Assembly (NCBI RefSeq): GCF_023370115.1
Contig: NZ_CP097160.1
Span: 1,612,001-1,676,000 of the forward strand
Origin: Gulosibacter sediminis
Lineage (GTDB): Bacteria; Actinomycetota; Actinomycetes; Actinomycetales; Microbacteriaceae
DNA: 64,000 nucleotides
Direction: 5' to 3'
Below, in pieces: positions 1 to 64,000 of this stretch. A program made the position numbers and the translations under genes. The stretch's first letter is position 1, and each line of letters starts with the position of its first letter. The notes under the pieces were generated by a model, which was not told the DNA's origin, did not search any database, and saw nothing but the letters and a program-made list of their open reading frames with translations.

Positions 1-2984
<2,984 letters not shown>

Positions 2985-3020
2985 GCTTACCCTCACTCTT
3001 CCTTGGGTGTGGAAGTGGAT

Positions 3021-3050
3021 TATGCACTTTGTTGTGTCGTGGTGTTCACA
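3021..3050 (-). promoter_or_regulatory. Candidate promoter of pyc
   Basis: On the minus strand a -10-like CATAAT (3026-3021) follows a -35-like TGAACA by 18 bases, giving a leader of about 30 bases before the pyc GTG. This is pattern matching only; no start site is known. Confidence 0.35.
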
Positions 3051-3138
3051 CTATCGGGCGACGCGCGCAATTTGCGTGCTCAGGAGGTGCGGATCGGCCC
3101 ACACACAACATTTCGTGAATATGTTCAAGCAAACAAGA

Positions 3139-3171
3139 AAATCGCGAACTTTTCGTACAAGTCCGCGATTT
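3139..3171 (-). terminator. Intrinsic terminator downstream of the MerR gene
   Basis: Perfect 8-base outer arms AAATCGCG / CGCGATTT enclose further pairing (ACTT/AAGT) and a short loop. On the minus strand the stem is followed by TTCTTGTTTG. It sits 19 bases past the MerR stop codon and separates that gene from the pyc promoter. Confidence 0.75.
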
Positions 3172-3189
3172 CTCAGTGAATTGGATACG

Positions 3190-3735
3190 CTAGCTCACGC
3201 GCTTCTTGCGGCGCGCGGCGAGCTCGTCCTCGGGCTCGGCCCGCTCGGTTTCGATGTCGACGAGGTTCGTCTCGACCTCGCGCAGCACCTGGCCGACGAA
3301 GATGCCGAAGACACCCTGGCCGCGCTGGACGAGGTCGATGACCTGGTCGTTCGAGGTGCAGAGGTAGACGCTCGCACCGTCAGACATGAGCGTCGTCTGG
3401 GCGAGGTCGGTGATGCCCGCGTCGTGCAGCTGCTCGACGGCGATGCGAATCTGCTGCAGCGAGATGCCCGTCTCGAGCAGGCGCTTCACGAGCTTGAGCA
3501 CGAGGATGTCGCGGAACGAGTAGAGACGCTGCGAGCCCGAGCCGGCGGCGTTCTGAATGGTCGGCTGCACGAGCTCCGTGCGGGCCCAGTAGTCGAGCTG
3601 ACGGTAGGTGATGCCGGCCACCTTCGCGGCGACGGCGCCGCGGTACCCGAGGTTCGGGTCGAGGTCGGGCAGACCGTCGGTGAACAGCAGCTCTCCGTGC
3701 AGCGGCTGTCCGTCTGCACCCTCGCGTGCGCTCAT
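3190..3735 (-). CDS. MerR-family regulator (Rv1830/McdR-type)
   Basis: 181-residue DNA-binding regulator. The winged-helix MerR domain lies at about residues 30-105: a tyrosine-rich GITYRQLDYWARTELV followed by SQRLYSFRDILVLKLVKRLL. The C-terminal half (about 110-165) is a small unrecognised domain ending in a basic ARRKKR tail. It is the third member of the garA-ftsR-MerR block known from mycobacteria (Rv1827, Rv1828, Rv1830), where the last gene affects cell division. The ATG at 3735 is preceded by GGAAAGGG seven bases upstream. A perfect palindrome 250 bases upstream (3986-4008) is a likely operator. The DUF151 nuclease gene that lies between the two MerR genes in mycobacteria is absent here. 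The specific role is by homology and synteny. Confidence 0.85.
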   Translation of the reverse strand: MSAREGADGQPLHGELLFTDGLPDLDPNLGYRGAVAAKVAGITYRQLDYWARTELVQPTIQNAAGSGSQRLYSFRDILVLKLVKRLLETGISLQQIRIAVEQLHDAGITDLAQTTLMSDGASVYLCTSNDQVIDLVQRGQGVFGIFVGQVLREVETNLVDIETERAEPEDELAARRKKRVS

Positions 3736-3985
3736 GGCGTTACCCTTTCCAACCGAACCGTGCCGGTCTGCTTTGTGCGGATTTTCCGCCCAGTTGCGTT
3801 GCAGTCAGTCTTGTCCTTCGGACCGGATTCGTGGGTGCGGCTCGCCGGTGCAGCGTCGCACGACGCATCCGATTTCGAAGGTCGGCTCACCTCAGTGTAG
3901 GCGAGCCGGCGTCGTTCATCGAGGTCGAATTACAACGATGAGATCGTGTCAAAGAAAACCACGTCACCGGGAGTGGCACGCCGAA

Positions 3986-4008
3986 ACCCTCAACTTCAAG
4001 TTGAGGGT
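3986..4008. promoter_or_regulatory. Perfect 23-bp MerR-type palindrome
   Basis: Arms ACCCTCAACTT and AAGTTGAGGGT pair perfectly over 11 bases around one central base. The sequence resembles the long dyads bound by MerR proteins (compare CCTCAAGTT in SoxR operators). The 315-base stretch 3736-4050 between the two MerR genes holds this dyad and otherwise no gene that I can see. Nearer the downstream gene, TTGACA-like and TACACT-like elements occur on the minus strand. Confidence 0.6.
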
Positions 4009-4050
4009 GAGACCAAACCGTAATCTGCGGCGTGGCCCGCGGCCCCAGCG

Positions 4051-4782
4051 CTAGCCTCGACGGTCGCGCAGGCCCTGCCGCAGCAGCGCCGAGCGGACCC
4101 GCTCGAGCGCGGTCGCGAGTTCGTCGGCCTTTTCCTGCGCGCGGGCCGAGGCCTCCGCATCCTTGCCCCGCTTGAGCGGCGTGATAGCACGCTCGACGAG
4201 GCCCAGGTCGTGCTGCGCCGCCGAACGATAGGGACGCAGGTGGCGCGGCTGAATGCCCGAACCGTCGAGTTCGACGAGCGTCGTGAGCAACACGAGCTCG
4301 TCTTCGCCGTAGCGCATCGCCCGCGCGATGAGGCCGGCGGTGTGCGCGGCCTCGAGCAGGTCGCGGCTCGCGCCGGAGCGCTGCAGGAGCTCATCCCGGC
4401 GCAGCTCGAGCCCGGTTTCGAGGATGCCAAGGCCGGCCGACGCGGCCGCCTCGCCCTTCGCTCGTGCCGGCGACGTCGCGCCCGGCACCTTCGGGTTCTC
4501 GCCGCGGTCGACCGCGTCGAGGTACTCGCCGATCACCTTGAGCGGCAGATAGTGGTCGCGCTGCAGCGCGAGCACGACGCGGATTCGCTGCACGTCCTGG
4601 TCGGAGTACTTGCGGTACCCCTTCTCGGTGCGGGCAGGATGCACGAGCCCCTGCTCTTCGAGGAATCGAATCTTCGACGGGGTGAGTTCGGGGTGCTCGG
4701 CGCCGAGGCGCTGCAATACCTGCCCGATCGACAGCTTCGGGGTCGCGCCACTCGACGCGGCCGCCGCAGTTGACGCTGCCAT
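4051..4782 (-). CDS. ftsR: MerR-family cell-division regulator FtsR
   Basis: 243-residue MerR protein of the Rv1828/FtsR family, which in corynebacteria and mycobacteria controls ftsZ and other division genes. The DNA-binding domain is at about residues 15-90: LSIGQVLQRLGAEHPELTPS, then FLEEQGLVHPARTEKGYRKY and DVQRIRVVLALQRDHYLPL. The remainder (about 120-240) is a helical effector/dimer domain. It starts 3 bases after the garA stop, so both are almost certainly on one transcript; the downstream MerR gene may also have its own promoter. The length and the N-terminal low-complexity Ala/Ser stretch fit the family. Confidence 0.9.
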   Translation of the reverse strand: MAASTAAAASSGATPKLSIGQVLQRLGAEHPELTPSKIRFLEEQGLVHPARTEKGYRKYSDQDVQRIRVVLALQRDHYLPLKVIGEYLDAVDRGENPKVPGATSPARAKGEAAASAGLGILETGLELRRDELLQRSGASRDLLEAAHTAGLIARAMRYGEDELVLLTTLVELDGSGIQPRHLRPYRSAAQHDLGLVERAITPLKRGKDAEASARAQEKADELATALERVRSALLRQGLRDRRG

Positions 4783-4785
4783 CGA

Positions 4786-5280
4786 CTACTGCGCCGTCTG
4801 CGTGCCCGGCACGTCGAGCGGCGACGCGTAGAAAGTGAGTCGGTACTTGCCGATCTGCACCTCGCCACCATTCGTCAGCTGGGCCTGGTTGATGCTCTCG
4901 CCGTTGTAATAGGTGCCGTTGAGCGAACCGAGGTCGCGCACCTGGAACGTGCGGCCCGTGCGCGTGAACTCCGCGTGGCGGCGCGACACCGTGACGTCGT
5001 CGAGGAAGATCTCGGCATTCGGGTGGCGGCCGGCGATCTGCAGGTCGGTGTCGAGCAGGAAGCGGGCACCAACGTTGCTGCCGCGGCGCACGATCAGCAG
5101 CGCCGAGCCCGAAGGCAGGGCTCCGATCGAATCCATCTCCTCTTTGCTCACACCACCGGCGATGAGTGCGGCGAGCTGAGCGCTGAAGTCACCCGTAAAC
5201 GACATGGTCGACGACTGCTCTCCTTGCGGTGCGTCGTCACCGCGGGGGTGCTCCAGGTCGCACCCGTCGTTCTGCGACAT
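4786..5280 (-). CDS. garA: FHA-domain regulator GarA/OdhI
   Basis: 164-residue forkhead-associated protein. In Actinobacteria it binds and inhibits 2-oxoglutarate dehydrogenase and regulates glutamate metabolism, with binding switched off by phosphorylation of an N-terminal threonine. The FHA core is at about residues 60-140: AGRHPNAEIFLDDVTVSRRH and RDLGSLNGTYYNGE, with the phosphothreonine-binding Arg, Ser, His and Asn all present. The usual ETTSVFRAD motif is changed to SSTMSFTGD; Thr25 is the aligned candidate phosphosite. The start at 5280 is fixed by AGGAGG seven bases upstream; a longer open frame exists but lacks a ribosome site. It leads the garA-ftsR pair. Confidence 0.92.
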   Translation of the reverse strand: MSQNDGCDLEHPRGDDAPQGEQSSTMSFTGDFSAQLAALIAGGVSKEEMDSIGALPSGSALLIVRRGSNVGARFLLDTDLQIAGRHPNAEIFLDDVTVSRRHAEFTRTGRTFQVRDLGSLNGTYYNGESINQAQLTNGGEVQIGKYRLTFYASPLDVPGTQTAQ

Positions 5281-5367
5281 GTATTCCTCCTGCTCGATGA
5301 GAGCAATTAGCTTAACGCACGCCAAATCACGAATGATGGGCGCAGGCCCAGTAAACTCGCGCTCACT

Positions 5368-6207
5368 ATGGATGAGCGGTATGACAGCGATCCGATCGCG
5401 CAACTACGAGAATCGCGCAAGCCCAAAGGCCCCCGTAAGGTTACCGCGCGCAAGGGCATGTGGCTTGAGGATCCGGTGACAGAGTTCTACGGGCAGCTCG
5501 CCGCGGCCGATCGCGAGACCGTGACGCTGCGCGACGCCGACGGCGCCACCAAGAAGTTTCCGCGGCACGAAATGTTCTTCGACGACGACGGCGCGGTGGT
5601 GCTCACCTTCGCCGCCGCCGCGCCGAAGACGCCCACCCGCAGCGCCTCCGGCTCGGTTTACGTCGAGGGCGCCCGGGCCCGGGTCGCCCGCGCCGGCCGC
5701 ATCTTCGTCGAGGGTCGGCACGACGCCGAGCTCGTCGAGAAGGTGTGGGGCCACGACCTGCGCATCGAGGGCGTCACGGTCGAATACCTCGAGGGCGCCG
5801 ACCATCTCGAGGAGGTGCTGCGCGAGTTCGCGCCGGGCGGACCGCGCCGCGCGGGCATCCTGCTCGACCACCTCGTCGAGCGTTCGAAGGAGTCGCGCAT
5901 CGCGGCCGACATCACCGCGAAGTTCGGTCGCGACTCGGTGCTCGTCATCGGTCATCCCTATATCGACGTGTGGCAGGCCGTGCGCCCCGAGCGGCTCGGG
6001 ATGCGGCAGTGGCCGAACATCCCCCGCGGTCAGTCATGGAAGCACGGCATCTGCGCGCATCTCGGGTGGCCACACGAGGAGCAGGCCGATATCGCGCGGG
6101 CCTGGCAGCGAATCCTCGGGCAGGTGCGCAACTGGAACGACCTCGAGCCGTCGGTGATCGGCCGGGTCGAGGAACTCATCGACTTCGTGACGGCCCCGGG
6201 CACCTGA
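5368..6207 (+). CDS. DUF3097 family protein, Toprim-like motifs
   Basis: 279 residues, a conserved actinobacterial family of unknown function. After an N-terminal region with FYGQLAAADRETVTLRD (an OB/SH3-like beta segment, about residues 35-75) comes GRIFVEGRHDAELVEKVWG near 110 and GILLDHLVE near 168, then VLVIGHPYIDVWQAV near 192 and a conserved WPNIPRGQSWKHGICAHLGW. The VEGxHD plus LLDH pattern recalls the Glu and Asp motifs of Toprim nucleases/primases, which is my inference. It is divergent from garA; the ATG lies 10 bases after a TAAACT box with no Shine-Dalgarno, so the transcript may be almost leaderless. Confidence 0.85.
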   Translation: MDERYDSDPIAQLRESRKPKGPRKVTARKGMWLEDPVTEFYGQLAAADRETVTLRDADGATKKFPRHEMFFDDDGAVVLTFAAAAPKTPTRSASGSVYVEGARARVARAGRIFVEGRHDAELVEKVWGHDLRIEGVTVEYLEGADHLEEVLREFAPGGPRRAGILLDHLVERSKESRIAADITAKFGRDSVLVIGHPYIDVWQAVRPERLGMRQWPNIPRGQSWKHGICAHLGWPHEEQADIARAWQRILGQVRNWNDLEPSVIGRVEELIDFVTAPGT

Positions 6208-6235
6208 TCGGCGGCCGGACGATCTCGACAAAGCG

Positions 6236-6241
6236 TAGAGT
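6236..6241 (+). promoter_or_regulatory. -10 box for leaderless transcript
   Basis: TAGAGT sits 7 bases before the ATG at 6249 and no ribosome site is present, the usual arrangement of actinobacterial leaderless genes. Confidence 0.45.
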
Positions 6242-6248
6242 TAACGGC

Positions 6249-6716
6249 ATGTCGATTCGCGTGTGGCAGGCGCTGCGCCTCATTCTTCCGGCCGTCTGGC
6301 TCGGCCTCATCATCGCTATTGACCTCATCGAGGCGCCGCTGAAGTTTCAGGCGCCCGGCATCACGATTCCGCTCGGCCTCGGCATCGGTCGGCTCGTGTT
6401 TCTCGCGATGAACATCACCGAGGTCGTCCTCGCGCTTGTGCTCGCGGTCGCCCTGTGGCGCAGCCGCGCGGAACTACGCTCGTGGACCCTCGCCGGCGCC
6501 GCGTTTGCGCTGCTCGTGCTGAAGTTCGCGGTGATTCGCCCGCTGCTCGCGGCGCACACCGATGCGGTGCTCGCCGGCGGCGAGGGCGGCTCGTACGCGC
6601 ACTACTTCTATATTGCGACGGATGCGGTGCTGTTCGTCGTGCTCGTCTGGCTCGTGACTGCCCAGGCGCGGCGGCTCATTGGCGTGCGCGAGATCGATGT
6701 CGCAGGCTCGCGCTAG
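6249..6716 (+). CDS. Four-helix integral membrane protein, function unknown
   Basis: 155 residues with four hydrophobic segments at roughly 7-27, 42-68, 80-98 and 118-143, joined by short loops. A conserved-looking IEAPLKFQAPGIT follows the first helix and HYFYIATDAVL opens the last. The pattern resembles small DUF4149-like membrane proteins, but I cannot assign a family firmly. It lies 41 bases after the DUF3097 gene and 9 bases before sbcD; TAGAGT upstream suggests its own promoter. No catalytic motif is visible. Confidence 0.75.
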   Translation: MSIRVWQALRLILPAVWLGLIIAIDLIEAPLKFQAPGITIPLGLGIGRLVFLAMNITEVVLALVLAVALWRSRAELRSWTLAGAAFALLVLKFAVIRPLLAAHTDAVLAGGEGGSYAHYFYIATDAVLFVVLVWLVTAQARRLIGVREIDVAGSR

Positions 6717-6719
6717 CCT
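6714..6719 (+). promoter_or_regulatory. -10 box for leaderless sbcD transcript
   Basis: TAGCCT lies 6 bases before the sbcD ATG, overlapping the stop codon of the preceding gene, with no Shine-Dalgarno sequence between. Confidence 0.45.
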
Positions 6720-6725
6720 GCGTGC

Positions 6726-7889
6726 ATGCGCATCCTGCACACGTCTGACTGGCACATCGGCCGCACCTTCCATGGCGAATCCACCCTCGACCACCTCGAG
6801 GCGGTGCTGGGTGCGCTGACCGAATTCGTGCCCGAGCACGGCGTCGACGTGGTCGTCATCGCGGGTGACATCTTCGACTCGGCGGCACCGGCCGCGATCG
6901 CCTTTGATTTCTTGGCCGCGGCGCTGCAGCGCCTGCGCGCGGCTGGCGCGACCGTCGTCGTGTCGAGCGGCAACCACGACTCGGCAGCCCGCCTGCGCTT
7001 TCCGTCGGCCTGGGCGAAGCTCGCCGACATCCACATTTCGGCCGACCCCGCGCTGCCGGCCACGCCCATTGAGCTGCGCGACGAACACGGCCCAGTGCGC
7101 TGCTACCCCATTCCCTACCTCGAACCGGCGCTCGTGCGGCATCTGCCCGGCGCCGACGAGGTGCGCACGCAAGAAGATGCCCTGCGCTGGGCCACCGACG
7201 CCGTGCGCGCCGACCTGGCGGCACACGAGGGCAAGCGCACCCTCGTGCTCGCGCACTGTTTCGCGTCGGGGGTGCCCGAGACCACACCGGGCGATGACAT
7301 CGAACGCGACCTCACTGCCGGTGGCATCGACGTCGTACCGAGCTCGCTGTTCGACGGCTTCGACTACGTCGCCCTCGGGCACATTCACTCGCGCGTCGAG
7401 GTGACCGAGCGCATCCGCTATTCGGGAGCACCGCTGCACTACTCGTTCAGCGAGGCCGGGGCACCCCGCGGCGCGTGGCTCGTCGACCTCGATGCCGACG
7501 GTTTCGCTGGCGCGCAGTGGCTCGAGCTTCCCGTGCCCCGCGCGCTGACGCGGCTGCGTGGCGAGCTCGACGAGCTCCTCACCGACGATGCCCATGCCGG
7601 CGTCACCGGCGACTGGGTGCAGGCGCAGCTCACCGACGTCGCCCGGCCGATCGACGCGATGCGCCGCCTGCGCGTCCGCTTCCCGCACGCCGTGCATCTC
7701 GAATACGACCCGCCCGCCCCGGTCGAGGGCGCGCCGTCGCACCTCGAACAGCTCGCGCAGCAGACGAGCGACGAGCAGCGCCTGCGCTCGTTCTTCGAGT
7801 TTATCCGCGGCGAGGCCGCGACCGAGGCCGAGCTCACCGAGCTCGACGAGTTGCTCGCCGCCGCACGCGCGAAGGAGGCCCAGCGATGA
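6726..7889 (+). CDS. sbcD: Exonuclease SbcCD, nuclease subunit SbcD
   Basis: 387-residue Mn-dependent nuclease subunit of the SbcCD (Mre11-Rad50) complex, which opens DNA hairpins and processes protein-blocked ends. Metallophosphoesterase motifs are complete: HTSDWHIGR (residues 5-13), VIAGDIFDS near 45, SSGNHDS near 82, LAHCF near 176 and GHIHSR near 219. The C-terminal capping domain runs to residue 387. Its stop overlaps the sbcC ATG by four bases (ATGA), so the two are translationally coupled. The start is supported by the invariant MRILHTSDWH. Confidence 0.97.
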   Translation: MRILHTSDWHIGRTFHGESTLDHLEAVLGALTEFVPEHGVDVVVIAGDIFDSAAPAAIAFDFLAAALQRLRAAGATVVVSSGNHDSAARLRFPSAWAKLADIHISADPALPATPIELRDEHGPVRCYPIPYLEPALVRHLPGADEVRTQEDALRWATDAVRADLAAHEGKRTLVLAHCFASGVPETTPGDDIERDLTAGGIDVVPSSLFDGFDYVALGHIHSRVEVTERIRYSGAPLHYSFSEAGAPRGAWLVDLDADGFAGAQWLELPVPRALTRLRGELDELLTDDAHAGVTGDWVQAQLTDVARPIDAMRRLRVRFPHAVHLEYDPPAPVEGAPSHLEQLAQQTSDEQRLRSFFEFIRGEAATEAELTELDELLAAARAKEAQR

Positions 7890-10876
7890 GGATGCTCCAC
7901 CTCGAGTTCCGCGGGTTCGGCCCGTACCGCGACGCGCAAGCGATCGACTTCACGAGCCTCGCCGCCGACGGGCTGTTTCTCATCACCGGGAAGACCGGCG
8001 CGGGGAAGTCGACCGTGCTCGACGCGATCGCGTTCGCGCTCTATGGCAGCGTGCCACGCTACGACGGCTCGGTGGGCCGGGTGCGCAGCACCTTCGCCTC
8101 GCTCGATGACCCCACCGAGGTAACACTCGAGTTCGAGCACGGCGGCGAGCGCTACCGCATCACCCGTTCGCCCGAGTACGAGCGCCGCAAGAAGCGCGTC
8201 GCCGGGGGCACCACGGTGCAGGGCGCGGCCCAGCAGTTCGATCGCTGGGACCCGGCAGCCGACGACTGGCAGGGCATCGCGACGAAGGCGAGCGAGGTGG
8301 CCGCCGAGCTCACGCAGGTCTTCCCGCTCACCGGCGACGAGTTCTTTCAGGTCGTACTGCTCGCGCAGAGCGACTTCCAGCGCTTCCTGCACGCCGACTC
8401 GGGCGATCGCCAGCGGCTGCTGAGCAAGCTCTTCCGCACCCACCACTACCGAGAGCTCCGCGAGCTCGCGCAGGAGCGTGCCCGCGAGGCCGCGCAGGAG
8501 TGGCAGGGGCTGCAGCGCGATCTGCAGGGCGTCGCGCGCGAGCTCGGCCTTGGCGACGACGAAACCGCCGTGACCGAAGAGGCCCTGACCTCGCTCGCCG
8601 CCGAGGTCGCCGCCTCGGTGACCGCCGCCGCGTCGACCCTCGAGTCGGCCCGCGGCGCGAACGACGAGGCAGCCCGGCGTCTGCGCGAACTCGAGCGTCA
8701 ACACGAGCGCCAACTTCGGCGAGCGTCCGCCGCAGCGCAGCTCGCACGCCTCGAGGCCGAGCGCGAGGACATCGCGCGTGAGGTCGCCGAACCGCTACGC
8801 CGTGACCGCCTCGCCTCGCCGCTCGTGCCCGTGCTCGAGGCCCGCGCGCGGGCCGAGCGCACCCGCGATGCAAGCGCGCTCGCCCTCGAATCGGCCGCAG
8901 CCGCCCTCGACGCCCGGCTCGCGCAGCCCGACGCCGCCGAACTGCGCGACCTGATCGACGGCACCGAGCTCGCTGAGCGCACGACCGCGCTCTCGCAGTT
9001 GCGGGAACGCCTCGGCACGCTCCGCGAGGGTGAGTCGGTCGACCAACGGGTCGCGCAAGCCGAGCGCGTGGCGCGGGCCGCCGACGCCGCGCTCGCTACC
9101 ACGCGCGAACAGCTTGAGCAGCTGCGCGGGGCCCGCGCCGAACGACCCGAGCAACTTCGGGCACTCGACAGCACCGTCGCCGAGCTCACCGCGAAGGCCG
9201 GGCAGCTCGACGAGACGAATGCGCTCGTAGCGACGCTCGCCGGGCAATTGCGCGCGGCGAAGGATGCCGCAGGCCTCGCCGCGCGCCGCGACGCCGCCCT
9301 CGCGCGGCGCGAGCGGGCCGCCGATGCGCTGACCCGCGCATCCGCCGCCGACCGCGAACTGATCACCCGCCGCCTCGAGGGCAGCGCCGCCGAGCTCGCC
9401 GGTCGACTCGTCGAGGGCGAACCGTGCGCGGTCTGCGGCTCGACGATGCATCCCTCCCCCGCCGAAGCGGCCGGCGAGCCGGTCACCGACGCCGACCTCG
9501 AGGCGTCCTCGGCCGCCGTCGAGTCGGCGAAGCAGGCCGATGCCGAGGCGCGCGACGCATACGACGCCGTGGCGGCCGAGCTCGCCAAGCGCGCCGCAGC
9601 CGCGGCCGGCCTCGACGTTGATGAGGCCACCACGCGACACCGCGACGCAACCGCCCGCGCGAAGCAGCTCAAGTCGGCGGCCACCGAACTCGCGCGTAGC
9701 CGTCAGGCTGCCGAGGAGCTCAGGTCACTCGATACCCGAGACGAGCAGCGCGAACGCGAGCTCGCCACGCTGGCCGAGACGCAGCTCGCCGCGGCGACCG
9801 CCGCGACGACCGAGCTCGCATCGCTCACCGAACAGCAGCGCGAACTGCGCGGCACGTTCGACACGGTGAGCGCCAGACGGCAGATGGTCGAGTCCGTGGC
9901 CGACGTGCTCGGCGCCGTCATCGAGGCGCAGCGCTCCGCCGAGGCCGCCCGCGAGGCCGCACGCGATGCGGCCGAGCGTGCCGCTGAGCGGCTTTCGGCG
10001 AGCGAGTTCGCCGACGAGACGGCCGCCCGGGCCGCGGCACTCAGCGACGCGCGCCGCGCCGAGCTAACCGAGCGCAAGCGGGCCCACGACTCGGGCATCG
10101 ACGGCGCTCGCGCGACGCTCGCCGAACCCGAATTGCAGGGGCTTCCCGACGAGCAGGTCGATATTGCGCCAGCGAACGAAGCGGCCCAGCGCGCGGCCGA
10201 CGCGCTCGGCGAGGCTCAGCGTTCGCACGGCGAGGCGACGGCCCGGCGGCAGACGATCGACGCCGCCATTGCCCGGGGGCGCGCACACCTGCGCGGCGCC
10301 GACCGCACCCTCGCGCGGGCGCGCATGCGTCAGCAGCTCGCGGGTGAGCTGCGAGGCGACAACAACCGCAAGCTCAACCTCGAGGCCTATGTCCTCGCGG
10401 CGCACCTCGAAGAGATCATCATCGCGGCGAACGTGCGCCTCGGCGAGATCACCTCGAACCGGTACTCGCTCGTGCGCGATGACTCGCTCGCCCGCCGCGG
10501 CGCGCAATCGGGGCTCGGACTCGAGGTCGCCGACATCTACACGGGGATCAACCGCAGCCCGCAGTCGCTGTCGGGCGGCGAGACCTTCCTCGTCTCGCTC
10601 GCGCTCGCGCTCGGCCTCGCCGATGTCGTCTCGGCGCAGGCGGGCGGCATCGCGCTCGACACGCTCTTCATCGATGAGGGCTTCGGCTCGCTCGATGCCG
10701 ATACCCTCGAGGTCGCGATGCGCACGCTCGACCATCTGCGGGCATCCGGTCGCACCGTCGGCGTCATCAGCCACGTCGCCTCAATGCACGAGCGCATCCC
10801 CACCCACGTCGAGGTGCGCCAACTCGAGGACGGCTCCAGCACCCTCGACCTCCGCGACGCCGACTCCCCCAGCTAG
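7886..10876 (+). CDS. sbcC: Exonuclease SbcCD, ATPase subunit SbcC
   Basis: 996-residue SMC-like ATPase partner of SbcD. The N-terminal ATPase lobe carries Walker A GKTGAGKST at about 35-43; the long middle is an Ala/Glu/Arg-rich coiled coil interrupted by a zinc hook PCAVCG near residue 514. The C-terminal lobe has the ABC signature SLSGGETFLVSLALALGLAD near 895 and Walker B TLFIDEGFGSLD near 925. The start at 7886 is taken from MRMLHLEFRGFGPY, which matches the family, and from the ATGA overlap with sbcD; an open frame continues upstream inside sbcD but is only an overlap artefact. Confidence 0.97.
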   Translation: MRMLHLEFRGFGPYRDAQAIDFTSLAADGLFLITGKTGAGKSTVLDAIAFALYGSVPRYDGSVGRVRSTFASLDDPTEVTLEFEHGGERYRITRSPEYERRKKRVAGGTTVQGAAQQFDRWDPAADDWQGIATKASEVAAELTQVFPLTGDEFFQVVLLAQSDFQRFLHADSGDRQRLLSKLFRTHHYRELRELAQERAREAAQEWQGLQRDLQGVARELGLGDDETAVTEEALTSLAAEVAASVTAAASTLESARGANDEAARRLRELERQHERQLRRASAAAQLARLEAEREDIAREVAEPLRRDRLASPLVPVLEARARAERTRDASALALESAAAALDARLAQPDAAELRDLIDGTELAERTTALSQLRERLGTLREGESVDQRVAQAERVARAADAALATTREQLEQLRGARAERPEQLRALDSTVAELTAKAGQLDETNALVATLAGQLRAAKDAAGLAARRDAALARRERAADALTRASAADRELITRRLEGSAAELAGRLVEGEPCAVCGSTMHPSPAEAAGEPVTDADLEASSAAVESAKQADAEARDAYDAVAAELAKRAAAAAGLDVDEATTRHRDATARAKQLKSAATELARSRQAAEELRSLDTRDEQRERELATLAETQLAAATAATTELASLTEQQRELRGTFDTVSARRQMVESVADVLGAVIEAQRSAEAAREAARDAAERAAERLSASEFADETAARAAALSDARRAELTERKRAHDSGIDGARATLAEPELQGLPDEQVDIAPANEAAQRAADALGEAQRSHGEATARRQTIDAAIARGRAHLRGADRTLARARMRQQLAGELRGDNNRKLNLEAYVLAAHLEEIIIAANVRLGEITSNRYSLVRDDSLARRGAQSGLGLEVADIYTGINRSPQSLSGGETFLVSLALALGLADVVSAQAGGIALDTLFIDEGFGSLDADTLEVAMRTLDHLRASGRTVGVISHVASMHERIPTHVEVRQLEDGSSTLDLRDADSPS

Positions 10877-10918
10877 CTGCCCCACCGGCCCACCGCCCCC
10901 ACGCATCCGCCCACCCCC

Positions 10919-10976
10919 GACGCGGTTTTCTACGAGGGATGCGGTTGTAACTGCAGCGATCGTAGAAAACTGCATC
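10919..10976. repeat. Nested inverted repeat between convergent genes
   Basis: Outer 17-base arms (10919-10935 and 10960-10976) pair with two mismatches; the inner 11 bases GTTTTCTACGA / TCGTAGAAAAC are perfect. The 24-base loop holds a second dyad, GCGGTT-gt-AACTGC. It may act as a bidirectional terminator for sbcC and the opposing DinB-like gene, or be a small repeated palindromic element. The rest of 10877-11040 shows nothing else. Confidence 0.6.
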
Positions 10977-11040
10977 TTGTGTACGCACTCGCGCGTTCGC
11001 GGAGGCCGCGCAAGCCGGCCACGGTCGCGGCGCGGAGCGG

Positions 11041-11631
11041 CTAGGTGCGCTCGGCGCCCTCTGCGAGGCGTTCGAGTTTTTCGCGGTAGGCGTCCCAGTC
11101 GAAGTCGTCGGGGATGTTGGTGTTGCTTGAGCGCAGACCGACGGCGCCGTCGACGTCCTCGCGCAGGATGTCCGCGTGACCAACGTGACGGGTGAGGTCG
11201 ACGAGCACGTGCAGCGCGATCTCCTCGAACGTCACCGCGCGGCGCTCGGGCGGCCACCACGGCACCTCGCCCGGCGCATCCGGCTCGAGTTCGTCGAAGG
11301 CGGCATCGACGAAGGCGGCGACGCGATGCGACAGATCGAGGATGCTCGCGGCCGACTCGTCCGCGCGGGCATACCAGTCGGCCTGCGGGTCGACCTCCCA
11401 GTCAGCGTCGGAGATGAGCTCTTCGGGCGTCGGCCAGGCGCGGCCGAGCACCGCGCCGAAGTAGCCGCCCTCGATCATCGCGACGTGCTTCACCAGGCCG
11501 AGCAGGTTCGTGCCCGTCGCGGTGCGCGGCCGACGAAGCTCCGCCTCATCGAGCCCCGCGCACTTCCACCACAGCGCCTCGTGCCCGCGCGCAAGCGCTG
11601 CGCGCACGTAGTCATGTCCCGACTTGATCAT
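11041..11631 (-). CDS. DinB / DUF664 family protein
   Basis: 196 residues of the DinB-like metal-binding four-helix family, in Actinobacteria often linked to thiol-dependent detoxification or of unknown role. The His ligands expected of the family are visible in GLVKHVAMIEGGYF (about 46-59) and LTRHVGHADILRE (about 139-151). A Trp-rich segment DWEVDPQADWY follows. It starts 9 bases after the esterase stop on the same strand, so the two probably share a transcript. The substrate cannot be told from the sequence. Confidence 0.85.
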   Translation of the reverse strand: MIKSGHDYVRAALARGHEALWWKCAGLDEAELRRPRTATGTNLLGLVKHVAMIEGGYFGAVLGRAWPTPEELISDADWEVDPQADWYARADESAASILDLSHRVAAFVDAAFDELEPDAPGEVPWWPPERRAVTFEEIALHVLVDLTRHVGHADILREDVDGAVGLRSSNTNIPDDFDWDAYREKLERLAEGAERT

Positions 11632-11640
11632 CGAACCGGC

Positions 11641-12318
11641 CTAGCGGATGCGCAACCGCTCGAGGAAGTCGCGCACCTCGCGCAGCTCGTCCATCGAGAT
11701 CTCGTGACCGAGCTCGGGGAAACGGTGAATCTCTGCCTTCGTGTGGCGCTTGAGCCAATCCTCGGTGAGCTGGAACGCGGCGCGCGAGATCGACGAGTCG
11801 TCTTGCTCACCCCAGGCAAAGAACACCTGGCGCTCGAGCTCGGTGAGCTTCGCATCGGATTCGACCGAACTGTTCTCGGTCGGCAGCACGAAGCCAGACA
11901 GCAACACGGCCGCCGGCACTCGCTCGGGGCGGGCCCGCAACAGTTCGGCTGCCATGACGGCGCCCTGGGAGAAGCCGATCGGGACGATCTTGCTCGTCGG
12001 CACCTTCTGATCGAGGGTGTTGAGCAGCAGCTGCAGCGATTTCTCGATCGCCTCGTCGTCGAGGGCATCGATGGCCTCGGTGACGCCGCCGCGCTTCGTC
12101 TTCGGATCGAACGGGAACCACGCCGCACCGGTCATTTCGGGCACTGGCAGTGGCGCTCGAATCGACAGGATGTCCCAATGCGGAGGCACGTCGAGCGGCG
12201 AGATGAGTCCAAACAGATCGCGTTCATCCGCGCCGAAGCCGTGTAGGAGGAGCAGCGTTGGTCCACCGCGGAGGCCCGTGGGAGAAATGGTGTGCAAGGT
12301 GGTCATATCGCGATTCAA
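11641..12318 (-). CDS. Phospholipase/carboxylesterase-type alpha/beta hydrolase
   Basis: 225-residue serine hydrolase of the YpfH/carboxylesterase family. LLLLHGFGADERDLF (oxyanion region, about 22-36), the nucleophile elbow GFSQGA near 114-119, an acid in FAWGEQDDS near 168 and the catalytic His in ELGHEIS near 203 are all in order. Two possible starts lie four codons apart (ATG at 12318 or 12306); I give the longer. It heads a two-gene unit with the DinB-like protein. Substrate unknown; probably short acyl esters. Confidence 0.88.
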   Translation of the reverse strand: MNRDMTTLHTISPTGLRGGPTLLLLHGFGADERDLFGLISPLDVPPHWDILSIRAPLPVPEMTGAAWFPFDPKTKRGGVTEAIDALDDEAIEKSLQLLLNTLDQKVPTSKIVPIGFSQGAVMAAELLRARPERVPAAVLLSGFVLPTENSSVESDAKLTELERQVFFAWGEQDDSSISRAAFQLTEDWLKRHTKAEIHRFPELGHEISMDELREVRDFLERLRIR

Positions 12319-12348
12319 GCACCGCCCGCTTGCGCCTTGTCTGAAGAA

Positions 12349-12381
12349 AACGGCCCGCGCGGGAATCTGGCGCGGGCCGTT
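12349..12381 (-). terminator. Intrinsic terminator of the flotillin gene
   Basis: Twelve-base perfect GC-rich arms AACGGCCCGCGC / GCGCGGGCCGTT with a nine-base loop; on the minus strand the stem runs straight into TTTTCTTC. It lies 15 bases past the flotillin stop codon. Confidence 0.88.
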
Positions 12382-12395
12382 ATCACTTCGTTGAA

Positions 12396-13877
12396 CTACT
12401 CAGCGGTGTTGCCGTCCTGCGCCGGAGCCGTCCCGCGCATCCCGTCGGCGAGCGCCGCGCCGGTGCGCGTGCCCTGCACGCTCGATTGGATGAGCTCGCC
12501 GAGGTCGATGCCGGTCGCGTTCTTGATCGCGTCGAACGGGGCGCGCATCGTCGCCGCCGACTCGGCGACCTGGTGACCGGCGCCGCCCTCGGTCGTGATG
12601 ACGGTGTAGCCATCGATCGCCTGCTGCGCCTTCGCGAACTCGGCCACCATGGGTACGAGCTGGTCGATGAGTCGCTGCGTGACGAGCGCCTGCTCGTGCT
12701 TCTCAACCGCTTCACCGAGCGCGAGCTGCGCGGCCGCCTCGGCCTCACCGGCGGCGCGGATCGCCTCGGCCTCAGCCTCGGCCTCGACGCGGCGCGCGTG
12801 CGCATCCGCATCCGCCTTCGCGCGGCGAGCGGTCGCCTCAGCCTCGGCCGCGGTCGTGCGGGCCGTCGCCTCACCGCGGGCGGCGGTGGTGCGGGCGGCG
12901 GCGTCGGCCTCCGACACGAGCTTGCGCGTCTCGGCCTCCTTGTTCTGCTGGTAGGCCTGCGCGTCGGCGCGACGCTCCTGGTCGTAGAGGTTCGCGTCGG
13001 CGACCTTCTTCACATCGGCGTCGAGCTGCGACTGCTTGTTCTGAGCCTCCTGGTCGAGCACCGCCTGCTGCAGCTCGGCGCGGCGCAGCGCCTCGGCCTG
13101 CTCGGCCTCGGCGTTCGCGCGGCCAACCTTGGCCATCGACGCCGCCTCCGACTCCTGGAACGCCGTGCGCTCGTAGAGCGTTTCGGTGTCGGTTTCGATC
13201 TGGCGCTTCGCGACGGCGCGCTCGGCGTCGATCTTCGCGGTCTCGGCCTCGCGGTGCACGCGGCGAAGCTCCTGCGCACCGAGCGCCTCGATGTAGCCAC
13301 CCTGGTCGGTGATGCCGAGGATCTGGAACGAGTCGAGCACGAGGCCCTGGCGCTCGAGGTCACCCTCGATGCCCTCGGCGATCTGCTCGGCGAGCGCCTT
13401 GCGGTCCTTCATCAGCGTCTCGACGGTGAGCGTCGCGACCACGCCACGCAGCGCACCCTCAAGCACCTCGGTCGTGAATGCCTCGATCGCGCGGTCCTGC
13501 GAGAGGAAGCGCTCGGCGGCGCGACGAATCGCCTCGGGCGCCGAGCCGACCTTGACGAGCGCGATGCCCTCAACGTCGACGGTGACGCCGTTCGCGGCCT
13601 GGGCCGTCGGCTTGATTTCGATCGAGCGCGAGCGCAGCGAGAGCTTCGAGGAGCGCTGGGTGAACGGATTGACGAACAGGCCGCCACCCGAGATCACCTC
13701 GATCTTCGAGGTCTCTTGGCCACGCTTCGCCTTACCGGTGATGACGAGGGCCTCGTCGGCGGCGGCGGTGCGGTACCAGGTGCGCGAGATGATGATGAAC
13801 ACGATGAGCGCGATGACCGCGATCACGATCACCACGATCAGAATGACCAGGCCGAGGGCTCCGGTAAATAGGTCCAC
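12396..13877 (-). CDS. Flotillin-like SPFH/band 7 membrane protein
   Basis: 493 residues. An N-terminal membrane helix (about 5-30, Ile/Val-rich) is followed by the SPFH domain (about 50-210), including GGGLFVNPFTQRSSKLSLRS. A long Ala/Glu-rich coiled coil (about 215-400) is typical of flotillins, and the C-terminus carries PMVAEFAKAQQAIDGY. The protein likely forms membrane microdomain scaffolds. The start is GTG at 13877, preceded by AAAGGA seven bases upstream; an in-frame ATG at 13952 has no ribosome site and would add a hydrophilic stretch before the helix. Monocistronic, with its own terminator. Confidence 0.92.
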   Translation of the reverse strand: MDLFTGALGLVILIVVIVIAVIALIVFIIISRTWYRTAAADEALVITGKAKRGQETSKIEVISGGGLFVNPFTQRSSKLSLRSRSIEIKPTAQAANGVTVDVEGIALVKVGSAPEAIRRAAERFLSQDRAIEAFTTEVLEGALRGVVATLTVETLMKDRKALAEQIAEGIEGDLERQGLVLDSFQILGITDQGGYIEALGAQELRRVHREAETAKIDAERAVAKRQIETDTETLYERTAFQESEAASMAKVGRANAEAEQAEALRRAELQQAVLDQEAQNKQSQLDADVKKVADANLYDQERRADAQAYQQNKEAETRKLVSEADAAARTTAARGEATARTTAAEAEATARRAKADADAHARRVEAEAEAEAIRAAGEAEAAAQLALGEAVEKHEQALVTQRLIDQLVPMVAEFAKAQQAIDGYTVITTEGGAGHQVAESAATMRAPFDAIKNATGIDLGELIQSSVQGTRTGAALADGMRGTAPAQDGNTAE

Positions 13878-14032
13878 GGGTGTCCTTTCGAAAGGCGGCA
13901 GCGCATGCGGCTGCCGGGGAGGGGCATCGTTGCTCCCAATCTCCCACGCCACCGGCTCGCCGGGCGACGGGCAGAGGATGTATCGTCGTCACCCCGCAGA
14001 TTGATGTCGGTCGATGCGGCACACTGGGAGGG

Positions 14033-16528
14033 ATGTTCGACCTCACGCGGATCGCCGGGGGCCTCCCCGCCGCCACCCTGCTTCCCCAATTGCGCGATGC
14101 GCTCGCCGCGCCGGGCGCGCGGGCCGTCGTCGCCGCGCCACCGGGCTCGGGCAAGACGACGGTCGTGCCACCCGCGGTCGCCGAACTCGCCGGCGGCCGC
14201 GTCATCGTCACCGAGCCGCGCCGCATCGCGACCCGCGCCGCCGCGAGTCGGCTCGCGCAGCTCAGCGGCACGCGCCTCGGGGATGCGGTGGGCTATTCGG
14301 TGCGCGGCGAACGGCGGACTTCGGCCGATACCCGCGTCGAGTTCGTCACGGCAGGCCTGCTCGTGCGCCGGCTCCTCGCCGATCCTGAGCTCGCCGGCGT
14401 CGACGCCGTCGTCCTCGACGAGGTGCACGAGCGCTCACTCGACAGCGACCTCGCGCTCGGGATGCTCGGTGAACTCGGGCAGCTGCGCGACGACCTCACG
14501 CTCGTCGCGATGTCGGCGACGCTCGACGTCGCGGCCTGGACGGAGCTGCTCGGGCCGGGCACCCGCGCGTGCGAGGTCGACGTCGCACCGCATCCGCTCG
14601 AGGTGCGCTGGGCGCCGCCGCCACGCGACGTGCGCGCCCTCGACGAGCGCGGCGTCACGCGCGACTTCCTGGCGCATGTCACGCGGGTGAGTGCCGACGC
14701 GATCGCCGAGACCGGCGAAGGTAGCGCCCTCGTGTTTCTGCCCGGCGCGCGCGAGGTCGACCGGGTCGTCGAGGGCCTGCGCGCCCGCGGCGTCACCGCC
14801 GAGCCGCTCACTGGATCGCTCTCGCTCGAGGAGCAGCAGCGCGTGCTTCGCCCGAGCGGCGAGCGCCGCGCGATCGTCGCGACGGCGATCGCCGAAACCT
14901 CGCTGACGGTACCCGACGTTCGGCTCGTCATCGACGCCGGGCTCTCGCGCGAGCCACGCATCGACCTCGCCCGCGACATGGCGCAGCTCGTGACGGTGTC
15001 AGTCTCGCAGGCCGCCGCGACGCAGCGCGCCGGCCGCGCCGCGCGCATCGGCCCAGGCCGCGTCGTGCGCTGCTACGCCGAGCTCGACTGGCCCCGGCTC
15101 GCGCCCGCGCCGACGCCCGAGATCGCGTCGGCCGAACTCACGCCGTTCGCGCTCACGCTCGCGGCCTGGGGCGACCCCGACGCGAGCCAGCTACCCCTCC
15201 CGCAGCGACCGCCCGAGGCGGCCCTGCGCCGAGCCCAGGCGACGCTGCGCAACCTCGGCGCGCTCGATGACTCCGGGCTCACGCCCCGCGGCCGCGAGCT
15301 CGCGAGCATCCCCGCACATCCGCGGATCGCCCGGGCTCTGCTCGATGCGGCGCCCCGCCTCGGCGCGCCGCGAGCCGCCGAGTACGCCGCGGCCATCGAG
15401 TCGGATCGACGCGCGCCCGGCGGCGACCTCGCGGCGCTCATGCGCCAGCTGCGGGATGGCCGGGATGCGTCGGCGAAGCGCTGGCGCGACGACGCCCGCC
15501 GTCTGCGTGAGCTCGTGCCGCAGGCCCCGGCCACCGCGCCGGTCGGCGACGACGCCGGGCTCGCCGAGGTGATCGCCCTCGCCTACCCCGAGCGGCTCGC
15601 CCGTGCCCGCGGCGGCGGCTACCAGCTCGCCTCAGGTACCGGCGCCGCACTGCCGCGTGGCAGCGCGCTCGCGGGTCACGACTGGCTCGCGGTCGCCGAG
15701 GCCGCCCGGGCGACGACGGCCGACGCCTCGGGCGCCGTGATCCGCGCCGCCGTGCCGATCGATGCCGAGTCGGCCCGCGAGTTTGCCGGCCCGCTCGTGC
15801 GCACGACAACGGTGACGCAGTGGCGGGATGGTCGGGTCAAGGCCACCCGCGAGACCCGTCTCGGCGAGATTCTGCTCGCGTCGTCGCCGCACACGCCGAA
15901 TCCGCACGAGGCGAGGGATGCGGTCGCGCGCGAGCTCGAACGCGTCGGGCTCGGGCTACTGCGCTGGTCGCCGGCCGCCGACGAATTACGCCGTCGCCTT
16001 GCCCTGCTGCATCGCACGCTCGGCGAGCCGTGGCCGGACGTTCGCGACGACGCGCTGCTCGGCCGGCTCGACGACTGGTTCGCGCCGGAACTCGACCTGC
16101 TCGCGCGCGGCTCGGCCGCCGCATCCATCGACCTGCTCGACCCGCTGCGGCGCCTGCTGCCCTGGCCAGAGGCCGCCCGTCTCGCCGAGCTCGCGCCTGA
16201 GCGCGTCGAAGTACCGACCGGTTCGATGGTGCGTGTGCAGTACGCCGAGCACGACTCCGACGGGCCGCCGGTGCTCGCGGTGAAACTGCAGGAGTGCTTC
16301 GGCTGGCTCGACACCCCGCGTCTCGTCGGCGGCCGCGTGCCGGTGCTGCTGCACCTGCTCTCACCCGCACAACGGCCGCTCGCGATCACCGACGACCTCG
16401 CGTCGTTCTGGTCGGGGCCGTACGCGCAGGTGCGCGCAGAGATGCGCGGCCGCTACCCGAAGCATCCGTGGCCTGAAGACCCACTCAACGCGCCACCGCG
16501 CCGTGGCACCACCCGTTCGGGGCGGTGA
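14033..16528 (+). CDS. hrpB: ATP-dependent helicase HrpB
   Basis: 831-residue DEAH-type (DEVH) helicase. Walker A APPGSGKTT at about 36-44, DEVHERS near 129, VAMSATLD near 160, AIAETSLTVPDV near 283 and QRAGRAARIGPG near 325 give a full SF2 core. The HrpB-specific C-terminal region follows, ending in WPEDPLNAPPRRG. A GGGAGG ribosome site stands before the ATG at 14033. Cellular role unknown in most bacteria. It is divergent from the flotillin gene and convergent with the FMN reductase; no operon partner. Confidence 0.94.
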   Translation: MFDLTRIAGGLPAATLLPQLRDALAAPGARAVVAAPPGSGKTTVVPPAVAELAGGRVIVTEPRRIATRAAASRLAQLSGTRLGDAVGYSVRGERRTSADTRVEFVTAGLLVRRLLADPELAGVDAVVLDEVHERSLDSDLALGMLGELGQLRDDLTLVAMSATLDVAAWTELLGPGTRACEVDVAPHPLEVRWAPPPRDVRALDERGVTRDFLAHVTRVSADAIAETGEGSALVFLPGAREVDRVVEGLRARGVTAEPLTGSLSLEEQQRVLRPSGERRAIVATAIAETSLTVPDVRLVIDAGLSREPRIDLARDMAQLVTVSVSQAAATQRAGRAARIGPGRVVRCYAELDWPRLAPAPTPEIASAELTPFALTLAAWGDPDASQLPLPQRPPEAALRRAQATLRNLGALDDSGLTPRGRELASIPAHPRIARALLDAAPRLGAPRAAEYAAAIESDRRAPGGDLAALMRQLRDGRDASAKRWRDDARRLRELVPQAPATAPVGDDAGLAEVIALAYPERLARARGGGYQLASGTGAALPRGSALAGHDWLAVAEAARATTADASGAVIRAAVPIDAESAREFAGPLVRTTTVTQWRDGRVKATRETRLGEILLASSPHTPNPHEARDAVARELERVGLGLLRWSPAADELRRRLALLHRTLGEPWPDVRDDALLGRLDDWFAPELDLLARGSAAASIDLLDPLRRLLPWPEAARLAELAPERVEVPTGSMVRVQYAEHDSDGPPVLAVKLQECFGWLDTPRLVGGRVPVLLHLLSPAQRPLAITDDLASFWSGPYAQVRAEMRGRYPKHPWPEDPLNAPPRRGTTRSGR

Positions 16529-16557
16529 CACGGCGCGGTGTGTGGTGGGGATGGGGC

Positions 16558-17268
16558 CTAGGCCAGGCTGCCGCCGGTCGCCAGACGCATGAGATCGCTC
16601 GAGAGGTCGATCTCGTCGTTGTCGCCCGACGACTTCGCGCTGCCGAAGTCGTGCTGGTAGGTGTCCCAGTTCGTCGCGCGCAGGCGCGCCGCGAACCGCG
16701 ACTCGATGAGGAGCCACAGCTCCCCCGCGGCGCGGCGGATACGCGTCGCGAAGTTCGGGTCGTTCCAGTCCTCGGTCGCCGCGAACAGCGACGTCGGGGC
16801 GACGAGCGACCGCAGGTAGGCGAACTGTGAGCGCATCTGGCCGTCGATGACGAGCGCGTGGCGGCTCGTGCCCGCGGTCGCGCCGAGCACGACGGGCGTG
16901 CCGACGAGCAGGTCGCGGTCGAGCACCTGGAAGAAGCCGCTGAACAGGCCCGAGGCCTCGGCCTTGTAGACCGGGGTCGTGGCGACGAGCGCATCGGCGT
17001 CGACGATGAGTCGGCTCGCGCGCTCGAGGCCCTCGCCGCGGAGCCCGGTGACGAGCCCGTTCGCGATCTCCTGCGCGAGGTCGCGCAGCTCGATCACCGT
17101 TGCGGTGAGCTTCGCGCCGTTCGCGTCGGCGCGGTTCGTGAGTTCCTCAACCACGCGGTCGGCGAGCATCGCCGTCGACGACGGGTTCGAGGTGCCGGCG
17201 TTCACGACGACGACGCGGAACTCCTCCGCCTCGTTTGTGCCGGTGGGCTCACTGAATGCTGAAGTCAT
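16558..17268 (-). CDS. FMN reductase, CE1759 family (partner of luciferase-like monooxygenase)
   Basis: 236-residue flavodoxin-fold NAD(P)H:FMN reductase. VVVVNAGTSNPSSTAMLADR is the FMN phosphate loop near the N-terminus; LVATTPVYKAEASGLFSGFFQ near 95-115 is the second flavin loop; GATAGTSRHAL follows. It should supply reduced FMN to the monooxygenase encoded just upstream on the same strand; this gene pair is a recognised actinobacterial duo. The start at 17268 follows GGAGAGGAAC; a longer in-frame ATG at 17304 would place that site inside the gene. Confidence 0.9.
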   Translation of the reverse strand: MTSAFSEPTGTNEAEEFRVVVVNAGTSNPSSTAMLADRVVEELTNRADANGAKLTATVIELRDLAQEIANGLVTGLRGEGLERASRLIVDADALVATTPVYKAEASGLFSGFFQVLDRDLLVGTPVVLGATAGTSRHALVIDGQMRSQFAYLRSLVAPTSLFAATEDWNDPNFATRIRRAAGELWLLIESRFAARLRATNWDTYQHDFGSAKSSGDNDEIDLSSDLMRLATGGSLA

Positions 17269-17354
17269 CGCTGTGCTCGTTCCTCTCCAAGTGCTTCGGT
17301 TCATGCAACGCGCGGCGGCGCTGCGGCATTCCGGATTTCTCCGCGGGCATCGAA

Positions 17355-18578
17355 CTAGGCGTCGGCTCCGGCCTCGGCGCCCGACTTTGCGGCCGCCTCC
17401 GCCTCGCGCTTCGCCGTGACCTCGTCGGTGTCGAGGTAGGGCGAGCCGCCCGTGACGTTGTCGCCGCGGTTCGCCATGGGGCGGGGTTGGCGCACGGGGC
17501 CGTCGCCGTACTTCTTCGCGACGAGCAGCTCGTGGGTCGGGGCCGGCGCCGACTCGGGGTCGCGACGACCCTCGAGTTCCTTGCGCACGACCGGCACGAC
17601 CTCGGTGCCGAGCAGCTCGATCTGGTCGAGCACCATGTTTAGCGGCAGGCCCGCGTGGTCCTGCAGGAACAGTTGGCGCTGGTAGTCGCCGAACAGCTCG
17701 TGGAAGCCGAGGATCTTGTCGATGACCTCCTGCACGCTGCCGACCGCGAGCGGGGTGGCCTGCGAGAACTGCTCGAGCGACGGGCCGTTGCCATACACCG
17801 GCGCTTCGTTGAAGTACGGGCGGAACTCGCTGTAGGCATCCTGCGACTTCTTCGCGATGTACGCCTGGCCGCCGAGGCCGACGATCGCTTCCTTCTTCGT
17901 GCCGTGGCCGTAGTGCTCAAAGCGCTCGCGGTAGAAGTTCGCGAGGCGTAGCGAGTGCTCCGGCGGCCAGAAGATGAAGTTCGCGAAGTAGCCGTTGCCG
18001 TAGAACGCGGCCTGCTCGGCGATCTCGGGGGTGCGGATCGAACCGTGCCACACGAACGGCGGCACGTCGTCGAGCGGGCGCGGCGTCGAGGTGAAGCCGT
18101 TGAGGGGCGTACGGAACTTGCCCTGCCAGTTTACGACGTCTTCGCGCCAGAGGCGGTGGAGCAGGTTGTAGTTCTCGAGGGCGAGCGGCAGGCCCTGGCG
18201 GATGTCCTGCCCGAACCACGGGTAGACGGGCGCGGTGTTGCCGCGACCGAGCATGAGGTCCATGCGGCCGTCGGCGACGTGCTGGAGCATCGCGTACTCC
18301 TCGGCGATGCGCACGGGATCGTTCGTCGTGATCAGCGTCGTCGAGGTGGTGAGGATGAGCCGCTCGGTCTGGGCGGCGATGGCCGCAAGCAGCGTCGTGG
18401 GCGACGACGAGAAGAAGGGCGGGTTGTGGTGCTCGCCCACTGCGAAGACGTCGAGCCCGACCTCCTCGGTCTTCTTCGCGATCTCGATGATGCCCTTGAT
18501 GCGCTCGGCCTCACTCGGCGTCTCGCCCGTGACGGGGTTGCGGGTGACATCGCTGACCGACATGATGCCGAACTGCAT
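17355..18578 (-). CDS. Luciferase-like flavin-dependent monooxygenase, CE1758 family
   Basis: 407-residue TIM-barrel oxidoreductase of the bacterial-luciferase superfamily. MQFGIMSVSDV opens the barrel; VGLDVFAVGEHHNPPF (about 38-53), LILTTSTTLITTNDPVRIAEE (about 74-94) and DLMLGRGNTAPVYPWFG (about 106-122) are family blocks. The 50-residue C-terminal tail is polar and Ala/Glu-rich. It uses FMNH2 from the adjacent reductase and O2; the substrate is unknown. The ATG is preceded by AAGGAGT. Candidate operator repeats lie 30-50 bases upstream. Confidence 0.92.
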   Translation of the reverse strand: MQFGIMSVSDVTRNPVTGETPSEAERIKGIIEIAKKTEEVGLDVFAVGEHHNPPFFSSSPTTLLAAIAAQTERLILTTSTTLITTNDPVRIAEEYAMLQHVADGRMDLMLGRGNTAPVYPWFGQDIRQGLPLALENYNLLHRLWREDVVNWQGKFRTPLNGFTSTPRPLDDVPPFVWHGSIRTPEIAEQAAFYGNGYFANFIFWPPEHSLRLANFYRERFEHYGHGTKKEAIVGLGGQAYIAKKSQDAYSEFRPYFNEAPVYGNGPSLEQFSQATPLAVGSVQEVIDKILGFHELFGDYQRQLFLQDHAGLPLNMVLDQIELLGTEVVPVVRKELEGRRDPESAPAPTHELLVAKKYGDGPVRQPRPMANRGDNVTGGSPYLDTDEVTAKREAEAAAKSGAEAGADA

Positions 18579-18606
18579 GGTGACTCCTTGGGATTCGCGA
18601 TTGACT

Positions 18607-18630
18607 CATGCATTTGCATGAACTTGCATG
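18607..18630. promoter_or_regulatory. TTGCATG repeats / CATGCA dyad upstream of monooxygenase
   Basis: CATGCA-TT-TGCATG is a perfect dyad (18607-18620) and TTGCATG recurs ten bases further on (18624-18630). Apart from this and a small ACCAC/GTGGT dyad, the 338-base stretch 18579-18916 is only the long leader of the downstream helicase gene. Confidence 0.45.
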
Positions 18631-18916
18631 CCAGGTAGAACTCGTCCGCGGCGAGATTATTCCCGCGACATGGATTTCTTCTCGGGAAGCTGCATCTCGA
18701 CCGCACGCACACCCGTGGGGTAAGCTTGGCTGGTTGACGCCCAGGCTGCGCCGGAACTCGGCCGCACGGATCTGGTGTCACCCGTTCGATCACCACACCG
18801 GTGGTCATTCCTCAGACCGGCCATCAGGCCCGGATGCGACTCGACGACTGCCCCCTTGCACTTGTGTGTTCGTCTCTACGCATCCCTACGCGCACGCACC
18901 CAAGGAAGGCGCCACT

Positions 18917-20872
18917 ATGACGCACCCCACGACCGACGTCCCCGACGACGACTCGAACTCAACCACGCCGAGCTTTTCCGAGCTTGGCCTGAGCGCCCCG
19001 GTGCTCGAGGCGGTCACTGAGATCGGCTACGAGACCCCGAGCCCGATCCAGGCCGCGACCATCCCGACGTTGCTCGAGGGCCGCGACGTCGTGGGCCTCG
19101 CCCAGACCGGAACGGGTAAGACCGCCGCGTTCGCACTGCCCGTGCTCTCGCGCATCGAGGGCGGCGCGCAGAAGCCGCAGGCGCTCGTGCTCTCCCCCAC
19201 CCGCGAGCTCGCGCTGCAGGTGGCCGAGGCATTCGAGAGCTACGCGTCGAAGCTCCCCGAGGTGCGCATGGTGCCGATCTACGGTGGCGCCGCCTACGGT
19301 TCGCAGCTCAACTCGCTGCGCCGCGGCGTTGACGTCGTCGTCGGCACCCCGGGCCGCATCATGGACCACCTCAAGCGCGGCAGCCTCGACCTCAGCGAGA
19401 TCAAGTTCCTCGTGCTCGACGAGGCCGACGAGATGCTGAAGATGGGCTTCGCGGAAGACGTCGAGACGATCCTCGCCGACACGCCCAAGGAGAAGCAGGT
19501 CGCCCTGTTCTCGGCGACCATGCCGCCGCAGATTCGCCGGATCTCGCAGCAGTACCTCAACGACGCCGCCGAGATCACGGTGAAGTCGCAGACCGCGACC
19601 GCGAAGAACATCTCGCAGCGCTACCTCGTCGTGCCCTTCCACCAGAAGGTTGACGCGCTCACGCGCATCCTCGAGGTCGAGGAGTACGACGGCCTCATCA
19701 TCTTCGTGCGCACGAAGAGCGAAACCGAGCAGCTCGCCGACAAGCTCCGCGCCCGAGGCCTCTCGGCCAGCGCCATCAACGGCGACATCGCGCAGAACCA
19801 GCGCGAGCGTCTCGTGAGCGACCTCAAGGCCGGCAAGCTCGACATCCTCATCGCCACCGACGTCGCCGCCCGCGGCCTCGACGTCGAGCGCATCACACAC
19901 GTCGTGAACTTCGACATTCCCACCGACCCCGAGTCGTACGTGCACCGCATCGGCCGCACCGGCCGCGCGGGCCGCACCGGCGCCGCGATCAGCTTCGTCA
20001 CCCCGCGCGAGCGTCGCCTGCTCAACCACATCGAGCGCATCACGCGCCAGCCGATGGAGCAGATGCGCCTGCCCTCGGTCGCCGACGTCAACGAGACCCG
20101 CCTGAGCCGCTTCGACGAGGCCATCACTTCGGCACTCGAGGAGACCTCACGCATCGAGGCCTTCCGCGACATCATCGACCACTACGTGCGTCACCACGAC
20201 GTGCCGGAGTCGGACGTCGCAGCCGCACTCGCCGTCGTTGCCCAGGGCGACGACCCGCTGCTGCTCGACCCCGACAATGACCCGATGGCAAACCAGCCCG
20301 ACTTCTCGCGCGACCGCCGCGACAACGGCCGCGACAATCGTGACGGCGGCCGCCGCGAACGCCGCGCGTCGAACGGCAACCTGCAGGCCTACCGCATCGA
20401 GGTCGGCAAGCGCAATCGCGTTGAGCCCCGCCAGATCGTCGGCGCGCTCGCGAACGAGGGCGGCATCGGCCGCGACGACATCGGCGCGATCAACATCTAC
20501 CCGGCGTTCACCATCGTCGAGCTGCCGCGCGACCTCTCGCGCGACGACCTGAACCGCCTCGGCGGCATCCGCGTCGCCGGTCAGAACATCGACATTCGCC
20601 CCGACAACGGCCCAGCAAAGCGTCGTCGTGACGACGACCGCGGCGGTCGCGGTGGTTACGGTGGCGGGGGCCGCGGTGGCTACCGTGGCAACCGCGACGG
20701 CGATGACCGCGGTGGCTACCGTGGCGACCGCGACGGCGATGACCGCGGCTGGTACCGCGGCGGTCGTGGTGGCGGCTACAACGGCAACGGCCGCGGTGGC
20801 GGCTACCGTGACCGCGACGACCGTGGCGGCTACGGCGACCGCAACCAGAAGCGCGGCGGCAAGCGCTACTAG
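18917..20872 (+). CDS. deaD: DEAD-box RNA helicase (DeaD/CsdA type) with RGG tail
   Basis: 651 residues. The Q motif FSELGLSAPVLEAVTEIGYETP, AQTGTGKT near 60, PTRELALQ, LDEADEML near 165, FSATMP near 195 and HRIGRTGRAGRTG near 345 form a complete DEAD-box core. A DbpA-type RNA-binding domain lies at about 490-570 (VGKRNRVEPRQIVGAL, INIYPAFTIVELP). The last 75 residues are Gly/Arg/Tyr-rich and contain a 36-bp tandem duplication at DNA level. It acts in RNA remodelling, ribosome assembly and cold adaptation. The start at 18917 follows AAGGAAGG; an upstream in-frame extension is non-conserved leader. Confidence 0.95.
   Translation: MTHPTTDVPDDDSNSTTPSFSELGLSAPVLEAVTEIGYETPSPIQAATIPTLLEGRDVVGLAQTGTGKTAAFALPVLSRIEGGAQKPQALVLSPTRELALQVAEAFESYASKLPEVRMVPIYGGAAYGSQLNSLRRGVDVVVGTPGRIMDHLKRGSLDLSEIKFLVLDEADEMLKMGFAEDVETILADTPKEKQVALFSATMPPQIRRISQQYLNDAAEITVKSQTATAKNISQRYLVVPFHQKVDALTRILEVEEYDGLIIFVRTKSETEQLADKLRARGLSASAINGDIAQNQRERLVSDLKAGKLDILIATDVAARGLDVERITHVVNFDIPTDPESYVHRIGRTGRAGRTGAAISFVTPRERRLLNHIERITRQPMEQMRLPSVADVNETRLSRFDEAITSALEETSRIEAFRDIIDHYVRHHDVPESDVAAALAVVAQGDDPLLLDPDNDPMANQPDFSRDRRDNGRDNRDGGRRERRASNGNLQAYRIEVGKRNRVEPRQIVGALANEGGIGRDDIGAINIYPAFTIVELPRDLSRDDLNRLGGIRVAGQNIDIRPDNGPAKRRRDDDRGGRGGYGGGGRGGYRGNRDGDDRGGYRGDRDGDDRGWYRGGRGGGYNGNGRGGGYRDRDDRGGYGDRNQKRGGKRY
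20675..20746 (+). repeat. 36-bp tandem duplication inside deaD
   Basis: Two 36-base units (20675-20710, 20711-20746) differ at one base and encode GGYRG(N/D)RDGDDR twice. The duplication extends the RGG tail without changing frame. Confidence 0.85.
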
Positions 20873-20883
20873 CCCGCGGGCTA
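20870..20883. terminator. Palindrome joining two convergent stop codons
   Basis: TAGCCCGCGGGCTA is a perfect 14-base palindrome; its ends are the TAG of deaD and, on the other strand, the TAG of the next gene. There is no T-run, so a terminator role is possible but not proven. Confidence 0.4.
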
Positions 20884-22029
20884 CTCCCGCACTGGCGGCG
20901 GGGCATCCTCTTCGGAGGGCGCCCCGCCGCTTGGCGTTTCCGTGGCCGCCACGACCGCCGGTCGCGCGACGAGCCGCTGCCCGGCCGCGAGCAGCCCGAC
21001 ATGCGCCGCGACCTGCTCGAGCGGCCCGCGCCGCGCGTAGCGCAGCCAGATCGGACACACGACGAGCATGGTGACGACGGTGATTCCCCAGACGGCGTTG
21101 CTGTATGGCAGCTCGCCGCCCGGCCAGATGAGCGCAAGCGCGATGAGGTGGCCGGTGTAGGTTGTGAGCGGCATCGCGCCGACGGCCGAGAGCGGCCGCA
21201 GCACGGTCGCGGCGGCGCGCGGAATCAGCAGGCAGAAGCCGAGCAGCGCGAACGCGAACGCGCCCGAACCGACGAGTTCGAGGGTGCCGCCGCCGTGCGG
21301 CGTGATATCGGCGAGCGCGCGCAGCATCGTCGCGGTCGTGCCGCCGGTCGTGAGCTCGACGTCCTCGATCACCGGCGTCAGGAGCATCCCGAGCCCCTGG
21401 CTGAGCAGCCAGACGCCGAAGCCGAACACGAGCATTGTGATGGCGTTGAGCGTCTTCGTGAAGTTGACTCGCCCGAGCGCGAGGCCGAGCAGCAGCAACG
21501 GGAACCAGGTGGTGAGCGGATACATGCCGCCGAAGAGCATGTCGAACCCGGGCGCGTAGATGAGGTAGCCGAGGCTGTAGATCGTCGAGACCGCGGCCGG
21601 CCCGACCACGCCGATGCCGACCGCGAGCGCGACGAGCGCGGCTGGGCGCATCCGCAGCATGGGCAGCACGAGCAGGTAGAGCAGACCGTAGAAGGTGAGG
21701 ATGATCGCCACCGACGTGCCGAGCAGCTCGAGCAGCAGGCCGATCGCGAAGATCACGCCGCCGCGGCCGAGCAGGCCCAGCCGGAGCGTCGGCAGCTCGT
21801 GCGGCTGCGGGATGCGCGGGCCGCCGGTCATGATCGCGATCGACACCCCGGCGAGCAGGCCGAAGAGGATCGACGAGTTGCCGTGGATGATGCCGTCCCA
21901 GGTGCTCGGGTCGGTGAGCACGAACGCTGGCGCGTTACCGAGGTGCGCGCCGACCATCCCGAAGATCGCGAACGCGCGAGCGTAGTCGAGGCCGAGGATG
22001 CGCGTGGGTGCCGGGGCGGCTGCGGTCAT
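20881..22029 (-). CDS. Heparan-alpha-glucosaminide N-acetyltransferase-like / DUF1624 membrane protein
   Basis: 382 residues with about nine to ten membrane segments. The N-terminus RILGLDYARAFAIFGMVGAHL is the signature of the DUF1624/DUF418 acyltransferase-like membrane family, which may move acyl groups across the membrane. LPTTYTGHLIALALIWP-like sequence (MPLTTYTGHLIALAL, about 290-304) is the second conserved block. The C-terminal 45 residues are a Pro/Glu-rich cytosolic tail. The ATG lies 6 bases after a TAGTAT box with no ribosome site, so it is probably leaderless. Substrate unknown. Confidence 0.8.
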   Translation of the reverse strand: MTAAAPAPTRILGLDYARAFAIFGMVGAHLGNAPAFVLTDPSTWDGIIHGNSSILFGLLAGVSIAIMTGGPRIPQPHELPTLRLGLLGRGGVIFAIGLLLELLGTSVAIILTFYGLLYLLVLPMLRMRPAALVALAVGIGVVGPAAVSTIYSLGYLIYAPGFDMLFGGMYPLTTWFPLLLLGLALGRVNFTKTLNAITMLVFGFGVWLLSQGLGMLLTPVIEDVELTTGGTTATMLRALADITPHGGGTLELVGSGAFAFALLGFCLLIPRAAATVLRPLSAVGAMPLTTYTGHLIALALIWPGGELPYSNAVWGITVVTMLVVCPIWLRYARRGPLEQVAAHVGLLAAGQRLVARPAVVAATETPSGGAPSEEDAPPPVRE

Positions 22030-22035
22030 GCTCCG

Positions 22036-22041
22036 ATACTA
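22036..22041 (-). promoter_or_regulatory. -10 box for leaderless transcript
   Basis: TAGTAT on the minus strand, 6 bases before the ATG at 22029. Confidence 0.45.
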
Positions 22042-22554
22042 CGGGCGCGCGAACTCGGCGTCGTAGCGCTCGTTGAGTTCCTGCCAGCCGTAGCGGAACG
22101 CTGCCTCACCAACGATGCGGGGCTGCTGTTCGCCTTGGAGCAGGGCGGCGAGCACGCCAAAGCAGACCTGCCAGCCCGCGGCGTACATCGGCGCGGCGTC
22201 GATGTCGTGGAGCACCATCGCGCAGTCGATGCGGTCGCCCGTGATGGTCCAGGTGATGAGGTCGTCGCCCCAGCGGTGCGACACTTCCTTGCCGGGGTCG
22301 ACGGCGAGCACCTCGACCGAGAACGGGGCGTCCTCGGGATTCTCGCGGGCCTCGGCCGGGCCGACCGAGGTGAGGGGCCGGTCGGGCACGTTCGGTGACC
22401 AGCTCGCGAGCAACTCGGGCTCGGTGACGTACCCCCACACCGTCTGCGGGTCAGCGCCGTCGGTCATGAAGTTCATGCGCAGTTGTGGCGGCTCGACGTC
22501 CCTGTCGATGCGCGCGGCAATGTTCAACGCGAGAATGCGTTCGCGGATATCCAT
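22039..22554 (-). CDS. SRPBCC/START-like domain protein
   Basis: 171 residues. DPQTVWGYVTEPELLASWSP (about 35-54) is the typical opening of polyketide-cyclase/AHSA1-like helix-grip proteins; VSHRWGDDLITWTI and a long C-terminal amphipathic helix (AAGWQVCFGVLAALLQGE) complete the fold. Such proteins bind hydrophobic ligands; some are toxin-like or chaperone-associated. The ATG at 22554 is chosen as the first in a frame of matching length; the ribosome site is weak. It ends 9 bases before the start of the opposing membrane-protein gene's promoter region. Confidence 0.75.
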   Translation of the reverse strand: MDIRERILALNIAARIDRDVEPPQLRMNFMTDGADPQTVWGYVTEPELLASWSPNVPDRPLTSVGPAEARENPEDAPFSVEVLAVDPGKEVSHRWGDDLITWTITGDRIDCAMVLHDIDAAPMYAAGWQVCFGVLAALLQGEQQPRIVGEAAFRYGWQELNERYDAEFARP

Positions 22555-22612
22555 GGCGCAACCCTGCCGGAGGGAGCTGGATATCGCGCGAACGCATCCG
22601 GGTGTCGCGAAA

Positions 22613-22933
22613 CTAGTCGATCTGCAGCTCGCCCATCGCATCCCAGTCGTCGCCGTCGATCGTGCGGCTGATGATCTGCGGCGTCGACGCGAGCAGCGGG
22701 CGCATCGTCTCGAGGCCCTTCGCGAAGTGCTCCGAGCCGACGTGGGCCGCACCCGCGTCGTCGTCGAAGGCTTCCACGAGCACGAACTCGTTCTCGCGCT
22801 CGATCGAGCGGCTCCACTCGAACCACTTGTTACCCGGCTCGGCGCGCGTCGCCTCGGTGAATTCGCGCGTGCGCTCGATAAACGTGTCGGCGTACTCGGG
22901 CAGCACGTCGTACTTGACCACGATGAAAATCAT
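22613..22933 (-). CDS. Putative quinol monooxygenase (ABM domain)
   Basis: 106-residue antibiotic-biosynthesis-monooxygenase-type ferredoxin fold, dimeric in relatives. MIFIVVKYDVLPEYADTFIE and EPGNKWFEWSRSIE and EFVLVEAFDDDAGAAHVGSE are family blocks, including the conserved His in HVGSEHF. AGGAG stands five bases before the ATG. Members oxidise quinols without cofactor or act in stress response; the substrate is unknown. It lies 58 bases upstream of the SRPBCC gene on the same strand. Confidence 0.85.
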   Translation of the reverse strand: MIFIVVKYDVLPEYADTFIERTREFTEATRAEPGNKWFEWSRSIERENEFVLVEAFDDDAGAAHVGSEHFAKGLETMRPLLASTPQIISRTIDGDDWDAMGELQID

Positions 22934-23062
22934 GTTGCTCCTGTTCTTGGGTGGGTCTCTAGCCTGCCGCGTGGAAACTCGCTCTGCCTGAATGCGCCAC
23001 AACCTGCGATACTTGCGATACCACTTTTCAAAGTTGCGATTCCAACTACCTGAGGAGGGCGC

Positions 23063-23899
23063 ATGCCACTCATCGATCTCACCACCGTTGCCGCTGCGAG
23101 CCGCGAGGCAGGGAAAGGCCTCGGTGCCTTCAACGTCGTGCAGCTCGAGACCGCGCAGGTGCTCGTCGACGCCGCCGCCGCGGCCGCTCGCCCCGTCGTG
23201 CTGCAGGTCAGCCAGAACGCGGTGAAATACCACGGCGGCCACCTCGCCCCCATCGGCCGCGCGACGATCGAGGTTGCGAAGGCCGCAGAGATCGAGGCCA
23301 TCGTGCACCTCGATCACGCCGACGACGTCGAGCTGATTCGCGAGGCCGTCGACCTCGGCTTCACTTCGGTCATGTACGACGGCTCGCACCTGCCGTTCGA
23401 GCAGAACCTCGCCACGACCATCGAGGTCGTCGAGTTCTGCCACGCCGCGGGCGTCACCGTCGAGGCCGAACTCGGCGAGGTTGGTGGCAAGGATGGCGTG
23501 CACGCGCCGGGCGTACGTACCGACCCCGACGACGCGGCCGACTTCGTCGCGAAGACCGGCGTCGACTTGCTCGCCGTCGCGGTGGGCTCGTCGCACGCGA
23601 TGACCGAGCGCAGCGCCGACCTCGACCTCGAGCTCATCGAGCGCATGGCCGCGACGGTGCCGGTGCCGCTCGTGCTCCACGGCTCCTCGGGGGTCTCGGA
23701 TGCGGGCATGGTCGCGGCGATCCGCGCGGGCATGACGAAGATCAATGTCTCGACGCACCTCAACGTGCAGTTCACCGCGGCCGTGCGCGAGTACCTCACC
23801 GCGAATCCCGACGCCGTCGACCCGCGCAAATACGTTGCCGCGGGCAACCAGGTCGTGCGCGCCGAGGTCGAGCGCCTGCTCGGCCTCTACGCCGCGTAG
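23063..23899 (+). CDS. Class II fructose-bisphosphate/tagatose-type aldolase
   Basis: 278-residue zinc-dependent aldolase. IVHLDHADD (about 78-86, zinc His), TSVMYDGSHLPFEQN (about 98-112), VEAELGEVGGKDG (about 135-147), VAVGSSHAM (about 173-181), PLVLHGSSGVSD (about 206-217) and MTKINVSTHLN (about 227-237) give all catalytic and phosphate-binding segments. The gene is shorter than glycolytic Fba (about 340 residues), closer to the GatY/KbaY subgroup that cleaves tagatose-1,6-bisphosphate or related ketose phosphates. TGAGGAGGG precedes the ATG. It stands alone. Confidence 0.92.
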   Translation: MPLIDLTTVAAASREAGKGLGAFNVVQLETAQVLVDAAAAAARPVVLQVSQNAVKYHGGHLAPIGRATIEVAKAAEIEAIVHLDHADDVELIREAVDLGFTSVMYDGSHLPFEQNLATTIEVVEFCHAAGVTVEAELGEVGGKDGVHAPGVRTDPDDAADFVAKTGVDLLAVAVGSSHAMTERSADLDLELIERMAATVPVPLVLHGSSGVSDAGMVAAIRAGMTKINVSTHLNVQFTAAVREYLTANPDAVDPRKYVAAGNQVVRAEVERLLGLYAA

Positions 23900-23904
23900 G
23901 CTCC

Positions 23905-23935
23905 GGGCGCGGGCGTGCCGGGCGCGCCCGCGCTC
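23905..23935. terminator. GC-rich hairpin between convergent aldolase and MazF-like genes
   Basis: Arms GGGCGCGGGCG and CGCCCGCGCTC pair at 10 of 11 positions plus one G-T, with a nine-base loop. There is no T-run; it probably serves both converging genes. Confidence 0.5.
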
Positions 23936-23945
23936 GCACCTCGGC

Positions 23946-24566
23946 CTAGAACAGTTCGGCGTACTCGGCCGAAAGCTCGGCGATGGCACGGTCGAACGAG
24001 CCGCGCGGCATGACGGCGCCCTCGCGGCGCATCCCGTCGTCGGTGACGCGCAGCAGGCGCGCGGGGTTCATGAAGCTCTCGCGCCCGCTCGAATCCCAGT
24101 CGCCGGCGCCGACCGACACGTAGCCGTTGTGCTGCTTTGTCGAGAGGTAGCAGCCCAGCACCGAGTTCGCGTCGATGCGCGCAAGGATGAGCACGGGGCG
24201 GTCCTTGCCGCGGCCGTCGTTCTCGACGTAGGGCACCCACGTCCACACGACCTCGCCCGGGTCGGGCGTGCCGTCGCGGTCGGGGGCATAGCTCGTCTGG
24301 ATGCCGCGCACCTCGTTCGCGCGGATCTCCCGGGTGCGGCCCGGGCCGTACTGGCCGGGGCTCGACTCGTCGTCGGAGCCGCGTTGTTCGCCGCCGCGGC
24401 TCGAACTCGGCTTGGGCGACGAGGCCTGCTGAGTACCCGCACTCGTGGTGCGGCGCTTCGACTTCGCGGGCGACGAGGTGCGCTCCTGCGTCGAAGTCGA
24501 TGAGACCGCCTTCACGACGGTGTCGACGACCATGCGGCCGATGCGTCCCCAGTTAATGCTCGCCAC
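23946..24566 (-). CDS. PemK/MazF-family protein with long basic N-terminal region
   Basis: 206 residues. Residues about 1-95 form a membrane- or nucleic-acid-interacting-looking, Ser/Lys/Arg-rich low-complexity stretch after MASINWGRIGRMV. The C-terminal half has the PemK barrel: GEVVWTWVPYVENDGRGKDRP, then RPVLILARI and GCYLSTK, with the conserved Arg of the RPVL motif. MazF-type toxins are mRNA endonucleases, but this actinobacterial subgroup lacks an adjacent antitoxin and its activity is unproven. The GTG at 24566 follows GAAGGA. It lies 36 bases after the ArsR gene, possibly co-transcribed. Confidence 0.8.
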   Translation of the reverse strand: MASINWGRIGRMVVDTVVKAVSSTSTQERTSSPAKSKRRTTSAGTQQASSPKPSSSRGGEQRGSDDESSPGQYGPGRTREIRANEVRGIQTSYAPDRDGTPDPGEVVWTWVPYVENDGRGKDRPVLILARIDANSVLGCYLSTKQHNGYVSVGAGDWDSSGRESFMNPARLLRVTDDGMRREGAVMPRGSFDRAIAELSAEYAELF

Positions 24567-24602
24567 GGTGGTCCTTCGGATTGAGCCGGTTTCTTGCGGC
24601 AC

Positions 24603-24911
24603 CTACCCTACGGCGTCACCGGCACCATCCTCGGCAACGTGCTCGAGCGCATCCTCAATCAAATGCACGACGTGCGAGTCGGCGACCTCGTAATACATCT
24701 CGCGCCCGTGCCGTACGGCCTTGACGAGCTCGGCCTCGCGGAGCATCCGCAGGTGCTGCGAGACGAGCGGCTGCGACATGCCAGTCGCCTCGACGAGCGC
24801 CGATACCGTGGCGGGATCGCGCCGGATCTCGCGCATGAGCCGCAGCCGGGAGGTGCTCCCCAGCACCTTGAAGAGCTGGGCTGCGTGTTCGACGGCAAGA
24901 TCCGGATCCAT
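24603..24911 (-). CDS. ArsR-family winged-helix regulator
   Basis: 102 residues. LFKVLGSTSRLRLMREIRRD, then VSALVEATGMSQPLVSQHLRML (recognition helix about 38-60) and HGREMYYEVADSHVVHLIEDA form a complete ArsR/SmtB fold. The metal-site cysteines of ArsR (ELCVCDL) are absent; DSHVVHLIEDALEH in the last helix may be an SmtB-type alpha-5 metal site (Asp-x-His-x2-His) as in zinc or nickel sensors, which is my inference. Start ATG 24911 with a GATACT box 6 bases upstream; GTG one codon earlier is an alternative. Confidence 0.88.
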   Translation of the reverse strand: MDPDLAVEHAAQLFKVLGSTSRLRLMREIRRDPATVSALVEATGMSQPLVSQHLRMLREAELVKAVRHGREMYYEVADSHVVHLIEDALEHVAEDGAGDAVG

Positions 24912-24917
24912 CACCCA

Positions 24918-24923
24918 AGTATC
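24918..24923 (-). promoter_or_regulatory. -10 box for leaderless ArsR transcript
   Basis: GATACT on the minus strand ends 6 bases before the ATG at 24911; no ribosome site is seen. Confidence 0.4.
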
Positions 24924-24950
24924 GTCGCCCGCGAGGCGTCTGTCGAAACG

Positions 24951-25928
24951 CTACGGGCGGCCGCCCCCGCCACCGCCGCCACCCGCGGTCGGTTGGGTCG
25001 TCGTGTCGACGCGCACGACGAGGGATGCGGTGTAACCGTCGGTCTCGTTGCCCGCGACCGTGGCGAGCTGGAGCGCGCCCCCGTCTTCGCCGAAGACGTT
25101 GTCGCTGTCGAGCGTGATCTGCGCGAGGTTGTTCGCCGACCCCGTGTACGTGCTGCTCTCGTAGACCGGGTCGACCATCGACTGCGGCAGGGCCATCTGC
25201 GACGTCGCGATCGCGTTCGTCGAGTCGCTGATCTGCGAGACGTCGGGGTACACCTCAAAGTGGATGTGCGGCCAACGGCCCGAATAGCAGCCCGGCACGA
25301 TCGATTTGAACGTGACCTGCCCGTTCGCATCGGCGACCTGCACGCCGCGCAACCACGACTCATCCTCGACGCCGCTCGAGTAGAGCGAGTATTCGCCGAG
25401 GGCGTTGCAGTGCCAGGCGTAGACGGCGACGCCCTCAAACGCGCGGTCGCCATTCGCCATGTCGGTGATGCGCAACGTGAAGTCGAGCGGCACGCCGTCG
25501 ACCGGGTCGTCGGCACCGATGCTTGAGCGAATGTCGCTGCGCACGATGCCCGACTCCTCAAGCACATCGGGGCCGTTTGACCCATCACCCGGGTAGGGGC
25601 CAGCGGTCTCGTCGGGAATCTCTCCCGCTGGCAACGCTTCGGTCGCGGTCGCCGAGGCACTCGCGGAAGCGGTGGCGGACGCACTTGCGGAGGCGCTCGA
25701 GGTGGCGCTCTGGGTTGCCGTCGTGCCGGTCGCGCCAGCGGTGCACGCGGCGAGGAAGGTTCCGACAGCACCGACGCCGAGTACTCCGAGCACGCCACGG
25801 CGCGTCAGCAGCGTCGTGATGTCGAAGGAGGCGCCCTGGTCGACGACCTCCTCGTCGGGGCGGTCGAGCTTGCGGCCCTGGTACTTCGGGCCTTCGGGTG
25901 TCTCGTCGGGATCGGGGAATCCGGTCAT
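24951..25928 (-). CDS. Intradiol-dioxygenase-like lipoprotein (Tat-type signal)
   Basis: 325 residues. After a 36-residue cytosolic leader comes twin-arginine RR at 43-44, a hydrophobic stretch and lipobox LAAC (Cys62), then an Ala/Ser/Thr linker. The catalytic-like domain (about 105-290) has VAVYAWHCNALGEYSLY and GCYSGRWPHIHFEV, which offer the two Tyr and two His that bind Fe(III) in protocatechuate/catechol dioxygenases. The Gly-rich tail ends in GGGGGGGGRP. Related secreted proteins are common in Actinobacteria; the real substrate is unknown. It precedes ArsR and the PemK-like gene on the same strand with a 36-base gap. Confidence 0.87.
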   Translation of the reverse strand: MTGFPDPDETPEGPKYQGRKLDRPDEEVVDQGASFDITTLLTRRGVLGVLGVGAVGTFLAACTAGATGTTATQSATSSASASASATASASASATATEALPAGEIPDETAGPYPGDGSNGPDVLEESGIVRSDIRSSIGADDPVDGVPLDFTLRITDMANGDRAFEGVAVYAWHCNALGEYSLYSSGVEDESWLRGVQVADANGQVTFKSIVPGCYSGRWPHIHFEVYPDVSQISDSTNAIATSQMALPQSMVDPVYESSTYTGSANNLAQITLDSDNVFGEDGGALQLATVAGNETDGYTASLVVRVDTTTQPTAGGGGGGGGRP

Positions 25929-26032
25929 GGTGGCGTCCTCTCGTCGGTTGCGATGACCTCATCATTCGCGCCCCGGTTTGCCGACAATTAAGCGCCCCTT
26001 ATGTGTCGGCTATGCGCCGCCACGCGGGGCCG

Positions 26033-26038
26033 TAGACT
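26033..26038 (+). promoter_or_regulatory. -10 box for leaderless transcript
   Basis: TAGACT, 7 bases before the ATG at 26046. Confidence 0.45.
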
Positions 26039-26045
26039 CCGAGTC

Positions 26046-26471
26046 ATGGCGAGCGAGATCAAGACGAAGCCGACCGACGTTGACCCGCGCGACTTCATCG
26101 CGGCGCTGCCCACGCCGCGCCGCCGAGATGAGGGCGCGACGCTGCTCGAGCTGTTCGAGGCCGTCACTGGCGAGCCCGCCGTGATGTGGGGCCCGTCGAT
26201 GGTGGGCTTTGGCGAGACCGACTACACGAACACGATGGGCACGAACTCGTGGTTCAAGGTCGGCTTCAGCCCGCGCAAGGCGAAGCTCACGTTCTACGGA
26301 CTGCAGGGCTACACGCATCAACCCGAGGCCCTCGAGCGGCTCGGCAAGCACACCCTCGGCGCTGGCTGTGTCTATGCCAACTCGCTCAAAGACCTCGACC
26401 TCGACGTGCTGCGCGAGCTCGTCGCCCTCGGCTGGGCCGCCCAGGCCGAGGGCGACGGCGCGGCGAGCTAG
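26046..26471 (+). CDS. DUF1801 family protein
   Basis: 141 residues matching the DUF1801 fold: FIAALPTPRRRDEGATLLELF (about 16-36), EPAVMWGPSMVGFG (about 43-56), WFKVGFSPRKAKLTFYGLQG and LGKHTLGAGCVYANSLKDLD. Function unknown; some relatives bind iron or act in stress response. The TAG stop overlaps the TAG of the opposing pseudogene in the tetranucleotide CTAG. It is probably a leaderless gene. Confidence 0.85.
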   Translation: MASEIKTKPTDVDPRDFIAALPTPRRRDEGATLLELFEAVTGEPAVMWGPSMVGFGETDYTNTMGTNSWFKVGFSPRKAKLTFYGLQGYTHQPEALERLGKHTLGAGCVYANSLKDLDLDVLRELVALGWAAQAEGDGAAS

Positions 26472-27030
26472 GTCGTTTCGCGCAAATAAGTTTCGAACGA
26501 GCCTGGCGGCGTGCCGGTGATCGCCTCGACGTCGCCGCTCACCTCGGCCATGACGTTGCTCGCAATCGCCGTGTACGTCGACACCCATGCGTCGACCTGC
26601 CACTCGGGTGCACCATACGCCGCGCGCGACGACGGCTACCCAGCCGTCTCCTGCCGGTCCACGAATGACGCCGTCCTCGCCGAAGAACGGTTCTATCACG
26701 TCTTGGTAGAAGCTATCGCGCAGCATCGTCCACGCCATACCCGAGGCCCTGAGGTACTCCTCGGTGACGTAGTGGTCGCGCGCGAGAGTGAAGGTCGCGT
26801 CGGGCGCGGCCGCCGCGAACGATGTGTAGACGACGTGGTTGACCCCGGCTTCGGCGGCGGCATTGATGAACGCGCGGTGTTGGTTGAGCCGATCGGCGCT
26901 CTCGGAGGCCGACACCATGAACAAGGTCTGCACCCCGTGGAGGGCGCGGATGGACGCCTCGCGGTCGGAATACGAGAACAGCTCGACGGCGGCGCAACGG
27001 CCACCGCGCATCCTCGTTGGGTCGCACCCA
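26468..27030 (-). pseudogene. Broken NmrA-family NAD(P)-binding oxidoreductase
   Basis: Readable core: VQTLFMVSASESADRLNQHR, NHVVYTSFAAAAPDATFTLA, GMAWTMLRDSFYQD and GVIRGPAGDGWVAVVAR, typical of the atypical SDR/NmrA family. Two parts are lost. The N-terminal beta strand with the GxxGxxG dinucleotide loop is missing upstream of ELFSYSDRE. After VAVVAR the frame shifts and about 90 residues are deleted; the C-terminal piece YGAPEWQVDAWVSTYTAIAS, ending FETYLRETT, continues in another frame to the TAG at 26468. The gene therefore cannot make a working enzyme. Confidence 0.82.
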
Positions 27031-27039
27031 TGAACGCGG

Positions 27040-27071
27040 ACGCGCCCGGGCGAGTATTCGCTCGGGCGCGT
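27040..27071. terminator. Strong hairpin downstream of osmoprotectant operon
   Basis: Arms ACGCGCCCGGGCG and CGCTCGGGCGCGT pair over 13 bases (one G-T) around a six-base loop, 22 bases past the binding-protein stop. No T-run follows on the minus strand. Confidence 0.6.
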
Positions 27072-27092
27072 TCGAAGCTGCGTTAGATCGAG

Positions 27093-28010
27093 CTAACCGT
27101 TCAGACCTGCCTGCTCGAGCCATTCGCTCGCGATGTCAGGGGTCGAGGCTTGGTCTTCCGTGCTCTGCACGTTCATCACGACGAGGTCCTCGGCTGTGAG
27201 TTTCGCGCTCACCTCGTTGATGATGTCGGCCGCCGCCGGGTCGAGCTCAGCGCTCGCCACTGGCACGACTTGCGAGGCGAGGAACAGCGACTCGGGGTCG
27301 GCGAGCACGACGAGGCTGTCAGTTTCGATGCGCGGGTCAGCGGTGAACACGTTCGCGACGTTGACGGTGCCGGCGAGGAGGTCCTCGACCGTCGTGTCGC
27401 CGGTCGCCGAGAACTCGACGTCGACGCCGTAGGTCTCGGCGAGGCCCTTGGGTCCGTAGGGGCGGTCGGCCAGCTCGGGCGGGCCGCCGAGGGTCAGCTG
27501 CTCTTCAACACCCGCGAGGTCGGCGATCGACTCGAGCTCGTACTCCTGCGCGAACTCCTGCGTGACGGTGTAGGAGTCCTGGTCGGAGGCCTCGGCCTGG
27601 TCGAGCACCTGCAGCCCGTCGGGTAGCGCGGCCTCGAGCGCGGTGTAGACCTCTTCGCTCTCGCGCTCGGTCGCCTCGGGGTCGAGGTACTGCAGCAGGT
27701 TGCCGGTGTACTCGGGGAACAGCGTGATGTTGCCGTTCTCGATCTCGGGCATGTAGGCGTCGCGCTGGCCCGAGTTGAAGCTGCGGTCGACCGTGAAGCC
27801 GTTCGCCTCGAGCGCCTGCGCGTAGATCTCGGCGATGATCTCGTTCGAGTAGTAGGTTTGCGAGCCGACGACGATCGTGTCGCCCGCGGCGGCCGTGCCG
27901 CTCTCGGCCGGGGTGTCGAGTGGGTCTCCCGACGCGCATCCGGCCAGTGCGGTCGCGACCGCGAGCGCCGCGATGGCTCCGATTCCTGCGCGAATTCGAC
28001 GATGCTGCAT
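27093..28010 (-). CDS. opuCC: Glycine betaine/choline-type ABC transporter, binding lipoprotein
   Basis: 305 residues. Lipoprotein signal with ALAGC (Cys25). The OpuAC/QAT family domain starts at VVGSQTYYSNEIIAEIYAQA (about 47-66) and has LFPEYTGNLLQYL near 98 and PELADRPYGPKGLAETYGV near 182. It captures quaternary amines (betaine, choline, carnitine) outside the membrane. AGAGGA precedes the ATG at 28010. It is the last gene of a four-gene operon, 67 bases after the second permease. The exact ligand is not deducible here. Confidence 0.9.
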   Translation of the reverse strand: MQHRRIRAGIGAIAALAVATALAGCASGDPLDTPAESGTAAAGDTIVVGSQTYYSNEIIAEIYAQALEANGFTVDRSFNSGQRDAYMPEIENGNITLFPEYTGNLLQYLDPEATERESEEVYTALEAALPDGLQVLDQAEASDQDSYTVTQEFAQEYELESIADLAGVEEQLTLGGPPELADRPYGPKGLAETYGVDVEFSATGDTTVEDLLAGTVNVANVFTADPRIETDSLVVLADPESLFLASQVVPVASAELDPAAADIINEVSAKLTAEDLVVMNVQSTEDQASTPDIASEWLEQAGLNG

Positions 28011-28077
28011 GAGTGGTCCTCTCATCGGTGAGCCTGCCCGCCAAGCCTAGCGGGAGCCCGTGACACTGCCACGCGAG

Positions 28078-28758
28078 TTAGCGCGCCGCCGCAAGTTGTA
28101 TTCCTCGCGGCACGGATGCGCGCTGCGCCAGCCCGAGCAGCAGGTCGAGCGCGAGGGCGAGCGCGACGACGAGCAGCGCCCCACCGAGCACCTCGTCGTA
28201 GCGACGCAGGCTGAGGCCGGTGATGATCGGCAGGCCGAGGCCGCCGAGGTTGAGGTAGGCGGCAATCGTCACGGTGGCGACGACCTGGAGCACCGCGGTG
28301 CGCAGGCCGCCGAGCAGGAGCGGCAGGCCGAGGGGCACCTCGACGCGCCAGAATACCTCCCACTCGGTCATGCCGACGCCGCGGGCCGCGTCGGTGACGC
28401 GCCGGTCGATCGCCTCGATGCCAGAGTAGGCGCCCGCGAGCAGCGACGGAATCGCGAGGATGACGAAGGTGATGAGCGCTGCCTCGGGGCGACGCGTCAC
28501 GCCGAGCAGCAGCACGAGCAGCACGAGCAGACCGAACGACGGAATCGCGCGGGCCGCGCCGGTGACGGCGACGGCGATCTCGCGGCCGCGGCCGGTGTGG
28601 CCGATCCACCAGCCCAGTGGCACCGCGATCGCGACGCCGACGAGCACCGCCACGAGGGTGGTGAGCAGATGCTCGCCGAGCAGCCCGAGCAGGGTGGCGT
28701 CGCCGCTCCACTGGCCCGGGCCGACGATCCAGGCGAGCGCATCCAGCAAATAGCTCAT
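28078..28758 (-). CDS. opuCD: Osmoprotectant ABC transporter permease 2
   Basis: 226 residues, five to six membrane segments. LLTTLVAVLVGVAIAVPLGW opens the permease domain; EAIDRRVTDAARGVGMTEWE-VFWRVEVPLGLPLLLGG is the EAA loop that docks on the ATPase. The ATG at 28758 overlaps the stop of the preceding permease gene (ATGA). It forms the membrane channel with the other permease. Confidence 0.92.
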   Translation of the reverse strand: MSYLLDALAWIVGPGQWSGDATLLGLLGEHLLTTLVAVLVGVAIAVPLGWWIGHTGRGREIAVAVTGAARAIPSFGLLVLLVLLLGVTRRPEAALITFVILAIPSLLAGAYSGIEAIDRRVTDAARGVGMTEWEVFWRVEVPLGLPLLLGGLRTAVLQVVATVTIAAYLNLGGLGLPIITGLSLRRYDEVLGGALLVVALALALDLLLGLAQRASVPRGIQLAAAR

Positions 28759-29423
28759 GCCGCCCTCCCCTCGACCCGCGCGCGCCGGGTCGTCGCGTGC
28801 AGCCACGGTGTGAGCACCCGCCCGAGCAGCTGCAGGGCGAGATCGATGACGAGCGCGATGATCACCACGGCGAGCACACCGGCAAACACCTCGGCGATGA
28901 TGCGTCGCTGCAGGCCGTTCGTGAACAGGTAGCCGAGGTTCTCGACGCCGACGAGGATGCCCACCGTCGCGAGCGCGACCGTGCTCACGGCCGTGACGCG
29001 CAGGCCCGCGAGCAACACCGGCACGGCGAGGCGCAGGTCGACCGCGAAGAAGCGCCGCAGGCCACCGAAGCCGAGCGCATCCGCGGCCTGGCGCACGTCG
29101 CCGTCGACCGAGTCGAGGGCGTCAACGACCGTGCGCACGAGGATCGCGAGCGCGTAGAGCGTGAGCGCGACGACGAGGTTCGCCTCGCTCGCCGCGGGAT
29201 AGCCGGCGATGACGGGCAGAATCACGAGCAGCGCGAGCGACGGCACGGTATAGAGCAGCCCGGTGACGCCCGTGAGCAGGCCCCGCAGCCACCTCACGCG
29301 CCACGCGGCCCAGCCGATGGGCAGTGACAGCACGAATCCGAGCGCGAGCGCGACGAGGCTTTGTCGTGCGTGCACGAAAGTGAGCTGCCCGATGAGGTCA
29401 AGGTTGTTCGCGACCCAGTTCAC
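28755..29423 (-). CDS. opuCB: Osmoprotectant ABC transporter permease 1
   Basis: 222 residues, about six membrane segments. HARQSLVALALGFVLSLPIGW near residue 18, the EAA loop GDVRQAADALGFGGLRRFF near 112 and TVALATVGILVGVENLGYLF near 147 are family features. The GTG start at 29423 lies one base from the ATPase stop, so translation is coupled; a longer in-frame start would overlap the ATPase gene. It pairs with the second permease. Confidence 0.92.
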   Translation of the reverse strand: MNWVANNLDLIGQLTFVHARQSLVALALGFVLSLPIGWAAWRVRWLRGLLTGVTGLLYTVPSLALLVILPVIAGYPAASEANLVVALTLYALAILVRTVVDALDSVDGDVRQAADALGFGGLRRFFAVDLRLAVPVLLAGLRVTAVSTVALATVGILVGVENLGYLFTNGLQRRIIAEVFAGVLAVVIIALVIDLALQLLGRVLTPWLHATTRRARVEGRAA

Positions 29424-29424
29424 G

Positions 29425-30240
29425 TCACTCCTCGTGCAGCACGCCCTGGGTACGCCCCTGCGCATCCACCACGACCGTGCCTCGCGGGGTCTGCTTGAGC
29501 TGCAGGGCCCGCTTGCCGCGGTCGGCGCCGATCATGGCGGCGACGAAGTCATTCGCCGGCGCCTCGATGATCTCGCTCGGGCTACCGACCTGGAGCTGCT
29601 GCGCGCCCGCCTGGAGCATGACGACCTGGTCGCCGAGCAAGAACGCCTCGTCGATGTCGTGCGTCACGAACACGACCGTCTTGTCGAGCTCACGCTGGAG
29701 GCGAATGAGCTCCTGCTGCAGCTCGGCGCGCACGATCGGGTCGACGGCGCCGAACGGTTCGTCCATGAGCAGGATGTTCGGGTCGGCCGCGAGCCCGCGG
29801 GCCACGCCGACGCGCTGCTGCTGGCCGCCCGAGAGCTGGCTCGGGTACCGGTCGGCGAGTTCGGGGGCGAGCCCGACCGTGTCCATGAGTTCGAGCGCCC
29901 GGCTGCGCGCCGCCCGCCGCGTCGCGCCCTCGAGCCGCGGCACGGTCGCGATGTTGTCGGCGACCGTGAAGTGCGGCATGAGCCCGGAGTTCTGCATGAC
30001 GTAGCCGATGCTGCGGCGCAGCTTCACCGGGTCGAGCTGCGACACCGGCGTGCCGTCGATCTCGACCTCGCCGGAGGTCGGCTCGACCATCCGGTTGATC
30101 ATTCGCAGCAGCGTCGTCTTGCCGCAGCCGGAGGAACCGACGAACACGCACGTCGTGCGCGAGTCGATCGTCAGGCTGAAATCGTCGACCGCCGGCGCCT
30201 GCGCGTCATAGCGTTTCGTGACATGGCGAAACTCGATCAT
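29425..30240 (-). CDS. opuCA: Osmoprotectant ABC transporter ATPase
   Basis: 271 residues. Walker A GSSGCGKTT (about 35-43), Q-loop GYVMQNSG, signature LSGGQQQRVGVARGL near 133, Walker B ILLMDEPFGAVDP near 155 and switch His in FVTHDIDEA near 190. The OpuCA-type CBS domains are absent; only a short C-terminal extension (about 235-271) follows, so regulation by nucleotide/ionic strength through CBS is unlikely. It is the first gene of the operon ATPase-permease-permease-binding protein. Confidence 0.93.
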   Translation of the reverse strand: MIEFRHVTKRYDAQAPAVDDFSLTIDSRTTCVFVGSSGCGKTTLLRMINRMVEPTSGEVEIDGTPVSQLDPVKLRRSIGYVMQNSGLMPHFTVADNIATVPRLEGATRRAARSRALELMDTVGLAPELADRYPSQLSGGQQQRVGVARGLAADPNILLMDEPFGAVDPIVRAELQQELIRLQRELDKTVVFVTHDIDEAFLLGDQVVMLQAGAQQLQVGSPSEIIEAPANDFVAAMIGADRGKRALQLKQTPRGTVVVDAQGRTQGVLHEE

Positions 30241-30330
30241 GAGCGTTCGTCCCCCTCGGCGCGTATCGCTCGGCCACGCCTAGCCTGGTGTGGTGGCCAA
30301 GCGTAGCCGAGGCGATGCCGCGATTTTCCG

Positions 30331-31410
30331 TTAGCGGTGCGCGCGTCGGTAGGGCCCGGGCACGAGCCCGGCGTCGAAGCGCAGCGCCTCCTGCGCCTGA
30401 ATGGGCAGGCGCGGGTTGCGCAGCAGCTCGCGGCCGATGAGGACGGCGTCGGCCTGGCCAGTGACGAGCACGTGCTCGGCCTGCAGCGGGTCGTTGATGA
30501 TTCCGACCGCGCCGGTCGGGATGCCCGCCTCGGCGCGCACGCGGCTCGCGAACGGCGTCTGGTAGCCGGGGCCGACGGGGATCTCGGCGAGCACGTTGCC
30601 GCCGGTCGACACGTCGATGAGGTCGACGCCGTGCTCCTTGAGCCAGCTCGCGAGCTGCACGGTCTCGTCGATCGTGACGCCGCCCTCGGTCCAGTCGGTG
30701 GCCGAGAGGCGCACGAACAGCGGCACGGTGTCGGCGATCTCGGCGCGCACGGCGTCGACGATTTCGAGCAGCAGGCGCGAGCGGTTCTCGAGCGAGCCGC
30801 CGTAGGCGTCGGTGCGCTGGTTGCTCAGCGGCGAGATGAACGAGTGGAGCAGGTAGCCGTGGGCGGCGTGGAGTTCGAGGAAGTCGAAGCCGGCATCGAG
30901 GGCGCGGTGGGCCGCGGCGACAAACGCGGCCTTCACCTCGGCGAGGCCGGCCTCGTCGAGTGCCTCGGGGGTGGCAAGGCCGTCGAAAGCGACCGCCGAC
31001 GGGGCGACCGTCGTCCAGGCGCCGTCCTCCGGCGAGAGCGAGCCGGTCTTGCCCTCGGCGTCGTACTCGCCGTAGGTGCTCGCCTTGCGGCCCGCGTGGG
31101 CGAGCTGAATGCCGATTTGGGCGCCCTGCGCGTGCACGAAGTCAACGATCGGGGCGAACGCGTCGCGCTGTTCGTCGTTCCACAGGCCGAGGTCGCGCGG
31201 CGAGATGCGCCCCTCGGGCACAACGCCCGTCGCCTCGACGATGATTGCACCAGCGCCACCGATCGCGAACTGGCCGAGGTGCGCGAGGTGCCACGGGGTG
31301 GGCACGCCGTCGTGCTGCTCGACAACGTACTGACACATCGGCGGCACCCAGATGCGGTTGCGGAAGGTCACGCCGCGCAGCGTGAGTGGCTCGAACAGCT
31401 TGTGGGTCAT
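30331..31410 (-). CDS. Old yellow enzyme-family NADH:flavin oxidoreductase (YqjM type)
   Basis: 359-residue FMN-dependent ene-reductase. FEPLTLRGVTFRNRIWVPPMCQY has the Cys that tunes FMN in the YqjM subgroup; GIQLAHAGRKAS near 100, ELHAAHGYLLHSFISPLSNQR near 168 (substrate-binding His pair replaced by the H-A-A-H-G-Y block), VRLSATDW near 228 and LIGRELLRNP near 330 complete the barrel. TTCAGGAGCACG precedes the ATG. It reduces activated C=C bonds; often induced by electrophile stress. It is divergent from the YhdH-type reductase gene. Confidence 0.94.
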   Translation of the reverse strand: MTHKLFEPLTLRGVTFRNRIWVPPMCQYVVEQHDGVPTPWHLAHLGQFAIGGAGAIIVEATGVVPEGRISPRDLGLWNDEQRDAFAPIVDFVHAQGAQIGIQLAHAGRKASTYGEYDAEGKTGSLSPEDGAWTTVAPSAVAFDGLATPEALDEAGLAEVKAAFVAAAHRALDAGFDFLELHAAHGYLLHSFISPLSNQRTDAYGGSLENRSRLLLEIVDAVRAEIADTVPLFVRLSATDWTEGGVTIDETVQLASWLKEHGVDLIDVSTGGNVLAEIPVGPGYQTPFASRVRAEAGIPTGAVGIINDPLQAEHVLVTGQADAVLIGRELLRNPRLPIQAQEALRFDAGLVPGPYRRAHR

Positions 31411-31576
31411 CGTGCTCCTGAAAGTCGAGGATTGGTTCGGCGGGCCCGGCCCGCCTCGGCGTGAAATTCCACGCGGGCAAGGGCAACGGCTGTCGCTTGG
31501 TTTTATTCCCCGGCGGTCAGTCGGCGCGCAACGCCCCGTCATATCCTGAACCGCACCGCCACCAAAGGAGCTGCCC

Positions 31577-32590
31577 GTGAGCTTTCGCGCCATCGTTATC
31601 GAACAGACCACCGACCGGGGTCGCATCACCGAGCACGCCGCCACACTGCGCGAGCTCGACGACGACTTCCTCGCCGGCTCGGGCGGTGAGCGGCCGATCG
31701 ACATCGAGGTCGAGTACTCCGACATCAATTACAAGGACGGCATGGCGCTCGCCGGCCGCCCCGGAATCGTCAAGGCGTCCCCGCTCATCCCCGGCATCGA
31801 CCTCGTCGGCCGCGTCGTCTCCTCGGCCGATCTCGCGTTCCAGCCGGGCGACGAGGTGATCCTCACGGGCGACGGCATCGGCGAGACGAAGCACGGTGGT
31901 TTGAGCGGGCGGGCCCGCGTCAGCGGCGAGGCGCTCGTGCGCCGACCCGAGTCGCTCAGCGCGAAGCGCGCGGCGGCGATCGGCACGGCAGGCTTCACCG
32001 CGATGCTCTCGGTGCTCGCGCTCGAGCGCGCTGGCCTCGACCCGAGTTCGGGGCCCGTCGCGGTGACCGGCGCCTCGGGCGGCGTCGGCTCGGTCGCCGT
32101 CGCGACCCTCGCGAAGCTCGGCTACGAGGTGACCGCGATCACCGGCCGCGCCGACGCCCAGCGCGACTTCCTCGCATCCCTCGGCGCGGCCGAGGTGCTC
32201 GACCGGGCCGAGTTCGTCGAGTCCGGGGCGCCCCTGCAGAAGCGACGCTGGGCCGGCGCCGTCGACTGCGTCGGCTCGACGATGCTCGCGAATATGCTCT
32301 CGCAGACGTTCGACAACGGCACCGTCACGGCCTGCGGCCTCGCCGCGGGCACCGACCTGCCGACAACGGTGCTGCCGTTCATCCTCCGCGGCGTCTCGCT
32401 CGCGGGCATCAACTCGGTCACCGCGTCGCGCACCCTCCGGCAGCAGGCGTGGGACCGCCTCGCGAGCGACCTGCCATTCGAGCTGCTCGACTCGCTCACC
32501 GAGGAAACGAACCTCGAGGGTGCCTTCGACGTCGCCGACGCGATCCTCGCGGGTCAGGTTCGCGGCCGCACCGTTGTGAAGCTCGCGTAG
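31577..32590 (+). CDS. YhdH/AcuI-type zinc-free medium-chain reductase
   Basis: 337 residues of the quinone-oxidoreductase/acrylyl-CoA reductase family. YSDINYKDGMALAG near 53, GIDLVGRVV near 75, GDEVILTGDGIGETKHGG near 95, the NADPH loop VTGASGGVGSVAV near 157 and GLAAGTDLPTTVLPFILRGV near 255 identify the YhdH subgroup. It reduces acrylyl-CoA or reactive enals/quinones with NADPH. AAAGGAG stands before the GTG start. It shares a 166-base divergent region with the old-yellow-enzyme gene, so joint control by electrophile stress is plausible. Confidence 0.93.
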   Translation: MSFRAIVIEQTTDRGRITEHAATLRELDDDFLAGSGGERPIDIEVEYSDINYKDGMALAGRPGIVKASPLIPGIDLVGRVVSSADLAFQPGDEVILTGDGIGETKHGGLSGRARVSGEALVRRPESLSAKRAAAIGTAGFTAMLSVLALERAGLDPSSGPVAVTGASGGVGSVAVATLAKLGYEVTAITGRADAQRDFLASLGAAEVLDRAEFVESGAPLQKRRWAGAVDCVGSTMLANMLSQTFDNGTVTACGLAAGTDLPTTVLPFILRGVSLAGINSVTASRTLRQQAWDRLASDLPFELLDSLTEETNLEGAFDVADAILAGQVRGRTVVKLA

Positions 32591-32602
32591 CCAACGCGCC
32601 CG

Positions 32603-33511
32603 CTACACGGCCGGTTCGTTGACGGCGGCCTCCGGGCGGCGCGCGAGCAGGCCGAGCACGGCCATCATGAGCGGCGTCGACTGCAGGCTGCGCCGCGACA
32701 CCGTGTAGACCGTGCGCGACTCAGCCGGCCCGAGGTCGACGAAGCGCGTGCCGCTGAGCAGCCGCGACGGGATGAGCGCGGGCAGGAACCCGACCGCGAC
32801 ACCCTCGCGGGCGAGGTTCTGGTGCACGAGCATGTCGGAGCTCTCGAAGCGGATGCGCGGCTCGAAGCCCGCGCGCCGGCACAGCGACATCGCCCAGTCA
32901 CGCGTCGGCGTGCCCGGCAGCTCCATGACCCAGTCGAGGTCGGCGACGTCGCGAGGCCCCGCGACGTCGCGCTCGAGCCCCTCGGGCACCACGAGCAGCA
33001 TGCGGTCGTCGAACAGCACCGTCTCGACAATGTCTTCGCGGCGCGGGAACGTCTGCCCCGAGTAGCGCTCGACGATCGCGAGATCGAACTCGCGTGACAC
33101 GACCCGGTCGCGCGAGACGTCGGCATCCGCCTGCACCACGCTGACATCGGCCGACGGATGCTGCTCCCGCAGCTCGCGCACGAGCTCGGGCACCATCGTC
33201 AGGCAGGCGCTCTGGAACGCGGCAAGCGAGAGGTGCCCGCGCACCTCATCCTGCGAGGTCGTCACGGCCGAGTGCGCGCCCTCCCATTCGCGCAGCACTC
33301 GGCGCGCGTGACCGAGCAGCACCTGGCCCTGCGCCGTGAGCCGCACCCGGCGCCCATCCGGTTCGAGCAGTGCCGCGTCGAAGTCGCGCTCGAGCTGCGC
33401 GAGCTGCTGCGACACCGCCGACGTGCTGTACGAGAGGAGCTTCGCCACCGCCGAAACCGTGCCGAGCCGGTCGAGCTCGAGCAGCATCCGCAACCGCTTC
33501 ATCTCGCTCAC
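32603..33511 (-). CDS. LysR-family transcriptional regulator
   Basis: 302 residues. HTH at about residues 1-60: MKRLRMLLELDRLGTVSAVA, then STSAVSQQLAQLERDF. The effector domain (about 85-290) has GHLSLAAFQSACLTMVPEL and SREFDLAIVERY. The GTG at 33511 is preceded by GGAGGTGCCGC; an upstream in-frame ATG would lengthen it without a ribosome site. It is divergent from the EamA exporter gene, the standard layout for a LysR protein and its target. Confidence 0.9.
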   Translation of the reverse strand: MSEMKRLRMLLELDRLGTVSAVAKLLSYSTSAVSQQLAQLERDFDAALLEPDGRRVRLTAQGQVLLGHARRVLREWEGAHSAVTTSQDEVRGHLSLAAFQSACLTMVPELVRELREQHPSADVSVVQADADVSRDRVVSREFDLAIVERYSGQTFPRREDIVETVLFDDRMLLVVPEGLERDVAGPRDVADLDWVMELPGTPTRDWAMSLCRRAGFEPRIRFESSDMLVHQNLAREGVAVGFLPALIPSRLLSGTRFVDLGPAESRTVYTVSRRSLQSTPLMMAVLGLLARRPEAAVNEPAV

Positions 33512-33554
33512 GCGGCACCTCCAAGCGATTGTGAAGCAAAACAAGACCTATTCG

Positions 33555-33567
33555 TGCAAGTATTGCA
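33555..33567. promoter_or_regulatory. Candidate LysR operator
   Basis: TGCAAGTATTGCA is a perfect dyad (5-base arms, 3-base spacer) of LysR T-N11-A type, midway between the divergent regulator and exporter genes. Confidence 0.45.
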
Positions 33568-33592
33568 TCTTTTGCTTATCAGTGCGCCGCCC

Positions 33593-33598
33593 TAGCGT
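33593..33598 (+). promoter_or_regulatory. -10 box deciding the exporter start
   Basis: TAGCGT ends 7 bases before the GTG at 33606; there is no ribosome site, so a leaderless GTG start is the best reading. Confidence 0.4.
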
Positions 33599-33605
33599 GG
33601 TGGAC

Positions 33606-34691
33606 GTGAACGATCTCGTCATGCCCACCACCGGCGCAATCCAGGTGCTCCCCCAGCGCCCGAACGCCGACGTCGCCGCCCAGCCGGCCGCGACGTCGCC
33701 CGCGCGCACCGCGAATGCCCGAGGCATCCTCACCTCGGTCGTCGCCTCGGTCGCGTTCGCCGCGCTCTTCGGCATCCCGAGCCTGCTCGACGGCCTCGAC
33801 GCCTCCGCCGCCTTCGGCTGGCGCATCATCGCCGCGCTGCCGTTCCTCGCGCTCATCCTCACGCTGCTGCGACAGTGGCCCGAAATGCGGCGCATCCTCG
33901 GCCGCATCCGCCAGCGCCCGACCCTCGCGCTCGTGCTCGTCACCGACGGCCTGCTCTTCGGCGTGCAGACCTGGTTGTTCGCGTGGGCACCGACGAGCGG
34001 CAACGCGCTCGCGGTGTCGATGGGCTACTTCCTGCTGCCCCTCATGCTCGTCGCGCTCGGCGTCGTGCTCTACCGCGAGCGCCTGAGTGGCTTCGGCATC
34101 GCCGCGGTCGCCCTCGCCGTCGCCGGCGTCGTCGTCGCCCTCGCGACCGGCGCGAGCATCTCGTGGGCGACATTCGCGGTCGCCCTCGGTTACCCGGCCT
34201 ACTTCGTGCTGCGCCGCCGTTTCAACCTCGACTCGCCCGCCGCCCTCGCGCTCGAAATGACGGCACTGCTGCCGATCGCCGCGATCTTCGTGGTGCAGCC
34301 CCACACGCTCGCCGCGATGGCCGCAACACCGACGAACTGGCTCGGCGTCGCGCTGCTCGGCGTGCTCACGGCGATCGGTTTCGCGACCTACTCGCTCGCG
34401 CAGCGGGCGCTGCCCATGAGCCTGTTCGGCATGCTCAGCTACCTCGAGCCGGTTCTGCTGGTCGTCGTCTCAGTCGCGCTGCTCGGCGAATCGCTCACGT
34501 TCGCCGACGCGCTCACCTACGGCGCGATCGCGCTTGCGATCGGGATGCTCGGCCTCGACGGGCTGCCAAAGTCGACCCGGCGCGAGGCCGGTCGGCGTCG
34601 CCGGCCGCGCGCGCGGGCTACTGGGCGCCCGACGCGCCGGAAGCGTCGTCCCACGACTCAACGTGATGACGCCATTGCAGCCGGACGGTGA
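33606..34691 (+). CDS. EamA/DMT-superfamily exporter (RarD-like)
   Basis: 361 residues with ten membrane helices between about 40 and 315. LFGIPSLLDGLDASAAFGWR and MSLFGMLSYLEPVLLVVVSVALLGE are the conserved ends of the two EamA repeats; PTSGNALAVSMGYFLLPLM is typical of the RarD subgroup. It probably exports a metabolite or amino acid, presumably under the divergent LysR. The last 45 residues are Arg-rich and overlap the opposite gene by 74 bases, so the true stop may be an oddity of this strain or the tail is simply tolerated. Confidence 0.88.
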   Translation: MNDLVMPTTGAIQVLPQRPNADVAAQPAATSPARTANARGILTSVVASVAFAALFGIPSLLDGLDASAAFGWRIIAALPFLALILTLLRQWPEMRRILGRIRQRPTLALVLVTDGLLFGVQTWLFAWAPTSGNALAVSMGYFLLPLMLVALGVVLYRERLSGFGIAAVALAVAGVVVALATGASISWATFAVALGYPAYFVLRRRFNLDSPAALALEMTALLPIAAIFVVQPHTLAAMAATPTNWLGVALLGVLTAIGFATYSLAQRALPMSLFGMLSYLEPVLLVVVSVALLGESLTFADALTYGAIALAIGMLGLDGLPKSTRREAGRRRRPRARATGRPTRRKRRPTTQRDDAIAAGR

Positions 34692-35259
34692 CGGTCTCGG
34701 CGGCAACGTCAACGACGGTGAGACCGGCGTTGCGCAGCGCGGCCGCCACCTCGTCGGCGATGCCCGCATCGGCACCGGTCACGGTGAGTAGCGCGTCGGT
34801 CGCTTCCTCGGCGTCGAACTGCTCCCAGGAATTCACCCAGAGCACGACCGCGCCACGCTGCCCCGGTCGTGCCGGCACCGATGCGTGGTCGGTAAAGACG
34901 CCCGCGTCGATGTCTTCATCCTCAAGTTCGTCGAGCGCGTCGAAGAAGCGGTCGGTGTCGGTGTGGTCGTCGACCCACCCCTCGGCCTCCTCGGCCGCCG
35001 ACTGCCAGATCACGCGCACGAGCTCGAGCGTGATCGCGTCCTCGTCGGCCTCGACCGCCGCGACCAGTTCCTCAGGCAGTTCGTCGTCGTCCTCGTCCTC
35101 GAGGTATTCGATGAGCAGCTCCTGCGCGTCCTCGGGATCGAGCAGGTCGCCGGTGAGGATGCGGTCGTAGAGGTCCGCGAGAAACCAGTAGTTTTCGGCT
35201 TCCTCGCCGAGCGGTGCGATCGCGGGCGCGGAGTCGCGCAGGTTCTGCTCAAGTGACAT
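34618..35259 (-). CDS. Acidic protein, function unknown
   Basis: 213 residues, very Asp/Glu-rich. Residues 35-100 are almost entirely helical and acidic (EDAQELLIEYLEDEDDDELP). Residues 85-115, WVDDHTDTDRFFDALDELED, weakly recall DUF6891-type proteins. The C-terminal third (EEATDALLTVTGADAGIADE, then VTVRLQWRHHV) looks like a small alpha/beta domain. No signal peptide or catalytic motif. It overlaps the end of the exporter gene on the other strand and is divergent from the transporter cluster. I cannot assign a function. Confidence 0.7.
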   Translation of the reverse strand: MSLEQNLRDSAPAIAPLGEEAENYWFLADLYDRILTGDLLDPEDAQELLIEYLEDEDDDELPEELVAAVEADEDAITLELVRVIWQSAAEEAEGWVDDHTDTDRFFDALDELEDEDIDAGVFTDHASVPARPGQRGAVVLWVNSWEQFDAEEATDALLTVTGADAGIADEVAAALRNAGLTVVDVAAETVTVRLQWRHHVESWDDASGASGAQ

Positions 35260-35332
35260 GCGCGCGAGGCTACGCAGCCTCGGTGGCGTACAGGCGACGC
35301 GGGGGTTACCGAACGGCGTCGCACCGCCGAGC

Positions 35333-35365
35333 GTTCACCGGCAGGTCAACTCGGCGTCACCGAAT
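35333..35365 (+). promoter_or_regulatory. Three-unit PHO-box-like direct repeat
   Basis: Three consecutive 11-base units, GTTCACCGGCA, GGTCAACTCGG and CGTCACCGAAT, share nTCAnC in exact register, as in the PhoP-binding PHO box of Streptomyces. A TACGGT box follows at 35393, and the first transporter gene starts at 35469. Nothing else is seen in 35260-35468. Confidence 0.6.
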
Positions 35366-35468
35366 CGGGCCCGTTCGGTCGAAGAGCGGCCGTACGGTCG
35401 CGCAGGTGCCAACGGCCGATGTCGGTCGGCGAGGCACGGCTCCCTCCCGCAGATGCAAAGGAAACATC

Positions 35469-36590
35469 GTGAAACGACGCCCCCTCGTCGCGGCCTCCGC
35501 TGCCGCCCTTGTCGCCGTGTTCGGCCTGACCGCATGCAGCGGCGGTGATTCCGCGGGCACCGCCGCGAACGGTGTCGACGCCGCCACCGCCACGAGCGCC
35601 GACGACTTCGGCAGCTTCGACGAACTCGTCGCCGCGGCCCAGGCCGAGGGCGAGCTCAACGTCATCGCGCTGCCCGAGACCTGGGCGAACTACGGCGCGA
35701 TCATTCAGGGCTTCGAAGATAAATACGGCATCACCGTCAACTCGGCTTCGCCCGACGTCTCGAGCGCCGAGGAGATCCAGGCCGCCGACAACCTCAAGGG
35801 CCAGGACACCGCCCCCGACGTCTTCGACCTCGGCACCGCGGTTGCGCTCGAGAGCACCGACTACTTCGCGCCGTACCAGGTGCAGACGTGGGACGACATT
35901 CCCGCCGAGAACAAGGAAGAGTCGGGCCTGTGGGTGAACAACTACACCGGCGTCATGTCGATCGGCTACGACTCGGACAAATTCGAGGCGCCCACCTCGC
36001 TCGATGACCTCCTCGGCTCGGAGTACGCCGGTTCGGTGGCGCTCAACGGCAACCCGACCGAGGCCGGCGCGGCCTTCGCGGGCGTCGGCATGGCGACCGT
36101 GCAGCAGGGCGGCTCGCTCGACGACTTCCAGACCGGCGTCGACTTCTTCCAGGAGCTCAACGACGCGGGCAACTTCCTCACCGTCGACCCGACCCCCGCG
36201 ACCATCGCGCAGGGCGAGACCCCGGTCGTGATCGACTGGTCGTTCAACAACATCGGCCAGCAGGCCGAGACCCCGAGCTGGGAGAACGCGGTTCTGCCCG
36301 GCACCGCCTACGTCTCGTACTATAACGAGGCGATCAACGCGGATGCGCCGCACCCCGCCGCCGCGCGCCTGTGGATGGAGTGGATCTTCTCGGACGAGGT
36401 GCAGAACCTCTACCTCGAGGCCGGCGCCTTCCCCGTGCGCCTCGCGGCCATGGATGAGGCCGGCACCGTCGACGCCGACGCGCTCGAGGCCGCCGGTGGC
36501 CTACCCGAGGAGCAGGTGACCGCGACGACCGAGGAGACCGAGGCCGCGAACGAGCTGCTCGCGACCGAGTGGCCGAAGGTCATCAGTTAG
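35469..36590 (+). CDS. ABC transporter binding lipoprotein (Fe3+/aminoethylphosphonate/polyamine type)
   Basis: 373 residues. Signal peptide with lipobox LTAC (Cys23). The bilobed class-II binding fold starts at DELVAAAQAEGELNVIALPE near 57 and includes YGAIIQGFEDKYGITVN, DVFDLGTAVALE, LWVNNYTGVMSIGYDSDKF and VIDWSFNN. This family carries iron, polyamines, thiamine or 2-aminoethylphosphonate. The PHO-box-like repeat upstream favours an organophosphorus ligand. GTG start after AAAGGA. Followed by a large stem-loop before the permease genes. Confidence 0.88.
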   Translation: MKRRPLVAASAAALVAVFGLTACSGGDSAGTAANGVDAATATSADDFGSFDELVAAAQAEGELNVIALPETWANYGAIIQGFEDKYGITVNSASPDVSSAEEIQAADNLKGQDTAPDVFDLGTAVALESTDYFAPYQVQTWDDIPAENKEESGLWVNNYTGVMSIGYDSDKFEAPTSLDDLLGSEYAGSVALNGNPTEAGAAFAGVGMATVQQGGSLDDFQTGVDFFQELNDAGNFLTVDPTPATIAQGETPVVIDWSFNNIGQQAETPSWENAVLPGTAYVSYYNEAINADAPHPAAARLWMEWIFSDEVQNLYLEAGAFPVRLAAMDEAGTVDADALEAAGGLPEEQVTATTEETEAANELLATEWPKVIS

Positions 36591-36602
36591 TTCTGCCCCG
36601 TC

Positions 36603-36648
36603 GGCGAAGCCGCAGCGTGCCCGCGTAAAGGCACCCTGCGGCTTCGTC
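36603..36648 (+). other. Intercistronic stem-loop
   Basis: Nineteen-base arms (36603-36621, 36630-36648) pair at 18 positions (one G-T, one C-C mismatch) around an eight-base loop, 12 bases past the binding-protein stop. There is no T-run. Such stems often stop or stabilise transcripts so that the binding protein is made in excess. Confidence 0.7.
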
Positions 36649-36709
36649 GATGCCCGCGCATCCCCGCGCGACCCTTTCGCATCCGCTTTCGACCCTCAGA
36701 GGTGATGCC

Positions 36710-37546
36710 ATGAAGTGGCTCGGACTCACCCCGTTCGCGCTCTACGTGCTCGTGTTTCTCGCCGTGCCCACCGTGCTCGCAATCGCGACCGGTTTCGTCG
36801 ACACCGACGGCACCTTCACGCTCGAGAACGTCGCGCACCTCGGCGACCCGGTCGTGCTCGGCTCGTTCTGGAATTCGATCTGGGTGAGCGGCCTCACCGC
36901 GATCATCGGCGGGGTGCTCGGCGCCCTGCTCTGCGTCGCCCTCACCGGCTCGAAGCCGGGCGGCGTGCTGCGCCGCGTCATCGACGCCGCGTCGAGCGTG
37001 CTCGCGCAGTTCGGCGGTGTCATGCTCGCCTTCGCGTTCATCGCGACCATCGGCATCCAGGGCCTCGTGACCGTGCTGCTGCGCGATGCGCTCGACATCG
37101 ACCTGTACGCCGACGGCGTCTGGCTCTACCAGCTGCCCGGGCTGATCCTCCCCTACCTCTACTTCCAGGTGCCGCTCATGGTCATCGTTTTCCTGCCCGC
37201 GATGGAGGGGCTGCGCCGCGAATGGGCGGAGGCCGCCGCGACGCTCGGCGGCTCGTCGTTCACCTACTGGCGCCGCATCGCCGCGCCGATCCTCGCCCCG
37301 TCGTTCCTCGGCTCACTGCTGCTGCTCTTCGCGAACGCGTTCTCGTCGTACGCGACCGCCGCCGCGCTCATCAGCCAGGGCGCGCAGATCGTGCCGCTGC
37401 AGATTCGCGGCGCGCTCATCGCCGAGACCGGGGCCTCGCGCGCGAACACCGCGGGCGCGCTCGCGCTCGGCATGATCATCGTCATGGTCGTCGTCATGGC
37501 CGCCTACTCGCTGCTGCAGCGCCGAGCCGCGAGGTGGCAGCGATGA
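36710..37546 (+). CDS. ABC transporter permease 1 (Fe3+/2-AEP type)
   Basis: 278 residues, six membrane helices. LTPFALYVLVFLAVPTVLAI starts the first helix; EGLRREWAEAAATLGGSSFTYWRR (about 165-188) is the EAA loop. AGAGGTG stands before the ATG at 36710. It overlaps the next permease gene by four bases (ATGA). Together they form the channel for the binding protein above. Confidence 0.9.
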   Translation: MKWLGLTPFALYVLVFLAVPTVLAIATGFVDTDGTFTLENVAHLGDPVVLGSFWNSIWVSGLTAIIGGVLGALLCVALTGSKPGGVLRRVIDAASSVLAQFGGVMLAFAFIATIGIQGLVTVLLRDALDIDLYADGVWLYQLPGLILPYLYFQVPLMVIVFLPAMEGLRREWAEAAATLGGSSFTYWRRIAAPILAPSFLGSLLLLFANAFSSYATAAALISQGAQIVPLQIRGALIAETGASRANTAGALALGMIIVMVVVMAAYSLLQRRAARWQR

Positions 37547-38394
37547 GCGGCGCAACGAAGCGGCGGCAGCCGGCCGCGACCGTGTCGGGGCGCGCACCAG
37601 CCTGGCTGCGCATCACGATCCTCGTCGTCATCTGCGGCCTGTTCGTCATTCCGCTGCTCGCGATGCTCGAGTTCACGCTGCGCGGCGACTCGGGCTACAG
37701 CCTCGAGCACTGGCAGGCCCTGTTCGACCCCGAGAACGCGCGCTCGTACCGCAACCTCTGGAAGGGCATCACGAACTCGCTGCTGCTCGCGCTCATCACG
37801 ATCATCATCGTCTGGGTGCTGTTCTTGCCGACGATCGTGCTCGTGCACCTGCGCTTCCCGCGGCTGGCGCGCGCCTTCGAGTTCCTCACGATCATGCCCA
37901 TCGCGATCCCCGCGATCGTGCTCGTCGTCGGCCTCGCCCCGCTCTATCGCGTCATCGTGCAGGTGCTCGGCGGCGAGATCTGGACGCTCGCGCTGGCCTA
38001 CGGCGTGCTCGTGCTGCCATTCGCCTACCGCGCCATCGTCTCCGAGCTGCAGGGGATGGATGCGGTGACGCTCACCGAGGCGGCGCGCACCCTCGGCGCC
38101 AGTTGGTTCACGGTGCTCGTGCGCATCATCGTGCCGGGCATCCGCCGCGGGCTCACGAGCGCGACGCTCATCACCGCCGCGGTCGTGCTCGGCGAGTTCA
38201 CGGTCTCGTCGCTGCTCAACCGCGTGACGCTGCAGGTCGCGCTCCTCGACGTCTCGCGCAGCGACCCGTGGGCGGCCGTGATCACCTCGCTGTGCTCCCT
38301 CATCGTCGTATTTGTTCTACTGTTCGTATTCGCCTCGATTCGCCCTCGCGGCGAACGCCGGCGCAAGCACAAGGAGGTCGCCGCGAATGGCTGA
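37543..38394 (+). CDS. ABC transporter permease 2 (Fe3+/2-AEP type)
   Basis: 283 residues, six membrane helices. After a basic N-terminus come LRITILVVICGLFVIPLLAM and a large periplasmic loop; the EAA loop is MDAVTLTEAARTLGASWF near 165. It ends in a basic tail RRRKHKE and overlaps the ATPase gene by eight bases. An open frame extends far upstream over permease 1 but is not used. Confidence 0.9.
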   Translation: MSGATKRRQPAATVSGRAPAWLRITILVVICGLFVIPLLAMLEFTLRGDSGYSLEHWQALFDPENARSYRNLWKGITNSLLLALITIIIVWVLFLPTIVLVHLRFPRLARAFEFLTIMPIAIPAIVLVVGLAPLYRVIVQVLGGEIWTLALAYGVLVLPFAYRAIVSELQGMDAVTLTEAARTLGASWFTVLVRIIVPGIRRGLTSATLITAAVVLGEFTVSSLLNRVTLQVALLDVSRSDPWAAVITSLCSLIVVFVLLFVFASIRPRGERRRKHKEVAANG

Positions 38395-39463
38395 CACTGC
38401 CACCACCGTTGCCACCGAGCGCGGCACGCCGATCGTGTTTGACGGCGTGACGAAAGCGTACGGCGACACCACCGTGCTCCACGGCATCGACCTCGACGTT
38501 CGCCCCGGCGAGTTTGTGGCGCTGCTCGGCCCGTCGGGCTGCGGCAAGACGACGATGCTGCGCTGCCTCGCCGGCCTCGAGCAGGTCTCGGGCGGGAGCA
38601 TCCTCGTCGGCGGCGACGACGTCGCACCCGTGCCCGTGAACCACCGCGACATGTCGGTCGTGTTCCAGGCCTACTCGCTGTTCCCCCACATGACCGTCGC
38701 GCAGAACGTGAGCTTCGGCCTCGAGATGCGCCGGATCGGCAAGGCTGAGCGCGCGCGCCGCGTCGACGAAGCCCTCGAACTCGTCGGCCTCGCGGCGACG
38801 AAGGAGCGCTTCGCCCACCAGCTCTCGGGCGGCCAGCAGCAGCGCGTCGCGCTCGCCCGCGCGCTCGTCACGCGGCCCCGCGCCCTGTTGCTCGACGAGC
38901 CGCTCTCGGCGCTCGATGCGAAGGTGCGCGTGCGCCTGCGCGACGAGATCAAGGCGATCCAGACCGAGCTCGGCATCACGACCATCTTCGTGACGCACGA
39001 CCAGGAGGAGGCGCTCGCCGTCGCCGACCGCATCGCGGTGATGCGCGCGGGCGTCATCGAGCAGCTCGGCACGCCCGAGGAGCTCTACCGCCGCCCCGCT
39101 ACCCCGTTCGTCGCGAGCTTTGTGGGCGACTCGAACCGCCTGCCCGGCACGTACCTCGGCGGCGAGGTACGCCTGCCCGGCGCCTCGCTGCCGGTGCTCC
39201 CGGGCTCGGATGCGCAGGAGGGCGACGCGGTGAACGCGTTCGTTCGCCCCGAGCAGTTGCGGCTCGACGCCGGCGAGGCCGAGCAGGGCGTGCCCGTCAC
39301 GGTCGTCTCGAGCGGCTTCTTTGGTGCGCACCGCCGCACCGTCGTTCGGCTCGAGGGCGGCGACCTCGTCACGGTGCAGCACGGCCCGAGCCAGCAGTTC
39401 GCGAGCGACGACCGCGCACGGCTGCTCTACCTCGGCGACCCGGTCGCCGTGGAGGCCGCGTGA
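38387..39463 (+). CDS. ABC transporter ATPase (Fe3+/2-AEP type)
   Basis: 358 residues. Walker A GPSGCGKTT near 49, Q-loop VVFQAYSLFPHMTV near 90, signature LSGGQQQRVALARALV near 145, Walker B LLLDEPLSALDAKV near 165, switch FVTHDQEEAL near 198. A C-terminal TOBE-like domain (about 240-350) resembles PotA/FbpC. AAGGAGG stands upstream. The stop overlaps the next gene's GTG (GTGA). Confidence 0.92.
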   Translation: MADTATTVATERGTPIVFDGVTKAYGDTTVLHGIDLDVRPGEFVALLGPSGCGKTTMLRCLAGLEQVSGGSILVGGDDVAPVPVNHRDMSVVFQAYSLFPHMTVAQNVSFGLEMRRIGKAERARRVDEALELVGLAATKERFAHQLSGGQQQRVALARALVTRPRALLLDEPLSALDAKVRVRLRDEIKAIQTELGITTIFVTHDQEEALAVADRIAVMRAGVIEQLGTPEELYRRPATPFVASFVGDSNRLPGTYLGGEVRLPGASLPVLPGSDAQEGDAVNAFVRPEQLRLDAGEAEQGVPVTVVSSGFFGAHRRTVVRLEGGDLVTVQHGPSQQFASDDRARLLYLGDPVAVEAA

Positions 39464-40107
39464 TCGAGCGCGCCGAGTGGCTGCCGCGGGTGCTCGCCGA
39501 CATTGGCGAGGACGCCGCGGCCGGCCGGTTCGCGGCCTGGGGCCACTCGACCATCATCGACGAGAATACGGGCGGGCCGGTGCTCGACCGCGAGCTGTTC
39601 ACCCGCCTGCACGACGCGGCGGGCATCGAGGCGAACTATCCCGTCGGTAACGCCGGGCTGCTCCACGTCTACGGCTATTGGTTTTCGGACGAGCCGACCC
39701 CGTACGGCTTCAAGCGCGATCGTTGGGCCGACGGGCACCTCGCGCAGGCACTCGGCCTGCCCGCCGACGCATTCCACCTCGGCGGTGACCGCACCTTGCT
39801 CGAGCGCGTGACCGACGCCATCCGGCCGCAGCTGCTCGCCCCGCCGGCGGATGCGCGGGGCACGGCCGACGTGCGGCTCGGCGACGCGACGGCGCGGGTC
39901 GTGCTCGTGGGCGCCGACGAAGCGTCCAGCTCGGCCCTCATCTACGGCATCGACGACGGTGACGGCCTCCGCCTGATCACCGCGTTTCCGCTCGCCGGCG
40001 AGCCTCGCGAGGTGATCTCGGACTTTGTCGAGCATCCGCGATATCGCTGGAACGCGGACGAATCGTCCAAAACGTCACCCGCTGTTCACCTGGATGTAGA
40101 CCTTTAG
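39460..40107 (+). CDS. Unrecognised protein translationally coupled to transporter
   Basis: 215 residues, not recognised. No signal peptide or membrane segment. The N-terminal half has AAWGHSTIIDENTGGPVLDR, LHDAAGIEANYPVGNAGLLH and YGYWFSDEPTPYGFKRDRWA, which look well conserved with possible catalytic or binding residues (His, Asp, Arg). The C-terminal part (about 130-200) is a beta-rich domain, VRLGDATARVVLVGADEASS. Its position between an ABC ATPase and a HAD phosphatase in a PHO-box-linked cluster suggests a role in handling the imported compound. The 3' end carries the second PHO-box-like repeat. Confidence 0.8.
   Translation: MIERAEWLPRVLADIGEDAAAGRFAAWGHSTIIDENTGGPVLDRELFTRLHDAAGIEANYPVGNAGLLHVYGYWFSDEPTPYGFKRDRWADGHLAQALGLPADAFHLGGDRTLLERVTDAIRPQLLAPPADARGTADVRLGDATARVVLVGADEASSSALIYGIDDGDGLRLITAFPLAGEPREVISDFVEHPRYRWNADESSKTSPAVHLDVDL
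40073..40094 (+). promoter_or_regulatory. Two-unit PHO-box-like direct repeat
   Basis: CGTCACCCGCT and GTTCACCTGGA are adjacent 11-base units matching the PHO-box consensus at 9 and 10 of 11 positions. They lie inside the end of the preceding gene, 65 bases before the HAD gene. Downstream, GTCCACAAC recurs at 40107 and 40138. Confidence 0.6.
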
Positions 40108-40158
40108 TCCACAACGCGGCGCACTCTTGGACGCAACGTCCACAACCGAGGAGCGCCC

Positions 40159-40857
40159 GTGACCGCAACCATCATCTTCGATTTCGACGGCACCGTTGCC
40201 GTCGGCGACGGCCCCGTGTGGGCCTACGCCCGCGTGGCCGCGGAGTCGGCTGGTGATGCCTACCTCGACCGGGTCGCGACCGGCCTGACCGAGTACGCCG
40301 CGGGTAACGCCGAGTACCGCGACGGCTACGACGTCGTCGGCTCGCTCGCCCGCGCCGACGGCGTCGACGAGGCCACGCTGAGCCGTGCCTACCAGCACAG
40401 CCGCACCCAGCTCGGCACCGACGAGGCTCCCGTCGCCCCGGCCCCCGGCCTCGCCGAGCTCGTCGCGCGGCTCGACCCGAGCATCCGCCTCGTGCTCGCG
40501 ACCAACGCGCCGGCCGATGGCATCGACCGCGCGCTCGAAGCCTGGGGCCTCGCCGAGTCGTTCGCCGGGCGGCACTTCACGGTCGGCAAGCCCACCGGGC
40601 TCGAGCCGATCATCCGCGCCGCCCTCGAGTCCGGCCCGGTGCTCTCGATCGGCGACATCTACGAGTTTGACCTCGCCCCGGCCGCCGCCCTCGGCGCCAC
40701 CACCGCTCTTGTCGGCGCCACGGCCGAGAGCTCGACCGAGCAGCCCACGCTGCGCGGCCGCACGCTCGCCGAGCTCGTGCCCGACATTCTCGCCTGGTCC
40801 GCAACCGCGGCCAGCTCTCCCGCGTCACCCCACCGCACCACCAGCATCGAAAGGTAA
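40159..40857 (+). CDS. HAD-superfamily phosphatase
   Basis: 232 residues. Motif I IIFDFDGTVA (Asp nucleophile, about 5-14), motif II LVLATNAP near 113, motif III VGKPTGLEP near 147 and motif IV SIGDIYEFD near 164 are all present, with an alpha-helical cap between I and II (about 20-95). The phosphonoacetaldehyde hydrolase signature (WAGT and the Schiff-base lysine in the cap) is absent, so it is a phosphomonoester phosphatase rather than PhnX. GAGGAG precedes the GTG start. It lies 8 bases before the PhnD gene, likely releasing phosphate from the imported ester. Confidence 0.88.
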   Translation: MTATIIFDFDGTVAVGDGPVWAYARVAAESAGDAYLDRVATGLTEYAAGNAEYRDGYDVVGSLARADGVDEATLSRAYQHSRTQLGTDEAPVAPAPGLAELVARLDPSIRLVLATNAPADGIDRALEAWGLAESFAGRHFTVGKPTGLEPIIRAALESGPVLSIGDIYEFDLAPAAALGATTALVGATAESSTEQPTLRGRTLAELVPDILAWSATAASSPASPHRTTSIER

Positions 40858-40865
40858 CCCCGAGC

Positions 40866-41879
40866 ATGCGCAAGTCCCTTGCCGCCACGAGCCTCCTCGC
40901 CGTGGCCGCCCTTACCCTCACCGGCTGTGCCGCCGGCGACTCCGACGCTTCGGCCACCTCCGGCTCGAGCGAATGGCCCGAGTCGATCACCATCTCGCTC
41001 GTGCCCTCGACCGAGGGTGAAGACCTCGCCGAGGCGCTCGACCCGCTCACCACGTACCTCTCGGACGAGCTCGGCATCGAGGTGAACGGCGTCGTCGCCA
41101 CCGACTACGCCGCCACCGTCGAGGCACTCGGCGCCGACCAGGCCCAGGTCGTCATCACCGACGCCGGCTCGCTCTACAACGCGATCAACCAGTACGACGC
41201 GAAGCTCATCCTGCGCGACGTGCGCTTCGGCGCCACCTCGTACTCGTCGGTCGCCTACACGAACAACCCCGACAAGTACTGCGATGACGAGCCCGTCATG
41301 GCAACCTACGCCGCGAGCGACGTCGAAATGTCGTACTGCAACGGCATCGAGGAGGCCGGCGCCGACGCGACCGGTCAGGGCCCGCTCGGCCTCGACGCCC
41401 TGAGCAAGATCGACGACGGCACGAAGGTCGCGCTCCAGGCCGCGACCTCGCCCGCCGGCTACCAGTACCCGATCGTCGCGATGCAGGATGCGGGCATCGA
41501 CACCGACAACGGCATTCAGCAGGTGCCGGTCGAGGGCAACAACAACGCGGTACTCGCGGTCTACAACGACGACGCCGAGGTGAGCTTCGGTTTCTGGGAC
41601 GCTCGCTCGACCGTGCTCGAAGAGGCCCCGGACGTCTCGGACAAGGTCGTCGCCTTCGGCTACACCGAGCAGATCCCGAACGGCGGCGTCGCCGTCTCGC
41701 AGTCGCTGCCCGACGACCTCGTCGCCCAGCTCACCACCGCGATGGACGAGTACGCCGACTCCTCGGACGAGGCTGCTGACGTCATGTTCAACCTCGTGGG
41801 CCTGTCGGACTGGACTGCTGACACGCAGCAGGAGCAGATCGACCGCTACGGCGAAATCCTCGCCAAGTTCCAGAACTAA
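40866..41879 (+). CDS. phnD: Phosphonate/phosphite-type ABC transporter binding lipoprotein PhnD
   Basis: 337 residues. Lipobox LTGC (Cys21). The PhnD fold: ITISLVPSTEGEDLAEALDP (about 40-59), YLSDELGIEVNGVVATDYAA, DQAQVVITDAGSLYNAINQY and, late, GFWDARSTVLEE. An unusual Cys pair, KYCDDEPV and MSYCNGIEEA near residues 138 and 159, may form a disulfide. Relatives bind phosphonates, phosphite or hypophosphite. It follows the HAD gene and leads PhnC-PhnE-PhnE. Confidence 0.92.
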   Translation: MRKSLAATSLLAVAALTLTGCAAGDSDASATSGSSEWPESITISLVPSTEGEDLAEALDPLTTYLSDELGIEVNGVVATDYAATVEALGADQAQVVITDAGSLYNAINQYDAKLILRDVRFGATSYSSVAYTNNPDKYCDDEPVMATYAASDVEMSYCNGIEEAGADATGQGPLGLDALSKIDDGTKVALQAATSPAGYQYPIVAMQDAGIDTDNGIQQVPVEGNNNAVLAVYNDDAEVSFGFWDARSTVLEEAPDVSDKVVAFGYTEQIPNGGVAVSQSLPDDLVAQLTTAMDEYADSSDEAADVMFNLVGLSDWTADTQQEQIDRYGEILAKFQN

Positions 41880-41906
41880 TCACCAACTCCCCTAGGGCAC
41901 ATCCGC

Positions 41907-42734
41907 ATGCACACTGATGCAGGCCGCGTGGAGGCCGGGCTCGCCCCGGCCTCCACGTCGTGGCACGTAGCACTCGACCAGGTCTCGGTCACCTACCCGA
42001 ACGGCACCCGCGCGCTGCGCGACGTGTCGCTGCGGGTGGCGCCGGGCGAAATGGTGTCGATCGTCGGGCTTTCGGGCTCGGGCAAGTCGACGCTGATCCG
42101 CACGATCAACGGGCTCGTCGAAGCGAGCTCGGGCACCGTCACGGTCGGCCCGCACACCGTGACCGGCCTGCGCGGCCGCGCGCTGCGCGAGGTGCGCGGC
42201 CATGTCGGCATGATCTTCCAGGGCTTCAACCTCGCCGAGCGCACCGACGTATTCCACAACGTGCTCGTCGGCCGCTTCGCGCACTCGCCGGGCTGGCGCA
42301 CCCTCCTCGGCCTCCCCTCGGCCGAGGACCGCGAGCTCGCGCTGCGCGCGCTCGACTCGGTCGGGATGCTCGAAAAAGTTTGGGCGCGCGGCGGCGCGCT
42401 CTCGGGCGGGCAGAAGCAGCGCGTCGCGATCGCCCGGGCGCTCACGCAAGAGCCGAGCGTCATGCTCGCCGACGAGCCGGTCGCGAGCCTCGACCCGCCC
42501 ACCGCGCACGCGGTCATGGGTGACCTGCGGCGCATCAACCGCGAGCGTGGCCTCACCGTGCTCGTGAACATCCACCTCATGGACCTCGCGCGCCAGTACA
42601 CGACGCGCATGATCGGCCTGCGCGCGGGCGAGATCGTCTATGACGGCCCGGCCGGCGACGCGAGCGACGCCGACTTCGAGGAGATCTACGGACGCCCGAT
42701 TCAGGCTCGCGACGTGATGGGCCGGGCGGAATGA
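41907..42734 (+). CDS. phnC: Phosphonate-type ABC transporter ATPase PhnC
   Basis: 275 residues. Walker [10 protein letters not shown] near 53, [20 protein letters not shown] near 105, signature [17 protein letters not shown] near 165, Walker [14 protein letters not shown] near 185, switch NIHLMDLAR near 222. The NLxxRxxVxxNVL block is typical of PhnC. The stop overlaps the first PhnE gene by four bases. Confidence 0.94.
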
Positions 42735-43570
42735 GCGTCGACACCTCACTGCGCGCGACCGAGCGCGGCGGCTCGGGCGAGCTGCAGGTGCCGCCGCGGC
42801 CGCGCAACCGCGTGCGCACCGCGCTTATCGTGCTCGCGCTCGTCGCGATGACTGTCGCCACGTGCATCCCCGCCATCGGCGGCGTCGAGCTCGACCTCGG
42901 CGCGATCGTGCGCAACTGGCGCAACGGCGCCGACAAGCTTGTGCAGCTGCTGCAGCCGAACTTCGAGTTCCTGCCGCGCACGGTGCAGCCGATGCTCGAA
43001 ACGCTGCAGATGGCGATCGTCGGCGCCTTCGTCGCCGCGATCGTCTCGGTGCCGCTCACACTCTGGGCCGCGAAGCCGACGAACCCGAACTCGTTCGGCC
43101 GCGGCGTCGTGCGCACCATCATCAACATCGTGCGCTCGGTGCCCGACCTCGTCTACGCGACCGTGCTCGTGGCGATGGTCGGCGTCGGCGCGCTGCCCGG
43201 TCTGCTCACACTGTTCCTGTTCGACCTCGGCATCGTCGTGAAGCTCGTGTCGGAGGCGATCGATTCGGCCGACCACGGCTACATGGAGGCCGGCCGCGCC
43301 GCCGGGGGCAGCCAGCTGCAGATCAACCGCGTCACGGCGCTGCCCCAGACCTGGCCGCTGTTCGCGAACCAGTGGCTCTACACGCTCGAGCTCAACGTGC
43401 GCATCTCGGCGATCCTCGGCATCGTCGGCGCCGGCGGCATCGGTCGCCTGCTCGACGAGCGCCGCGGCTTCTACGCCTATGAGGACGTCTCGGTGATCAT
43501 CCTCGAAATTCTTGTTGTCGTCGTGCTCATCGAGCTCTGCTCGAACGCGCTGCGAAGGAGGCTCACATGA
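42731..43570 (+). CDS. phnE: Phosphonate-type ABC permease PhnE (first copy)
   Basis: 279 residues; about six membrane helices after a 35-residue cytosolic start. [20 protein letters not shown] near 93 and [21 protein letters not shown] (EAA loop, about 175-195) and [23 protein letters not shown] near 234 are PhnE features. It overlaps the second copy by four bases. Confidence 0.93.
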
Positions 43571-44385
43571 CCGCGCTTGCGCTCCCCCAGCGCCCGCCGC
43601 GCCGCTGGTCGACGGTGTTCGCGATCGTCGCTGGCCTCATCATCCTCGCTTCGGCGGCCGGCCTCCAGATTCAGTGGAGCGACCTGCCCGAGATCCCCGC
43701 GAGCGTCGCGAACTACCTGCAGCTCATGTTCTCGTCGCCGAACTGGGAGAAGCTGCCGCGCGCGCTCACCGAAATGTGGCGGTCGATTTCGATGGCCTGG
43801 CTCGGTGCGATCCTCTGCGTCGTCGTGTCGGTGCCGCTTGGCATGCTCGCCGCGCGCGGCGTCGGCCCGGCGTGGCTGCGCGCCGTGCTGCGTGCGATCT
43901 TCGCCGTCATCCGCGCCGTGCCCGAGGTGATCATCGCGATCATCCTGCTCACCGTCACCGGCCTCACGCCGTTCACCGGCGCGCTCGCGCTCGGCATCGC
44001 CGGCATCGGCACGCAGGGCAAGTGGGTCTACGAGACGATCGAGTCGGCGCAGGAGGGCGCATCCGAGGCGGTGCGCGCGGCCGGCGGCTCGACCGCCGAG
44101 GTGACCCGCTGGGCGCTCTGGCCCGCTGTCGCCCCCGCGCTCATGTCGTTCGCGCTCTACCGCTTCGAGATCAACATCCGCACCTCTGCCGTGCTCGGCC
44201 TCGTCGGCGCGGGCGGCATCGGCAGTATGCTCTCGAATTACACGAACTATCGGCAGTGGGACACGGTCGGCATGCTGCTGATCGTCGTGATTGTCGCGAC
44301 GATGATCGTCGACGCGATCTCGGGCGCGATTCGCCGCCGCATCATGGAGGGAGCGCGGTCACGTGAGCTGGCAAGGGTCGTCTGA
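43567..44385 (+). CDS. phnE: Phosphonate-type ABC permease PhnE (second copy)
   Basis: 272 residues. ALTEMWRSISMAWLGAILCV near 62, ETIESAQEGASEAVRAAGGST (EAA loop, about 157-177) and GLVGAGGIGSMLSNYTNYRQWDT near 212. The two PhnE proteins probably form a heterodimeric channel. The 3' end overlaps the regulator gene by 23 bases. Confidence 0.93.
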   Translation: MTALALPQRPPRRWSTVFAIVAGLIILASAAGLQIQWSDLPEIPASVANYLQLMFSSPNWEKLPRALTEMWRSISMAWLGAILCVVVSVPLGMLAARGVGPAWLRAVLRAIFAVIRAVPEVIIAIILLTVTGLTPFTGALALGIAGIGTQGKWVYETIESAQEGASEAVRAAGGSTAEVTRWALWPAVAPALMSFALYRFEINIRTSAVLGLVGAGGIGSMLSNYTNYRQWDTVGMLLIVVIVATMIVDAISGAIRRRIMEGARSRELARVV

Positions 44386-45238
44386 CGCACCGCCGTCGGC
44401 GCGCATCGGGTCGCTGTCGCCCTCGCTGCAGCCTGGCGAGCGACGGGTCGCCGAGGCGATCGTCGCCGACCGCAGCGGCGCGGTCGAGCGCACCGCGCAG
44501 GAGCTCGCGGATGCGGTGGGCGTCGGCCGCACGACCGTGATTCGCGCCGCGCAGTCGCTCGGCTACGAGGGCTATCCGCAGCTGCGCGTCGCCCTTGCGC
44601 AGGAGCTCGCGCTCGAGGGCTCGGCGCGCGACGCCGCGGGTGAGGATGCTGGCGACGGCACGCTCGTCGGCTCGGTGCGCGCGGGTGTGCAGCGCTTCGG
44701 CGCGCGGCTCGGCCACACGGTGTCGGCGCTCACCGAGGAGTCGGTGGGCGCGTTCGTGCGCGGGCTCGACGAAGCCGAACGCGTGCTCGTCATCGCGAAC
44801 GGGCTCTCGTCGTCGCTCGGCCTCGACCTCGTGCTGCGCCTCAACTCGGCCGGTCGCCCCGCCGAGATGCTCATGGACTCGATGTCGCAGCAGATCTCGG
44901 CGCGGCTCCTCGGCGCCGGCTCGGTCTGCGTCGTACTCTCGGGCTCGGGCGCGAACCGCTCGACGCTCGAGGCGATGCGGGCCGCGAAGGCGAGCGGCGC
45001 GCGGGTGCTCGCGATCACCTCGTTCGCGCGTTCGGTGCTCGCCGACGAGGCCGACGTCGTGCTCGTCGTGCCGCCGATCAACGAGTCGTTCCAAGACGAA
45101 CTGATTCACACCTCGCGCGCCGCGCTCATGCTGCTCACCGAGCAGCTCGTCGATCAACTCATCGCCCACCGCGGCGATCGCGGCCGCGACGCGCAGGCCG
45201 CGGCGGTCTCGATGCTCGGCGGCGGGCTACACGAGTAG
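44363..45238 (+). CDS. RpiR/MurR-family regulator with SIS domain
   Basis: 291 residues. N-terminal HTH_6 domain (about 20-85): LQPGERRVAEAIVADRSGAV, RTAQELADAVGVGRTTVIRA, LGYEGYPQLRVALAQELAL. SIS domain (about 125-265): VLVIANGLSSSLGLDLVLRL, SVCVVLSGSGANRSTLEAMR and ARVLAITSF. SIS domains bind phosphosugars, so this may sense a phosphorylated product of the cluster. The GTG start at 44363 follows GGAGGGAG and lies inside the end of the second PhnE gene, making it the last gene of the operon. Confidence 0.9.
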   Translation: MSWQGSSDAPPSARIGSLSPSLQPGERRVAEAIVADRSGAVERTAQELADAVGVGRTTVIRAAQSLGYEGYPQLRVALAQELALEGSARDAAGEDAGDGTLVGSVRAGVQRFGARLGHTVSALTEESVGAFVRGLDEAERVLVIANGLSSSLGLDLVLRLNSAGRPAEMLMDSMSQQISARLLGAGSVCVVLSGSGANRSTLEAMRAAKASGARVLAITSFARSVLADEADVVLVVPPINESFQDELIHTSRAALMLLTEQLVDQLIAHRGDRGRDAQAAAVSMLGGGLHE

Positions 45239-45264
45239 GCGCGGCCACCCGGCGGCGCCGAGGT

Positions 45265-45642
45265 CTAGTGCAGGATCGGGATCTGCCAGGGGTACTTGTA
45301 CTGGTAGCCGCCCGAGGTGCGTACGGCGCCCCAGATGCCGAGGATGAAGGTGAGCAGGTTGCCGAGCACGATGAGCAGGATGCCGATCGGCAGCAGGATC
45401 ACGGTGAAGCAGAGGATCCACCCGAGCACCGACATCACCCACGCCGAGATCTGAAAGTTGAACGCGCCGGCGGCGGCGATGCGCACGAACTGCGAGTTGT
45501 TGCGCGAGAACAGCCACACGACGAGCGGGCCGACGATCGCGAGCCAACCTGCCGACACGATCGCCGCGATCGGCGCCGAGAGGTGCGCGAGCACCGCCGC
45601 GCCACGGGCCTGGGTCGAAACATTCTGAGGCTGCTGCGTCAT
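45265..45642 (-). CDS. DUF4870 family membrane protein
   Basis: 125 residues. A polar N-terminus (MTQQPQNVSTQARG) is followed by three membrane segments at about 22-45, 65-95 and 96-112; VVWLFSRNNSQFVRIAAAGA-FNFQIS is the DUF4870 signature (the N/H-x-x-F-V-R motif). Function unknown. It ends 26 bases after the convergent RpiR gene. Start by family comparison. Confidence 0.87.
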   Translation of the reverse strand: MTQQPQNVSTQARGAAVLAHLSAPIAAIVSAGWLAIVGPLVVWLFSRNNSQFVRIAAAGAFNFQISAWVMSVLGWILCFTVILLPIGILLIVLGNLLTFILGIWGAVRTSGGYQYKYPWQIPILH

Positions 45643-45685
45643 GCCGCCATTCTCGCAGCTTCGGCGGCGCGGGCGCTGAATCTCG

Positions 45686-46252
45686 TTACCGCAGCACGAA
45701 GGTCGTGACGCCGGTAATGAGCAGCGTGAGCGCGACGGTCCAGAGCACGATCGCAATGCCCTGCCAGAGCAGCACCCAGCCACGCTTCGCGCCCATGCCG
45801 ACGAGCATCGCGGCGGTGAAGTGGGTCGGAATCGCGAGCGGTCCGAGCAGGCTCGCGCCGGGGACGCCGAAGCGGTTCACCCACATCCGGAAGCGCTGAC
45901 GCCCCTTCGACTCGGGCTCGGCGGCGGACCCGCCCGGCGCATCCGCCGCGGTGGCCGGCACGCCGGGCGCACCGACCGCAACGGCCTGGCGCTGCGCGCT
46001 GCGGGCCTTCGCGCCCTCGCGCACCCGCGAGGTGATGAGCACGACGAGCGTCACGATCGCGAAGTTGCCGATGATGCCGGCGAGCGCGGCCCAGGCGGGG
46101 TGGATGCCGCCGACGATGCCGATGGAGGCGGCGCCCTCGCCCTCGATGAAGGGCACGAGCGCGGCAACGGCGACGATGAGCGGCTGGATGAGCTCGGGCA
46201 CCTGGGCGACGAGCTCCTGGAAACGGACGACGAGGTCTGCGACGGGGTTCAT
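45686..46252 (-). CDS. Small multidrug-export-like membrane protein
   Basis: 188 residues with four to five membrane segments: about 22-42 (LIVAVAALVPFIEGEGAASI), 48-72, 128-148 and 158-185. A soluble Ala/Pro/Lys loop lies between (about 78-125). VPGASLLGPLAIPTHFTAAM is a strongly conserved-looking block. It resembles the small multi-drug export (PF06695-like) group, but that name does not prove transport. It sits behind a 19-bp-spacer promoter next to a MerR gene, which supports ligand-induced expression. Confidence 0.75.
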   Translation of the reverse strand: MNPVADLVVRFQELVAQVPELIQPLIVAVAALVPFIEGEGAASIGIVGGIHPAWAALAGIIGNFAIVTLVVLITSRVREGAKARSAQRQAVAVGAPGVPATAADAPGGSAAEPESKGRQRFRMWVNRFGVPGASLLGPLAIPTHFTAAMLVGMGAKRGWVLLWQGIAIVLWTVALTLLITGVTTFVLR

Positions 46253-46259
46253 GCAGACG

Positions 46260-46290
46260 AGTAGAAACTATGTTGTTAGCACAGAGTCAA
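46260..46290 (-). promoter_or_regulatory. MerR-type promoter with 19-bp spacer
   Basis: On the minus strand TTGACT (46290-46285) and TCTACT (46265-46260) are separated by exactly 19 bases; the spacer holds an imperfect 17-bp dyad (CTGTG near CATAG). The -10 box ends 7 bases before the ATG at 46252. It overlaps the stop codon of the MerR gene. Confidence 0.55.
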
Positions 46291-47030
46291 GCCCCGTCTC
46301 GCTCGGCCTTTTCTCGCGCAAGCTGTTCGACCGCGATCACGGCAGCCCGGCCGATCACGTCGCGCTGCGCGTCGTTGTAGAGCGCGAGGGCGGCGCGAAT
46401 GAACGTCTCTTGCGTGAGGCGCTCTCCCCGTGGCCGATGCGCCGCCTGATCGATGAGCCACGGATAGTCGGTAAATTGCGCCGCCATCTCTGGCGCGAGT
46501 TCTTCTGCGAGCCGCTGCCGGGTCGCCTCGTCGGCGTCTTCGGCGAGCCCGTCGTACTCGGCGTTGTCCCGACCGGCCTCGACCATCTCCCTGAGATCGC
46601 GCATCGCCTCGGCGTCGTAGAGCTGCGCCGAAATCTGAATGATCGACCGATCGGCCTCTGACAATCGTGACGCGACCGACTCGAATCCCTCGGGGATGTG
46701 CGCCGGCGCGTTGCCCGCCCGCAACGCCGAGATCGCCGAGCGGGCGCGCTGGAGTTGCTCGATCTGCTTCGCGAGTTCGCGGTCGAGAGCTTCGAGCGCC
46801 TCGGGCGAGGCCTCGTCCTGTTCGAGCAGCTCGGCCGCGTCGCCGAGCGGCACGCCGAGGTCGGCGAGGCGGCGGATGCGCAGCAGCCGCACGAGATGGT
46901 GCACGTTGTATTGCTTGTAGCCATTACCAAGCCGATCGGGCTCCGCGAGCAGGCCGAGCCGGTGATAGTGCCGCACCGTGTTGACGGTGGTGCCCGCGAG
47001 GTCGGCGAGCTGTTTCGTGCTCCACGCCAT
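46287..47030 (-). CDS. MerR-family regulator, TipA-like length
   Basis: 247 residues. HTH at about 3-72: WSTKQLADLAGTTVNTVRHY, GLLAEPDRLGNGYKQYNVHH and LVRLLRIRRLADLGVPLGDA. A long helix (about 80-115) leads into an all-helical C-terminal domain (about 120-240) that could bind a ligand. The ATG lies 12 bases after the DHFR-like gene, on the same strand. The promoter of the membrane-protein gene just downstream has the overlong spacer that MerR proteins remodel, so that gene is its likely target. Confidence 0.88.
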   Translation of the reverse strand: MAWSTKQLADLAGTTVNTVRHYHRLGLLAEPDRLGNGYKQYNVHHLVRLLRIRRLADLGVPLGDAAELLEQDEASPEALEALDRELAKQIEQLQRARSAISALRAGNAPAHIPEGFESVASRLSEADRSIIQISAQLYDAEAMRDLREMVEAGRDNAEYDGLAEDADEATRQRLAEELAPEMAAQFTDYPWLIDQAAHRPRGERLTQETFIRAALALYNDAQRDVIGRAAVIAVEQLAREKAERDGA

Positions 47031-47042
47031 GCGGGGTCGTCC

Positions 47043-47564
47043 CTACTTGATGACCCGATAGTGGCCGCACAGAAAGTCGCGGTTGCGGGCGAAGTCGAGC
47101 AGCTCGAGGTCGAGCTCGCGCGGCAGCACGGGTGCGCCCGCGCCGAGGGTTACCGGCGCGTATTGCAGCCAGACCTCATCGAGCAGGCCCGCGTCGGCGA
47201 ACTGCCCGGCAAGGTCGCCGCCGCCGACCACCCAGAGGTCGCGTTGCCCCGCCGTGTCGGTCATCTCGGCATGCACGGCGGGGATGCTCGCCTGCGTAAA
47301 GCGCACGTCGGCGCCCTCGGGCGTCGGCAGCTCACGGTGCGTGAACACCCAGGTCGGCTGCTCGTACGACCACGTTTCGTCGTGGTCGAGCATCCACTCG
47401 TAGGTCGTGGAGCCCATCGCGATCGCACCGACGCCCTTGATGAACTCGAGGTACGTCATCGGCCCGTGCTCGTCGAAGTCCTGCTTCAACAACCAGTCGA
47501 GCGAGTGCTCGGGCGTCGCGATGAAACCGTCGAGACTCGTGGCCGTGTAGAAGTGGGTGGTCAT
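47043..47564 (-). CDS. RibD C-terminal/dihydrofolate reductase-like protein
   Basis: 173 residues. MTTHFYTATSLDGFIATPEH opens the DHFR-like fold; GVGAIAMGSTTYEWMLDHDE, PTWVFTHRELPTPEGADVRF and LWVVGGGDLAGQFADAGLLD are the NADPH-binding and core strands; LGAGAPVLP is near the end. These proteins are reductases of unknown substrate in Actinobacteria. The ATG overlaps the stop of the malic-enzyme remnant (ATGA). It may form an operon with the MerR gene. Confidence 0.9.
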   Translation of the reverse strand: MTTHFYTATSLDGFIATPEHSLDWLLKQDFDEHGPMTYLEFIKGVGAIAMGSTTYEWMLDHDETWSYEQPTWVFTHRELPTPEGADVRFTQASIPAVHAEMTDTAGQRDLWVVGGGDLAGQFADAGLLDEVWLQYAPVTLGAGAPVLPRELDLELLDFARNRDFLCGHYRVIK

Positions 47565-48848
47565 GCGGGCATTGTGTCGCGCCAGGCTTGACGTACCCGG
47601 GCAACCGGATGCGCATCGCCGGCCGCGAGCGAGTGCCCGTGACCGGCGATTGGCGTCTTGCTTTGGTCCGCGACGCCGACGAGCGACGCAACCCGCGCGA
47701 CCGCATCCGCCACGCCCGGCGCGACCCGCGCATCCCGTGGGCTCGGCACGATGTAGTCAGCCGCGAGGTCATCGCCCACGAGCTCGGCGATTGCCTCGGC
47801 GGCCGCAACCTTCATCTCAGTGGTGATGCGGCGCGCACCCGAGTCGAGGTCACCTCGGAAGATGCCAGGGAACGCGAGCACATTGTTGATCTGGTTCGGT
47901 AGTCGCTGCGCCCTGTCGCGACGGTCGAGGCGAAGGTACTCGCCTCGACCGGGGTGATCCCGGGGTCGGGGTTCGAGAGGGCGAAGACGCTCGCGCCCTC
48001 GGTCATGGTGCGGGCAATCTAGAGCTCGATCTTGCCCGACGAGAGGCCGATGAGAGGCCGATGAGGGCATCGGTGCCGTCGAGCGCATCCGCCGTGCCGC
48101 CCTGCAGTCCGCGCGGGTTGGTGCGGATCGCGAGCTCCGCCTTGTGCTGCGGGAGGTTGTCGCGCCCGGTCGAGATGATGCCGCGCGAGTCGAGCACGAC
48201 GACATCGCGCACACCCACGGCATGCAGGATGTCGGTGACGGCAACGCCCGCCGCGCCCGAGATCACGACCTTGAGCTGCTCGAGCTGTTTGCCCACGACC
48301 TTGACGGCGTTGATGAGCGCCGCGAGTACGACGACCGCCGTGCCGTGCTGGTCATCGTGCATGATCGACATGTCTAGCGCCTCAATGAGGCGTTGCTCGA
48401 TTTCGAAGTATCGCGGCGCCGAGATGTCCTCAAGGTTGACCGCGCCGAAGCTCGGGGCAATGCGCACGACAGTGTCGACGATCTCGTCAACATCGCCGGT
48501 GTCGAGCAAGATCGGAATCGAGTCGAGCCCGCCGAAGTTCTTAAACAGGGCGCTCTTGCCCTCCATGACCGGCAGCGAGTCGCTCGGGCCGATGTTGCCG
48601 AGGCCCAGCACGGAGCTGCCGTCAGAGATGACCGCAACCAGTCGCGACGCCGATGTGTGCGTCTTCGCGATTGCCGGGTCTTCAGCGATGGCACGGCTCA
48701 CCTGGGCGACGCCGGGCGTGTCGGCGATCGACAGATCGCGCTTCGTCTCGAGCGGGTGCTTCAGCTCAACCGAGAGCTTGCCGCCCTCGTGGAGCTGGGA
48801 GATCTCGGCCTCGCTGATGGCGGCGAGGTGGTCGGGCGTTGTCGTCAT
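47561..48848 (-). pseudogene. NAD(P)-malic enzyme, inactivated by several lesions
   Basis: N-terminal part reads well: LETKRDLSIADTPGVAQVSR, LVAVISDGSSVLGLGNIGPS, GGLDSIPILLDTGDVDEIVD and ALDMSIMHDDQHGTAVVVLA. Lesions: (a) VVISGAAGVAV lacks two residues of the GAGAAG dinucleotide loop; (b) an 11-bp tandem duplication (48043-48053 / 48054-48064) shifts the frame after ALIGLSS; (c) in the restored frame a Glu codon has become TAG (48019-48021); (d) one base is lost near 47898, before NQINNVLAFPGIFRGDLDSG. The last part, ITTEMKVAAAEAIAELV, is intact to the stop. The enzyme would decarboxylate malate to pyruvate. Confidence 0.92.
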
Positions 48849-49167
48849 ACGTCGGTGTACTTTCTGCGTATGATGCGCTGACGCAGCAACAACCAGGGTC
48901 GCGCGCCAGTGCGGTACGGCCGGATGCGCGATCGTCCAAGAAGGGTGACCGAGAGTGTCGTTGTGGGACGGTTCGGAAGCGAGGGGCCAGCAAGGAGTGG
49001 TCGTTGCAGAGGTTGTCTGCCACTTCGATCAAACACGGTAGGTGGGGGGTTTCGTGGGCATGTGATGTGTGGACCGCGGTTAAAGCTCACGACTGTCGAA
49101 CGCGCCCAGACCCTGAACTTCGCTAATCTAGCCGCAGCTCCAACAAGCCGGAAAGGCTAACATTTCA

Positions 49168-50070
49168 ATGACGATGCGCAAGTGGCACGAATTCCTGGAC
49201 CCAATCCTTCGGGTATTACGCGATGGCGGAGTTTTGACCCGACGTGAGCTGGTCGAGAAGGCAGCCGATTCTGTGGGGCTGACGCAGGAAGACCGCAGCA
49301 TCGTACTTGCAACTGGGATGCCCATGTTCGAGAACCGAATCGGCTGGGCTATGTCCCATTTGGTTATCGCCGGCGCGTTGGAACGTCCGCAACGGGCGCG
49401 GTATCAAATTACTGATTTGGGCCGGTCACTTCTCGCCAAGCATGCGGTCGTAACGAAAGACATCGTGACCGAAGAAACTGGCTACAACGGTCGGACTCCC
49501 TCGGCCACCGTCGTGACGAAGAACGCTTCGGAAAATGCCGAGCTCGATAGCTCAGTCGATCCAGAAGAGATTATCGACCAAGGTATCCAGCAAATCCGCG
49601 ATGAAGTTGCCGCTGACTTGCTGTCACGCCTGCAGTCCAAGTCGCCCACTTTCTTCGAGGAAGCGGTGGTAAAACTTCTGGTTGCCATGGGCTATGGCGG
49701 CACCGAGGGGCGCGCTGCCGTGACACGTCAATCAAATGACGGCGGCATCGACGGGGTCATCGACCAAGACACCCTCGGACTCAACCGTGTTTACGTGCAG
49801 GCCAAACGCTATTCCTCAGACAACTCGGTTCAGCGGCCAGAGATCCAGGCCTTCGTCGGCGCCCTGAGCGGTAAAGCTGACGGCGGTGTGTTCATTACTA
49901 CCGGCCGGTTTAGCCGAGGTGCGTTGGAATATGCGGACGCAGTGCCCACGCGAATCATCCTGATCGACGGGCAGCGGTTGACAAGCCTCATGATCCGGTT
50001 TGGTGTGGGTGTTCAGGTGAAGAGCACGGTCAATATCGTTCGTGTCGACGAGGACTTTTTCGAGCAATGA
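49168..50070 (+). CDS. mrr: Mrr-like type IV restriction endonuclease
   Basis: 300 residues. N-terminal winged-helix Mrr_N (about 1-95): WHEFLDPILRVLRDGGVLTR, RIGWAMSHLVIAGALERPQR, YQITDLGRSLL. The C-terminal PD-(D/E)xK nuclease (about 160-290) has FFEEAVVKLLVAMGYGG, then SNDGGIDGVIDQD and VYVQAKRY (catalytic Asp, Gln-x-Lys) and GVFITTGRFSRGALEYA. Mrr cleaves methylated DNA. Base composition is visibly less GC-rich than the surroundings, suggesting transfer. The 319-base stretch 48849-49167 before it holds no other gene; a TAATCT box at about 49124 may be its -10. Confidence 0.93.
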   Translation: MTMRKWHEFLDPILRVLRDGGVLTRRELVEKAADSVGLTQEDRSIVLATGMPMFENRIGWAMSHLVIAGALERPQRARYQITDLGRSLLAKHAVVTKDIVTEETGYNGRTPSATVVTKNASENAELDSSVDPEEIIDQGIQQIRDEVAADLLSRLQSKSPTFFEEAVVKLLVAMGYGGTEGRAAVTRQSNDGGIDGVIDQDTLGLNRVYVQAKRYSSDNSVQRPEIQAFVGALSGKADGGVFITTGRFSRGALEYADAVPTRIILIDGQRLTSLMIRFGVGVQVKSTVNIVRVDEDFFEQ

Positions 50071-50082
50071 TCCAACCGCAAT

Positions 50083-50657
50083 TCACTCGCGCACGTACAT
50101 CCACCCCGTCTGCGAGTTCCAAATGCGGTCCTGATCGGGATAGTCGGCGCCCGTAAAGTTTTCGTCGGGCACGGGCAGCTCGGTTCCTGCCACGCAGAAA
50201 TCACCGAACGGCGCATCGCCCTGCGAGATCACGACACAGCCTTCAGCGCTGTCATTCAAGACCTCGCGCGTCACCGCCTGCGCGCCTGAATGAAAGGTCG
50301 GGTTCGGCCACTCCACCGTGATGCAGCCGTCGTCGATCGGGCTATCGGGCTATCGGGCTATCGGGCTATCGGGCTATCGGGCTATCGGGCGCAGCGCACC
50401 AGCGGCCGTTGAGGTCCTCGGGCGCGAACTCGCCGGTGTCAGCAGACTCGCCTGGTTCGGTTGTCGCTGATGGCGCGGCGGTTTCTTCAGTGTTGCCCAA
50501 GTCGCCCGTCTCAGTTGGCTCAGTTTTCGTGCGTCGCTTCAGCATCGGTAACCGGTTCACCGTCGATTTGACTGTCACTGCCGGACTGACAGCCGGTCAC
50601 CCCGAGCGCGACGGTGAGTCCGAGACCTGTAGGCAGAGCGTGTTTCTTATTCATCAT
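50083..50657 (-). pseudogene. Lipoprotein gene broken by octamer repeat and frameshift
   Basis: An ATG at 50657 with GGGGGAG upstream starts MMNKKHALPTGLGLTVALG and lipobox VTGC (Cys23), but this frame stops at 50520. The likely continuation, TEPTETGDLGNTEETAAPSA and then LNGRWCAAPDSPI, is in the next frame and runs into the repeat at 50341-50388. Beyond the repeat the end of the protein reads DDGCITVEWPNPTFHSG to IWNSQTGWMYVRE (stop at 50083). With a single octamer unit the two last parts would join in frame. Secreted protein of unknown function. Confidence 0.75.
50341..50388. repeat. Six tandem copies of GCTATCGG
   Basis: Perfect 8-base unit repeated six times, preceded by a partial unit (GATCGG) and ending in GC. 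Unit length is not a multiple of three, and the minus strand reads TAG once per three units, so any long array stops translation of the surrounding gene. Confidence 0.95.
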
Positions 50658-50792
50658 GACGTAGCTCCCCCTCTAGCGTGCTGACGATGTGCGGCTCAGG
50701 CTACGCCTGGAGAGGATGCGCGGCGACGGACGGGCGTCGATTGATCGGGCGATTGTTACCTGCGATTTCGTCGATACGCCTCGGCAGGCACA

Positions 50793-53700
50793 TCACTGCT
50801 CCCGCCGCACCGGGCTCCGCAAATCAATCGCCGCAATCGCATCCCCATCAACGCCGCGACGTGCGAGCATCTCCACCATGTCGCCCTGCCGCGGCTGCCC
50901 CAGCGTCAAGCGATACAGCGTCAGCTCGTCTCGCAAACGCTCGTACTTCGCCGCATCCACGCTGAACGGATACGACAGCAATACCCGGTTCACCCGAGCC
51001 GGCCCCGGATAAATCCACCACGGAGAAAACTCGCCATGACCGTGGTCGTCGCGCTCGGCCGCGGCAAACGCCGCCGACCAGGGATGCGCATCCCCATCAC
51101 CCAACACGGACTCGCCATGCGTGGCGGCAATGTTCTTGCGAATCGCATGACCAGCGAACCGGTTCACCCGCCCCTCGCGCTGCTCGAAGTCGACCGGATT
51201 CGACGGCAAGTCCCAGTGCACGACCTCGTGACTCCACCAGTGAAAGTCGATGCCTTCTTGTCCCGCACTCGTCGAAGCGAGTACAAACGGCGCAAACGGG
51301 CTATTAAACGCTGCGCGCACCGACGCCATTCGCGCCGTTCCCGCATCCTCAGCACTCTGACCTCGACCGGCGCCGTAGCGAACCGCGAAGCGCGCCGACA
51401 TACGAATCTGCTCGCGGTCAATCGTGTTGTCGCGCGCCACGTAGTTGGCAGCGCGGAGCCCCAGCGCATCAGCAATCCGCTCCGCGACCTTGCGCAGCTC
51501 GTCCCCGTCAAGGCGCCCGTGTACTCCGGCACCCGATTCGAGCATGAGCTGAAATACGTACTCGTCGAGCACGGCCTGCAGATTGCCGTCAGCGCAGTAG
51601 TCGAGCACCTGCTGCCAATACGGTTTCTCTTCGCCGTAGAGCGTCGACAACAGTGCAATGGTGTCGGGACGATTGAACAGCGCTCGAATCGACGTGCCGA
51701 CGAGCCGTGCGGCAAGCCACAACTCCCTCGTCTCCACCTCATCCCCGCTGACCGTTTGCAGCGCGCGCCAGGCTATGTTGCCCGGCGCGTAAGCCGCCAG
51801 CCGCGGCAGCTCTGGATGCGCCAACACGTCGCCATGGTGCGCATCGGCAATGCGCATGGCCTCGAGCGCATGCGCATCAAGACCGCTCGGCGCATCCGCG
51901 TCATCGCCCAGCTGCACCCGTCGCATCTCGCGATCGCTGACGCCGCCCGGTCGAACGCCCGGGTATGCGAAGTACGCGGTCGAGGCCTGCTCCGTGGGGC
52001 GGCCGTCCAATAGCCCTTCACCCACGATAGACACCAGTTCATCGGCGTCGAGCGCGCGGTCCGACTGCGCCCGCACCGCGCGGTGATCCCCAACCTTCGC
52101 GAGCTCGGCATGCGGCCAAAACAACGGCAGCACCGACATCGCGGCCGGCCGACCATCTTCGAGCGTGCGATACGCGAGCCGCAACGACACCCGCTCATCG
52201 GCCGCAGCGTGATGGCTTGCGTACGCCAAGCGGTCGGCCTCGTGGCTCAGCAACGACGACACCGCCGTCGGCGTGGCACTCCACGACGAAAACAGCACGC
52301 ATTTTGTCAGCCCAGCGTCAACCGTCGAGTAGACGGCTCCTGGTTTGAGGTAGGGCATCGATGCCGGCATCCATAGCAGCTTCCACATGCCTGTCTCGAT
52401 TGTGCGCTCAGCCAGAGCGTGGAGCTTTCCGTTGCCAAAGCCGATCTCGCGCCGATCGTGCACATCATGCGAGCTGATCGATTGCGTTGCCGAGAGCAAC
52501 CGAGCGAGGGCATCGGCATCCATCTCGCGCGCATCCGCCAGGCGGGTTCCGATGCGATAGTTCTCCATGAAGTTCACGAAGTACGGAATCGACTTCCAGT
52601 ATTCGAGACTCAGCGGCGACTTCAACAGCTCGGCGAGCTCGTGCAACTGCACCGCGTCGAGGAGTTCGGCGGTGCTCGGCACCGGCACATCCGGTCGCAC
52701 GACGCGCACAAGGTCGTCGCTATTGCTCAACCGCGGCCGCTCGCTGCGGCTCATGAGCGGCAACAGCAACTGGCGGATGCGCGCGGCTTCGTCGGTGCCA
52801 GTCGCACCGCGCGTAATCGCATGCCGATACCGCTCGAGCGCCATCTGCACCTCGTCGACATCGCCGCCGCGCCGGCCGGCGAGAAAGCGCACGGTCGCGA
52901 GAAAGTCGCGATAGTGATCTTCGTCGTCGTCGCCGTGTGTGAAGGGTTTGTAGGGCGTTGCTGACAACAACAGGACCTTCGCGGCGTGGAACTCAAACAG
53001 TGCGTGCGCGAGTTCGGCAGCATCGCCGCCATTCGGGTCGAGCAGCTGCCGAAACCGTTGAAATTCGTCGAGGATGACGAGGTCGGGCTCGAGCGACTCG
53101 ATACTGGCTTTCGCCAGCTGCTGCCGCATCGCCGCAATGAGCCGAGCGGCGCGCGCCCGTTCGTGGTCGCCCAGCTTGCGCAGCCGCCGAGAATGCTCGC
53201 GCAGCTCAAGAAACTTCTGATCGATGCCGTGATTCTTGAGCAGCTCGCCGAACTTGGTGACGATATCGGGGTCAAGTTCGCCAGTTTCTGCCAGCAGCGG
53301 TCGAACATAATGGCTGTCAAACCGCTCGGGCGTTGCAACGCCGCCCTGGAGCAGCAGCCGAGTCACCCGACGATCGCTGACGCTGCGGTTGAACAGTTGA
53401 TCGAGAATTACGGTGAGCATCGCCCGCTCATTGGCCGCGCCTGTGCGCTGACCGCCCTCGGCGAAAGAGGTGCCCGGGGTAAACGAGACGAGATTCACCT
53501 TCTTGCCGCCGTGGCGCGCGGGAGCTTGCAGCCGGGCCGATTCCTTCGCGAGCATGGTCAGCCGCGAGGTGAAGCCGAGCTCCCGTTCACCGGTCACATT
53601 AAGTCGGCGAAGGTTCTGTGCCGCGAGATCTTGATTGCTGCAGACGTAGATGATGTCGATCCGGTCAACCGAGTCGTCGGTTTCGAGGTGCGCAATCGCC

Positions 53701-53876
53701 CGCGCAACAACTCCCTTGGCGACGACGCTCTTGCCAAGCCCCGTCTCGTCGGCAACGAGAAATCGACCGGAGCCGTCGGGTCGCTCGTAGAACTGCTCGA
53801 ACACGTGCTGCACGGTGTCGCGTTGAAAGCCCTTGAGCGAGGCGAGCACGGCGTCGACGTCAACGCTACTCGTCAT
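50793..53876 (-). CDS. SNF2/SF2-type helicase of defence-like cassette
   Basis: 1027 residues. Walker A VADETGLGKSVVAKG at about 40-54, motif II LVILDEFQRF near 268, motif III LLLSATPYKP near 300, motifs V-VI VLASTSAGQEGIDFHWW near 875 and QREGRVNRF near 900. Large helical insertions lie between the two ATPase lobes (about 340-800). The start at 53876 follows from MTSSVDVDAVLASLKGFQRD, with the Q-motif-like FQRD directly before the ATPase; an open frame continues upstream inside the preceding gene. It overlaps that gene by 11 bases. It is the last gene of the cassette. Comparable helicases drive DNA translocation in DISARM and Dpd systems. Confidence 0.88.
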   Translation of the reverse strand: MTSSVDVDAVLASLKGFQRDTVQHVFEQFYERPDGSGRFLVADETGLGKSVVAKGVVARAIAHLETDDSVDRIDIIYVCSNQDLAAQNLRRLNVTGERELGFTSRLTMLAKESARLQAPARHGGKKVNLVSFTPGTSFAEGGQRTGAANERAMLTVILDQLFNRSVSDRRVTRLLLQGGVATPERFDSHYVRPLLAETGELDPDIVTKFGELLKNHGIDQKFLELREHSRRLRKLGDHERARAARLIAAMRQQLAKASIESLEPDLVILDEFQRFRQLLDPNGGDAAELAHALFEFHAAKVLLLSATPYKPFTHGDDDEDHYRDFLATVRFLAGRRGGDVDEVQMALERYRHAITRGATGTDEAARIRQLLLPLMSRSERPRLSNSDDLVRVVRPDVPVPSTAELLDAVQLHELAELLKSPLSLEYWKSIPYFVNFMENYRIGTRLADAREMDADALARLLSATQSISSHDVHDRREIGFGNGKLHALAERTIETGMWKLLWMPASMPYLKPGAVYSTVDAGLTKCVLFSSWSATPTAVSSLLSHEADRLAYASHHAAADERVSLRLAYRTLEDGRPAAMSVLPLFWPHAELAKVGDHRAVRAQSDRALDADELVSIVGEGLLDGRPTEQASTAYFAYPGVRPGGVSDREMRRVQLGDDADAPSGLDAHALEAMRIADAHHGDVLAHPELPRLAAYAPGNIAWRALQTVSGDEVETRELWLAARLVGTSIRALFNRPDTIALLSTLYGEEKPYWQQVLDYCADGNLQAVLDEYVFQLMLESGAGVHGRLDGDELRKVAERIADALGLRAANYVARDNTIDREQIRMSARFAVRYGAGRGQSAEDAGTARMASVRAAFNSPFAPFVLASTSAGQEGIDFHWWSHEVVHWDLPSNPVDFEQREGRVNRFAGHAIRKNIAATHGESVLGDGDAHPWSAAFAAAERDDHGHGEFSPWWIYPGPARVNRVLLSYPFSVDAAKYERLRDELTLYRLTLGQPRQGDMVEMLARRGVDGDAIAAIDLRSPVRREQ

Positions 53877-55644
53877 CGCTCGCCCTCCCTCGAAGCTGCT
53901 GATGCGCATCCCATACCGCGTTCCAAAGTGGTTCGAACCCGACGGGCAACGCGGTCGATTCAGGTTCGCGCCGCAGAAAATTGATGATTCGTTGCGCATC
54001 GTCAAGCCCCTGCGCACCTCGCGCGAGCGCCCGCACCAGTGCCTCAAATAGCCCAGTGCTGCTGGCAGTGCCGCCACCAAATTCGCGCCACGCGCCGCTA
54101 CCCGCCGCGTCCGTCGCAGCCGCAAGCCCTGAAAGCTGCAGCAGCATCGTGAGCAGACGAATAAACGCGGCGGGGTCGGCGAGGTGCCGCGCGATGGTCG
54201 CCTCTTTGCGGTCGGCAATGTCGTCGAGCAGGCGCATGGGGATGATGGTCGACTGCTGCTCACCGGGCAACAACGGATGCGTGGCGCTTGCGACAAGGAA
54301 CGCGGTGATTTCGGTGAGGTCGAGCCCCTCGAATCGCGTGGCGTCGGCCTCGTGCTCACCGAGCCGAGTGGTGGTCGAGCCGAGGTCGGTAAGCAGCCGC
54401 CACTCGATTTCGATGCCGTTGGCGCGGGCCGGCCGCAGCGCATCCTCGAGCCCCTCTCCCACCCAGACCAGCTGCGTATGCGGCGCACCCGCGACCACGC
54501 GAGAAATCACCGCCAGCGTCGCGAGTCGGCGCAGCGCGGTGTCGACGGCATATCGCGCAGCTTCGTCGGCCGGTTCGGCCTCGCCGCCCGCAGTGTCGTA
54601 GAGCACCTTCAACTCACCGAGGGCGGCCATCGTCGTTGCGACGCCGTAGCTCGGGGTTGATGCGGCGAATTCGACCATGAACTCGACGTTGTCGTGCCAG
54701 GCCGCGCGAGTCGCGTTCGCGGAACCGAGCCAGATTCGGCTGCGACGCGACTGGTCGACGATGATCGCCTTGGCATGCAGTCCGGTGAGTTGGTGGTCGT
54801 CTTCGGCCTCAAGATTGGCGGCCTGGTCAAAGTCGTAGACATGCAGCTGCTCGTCAAAGCACTCCGGCGCGAGCCGATCGAGGCTCGTACCGCGCGACAA
54901 CAGGTGGGTTTCGCCGCGGATACTCGCCCGCAGCTCGCGCATCCGGTCGTCGGTGACGAACGGCGAGATCACGAGCGCACGGTTGCCGCTCACCTTCGGT
55001 GGCGTCGCCTCGCCGATGCCAAGTGTGTGGAACGCAAGCTCGCGGATGTCATCCGAGGTCTCCCACTCGACGCTGCCAAGCCGTTCGGCGAAGTCGAGAA
55101 TGCGCTGCTTGCGCGCAACGTCGAGCGGTTGGATGCAGAGCTCGGGCAGACCGCGCACGAGTCGCTGAATGGGTTCGTTCTGTTCTTGGCTACCGCCGTC
55201 GAGACTTGGGTTGCCGTCGAGTCGCACCACGATGTCCCAGCTGCGGTCGCCCGTGAGGTTTCGACTCGACGAGATGAGCCGGAAACGGTGTTCGCCCCCG
55301 CGCGCGAATTCGAGCATCCATACCTTTGGGTGGAAGATGCCACCGGGTGTCGCTACCGCGTGGATCGGCTCTTCGAGATAAGTAACGAGATCGCTGTGCT
55401 TGCCGAGAGTGATCTCGCCCGCCTGCGCGAAGATGTCGATCGCATCGGCAGCCTGGCTGATGGCGGCGAAGGTCGACACCGGGTCGTCGGCGTCGTGCAG
55501 CCGACTCGCGCTGAACGACAGTGGTACGGCGAGCGCCGAGATGAGGTCGAGGGTGAAGGTCGTGCCGATGGCCTGGACGAGCCGGAAGCCCGTCGGCGGC
55601 TGGAGCTGTTCGGTGAACGTCGCGCGCTGTTGCGGCTCAAGCAT
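53866..55644 (-). CDS. Phospholipase D-like nuclease/hydrolase
   Basis: 592 residues. Two HKD half-sites: FHPKVWMLEF near 104 with LISSSRNLTGD after it (Asp replaced by Glu), and a canonical GLHAKAIIVDQ near 290 followed by IWLGSANATRAAW. These PLD proteins act as nucleases or DNA-binding modules in several defence systems (DrmC, DpdK). The C-terminal 200 residues are helical and unrecognised. It overlaps both neighbours (8 and 11 bases), so all are translated from one mRNA. Confidence 0.9.
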   Translation of the reverse strand: MLEPQQRATFTEQLQPPTGFRLVQAIGTTFTLDLISALAVPLSFSASRLHDADDPVSTFAAISQAADAIDIFAQAGEITLGKHSDLVTYLEEPIHAVATPGGIFHPKVWMLEFARGGEHRFRLISSSRNLTGDRSWDIVVRLDGNPSLDGGSQEQNEPIQRLVRGLPELCIQPLDVARKQRILDFAERLGSVEWETSDDIRELAFHTLGIGEATPPKVSGNRALVISPFVTDDRMRELRASIRGETHLLSRGTSLDRLAPECFDEQLHVYDFDQAANLEAEDDHQLTGLHAKAIIVDQSRRSRIWLGSANATRAAWHDNVEFMVEFAASTPSYGVATTMAALGELKVLYDTAGGEAEPADEAARYAVDTALRRLATLAVISRVVAGAPHTQLVWVGEGLEDALRPARANGIEIEWRLLTDLGSTTTRLGEHEADATRFEGLDLTEITAFLVASATHPLLPGEQQSTIIPMRLLDDIADRKEATIARHLADPAAFIRLLTMLLQLSGLAAATDAAGSGAWREFGGGTASSTGLFEALVRALARGAQGLDDAQRIINFLRREPESTALPVGFEPLWNAVWDAHQQLRGRASDDE

Positions 55645-56851
55645 CGGTGACCTCGATCGCTTGGTCGAGCCCGTTGTGAATGTCGGCCAGAATTCTGCGG
55701 ACGTATGCCCAGCGATAGCCGATGCGCCCCGATTGCGAGCCGCCGCCCCACATACTCAAGCGTTTGCGGCTGGCGTCGATGCGATACAGCGTGGGCTTAT
55801 TGGTGCGTTCTCGACGACGAACGAGTCGGCGGGCGTCGTCATGCTCGGCCAGGCTGGCGAGCGGATGTTCGCGGGTGAGCTCGAGCCAGTTGCGCACAAA
55901 CGCGACGGTCCCGGGTTTGATCGGCATGCCCCGAGTGAGCTCGAGCCGGGCAAAGAAGTCCTCTATCGGCCAGGCAAAGCGGTCGACCTCACTATCGAGC
56001 TGGCGCGCCCATTCGGCGAAGCGGCCGCGATAGTCCTCGACCGGGTTCGCCACCCGGTCGAGCCCAGCGGCCTCGTAGCTTTCGGCGATGAGCAGATTGT
56101 AGAGCAGCTGCACGCCGTGAATTACTGCCGAGAACGTCTGCGCGTGGTTGAGGAGCGCCTTCGCATCGCCCGTCGCGGTCTGCGCTGCGTTGGTTTTCCA
56201 GGGAAACCGGCTGTCGTCGTCGGGGCGAACGTGCAGAAAGTGCGCGAGCAGCGTGCCGTCGGTTTCCATGACGATGCGGTCACGCAGCCAGGATGCTTCA
56301 TGGTGCGTGAGCGCGAATCCTCCGGGCACTTGGCCGGGGAAGCCCTGCGGTGCGGGCGGAATCTCGGCCGACCAGGCTCGGTGCTGCGAAGTCATTTCCT
56401 CGTCGCCGGCGATGGTGTGCTGTGGCGAATTCGCGGTGTCGCTGCGGCTTGCGGCAGCGTCACTGCGAATGCCGTAGCGGCCGAGTGCGCTCCAGTAGAT
56501 CGATGACGGCAGCATCTTGACCGCGCCGCCGGCTTGGCCGCCAATGAGGCCGGCGCTATCGCGGCTGGCTGCAAGCGCCGGTATGAGCTTGCGCTCGAGG
56601 CGTTTCGCCTGCGCCGCGGGGTCGGTTTTGTCAGCGGATGCGAGTTGATAGATCCACGGCACGAACAGCAGGTACTTCGCGCGGGTGTGCAGGGTCGAGC
56701 TGCCAGGAAATAGCGCGTCGCCGAGGGCATCGCGGATTTGCCCGAAGCCGAGCTCGTCACGGCTGTCGCGGTCGGTGAACAGGCTCACGATGTCGCGCAT
56801 CCGCTGCTGCTCTGCGGCGGATGCGTCAAGCCACGCGATGAGTTCTGGCAT
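55637..56851 (-). CDS. DUF6361 family protein
   Basis: 404 residues. The opening ELIAWLDASAAEQQRMRDIV, DELGFGQIRDALGDALFPGS and TRAKYLLFVPWIYQLASADK are the DUF6361 hallmark. A middle block reads SIYWSALGRYGIRS, later WLRDRIVMETDGTLLAHFLH. No catalytic motif is known for the family, which is repeatedly seen beside helicase/PLD genes. The ATG at 56851 follows GAAGGA and overlaps the UvrD-like gene by 26 bases; a start at 56893 is less likely. Confidence 0.88.
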   Translation of the reverse strand: MPELIAWLDASAAEQQRMRDIVSLFTDRDSRDELGFGQIRDALGDALFPGSSTLHTRAKYLLFVPWIYQLASADKTDPAAQAKRLERKLIPALAASRDSAGLIGGQAGGAVKMLPSSIYWSALGRYGIRSDAAASRSDTANSPQHTIAGDEEMTSQHRAWSAEIPPAPQGFPGQVPGGFALTHHEASWLRDRIVMETDGTLLAHFLHVRPDDDSRFPWKTNAAQTATGDAKALLNHAQTFSAVIHGVQLLYNLLIAESYEAAGLDRVANPVEDYRGRFAEWARQLDSEVDRFAWPIEDFFARLELTRGMPIKPGTVAFVRNWLELTREHPLASLAEHDDARRLVRRRERTNKPTLYRIDASRKRLSMWGGGSQSGRIGYRWAYVRRILADIHNGLDQAIEVTDA

Positions 56852-59261
56852 CGCTACTGTTCCTTCGAACTCCCAGCACTCCCGAAACCCCACCTTCGAA
56901 CGTCACCACAAGCTCATCGCGCGCACGCGTCGCGGCGACATAGAGCAGCGCGGCCTCGTGCATCCGATGTTCCTGCGCGATCGCCTCGGTCGCGTCGCGG
57001 CGCAGCGGCACGGGGAACCGACCTTCAGAGATGTCGTAGAGCAGCACCCGCGAGAACTCGTGGCCCTTCGACTGGTGCATCGTCATGGTCGTCAGGGCAC
57101 CAGCCTGCGGCTCGTCAGCTGGCGTGACGAATCGCGCTGCGATGCCCTGGTCGCCAAGCATCGTCGCGATGTTCTGCGCATCCCGCCGCGAGCGCGCGAG
57201 CACCGCGACGGTCGACGGCGCGACGCCCTCGTCGATCCATTCGCGCACGACGCGCAGCACCGTATCCACCTGCGCGCCAGCCGCCTCGACCAGCCGCGGC
57301 TCGGGGCCGCGGCGCGCCGAGAGATACCCCGACACGTCTTCGCGCGAGCCCTCGCCCGTCACCCATTCTTCGCCCTCGAGCGCCCGCAGCGCGAAGTCGA
57401 GGGTCTCTTGCGTCGTGCGGTAATTGAGCTTGAGCCGCCGCGAGCGCCCCCGCAGATCGATGCCGACGCGAGCCATGCGCACGGGCCGCCCGTAGATACG
57501 CTGGTGCGCGTCCTCGGCAATAAACAGATCGTTCGGACCGGGCACCGCGAGCGCCCGCAGAAACTGCCACTGCGGCGCGATCAGGTCTTGCCCCTCATCG
57601 ACAAGCACGTGGTCGGCCATGCCCCCGAGACCTTCAAGCGTCGCCGCCGCGATGGCCGCGAGTTCGGCGAACGCCACCTGCCGGTCGATCTTCTGGCTCA
57701 GGCGAAACTGCTCAATCGCGTCCCACACCGCCACGCGCTGCCGGCGGCCGAGCCGCGTGCCGCTGCCGAGCCGCGACGCCCGCAGGTACTCCTCGCGCGA
57801 GGCGATGCGCTCGCGCAATACAATGTCGAGGTACTCCTCTTCGAGAAACGCCGCCGAGGCGAGCCGCTCCCCGAGCTCCGATTCGAAGCGCCGCGCGGTC
57901 GCCTCCCACTGCTCGGTGCTCGCCCCGCTCGGCCGGCGCCCATCGGCCGACGAGCCGAGCACCCGCTCGCTCGCCGCATTGAACTCGCGCGGCCAGCGCC
58001 GCCGCACCTCGGCAACGAGCTGGTCGACGCCCGCGACATAGATGCCGGCGTCGCCGAGCTCAGCGGCAAGCGGCAGCTTCGGGTCGAGCCGCTGCAGGTC
58101 GCGGCTCAGCATCGTCGCGAGCGTGCGCGTGTAGGTCGTAAGCACGATGCGCGCCTGCGGGTTGTCGAGCGCGAGCCGCCGCGCGCGGTGCAGCAGGATC
58201 ACCGTCTTGCCGGTGCCGGCGCCACCCGTGAGACGGAACGTGCCGGCGTAGTTGCGCTCGACGTAGTGCTGCTGATCGGGGTGCAAGAAGACCGTCCACG
58301 CGCCGAAGTCCTCGGCCTCGATCACGCGCCGCAGCTCATCCTGACCGTCGACATACTTGAACTGGCGGCGGGCGGCCGGATGCTCGAAGCCACGCAGGAT
58401 GCGCTCGTCTTCGTTCTCGAAAGGCTCGGGTTGCGCGACTGGCGTGTCTGCCGCAACATCAGCCGCCCCAACCGTGTCGCCTGGCTCGTCGGCAGCAGTA
58501 TCATCGACGGGCTCGGATGCGTCGGAGGTCGCGGCGGCAGCTACGGCGTCCCCGGCCTCGACCTCAACATCCTCCCCAACAACCTCGAGCGCCTCGGGGT
58601 CGGCCATCTCACCGTGTATCTCGGCAAGAATCCCGTCGATCGGCTTGCCCTCGAGCAGCGCGATCACGGCGAGCTCCTGCCAGCCGTTGGTAAACCGGTC
58701 GACGAAGGCGGTGAGCGCCGCGTCGTCGGGCGCTGCCATGAGTTCTTCGGCGTCGGCGACGTTGAAGCCGAGCTCCTCAACGAGCCCCCGAAGCGTGTAG
58801 CCCTTGCGCTCGAGCACGGGCGTCACCACGAGCCCCTGCGCGGTCGCGGCGGCCGCCTTCTCTTGCGCATCGGCGATCTGCCGGGCGCGTTCGACGACCT
58901 CGTCGACGCCGCTCGCAACCGCCTCGGCGTCGACCTCGAGAATCTCGTTCACCCCGTTGACGGGGTTCACACGCAGCACGCGCGTGCGCGCCACCTCGAT
59001 CGCCTCGTCATGCGGCCACACGCCGGTGTACACGTAGGTGACCTCGCCGCGCGGCGGGTCGAGCCGAAACAGAACGGCGCGCCAGAACTCGTCGACCCGG
59101 CCGGTGCGGGCACGCGGGTCGGCGGCGTGCGTCATCGGCTCGATGTGCAGGCCCGGCGTCGTGTCGTCGTCGTGCAGCTTGCTAAGAAAGCTGAACACCT
59201 TCGACTTGAGGTTGCCGTCGACCGAGTTCGACTTCTGCTGTGCCCAGATCACCTGTGGCAT
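56826..59261 (-). CDS. UvrD/Rep-like SF1 helicase with N-terminal extension
   Basis: 811 residues. The first 310 residues are an unrecognised region: a small beta-rich part resembling RelE/ParE-like folds (VDEFWRAVLFRLDPPRGE, VYTGVWPHDEAIEVAR), then an acidic Ala/Asp/Glu linker (about 235-285). The helicase core: Walker A LTGGAGTGKTVILLHR near 345, motif II VLVDEGQDL near 555, LNYRTTQETLDFA near 610, MTMHQSKGHEFSRVLL near 725 and LLYVAATRARDEL near 770. The ATG overlaps the stop of the DUF1998 helicase by one base (TAATG). Confidence 0.9.
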   Translation of the reverse strand: MPQVIWAQQKSNSVDGNLKSKVFSFLSKLHDDDTTPGLHIEPMTHAADPRARTGRVDEFWRAVLFRLDPPRGEVTYVYTGVWPHDEAIEVARTRVLRVNPVNGVNEILEVDAEAVASGVDEVVERARQIADAQEKAAAATAQGLVVTPVLERKGYTLRGLVEELGFNVADAEELMAAPDDAALTAFVDRFTNGWQELAVIALLEGKPIDGILAEIHGEMADPEALEVVGEDVEVEAGDAVAAAATSDASEPVDDTAADEPGDTVGAADVAADTPVAQPEPFENEDERILRGFEHPAARRQFKYVDGQDELRRVIEAEDFGAWTVFLHPDQQHYVERNYAGTFRLTGGAGTGKTVILLHRARRLALDNPQARIVLTTYTRTLATMLSRDLQRLDPKLPLAAELGDAGIYVAGVDQLVAEVRRRWPREFNAASERVLGSSADGRRPSGASTEQWEATARRFESELGERLASAAFLEEEYLDIVLRERIASREEYLRASRLGSGTRLGRRQRVAVWDAIEQFRLSQKIDRQVAFAELAAIAAATLEGLGGMADHVLVDEGQDLIAPQWQFLRALAVPGPNDLFIAEDAHQRIYGRPVRMARVGIDLRGRSRRLKLNYRTTQETLDFALRALEGEEWVTGEGSREDVSGYLSARRGPEPRLVEAAGAQVDTVLRVVREWIDEGVAPSTVAVLARSRRDAQNIATMLGDQGIAARFVTPADEPQAGALTTMTMHQSKGHEFSRVLLYDISEGRFPVPLRRDATEAIAQEHRMHEAALLYVAATRARDELVVTFEGGVSGVLGVRRNSSDARTHRVA

Positions 59262-62200
59262 TACGCTCCCCCTCGTTCGGTGAAGTAGTTGATGATGCCC
59301 GCCGCGTCGCGCGCCTCGAAGCCGGCGTCACGCACGAGCGCGAGCTCCGACTCGCCGAGCCCGGGGGCGAAGGCGAGCCGCGCATCTGGCCAGCTCGCGA
59401 GCACGAGCACGCCCGTCTCGAGCTCTTCGCCGACCTCGGGCGCGGGCACGACGCCCGCCTGCTGCAGCGGCGCGAGCGCCTCGACCTCGTCGGGCAGCGC
59501 GTACTCGAGCGCGAGCTGCCACTGCGAGCCGAAGGCGTAGTCGGGCGTTCCACCCGGCACGGCGGGCGTTGCAGCGACGTCAGAAGCCCCGGCAAGCAGC
59601 GAGCGCGTCGACACGACGGTGTTCGCGGCATCGTGCCCGAGCACATTCGACCAGTGCAGGTATTCGCGCCACTGCGCCCGGAAGCCTGCATCGGCGAGCG
59701 CATCGGCGCCGTCGTCGAGCACGAGCGCACTCGTAAACGTCGGTCCGCTGCCGCCCGGCTGGTACTGCGTCACGGCGACAAAGCTGCCGTCACGCCGCTG
59801 TGCCGCGGTCGGAGCGCCAGGGGGAAGCGGTGCGTCGAGGCATTCGAGCGCCGCCGCCGCCACGCTGCGCTCGCCGAGCTCGGCGGTCTGGCCGGTGCCG
59901 ATCATCAGCATGGGCAGGGCGGCCAGGATTCGCTGCCAGGCCGACATTGCGAGCTGCGGGTCGCGCATCCAGTCGAGGATGCGCGACATCGGGTTCGCGA
60001 AGATGCGCTCGATGTCGCCGGCGTTAAGCCCGAGCTGCGTGCCGAGCCCGTCGTAGGTGCGGCTCTCGCGGGCCCAGGAGGGCAGCTCAGCGGGAACCCC
60101 ACGAAGGAACTCGTCGACGTCTTCCCACGTCAGCGAAATCACGGTGGTGCCGGTCTCGCGAATCGCCGCACGCTTCGCGGCATCGTCGGCGAGGCGGTCG
60201 ATCGCCTGCGTCGCATGAAACTGGTAGCCGTCGAGGAACACGGCGAGCCGCCCGTCGGCCGCATTACTCGACTCGAAGAGAAAGTCGGGGCGAGCGCCGG
60301 CGAGGTGCTGCTCGGGCTGCACCGTGATGAGCGAGCGCTGCGGCATCGTCACGGTGAGCGAGTTGCCGAAGGTGGTGGGCTGCTGGGTCACGGTCGCGGC
60401 CATCACCTCGAGCCCGCCGAGCAGCGCCGTGCGGAACTGCTGCTCGAGGGCCGAGCCCGAGTCGCGCTTGCCCGGGTCTTCGGCCTTCACCTCCCAGTGG
60501 TGCCGCGGCGCCGATTCGACATCGTCGCGCGGCACGCCGAGTAGTTGCCGCAGCACGCGCACGCCGGTCGAGCGCCACACGTTCTTCGTGGCGCGGCCGG
60601 GCGCGAATGGCAGCAGGCAGCGGTGGCACGCCGCCCGCTGCTCGTGCTGGCACACGCATGCCTCGAGCACCTCGAGGGCCGAGACGAGGATGCGCTCGAG
60701 CCCGTCGGGTGTCGCGTGGTCGGCAAGATAGCCGGTGCCGCCGGGCACGCGGTCGTGCACGAGCAGGCCCGTGAAGGTTGCGGTGCCAGCGCCCGCGTGC
60801 GAGACGTCGCGCACGAGCGCGATGTCGAGGTGTTGCGGGTCGCCGCCGATCACCTCGCGCAGCCCGAGCCGCAGCGCCGCCGCGAGCGAGGGCAACACGA
60901 ACTCGTCGGTCTGCACCGCGTCGGGCAGGCGCAGCAGCAGCCCCTGCGTCTCGAGGGTGCGGGCGAGCGCCACCTGCACCGGGTCTTCATCGCGCAGCTT
61001 GCGGTGCGAACACCACGGCTGATGCTCGCGCCACGAGTTGTCGCCGGGCTCGGTGTCGCGGTGCCCGCATTCGCGGCAGACGCGAAACAGCGGCGCCGAG
61101 GTCGTGACCCCGCCGAGCAGCCGCTCGGCGCTGCCCGAGCCGTCGCGTTGCGTGCCGAGGTTCAGGGTGCGCAGCGTCACGGCGCGCGCGTACTTCACGC
61201 CGAAGCCAGTCTTCGCGTCGAACCACTGCGTGAGCACGGCGTCGGGGTCGATGTCGGCGAGGTCGAGCATCGTGAAGTGGTGCTGCACGCGTTCGTCGCT
61301 CGCGTCAGAAATGAGGTGCTCGTCGCGGCGCACCTGCGCCGACACTTTCTCGAGCTCAATCGCCAAAAGCTGCTGCCCCGTGTCGGCGAACGCGGCCTCG
61401 CCGCAGCGCGGGCAGGGGCCAAGCTCCGCGACCTGCTCGAGCGTGAGGTCGTGCACGTGCCCGCAGGTCGGGCAGCACACCCAGGTGTGCACGGCCTCGC
61501 CGTTCGCGCCGGTCTCGACGCTGTCGACTTCGATCGCGAGGCCCTGCGCGTAGAACGTCGCGCCGGGTGCGAAGTCGCGGATCGCGTTCGAGGCGTCGCG
61601 GGTGTAGCGGAACGACTCCTGCGCGAACACCTGCGTATCGGCGTCGATCCAGCTCACGGCGACGTCGAGGTCGACGGCGTCGTCGAGCAGCGTGTAGTTC
61701 GGCAGCACGCCGACGCGCTCGAGCGCCGCCACCCAGAACTCGTTGTCAAGTTCGGCGCGCGTGCGCCGCAGCATGCGATGGATCGACACGGCAGCGCGCA
61801 GCTCCGAAGCATCCTCTTCGGTCGCGGCGGGCGCCTCCGCCCGTTTCTCCAACTCCTCAATGAGCCGCGAGGTCTCGGTAATGCGCCGGTCGAGCCGGTC
61901 GACCTCGAGCGCAAACGCGCGGGATGCGGCGGCCAGGTCGGCGGCGACCGGCACCACGCCGTCATCCCCCGCCCGAAGCCACGCGCGTAGCTCGGCCACG
62001 CTGTCGTCACGCAGCAGCGAGCGCCGCGCGCCGTCAGCATCCACCGTATCGAAGCACGCGAGATAGCGCTCGAGCAGCTCGCCGCCGAACTCCTGAATCT
62101 CGTCGATCACGTGCCCGAGCGGGGTGTCGGCGTCGGCCGAGGCGAGCACGTCGATCGCCCGCCGTGTGCCCTGCTGACCGCCCCGCGCGGCGATCTCGTC

Positions 62201-64000
62201 GAAGATCGTCGCGAGAAACTGTCGCTTGAGAATCTCGACCGCGTCGAGGTACGTCGCCGGCGCGGGCACCTCGCCGTTGATGAGCTCGAGCGGCTCCTGG
62301 TACCAGGCGAGCTGATCGTGCCGCCCCGGTACGAACGCGAGCGCGAGCGCGCTCCCACTGAGGCGACCGGCGCGGCCCACGCGCTGCACGTAGTTCGCGA
62401 CGGTTCGCGGCAGCGAGGCGAGGACGACGGTCGAGAGGTCGCCGATGTCGATACCCATCTCGAGCGTCGGCGTCGCCACGAGCACGTTCGGCGCATCGGG
62501 CTGCGTCTCGGCACCCTTGAACGCCTGCTCGTAGGCGAGGCGCACGTCGTCGGGCAGCAGGCTCGTGTGCTCGCGGGCGACCACGCGGCGCATGTTCGAC
62601 TCGGCGTAGAGCGTGCGGTAGTAGTTGTCGGGCTTCAGCGCGTGGCGGCGCAGCATGCCGTCGTGGCACTGCAGCACCGGGCATCGAGCCCCGTCGAGCT
62701 GCGCCACGGTCGTGGGGCTGCCCGCGGTGAGCGCGCCGCAGCTGTCGCACTCGAGCATCGTGTTGCCGGCGGTGAGGTCGGCGTCGGATGCGGGGCGCAC
62801 GAGAATGCGCTCGGGCGCGAGCGCGAACGCCGGGCTCGTGCCACCGCGCTCCACGTGGTGGGTTTCGACGAGCTCGCCCTCCGCGAGCGCGTCGAACAGC
62901 CGTCGCACGAGCCGCCCGCTCGCCTCCTTCGGCACATCGAGGATGCGCGAGGTCCAGCGCGCGTACCAGCCGGTCGGCGAGGTGAGGTCGTCGAGCAGGT
63001 ACTCGGCCTTGCCGTGCTTCGGGTTCGCGCCGACGCGGGCGAAGGCGGGCGCTGAGCGACCCTTCGGGAACGCCGGCATGCCCTCGCGGTGCGGCCGCCC
63101 ACCCCAGACGCGGTACCGCAGCCCGCTGTCTTTGATGTAGGCCTTGAGCCACGGGTGCATGATGCCGCCGCGCGAACGCAGCTGCTCGAGCACGCCTCGC
63201 GCCCAGGCGACGAGCGTCGGCCCGGCGATCTCGCCGTCGCTGCCGAGCTCGGCATTGAATTCAAACCCGCTCACGGCCTCGCGGGCGAGGCGTTCGAGCA
63301 GCTCGGGGGTGCCGGTGTCGACCTCGGCCGTCACCGAACCGGTCTTCTCGAGCGTGCGCGCGAACGACGACTGCAGCCCGAATTCGAGGCTGAGGTCGAA
63401 GGCCATGCGCTTTGCGACGCGGCGGCGCGTGGGCAGGTCGACGTTGTTCGCGTCGGCGGTCTGCCAGAAGCTGCGAAAGCTCTCGCGGTCGACGATGTCG
63501 GGCCCGAGCAGCCGGTAGCGGTCGGCCTGAGTCGTCGCGCGCGCGAGCATCTCGGTCGCAAGTTCGGCGAGGGTGCGCGTCTGCGTGCCGAGCGCCCGAC
63601 GAATCGCGTTGCGCAGCCCGAAGGTGTGCGCGCGCGACTGCACGAAGCCGGCGCGGTGCGCGGCGTCTTGCACGCTGTCGGTAAAGACGAGCTCTTTCTT
63701 CTCGGCGTCGTCGAGCTCGCCGTCGCCGAACAGCGAGGTGGTCACCACCGAGAGCAGCGTGGCGACGGCGGCGCCCATGAAGCGAATGCCGTCGCGCTGC
63801 CCGCACGCCGGGCACACGTCGTTGCGGGTGTCGCGCTCGGCGTCTTCGCCGTCGAGCCAGCGAACGGGGAGAATGTTCGTGTCGACGTCGCCGCCCTCGA
63901 GCCCCGGATGCGTCGCGAACACGCTGCGCTCGCGCACGTCCCACCACCCGAAGCCGGGCACGGGCTCGTTCTTCTCGTAGTGCTGGTCGGCCTCGCGGTC
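59261..64000 (-). CDS. DUF1998 helicase fused to Vsr-like nuclease (5' end outside window)
   Basis: 1579 residues visible; the N-terminus with Walker A and DExH motifs lies beyond 64000. Helicase C half: NVLVATPTLEMGIDIGDLST, then VLASLPRTVANYVQRVGRAG (about 515-560 of the visible part). Several zinc-binding pairs: CPACGQ, CDSCGAL, CCPTCGHVHDL with CPRCGEA, CRECGHRD. The DUF1998 (MZB) site is CVCQHEQRAACHRC near 1120. A C-terminal domain (about 1230-1310) has ARPDFLFES, LAVFLDGYQFHA and TTVISLTWEDV, like Vsr/DUF559 endonucleases. The combination fits a DNA-targeting helicase-nuclease. It is the first visible gene of the cassette. Confidence 0.9.
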   Translation of the reverse strand, partial: DREADQHYEKNEPVPGFGWWDVRERSVFATHPGLEGGDVDTNILPVRWLDGEDAERDTRNDVCPACGQRDGIRFMGAAVATLLSVVTTSLFGDGELDDAEKKELVFTDSVQDAAHRAGFVQSRAHTFGLRNAIRRALGTQTRTLAELATEMLARATTQADRYRLLGPDIVDRESFRSFWQTADANNVDLPTRRRVAKRMAFDLSLEFGLQSSFARTLEKTGSVTAEVDTGTPELLERLAREAVSGFEFNAELGSDGEIAGPTLVAWARGVLEQLRSRGGIMHPWLKAYIKDSGLRYRVWGGRPHREGMPAFPKGRSAPAFARVGANPKHGKAEYLLDDLTSPTGWYARWTSRILDVPKEASGRLVRRLFDALAEGELVETHHVERGGTSPAFALAPERILVRPASDADLTAGNTMLECDSCGALTAGSPTTVAQLDGARCPVLQCHDGMLRRHALKPDNYYRTLYAESNMRRVVAREHTSLLPDDVRLAYEQAFKGAETQPDAPNVLVATPTLEMGIDIGDLSTVVLASLPRTVANYVQRVGRAGRLSGSALALAFVPGRHDQLAWYQEPLELINGEVPAPATYLDAVEILKRQFLATIFDEIAARGGQQGTRRAIDVLASADADTPLGHVIDEIQEFGGELLERYLACFDTVDADGARRSLLRDDSVAELRAWLRAGDDGVVPVAADLAAASRAFALEVDRLDRRITETSRLIEELEKRAEAPAATEEDASELRAAVSIHRMLRRTRAELDNEFWVAALERVGVLPNYTLLDDAVDLDVAVSWIDADTQVFAQESFRYTRDASNAIRDFAPGATFYAQGLAIEVDSVETGANGEAVHTWVCCPTCGHVHDLTLEQVAELGPCPRCGEAAFADTGQQLLAIELEKVSAQVRRDEHLISDASDERVQHHFTMLDLADIDPDAVLTQWFDAKTGFGVKYARAVTLRTLNLGTQRDGSGSAERLLGGVTTSAPLFRVCRECGHRDTEPGDNSWREHQPWCSHRKLRDEDPVQVALARTLETQGLLLRLPDAVQTDEFVLPSLAAALRLGLREVIGGDPQHLDIALVRDVSHAGAGTATFTGLLVHDRVPGGTGYLADHATPDGLERILVSALEVLEACVCQHEQRAACHRCLLPFAPGRATKNVWRSTGVRVLRQLLGVPRDDVESAPRHHWEVKAEDPGKRDSGSALEQQFRTALLGGLEVMAATVTQQPTTFGNSLTVTMPQRSLITVQPEQHLAGARPDFLFESSNAADGRLAVFLDGYQFHATQAIDRLADDAAKRAAIRETGTTVISLTWEDVDEFLRGVPAELPSWARESRTYDGLGTQLGLNAGDIERIFANPMSRILDWMRDPQLAMSAWQRILAALPMLMIGTGQTAELGERSVAAAALECLDAPLPPGAPTAAQRRDGSFVAVTQYQPGGSGPTFTSALVLDDGADALADAGFRAQWREYLHWSNVLGHDAANTVVSTRSLLAGASDVAATPAVPGGTPDYAFGSQWQLALEYALPDEVEALAPLQQAGVVPAPEVGEELETGVLVLASWPDARLAFAPGLGESELALVRDAGFEARDAAGIINYFTERGGA

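Follow-up and report, generated by a model that had tools for sequence, protein, structure and literature searches.

A seven-gene minus-strand run in Gulosibacter sediminis that probably combines an ARMADA type II-like unit with a ZacABC cassette

At the right edge of the window (the whole stretch of 64,000 nucleotides that was analysed, bases 1612001-1676000 of the single contig, 2.75 Mb long, that makes up the genome), a run of seven minus-strand genes was found, not five, with its 5′ end beyond window position 64000, in the 20-kb right flank. These genes probably form a tightly packed operon of two antiphage units, a four-gene ARMADA type II and the three-gene cassette ZacABC, and would be transcribed as one. 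The initial annotation had described the five genes inside the window as one helicase-nuclease system. Since the window edge cuts the locus, that interpretation was only partly right: a DISARM-related helicase-nuclease defence locus is present, but a single new system with a five-gene composition of its own was rejected, the edge having cut a larger operon whose last part is an ARMADA II tail followed by ZacABC. Catalogued counterparts were found for the cassette in two parts, and not as one catalogued five-gene system.

Coordinates past the window edge are given as extended positions (64000 plus the position in the right flank, L005, 20 kb). In the direction of transcription, the run consists of armA (extended 70409-73339, L005:6409-9339, minus strand; 976 aa) and armB (extended 65698-70407, L005:1698-6407, minus strand; 1569 aa), both outside the window, followed by armC (59261 to 64000 and on to extended 65698, minus strand; ~2145 aa), armD (56826-59261, minus strand; 811 aa), zacA (55637-56851, minus strand; 404 aa), zacB (53866-55644, minus strand; 592 aa) and zacC (50793-53876, minus strand; 1027 aa from the ATG at 53876). 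armA and armB are separated by 1 base, armB and armC overlap by 1 base at a TAGTG junction, the armC stop and armD start share TAATG at 59261, and the overlaps that follow are 26 bases (armD/zacA), 8 bases (zacA/zacB) and 11 bases (zacB/zacC); for the five genes in the window, strand, order and overlaps are as initially annotated. The longest open reading frame of zacC starts upstream, at 54488, and the start at 53876 (residue 205 of that frame) fits because the PADLOC ZacC model aligns from residue 209. The suggestion that a methyltransferase could lie past 64000 was borne out when the contig was extended rightward, the gene being armB. A type IV restriction-like gene (49168-50070) and a gene for a DS11-like CBS protein (extended 74385-75281) lie close by, and no tRNA genes that might mark an island border were found in the window or in the two 20-kb flanks.

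ARMADA type II is a DISARM-related antiphage system for which the available part of a preprint (Bell et al. 2025, PMC12458937) gives a strict gene order of BrxHII-like helicase ArmA, PglX-like methyltransferase ArmB, YprA helicase ArmC and GajB-like helicase ArmD, with a Vsr-type nuclease on ArmC and a RelE-like N-terminal domain on ArmD, and direct, non-abortive protection in E. coli that requires all four genes. The first four genes of the run recognisably share this order (BrxHII-like, PglX-like, YprA-like, GajB-like) and these domains, the Vsr-like nuclease of ArmC being putative. ArmA is an SNF2 helicase related to DrmD/BrxHII (PADLOC DrmD model 331.5 bits, below the cut-off of 610), with intact GLGKT and DESH motifs. 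ArmB, a PglX/type IIG-like methyltransferase, scores 1401 bits against the PADLOC REase_MTase_IIG model, 171 bits against DrmMI and 42.8 bits against Eco57I, and has the NPPW motif of ARMADA II, as VGNPPW at residue 960. In ArmC, a YprA-family helicase, DEAD (71 bits), Helicase_C (45 bits) and MZB (= DUF1998; PF09369, 40.3 bits) domains are fused in one protein with GTGSGKT and DEFH motifs and seven CxxC motifs, so that, as in ARMADA II, the DUF1998/MZB part with its zinc-binding motifs sits on the YprA helicase; its best PADLOC model is DruE (286 bits), and DpdJ reaches 98 bits. The assignment of this protein as a DUF1998 helicase in the initial annotation thus holds. Its claim of a Vsr-like nuclease on the same protein is backed by conserved positions in the C-terminal domain, a predicted PD-(D/E)xK fold in which DF, DGxxxH and DxxKR are invariant and an E and a P nearly so among 12 aligned sequences, but database matches are weak: Pfam MTES_1575 matched one homologue at 20.2 bits (cut-off 38.2) and the window's own ArmC not at all, and the PDB match 3r3p has an E-value of 0.39.

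ArmD contains the expected UvrD-like helicase (UvrD_C, 65.8 bits). Sequence profiles alone found no match for its N-terminal domain, and residues 1-290 were modelled with AlphaFold from 17 sequences (pLDDT ~91 over residues 1-100, mean 77, pTM 0.44); the model matches toxins of the YoeB/YafQ/RelE family in Foldseek (probability 1.00, best E 2e-3, TMt 0.5-0.7), so that a RelE-like N-terminus on a GajB-like helicase, as in ARMADA II, is predicted from structure. Counting a full ArmD as a match above 390 bits that includes the N-terminal domain, 17 of 398 Microbacteriaceae genomes carry one. Of the 16 neighbourhoods around the other ArmD genes, 13 keep the order ArmB, ArmC, ArmD and show part of ArmA as well; the exceptions are one whose broken ArmB lies on the opposite strand (L094), one truncated by a contig end (L096) and one with no ArmC match (L100).

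The last three genes are the PADLOC-catalogued cassette ZacABC, separate from ARMADA. When the PADLOC models were run on the proteins, as the initial annotation had proposed, the PADLOC-DB families ZacA, ZacB and ZacC (PDLC03828-PDLC03830) matched near full length at 409, 492 and 1028 bits. The three proteins had been named from sequence as a DUF6361 protein, a PLD protein and an SNF2-like helicase, and each assignment was upheld. ZacA belongs to Pfam family DUF6361 (182.6 bits, cut-off 25) and is predicted to be all-helical (pLDDT 85, pTM 0.84, 29 sequences), with P49, G50 and W66 among its invariant residues; it has no PDB sequence match at E-values up to 10, and kinship to a solved fold was rejected, the best Foldseek E-value being 1.1 and the probabilities at most 0.10 among the best 50 of 108 matches. 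ZacB is a PLD-superfamily nuclease with two HKD-type motifs (HPK and GLHAK/GSxN), conserved without exception in all 26 homologues aligned; at 25.6 bits PLDc_2 narrowly misses its cut-off of 27, and the ZacB profile matches PDB 7clg (E 1e-5), described there as 'Putative helicase', which we take to be SauUSI. ZacC, an SF2/SNF2-like helicase, has a Helicase_C match of 26.6 bits and keeps the SF2 motifs GLGKS, DEFQ, SATP and QREGRVNR. No paper on ZacABC or DUF6361, and no source for the PADLOC name Zac, was found among the papers listed from a literature collection that covers a minority of preprints and subscription papers.

The place where the two units meet can be read by comparison with a genome of the same genus (G003). 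By blastn, similarity to the armD of that genome stops at 56872 and similarity to its zacA starts at 56839, placing the switch within about 56840-56871 (minus strand), an interval that contains the zacA ATG (56849-56851). ArmD of the window extends 14 residues beyond ...VSGVLG, its stop lying within zacA. In the same genus, both copies of G003 and the single one of G005 end 0-2 residues after the equivalent ...TGLL(G), and more distant ArmD tails vary in length, up to ~10 residues past the same point. It seems that the last ArmD codons were supplied by the zacA side, and the simplest reading of the same-genus copies is that the stop of armD itself was probably lost in the joining event. In G003 the final 401 bp of armD also occur a second time, 86% identical and ~2 kb downstream of the first copy, which suggests that the armD 3′ end may be prone to rearrangement. 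As zacA overlaps armD by 26 bases and has at most a short leader, its translation is probably coupled to that of armD. Only in this window, among the loci examined, does ArmD stand directly before ZacA (3 of the 53 ZacABC loci described below have too little upstream DNA to judge), and ZacABC is absent after ArmD in the 16 other ArmD neighbourhoods, of which ~3 to 5 kb was seen (<1 kb in L096). The combination and its joint look new, the components being known or catalogued.

For the distribution of ZacABC, a scan of GTDB genomes returned 32 loci, and a ZacA match was found in 13 of 398 Microbacteriaceae genomes (one partial) and in 43 plasmid records, including an archaeon and a Bacteroidota species; 33 plasmid records cover at least 80% of ZacA, and 17 of the 43 were examined as loci. 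After removal of duplicates (L140-L142), and with L011, L013 and L102 not counted as repeats of L028, L031 and L014, 57 distinct loci remained, 53 of which have tblastn matches to all three zac genes; L034, L040, L041 and L135, where not all three were shown, were left out, and L018, L037 and L044, with <3 kb of upstream DNA, were kept. The order A-B-C on one strand holds in 53 of 53, with interrupted reading frames in some (L020, L031, L033, L036, L109, L111). Among viral sequences, two contig stretches fitted a ZacABC pattern and neither was a relative, and in a phage collection the one hit was a partial ZacA relative, covering 31% of the query, from a record without annotation.

A probed partner was found in the available flanks of 27 of the 53 loci. 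Of these, 12 have AddAB-like pairs of PD-(D/E)xK and UvrD proteins, sharing the strand in 9; 8 have type I R-M, sharing it in 6; and 4 (L014, L021, L122, L134) have YprA-family or ARMADA genes. Three further partners, a IIG enzyme, a PglX-like methyltransferase and a type IV restriction-like gene, turned up once each. On Haliscomenobacter plasmid pHALHY01 the annotated order is methyltransferase, specificity subunit, DUF6361, PLD, helicase, small hypothetical gene and type I subunit R, and in L134 ZacABC is co-directional with a DruE-like helicase (614 bits) and an AAA ATPase. Three Microbacteriaceae ZacABC loci (L016, L022, L039) have an AddB-like protein, which is rare in the family. The cassette adjoins an integrase gene on a Cronobacter plasmid and an HNH endonuclease gene on a Halomarina plasmid, with no other annotated defence partner in either, and the ZacABC loci of rhizobial plasmids are related to one another.

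Two explanations compete over how the units relate, both compatible with the identification of ARMADA II and ZacABC. That the seven genes work as one integrated system, with ZacABC as a substitute for the ARMADA nuclease arm or an addition to it, would account for the single strand, the junctions of a few bases throughout and the lack of room for a separate zacA promoter; it also has in its favour a neighbouring but divergent pair in Pseudoclavibacter terrae (L014), where ZacABC lies ~3 kb from ArmA with three genes between, and the loci in which ZacABC runs in the same direction as another defence operon or lies inside one. As a rule, however, the two gene sets are found apart: 10 of 13 ZacA genomes are without a full ArmD and 14 of 17 ArmD genomes are without ZacA, and in G003, which has both, they are 1.2 Mb apart. 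ZacA and full ArmD occur together in 3 of 398 genomes against 0.56 expected (hypergeometric P = 0.014), no more than a modest excess over chance, and two of the three genomes belong to one genus. As the same-strand join recurs in no other locus examined, and as ARMADA II works without ZacABC in E. coli, where the available part of the preprint describes the cloning of four genes (PMC12458937), integration into one system is unlikely. A stronger candidate, though still less likely than not, is that two independent systems are chance neighbours in a defence island and that their overlap has no functional meaning. Defence genes cluster, the type IV restriction-like and DS11-like CBS genes are close by, and at 26 of the 53 ZacABC loci none of the probed partners was seen. 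Against mere clustering, type I R-M, AddAB-like or IIG genes lie within 5 kb on either side in 21 of 53 ZacABC loci and 0 of 16 ArmC-ArmD stretches, a control that is small and mostly downstream DNA; with only downstream DNA counted, 6 of 53 stand against 0 of 16, a weak contrast.

Two further readings would change what the locus is, and both are very improbable. For a variant of DISARM or Dpd, the ingredients are all there (SNF2 helicase, PglX-like methyltransferase, DUF1998 helicase and PLD protein), but DISARM has separate DrmA and DrmB (DUF1998) genes with DrmC, and here helicase and MZB are in one fused protein; ZacB scores 22.8 bits against DrmC (cut-off 133), over 55 residues, DrmD as well as DpdE (160.7 bits, cut-off 500) stay below their cut-offs, and the models matched over nearly their full length are those of ZacB and ZacC. 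A Dpd system would be expected to carry DpdA and 7-deazaguanine genes, with DpdE and DpdJ scoring above their cut-offs. Membership of DISARM was rejected on these scores and on the fusion in ArmC. Equally remote is a DNA repair locus of MrfAB- or AddAB-like type with no part in defence, for which it can be said that the YprA and UvrD families include repair helicases and that AddAB-like pairs accompany ZacABC in the 12 loci above; a sparse distribution (13 of 398 genomes), carriage on the 33 plasmid records with near-complete ZacA, restriction genes nearby and the antiphage data for ARMADA II elsewhere, in the part of the preprint available (PMC12458937), all argue against it.

In PglX-type systems, a methyltransferase marks host DNA. 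By analogy, ArmB would mark the host DNA, and the helicases ArmA and ArmC, with the putative Vsr-like nuclease, would act on unmarked phage DNA; the RelE-UvrD protein ArmD would also be needed, as it is in E. coli ARMADA II according to the available preprint text (PMC12458937). In the second unit, ZacC is a predicted ATP-driven DNA translocase, ZacB a predicted PLD nuclease that would cut DNA, and ZacA an all-helical candidate adaptor or sensor that may link or sense, and from their sequences we infer that ZacABC is an ATP-dependent translocating nuclease degrading foreign DNA. Behind a system that cuts, unwinds or marks DNA, it may work on whatever that system produces. Recombination at the armD 3′ end probably joined the cassette to ARMADA, and the joint makes zacA overlap armD.

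More tentatively, ZacABC could be a portable nuclease 'back-end' for unrelated DNA-targeting defences, with ZacA as the coupling subunit, captured here by ARMADA II at a recombination joint where it overlaps, and would probably depend on, armD; its substrates would be DNA ends or intermediates that the partner generates. In Actinomycetota, Alphaproteobacteria and Bacteroidota the cassette follows, adjoins or sits inside sets of type I R-M, Druantia-like, ARMADA, IIG and AddAB-like genes. Counting against an add-on of this kind, 2 of the 3 Microbacteriaceae genomes with an AddB-like protein (3 of 398, 400-aa query) have no ZacA match. If true, a general add-on of this sort would explain why a DUF6361-PLD-helicase triplet stands beside several different restriction-type systems. 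The locus presents a catalogued cassette, for which no description was found in the literature searched, joined through an overlap to a defence operon described only recently, at a joint that can still be read.

Compared with known systems, the first unit is closest to ARMADA type II, as described in the available part of the preprint, with the same ArmA (BrxHII-like), ArmB (PglX-like, NPPW), ArmC (YprA, MZB, putative Vsr-like end) and ArmD (RelE-like plus GajB/UvrD-like); it differs in the three extra genes attached through the 26-base overlap at the armD 3′ end and in being actinobacterial, the tested loci being from E. coli, and the assignment was made by gene order and domains, ARMADA II also being marked by BrxA-like and beta-barrel insertions and by a clade of its own in the YprA tree. 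The second unit has the same three proteins as the PADLOC entry ZacABC, in A-B-C order with overlaps, and is set apart by its place directly behind ArmD on the same strand. Druantia is approached through ArmC, whose best PADLOC model is DruE; here, however, the putative ArmC nuclease is Vsr-like, methyltransferase and SNF2 genes are present, and the DruE-like protein of L134 is closer; of the marks of Druantia III, DruH was absent from the matches of the scanned proteins and the C-terminal PLD domains of DruE were absent from ArmC. PLD-helicase restriction enzymes such as SauUSI likewise couple a PLD nuclease to an SF2 helicase, but ZacABC has nuclease and helicase on separate chains, includes ZacA in addition, and has no recognised reader of modified bases. 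An SNF2 helicase, a PglX-like methyltransferase, a YprA-family helicase and a nearby PLD protein are shared with DISARM class 1, as far as the available part of the preprint describes that class (PMC12458937); in the present locus, by contrast, DrmA- and DrmB-type parts are fused in ArmC, the PLD protein is ZacB and not DrmC, and ArmD and the DUF6361 protein are extra.

A gene resembling type IV methyl-directed restriction enzymes (49168-50070, + strand; PADLOC mREase_IV, 248.5 bits) was located immediately past the end of zacC, with which it is convergent, and relatives of this gene adjoin zacA on its upstream side in two other loci, on the same strand in L025 and on the opposite strand in L016. 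In the 20 kb to the right of the window (L005), a CBS-domain protein gene (L005:10385-11281, extended coordinates 74385-75281, - strand) showed relatedness to the NCBIfam model NF053863, 'DS11_antiphage', scoring 148.9 bits, under its cut-off of 260. In the ARMADA-ZacABC locus of Pseudoclavibacter terrae, the gene for a relative of this protein (L014:8959-10008) immediately precedes zacA.

Around armD, the same-genus genome G003 (L090:3237-8000) carries a second copy of the last 401 bp of the gene at 86% identity, approximately 2 kb downstream, and small genes, one of them weakly HEPN-like, lie between the armD 3' end and this duplicate. In L100 (genome G420), ArmD is full and an ArmC match is absent, the expected ArmC place being occupied by two genes (clusters c55 and c56) whose relatives come after a ZacA fragment in Luteimicrobium (L040). 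FRG-domain genes were observed downstream of ArmD in the ARMADA loci L091 and L096, and several kilobases away from ZacABC in L022.

ZacABC was also found inside or alongside other operons. On Haliscomenobacter hydrossis plasmid pHALHY01 (L119), it sits within a type I R-M operon that has the specificity subunit gene on one side of the cassette and the restriction (R) subunit gene on the other, and a single small hypothetical gene separates zacC from the R subunit gene. L134:97-16359 holds a co-directional run in which ZacABC is joined by genes for a 1028-aa unknown protein, a DruE-like helicase and an AAA ATPase. A recurrent single-strand five-gene order, PD-(D/E)xK nuclease, UvrD helicase, DUF6361, PLD, and helicase, that is, an AddAB-like pair followed by ZacABC, was present in alphaproteobacterial plasmids (L108, L109, L113-L117), as well as in Microbacterium (L039). 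Compared with the five genes of the window, this AddAB-like pair with ZacABC is perhaps the stronger candidate for a dedicated five-gene system.
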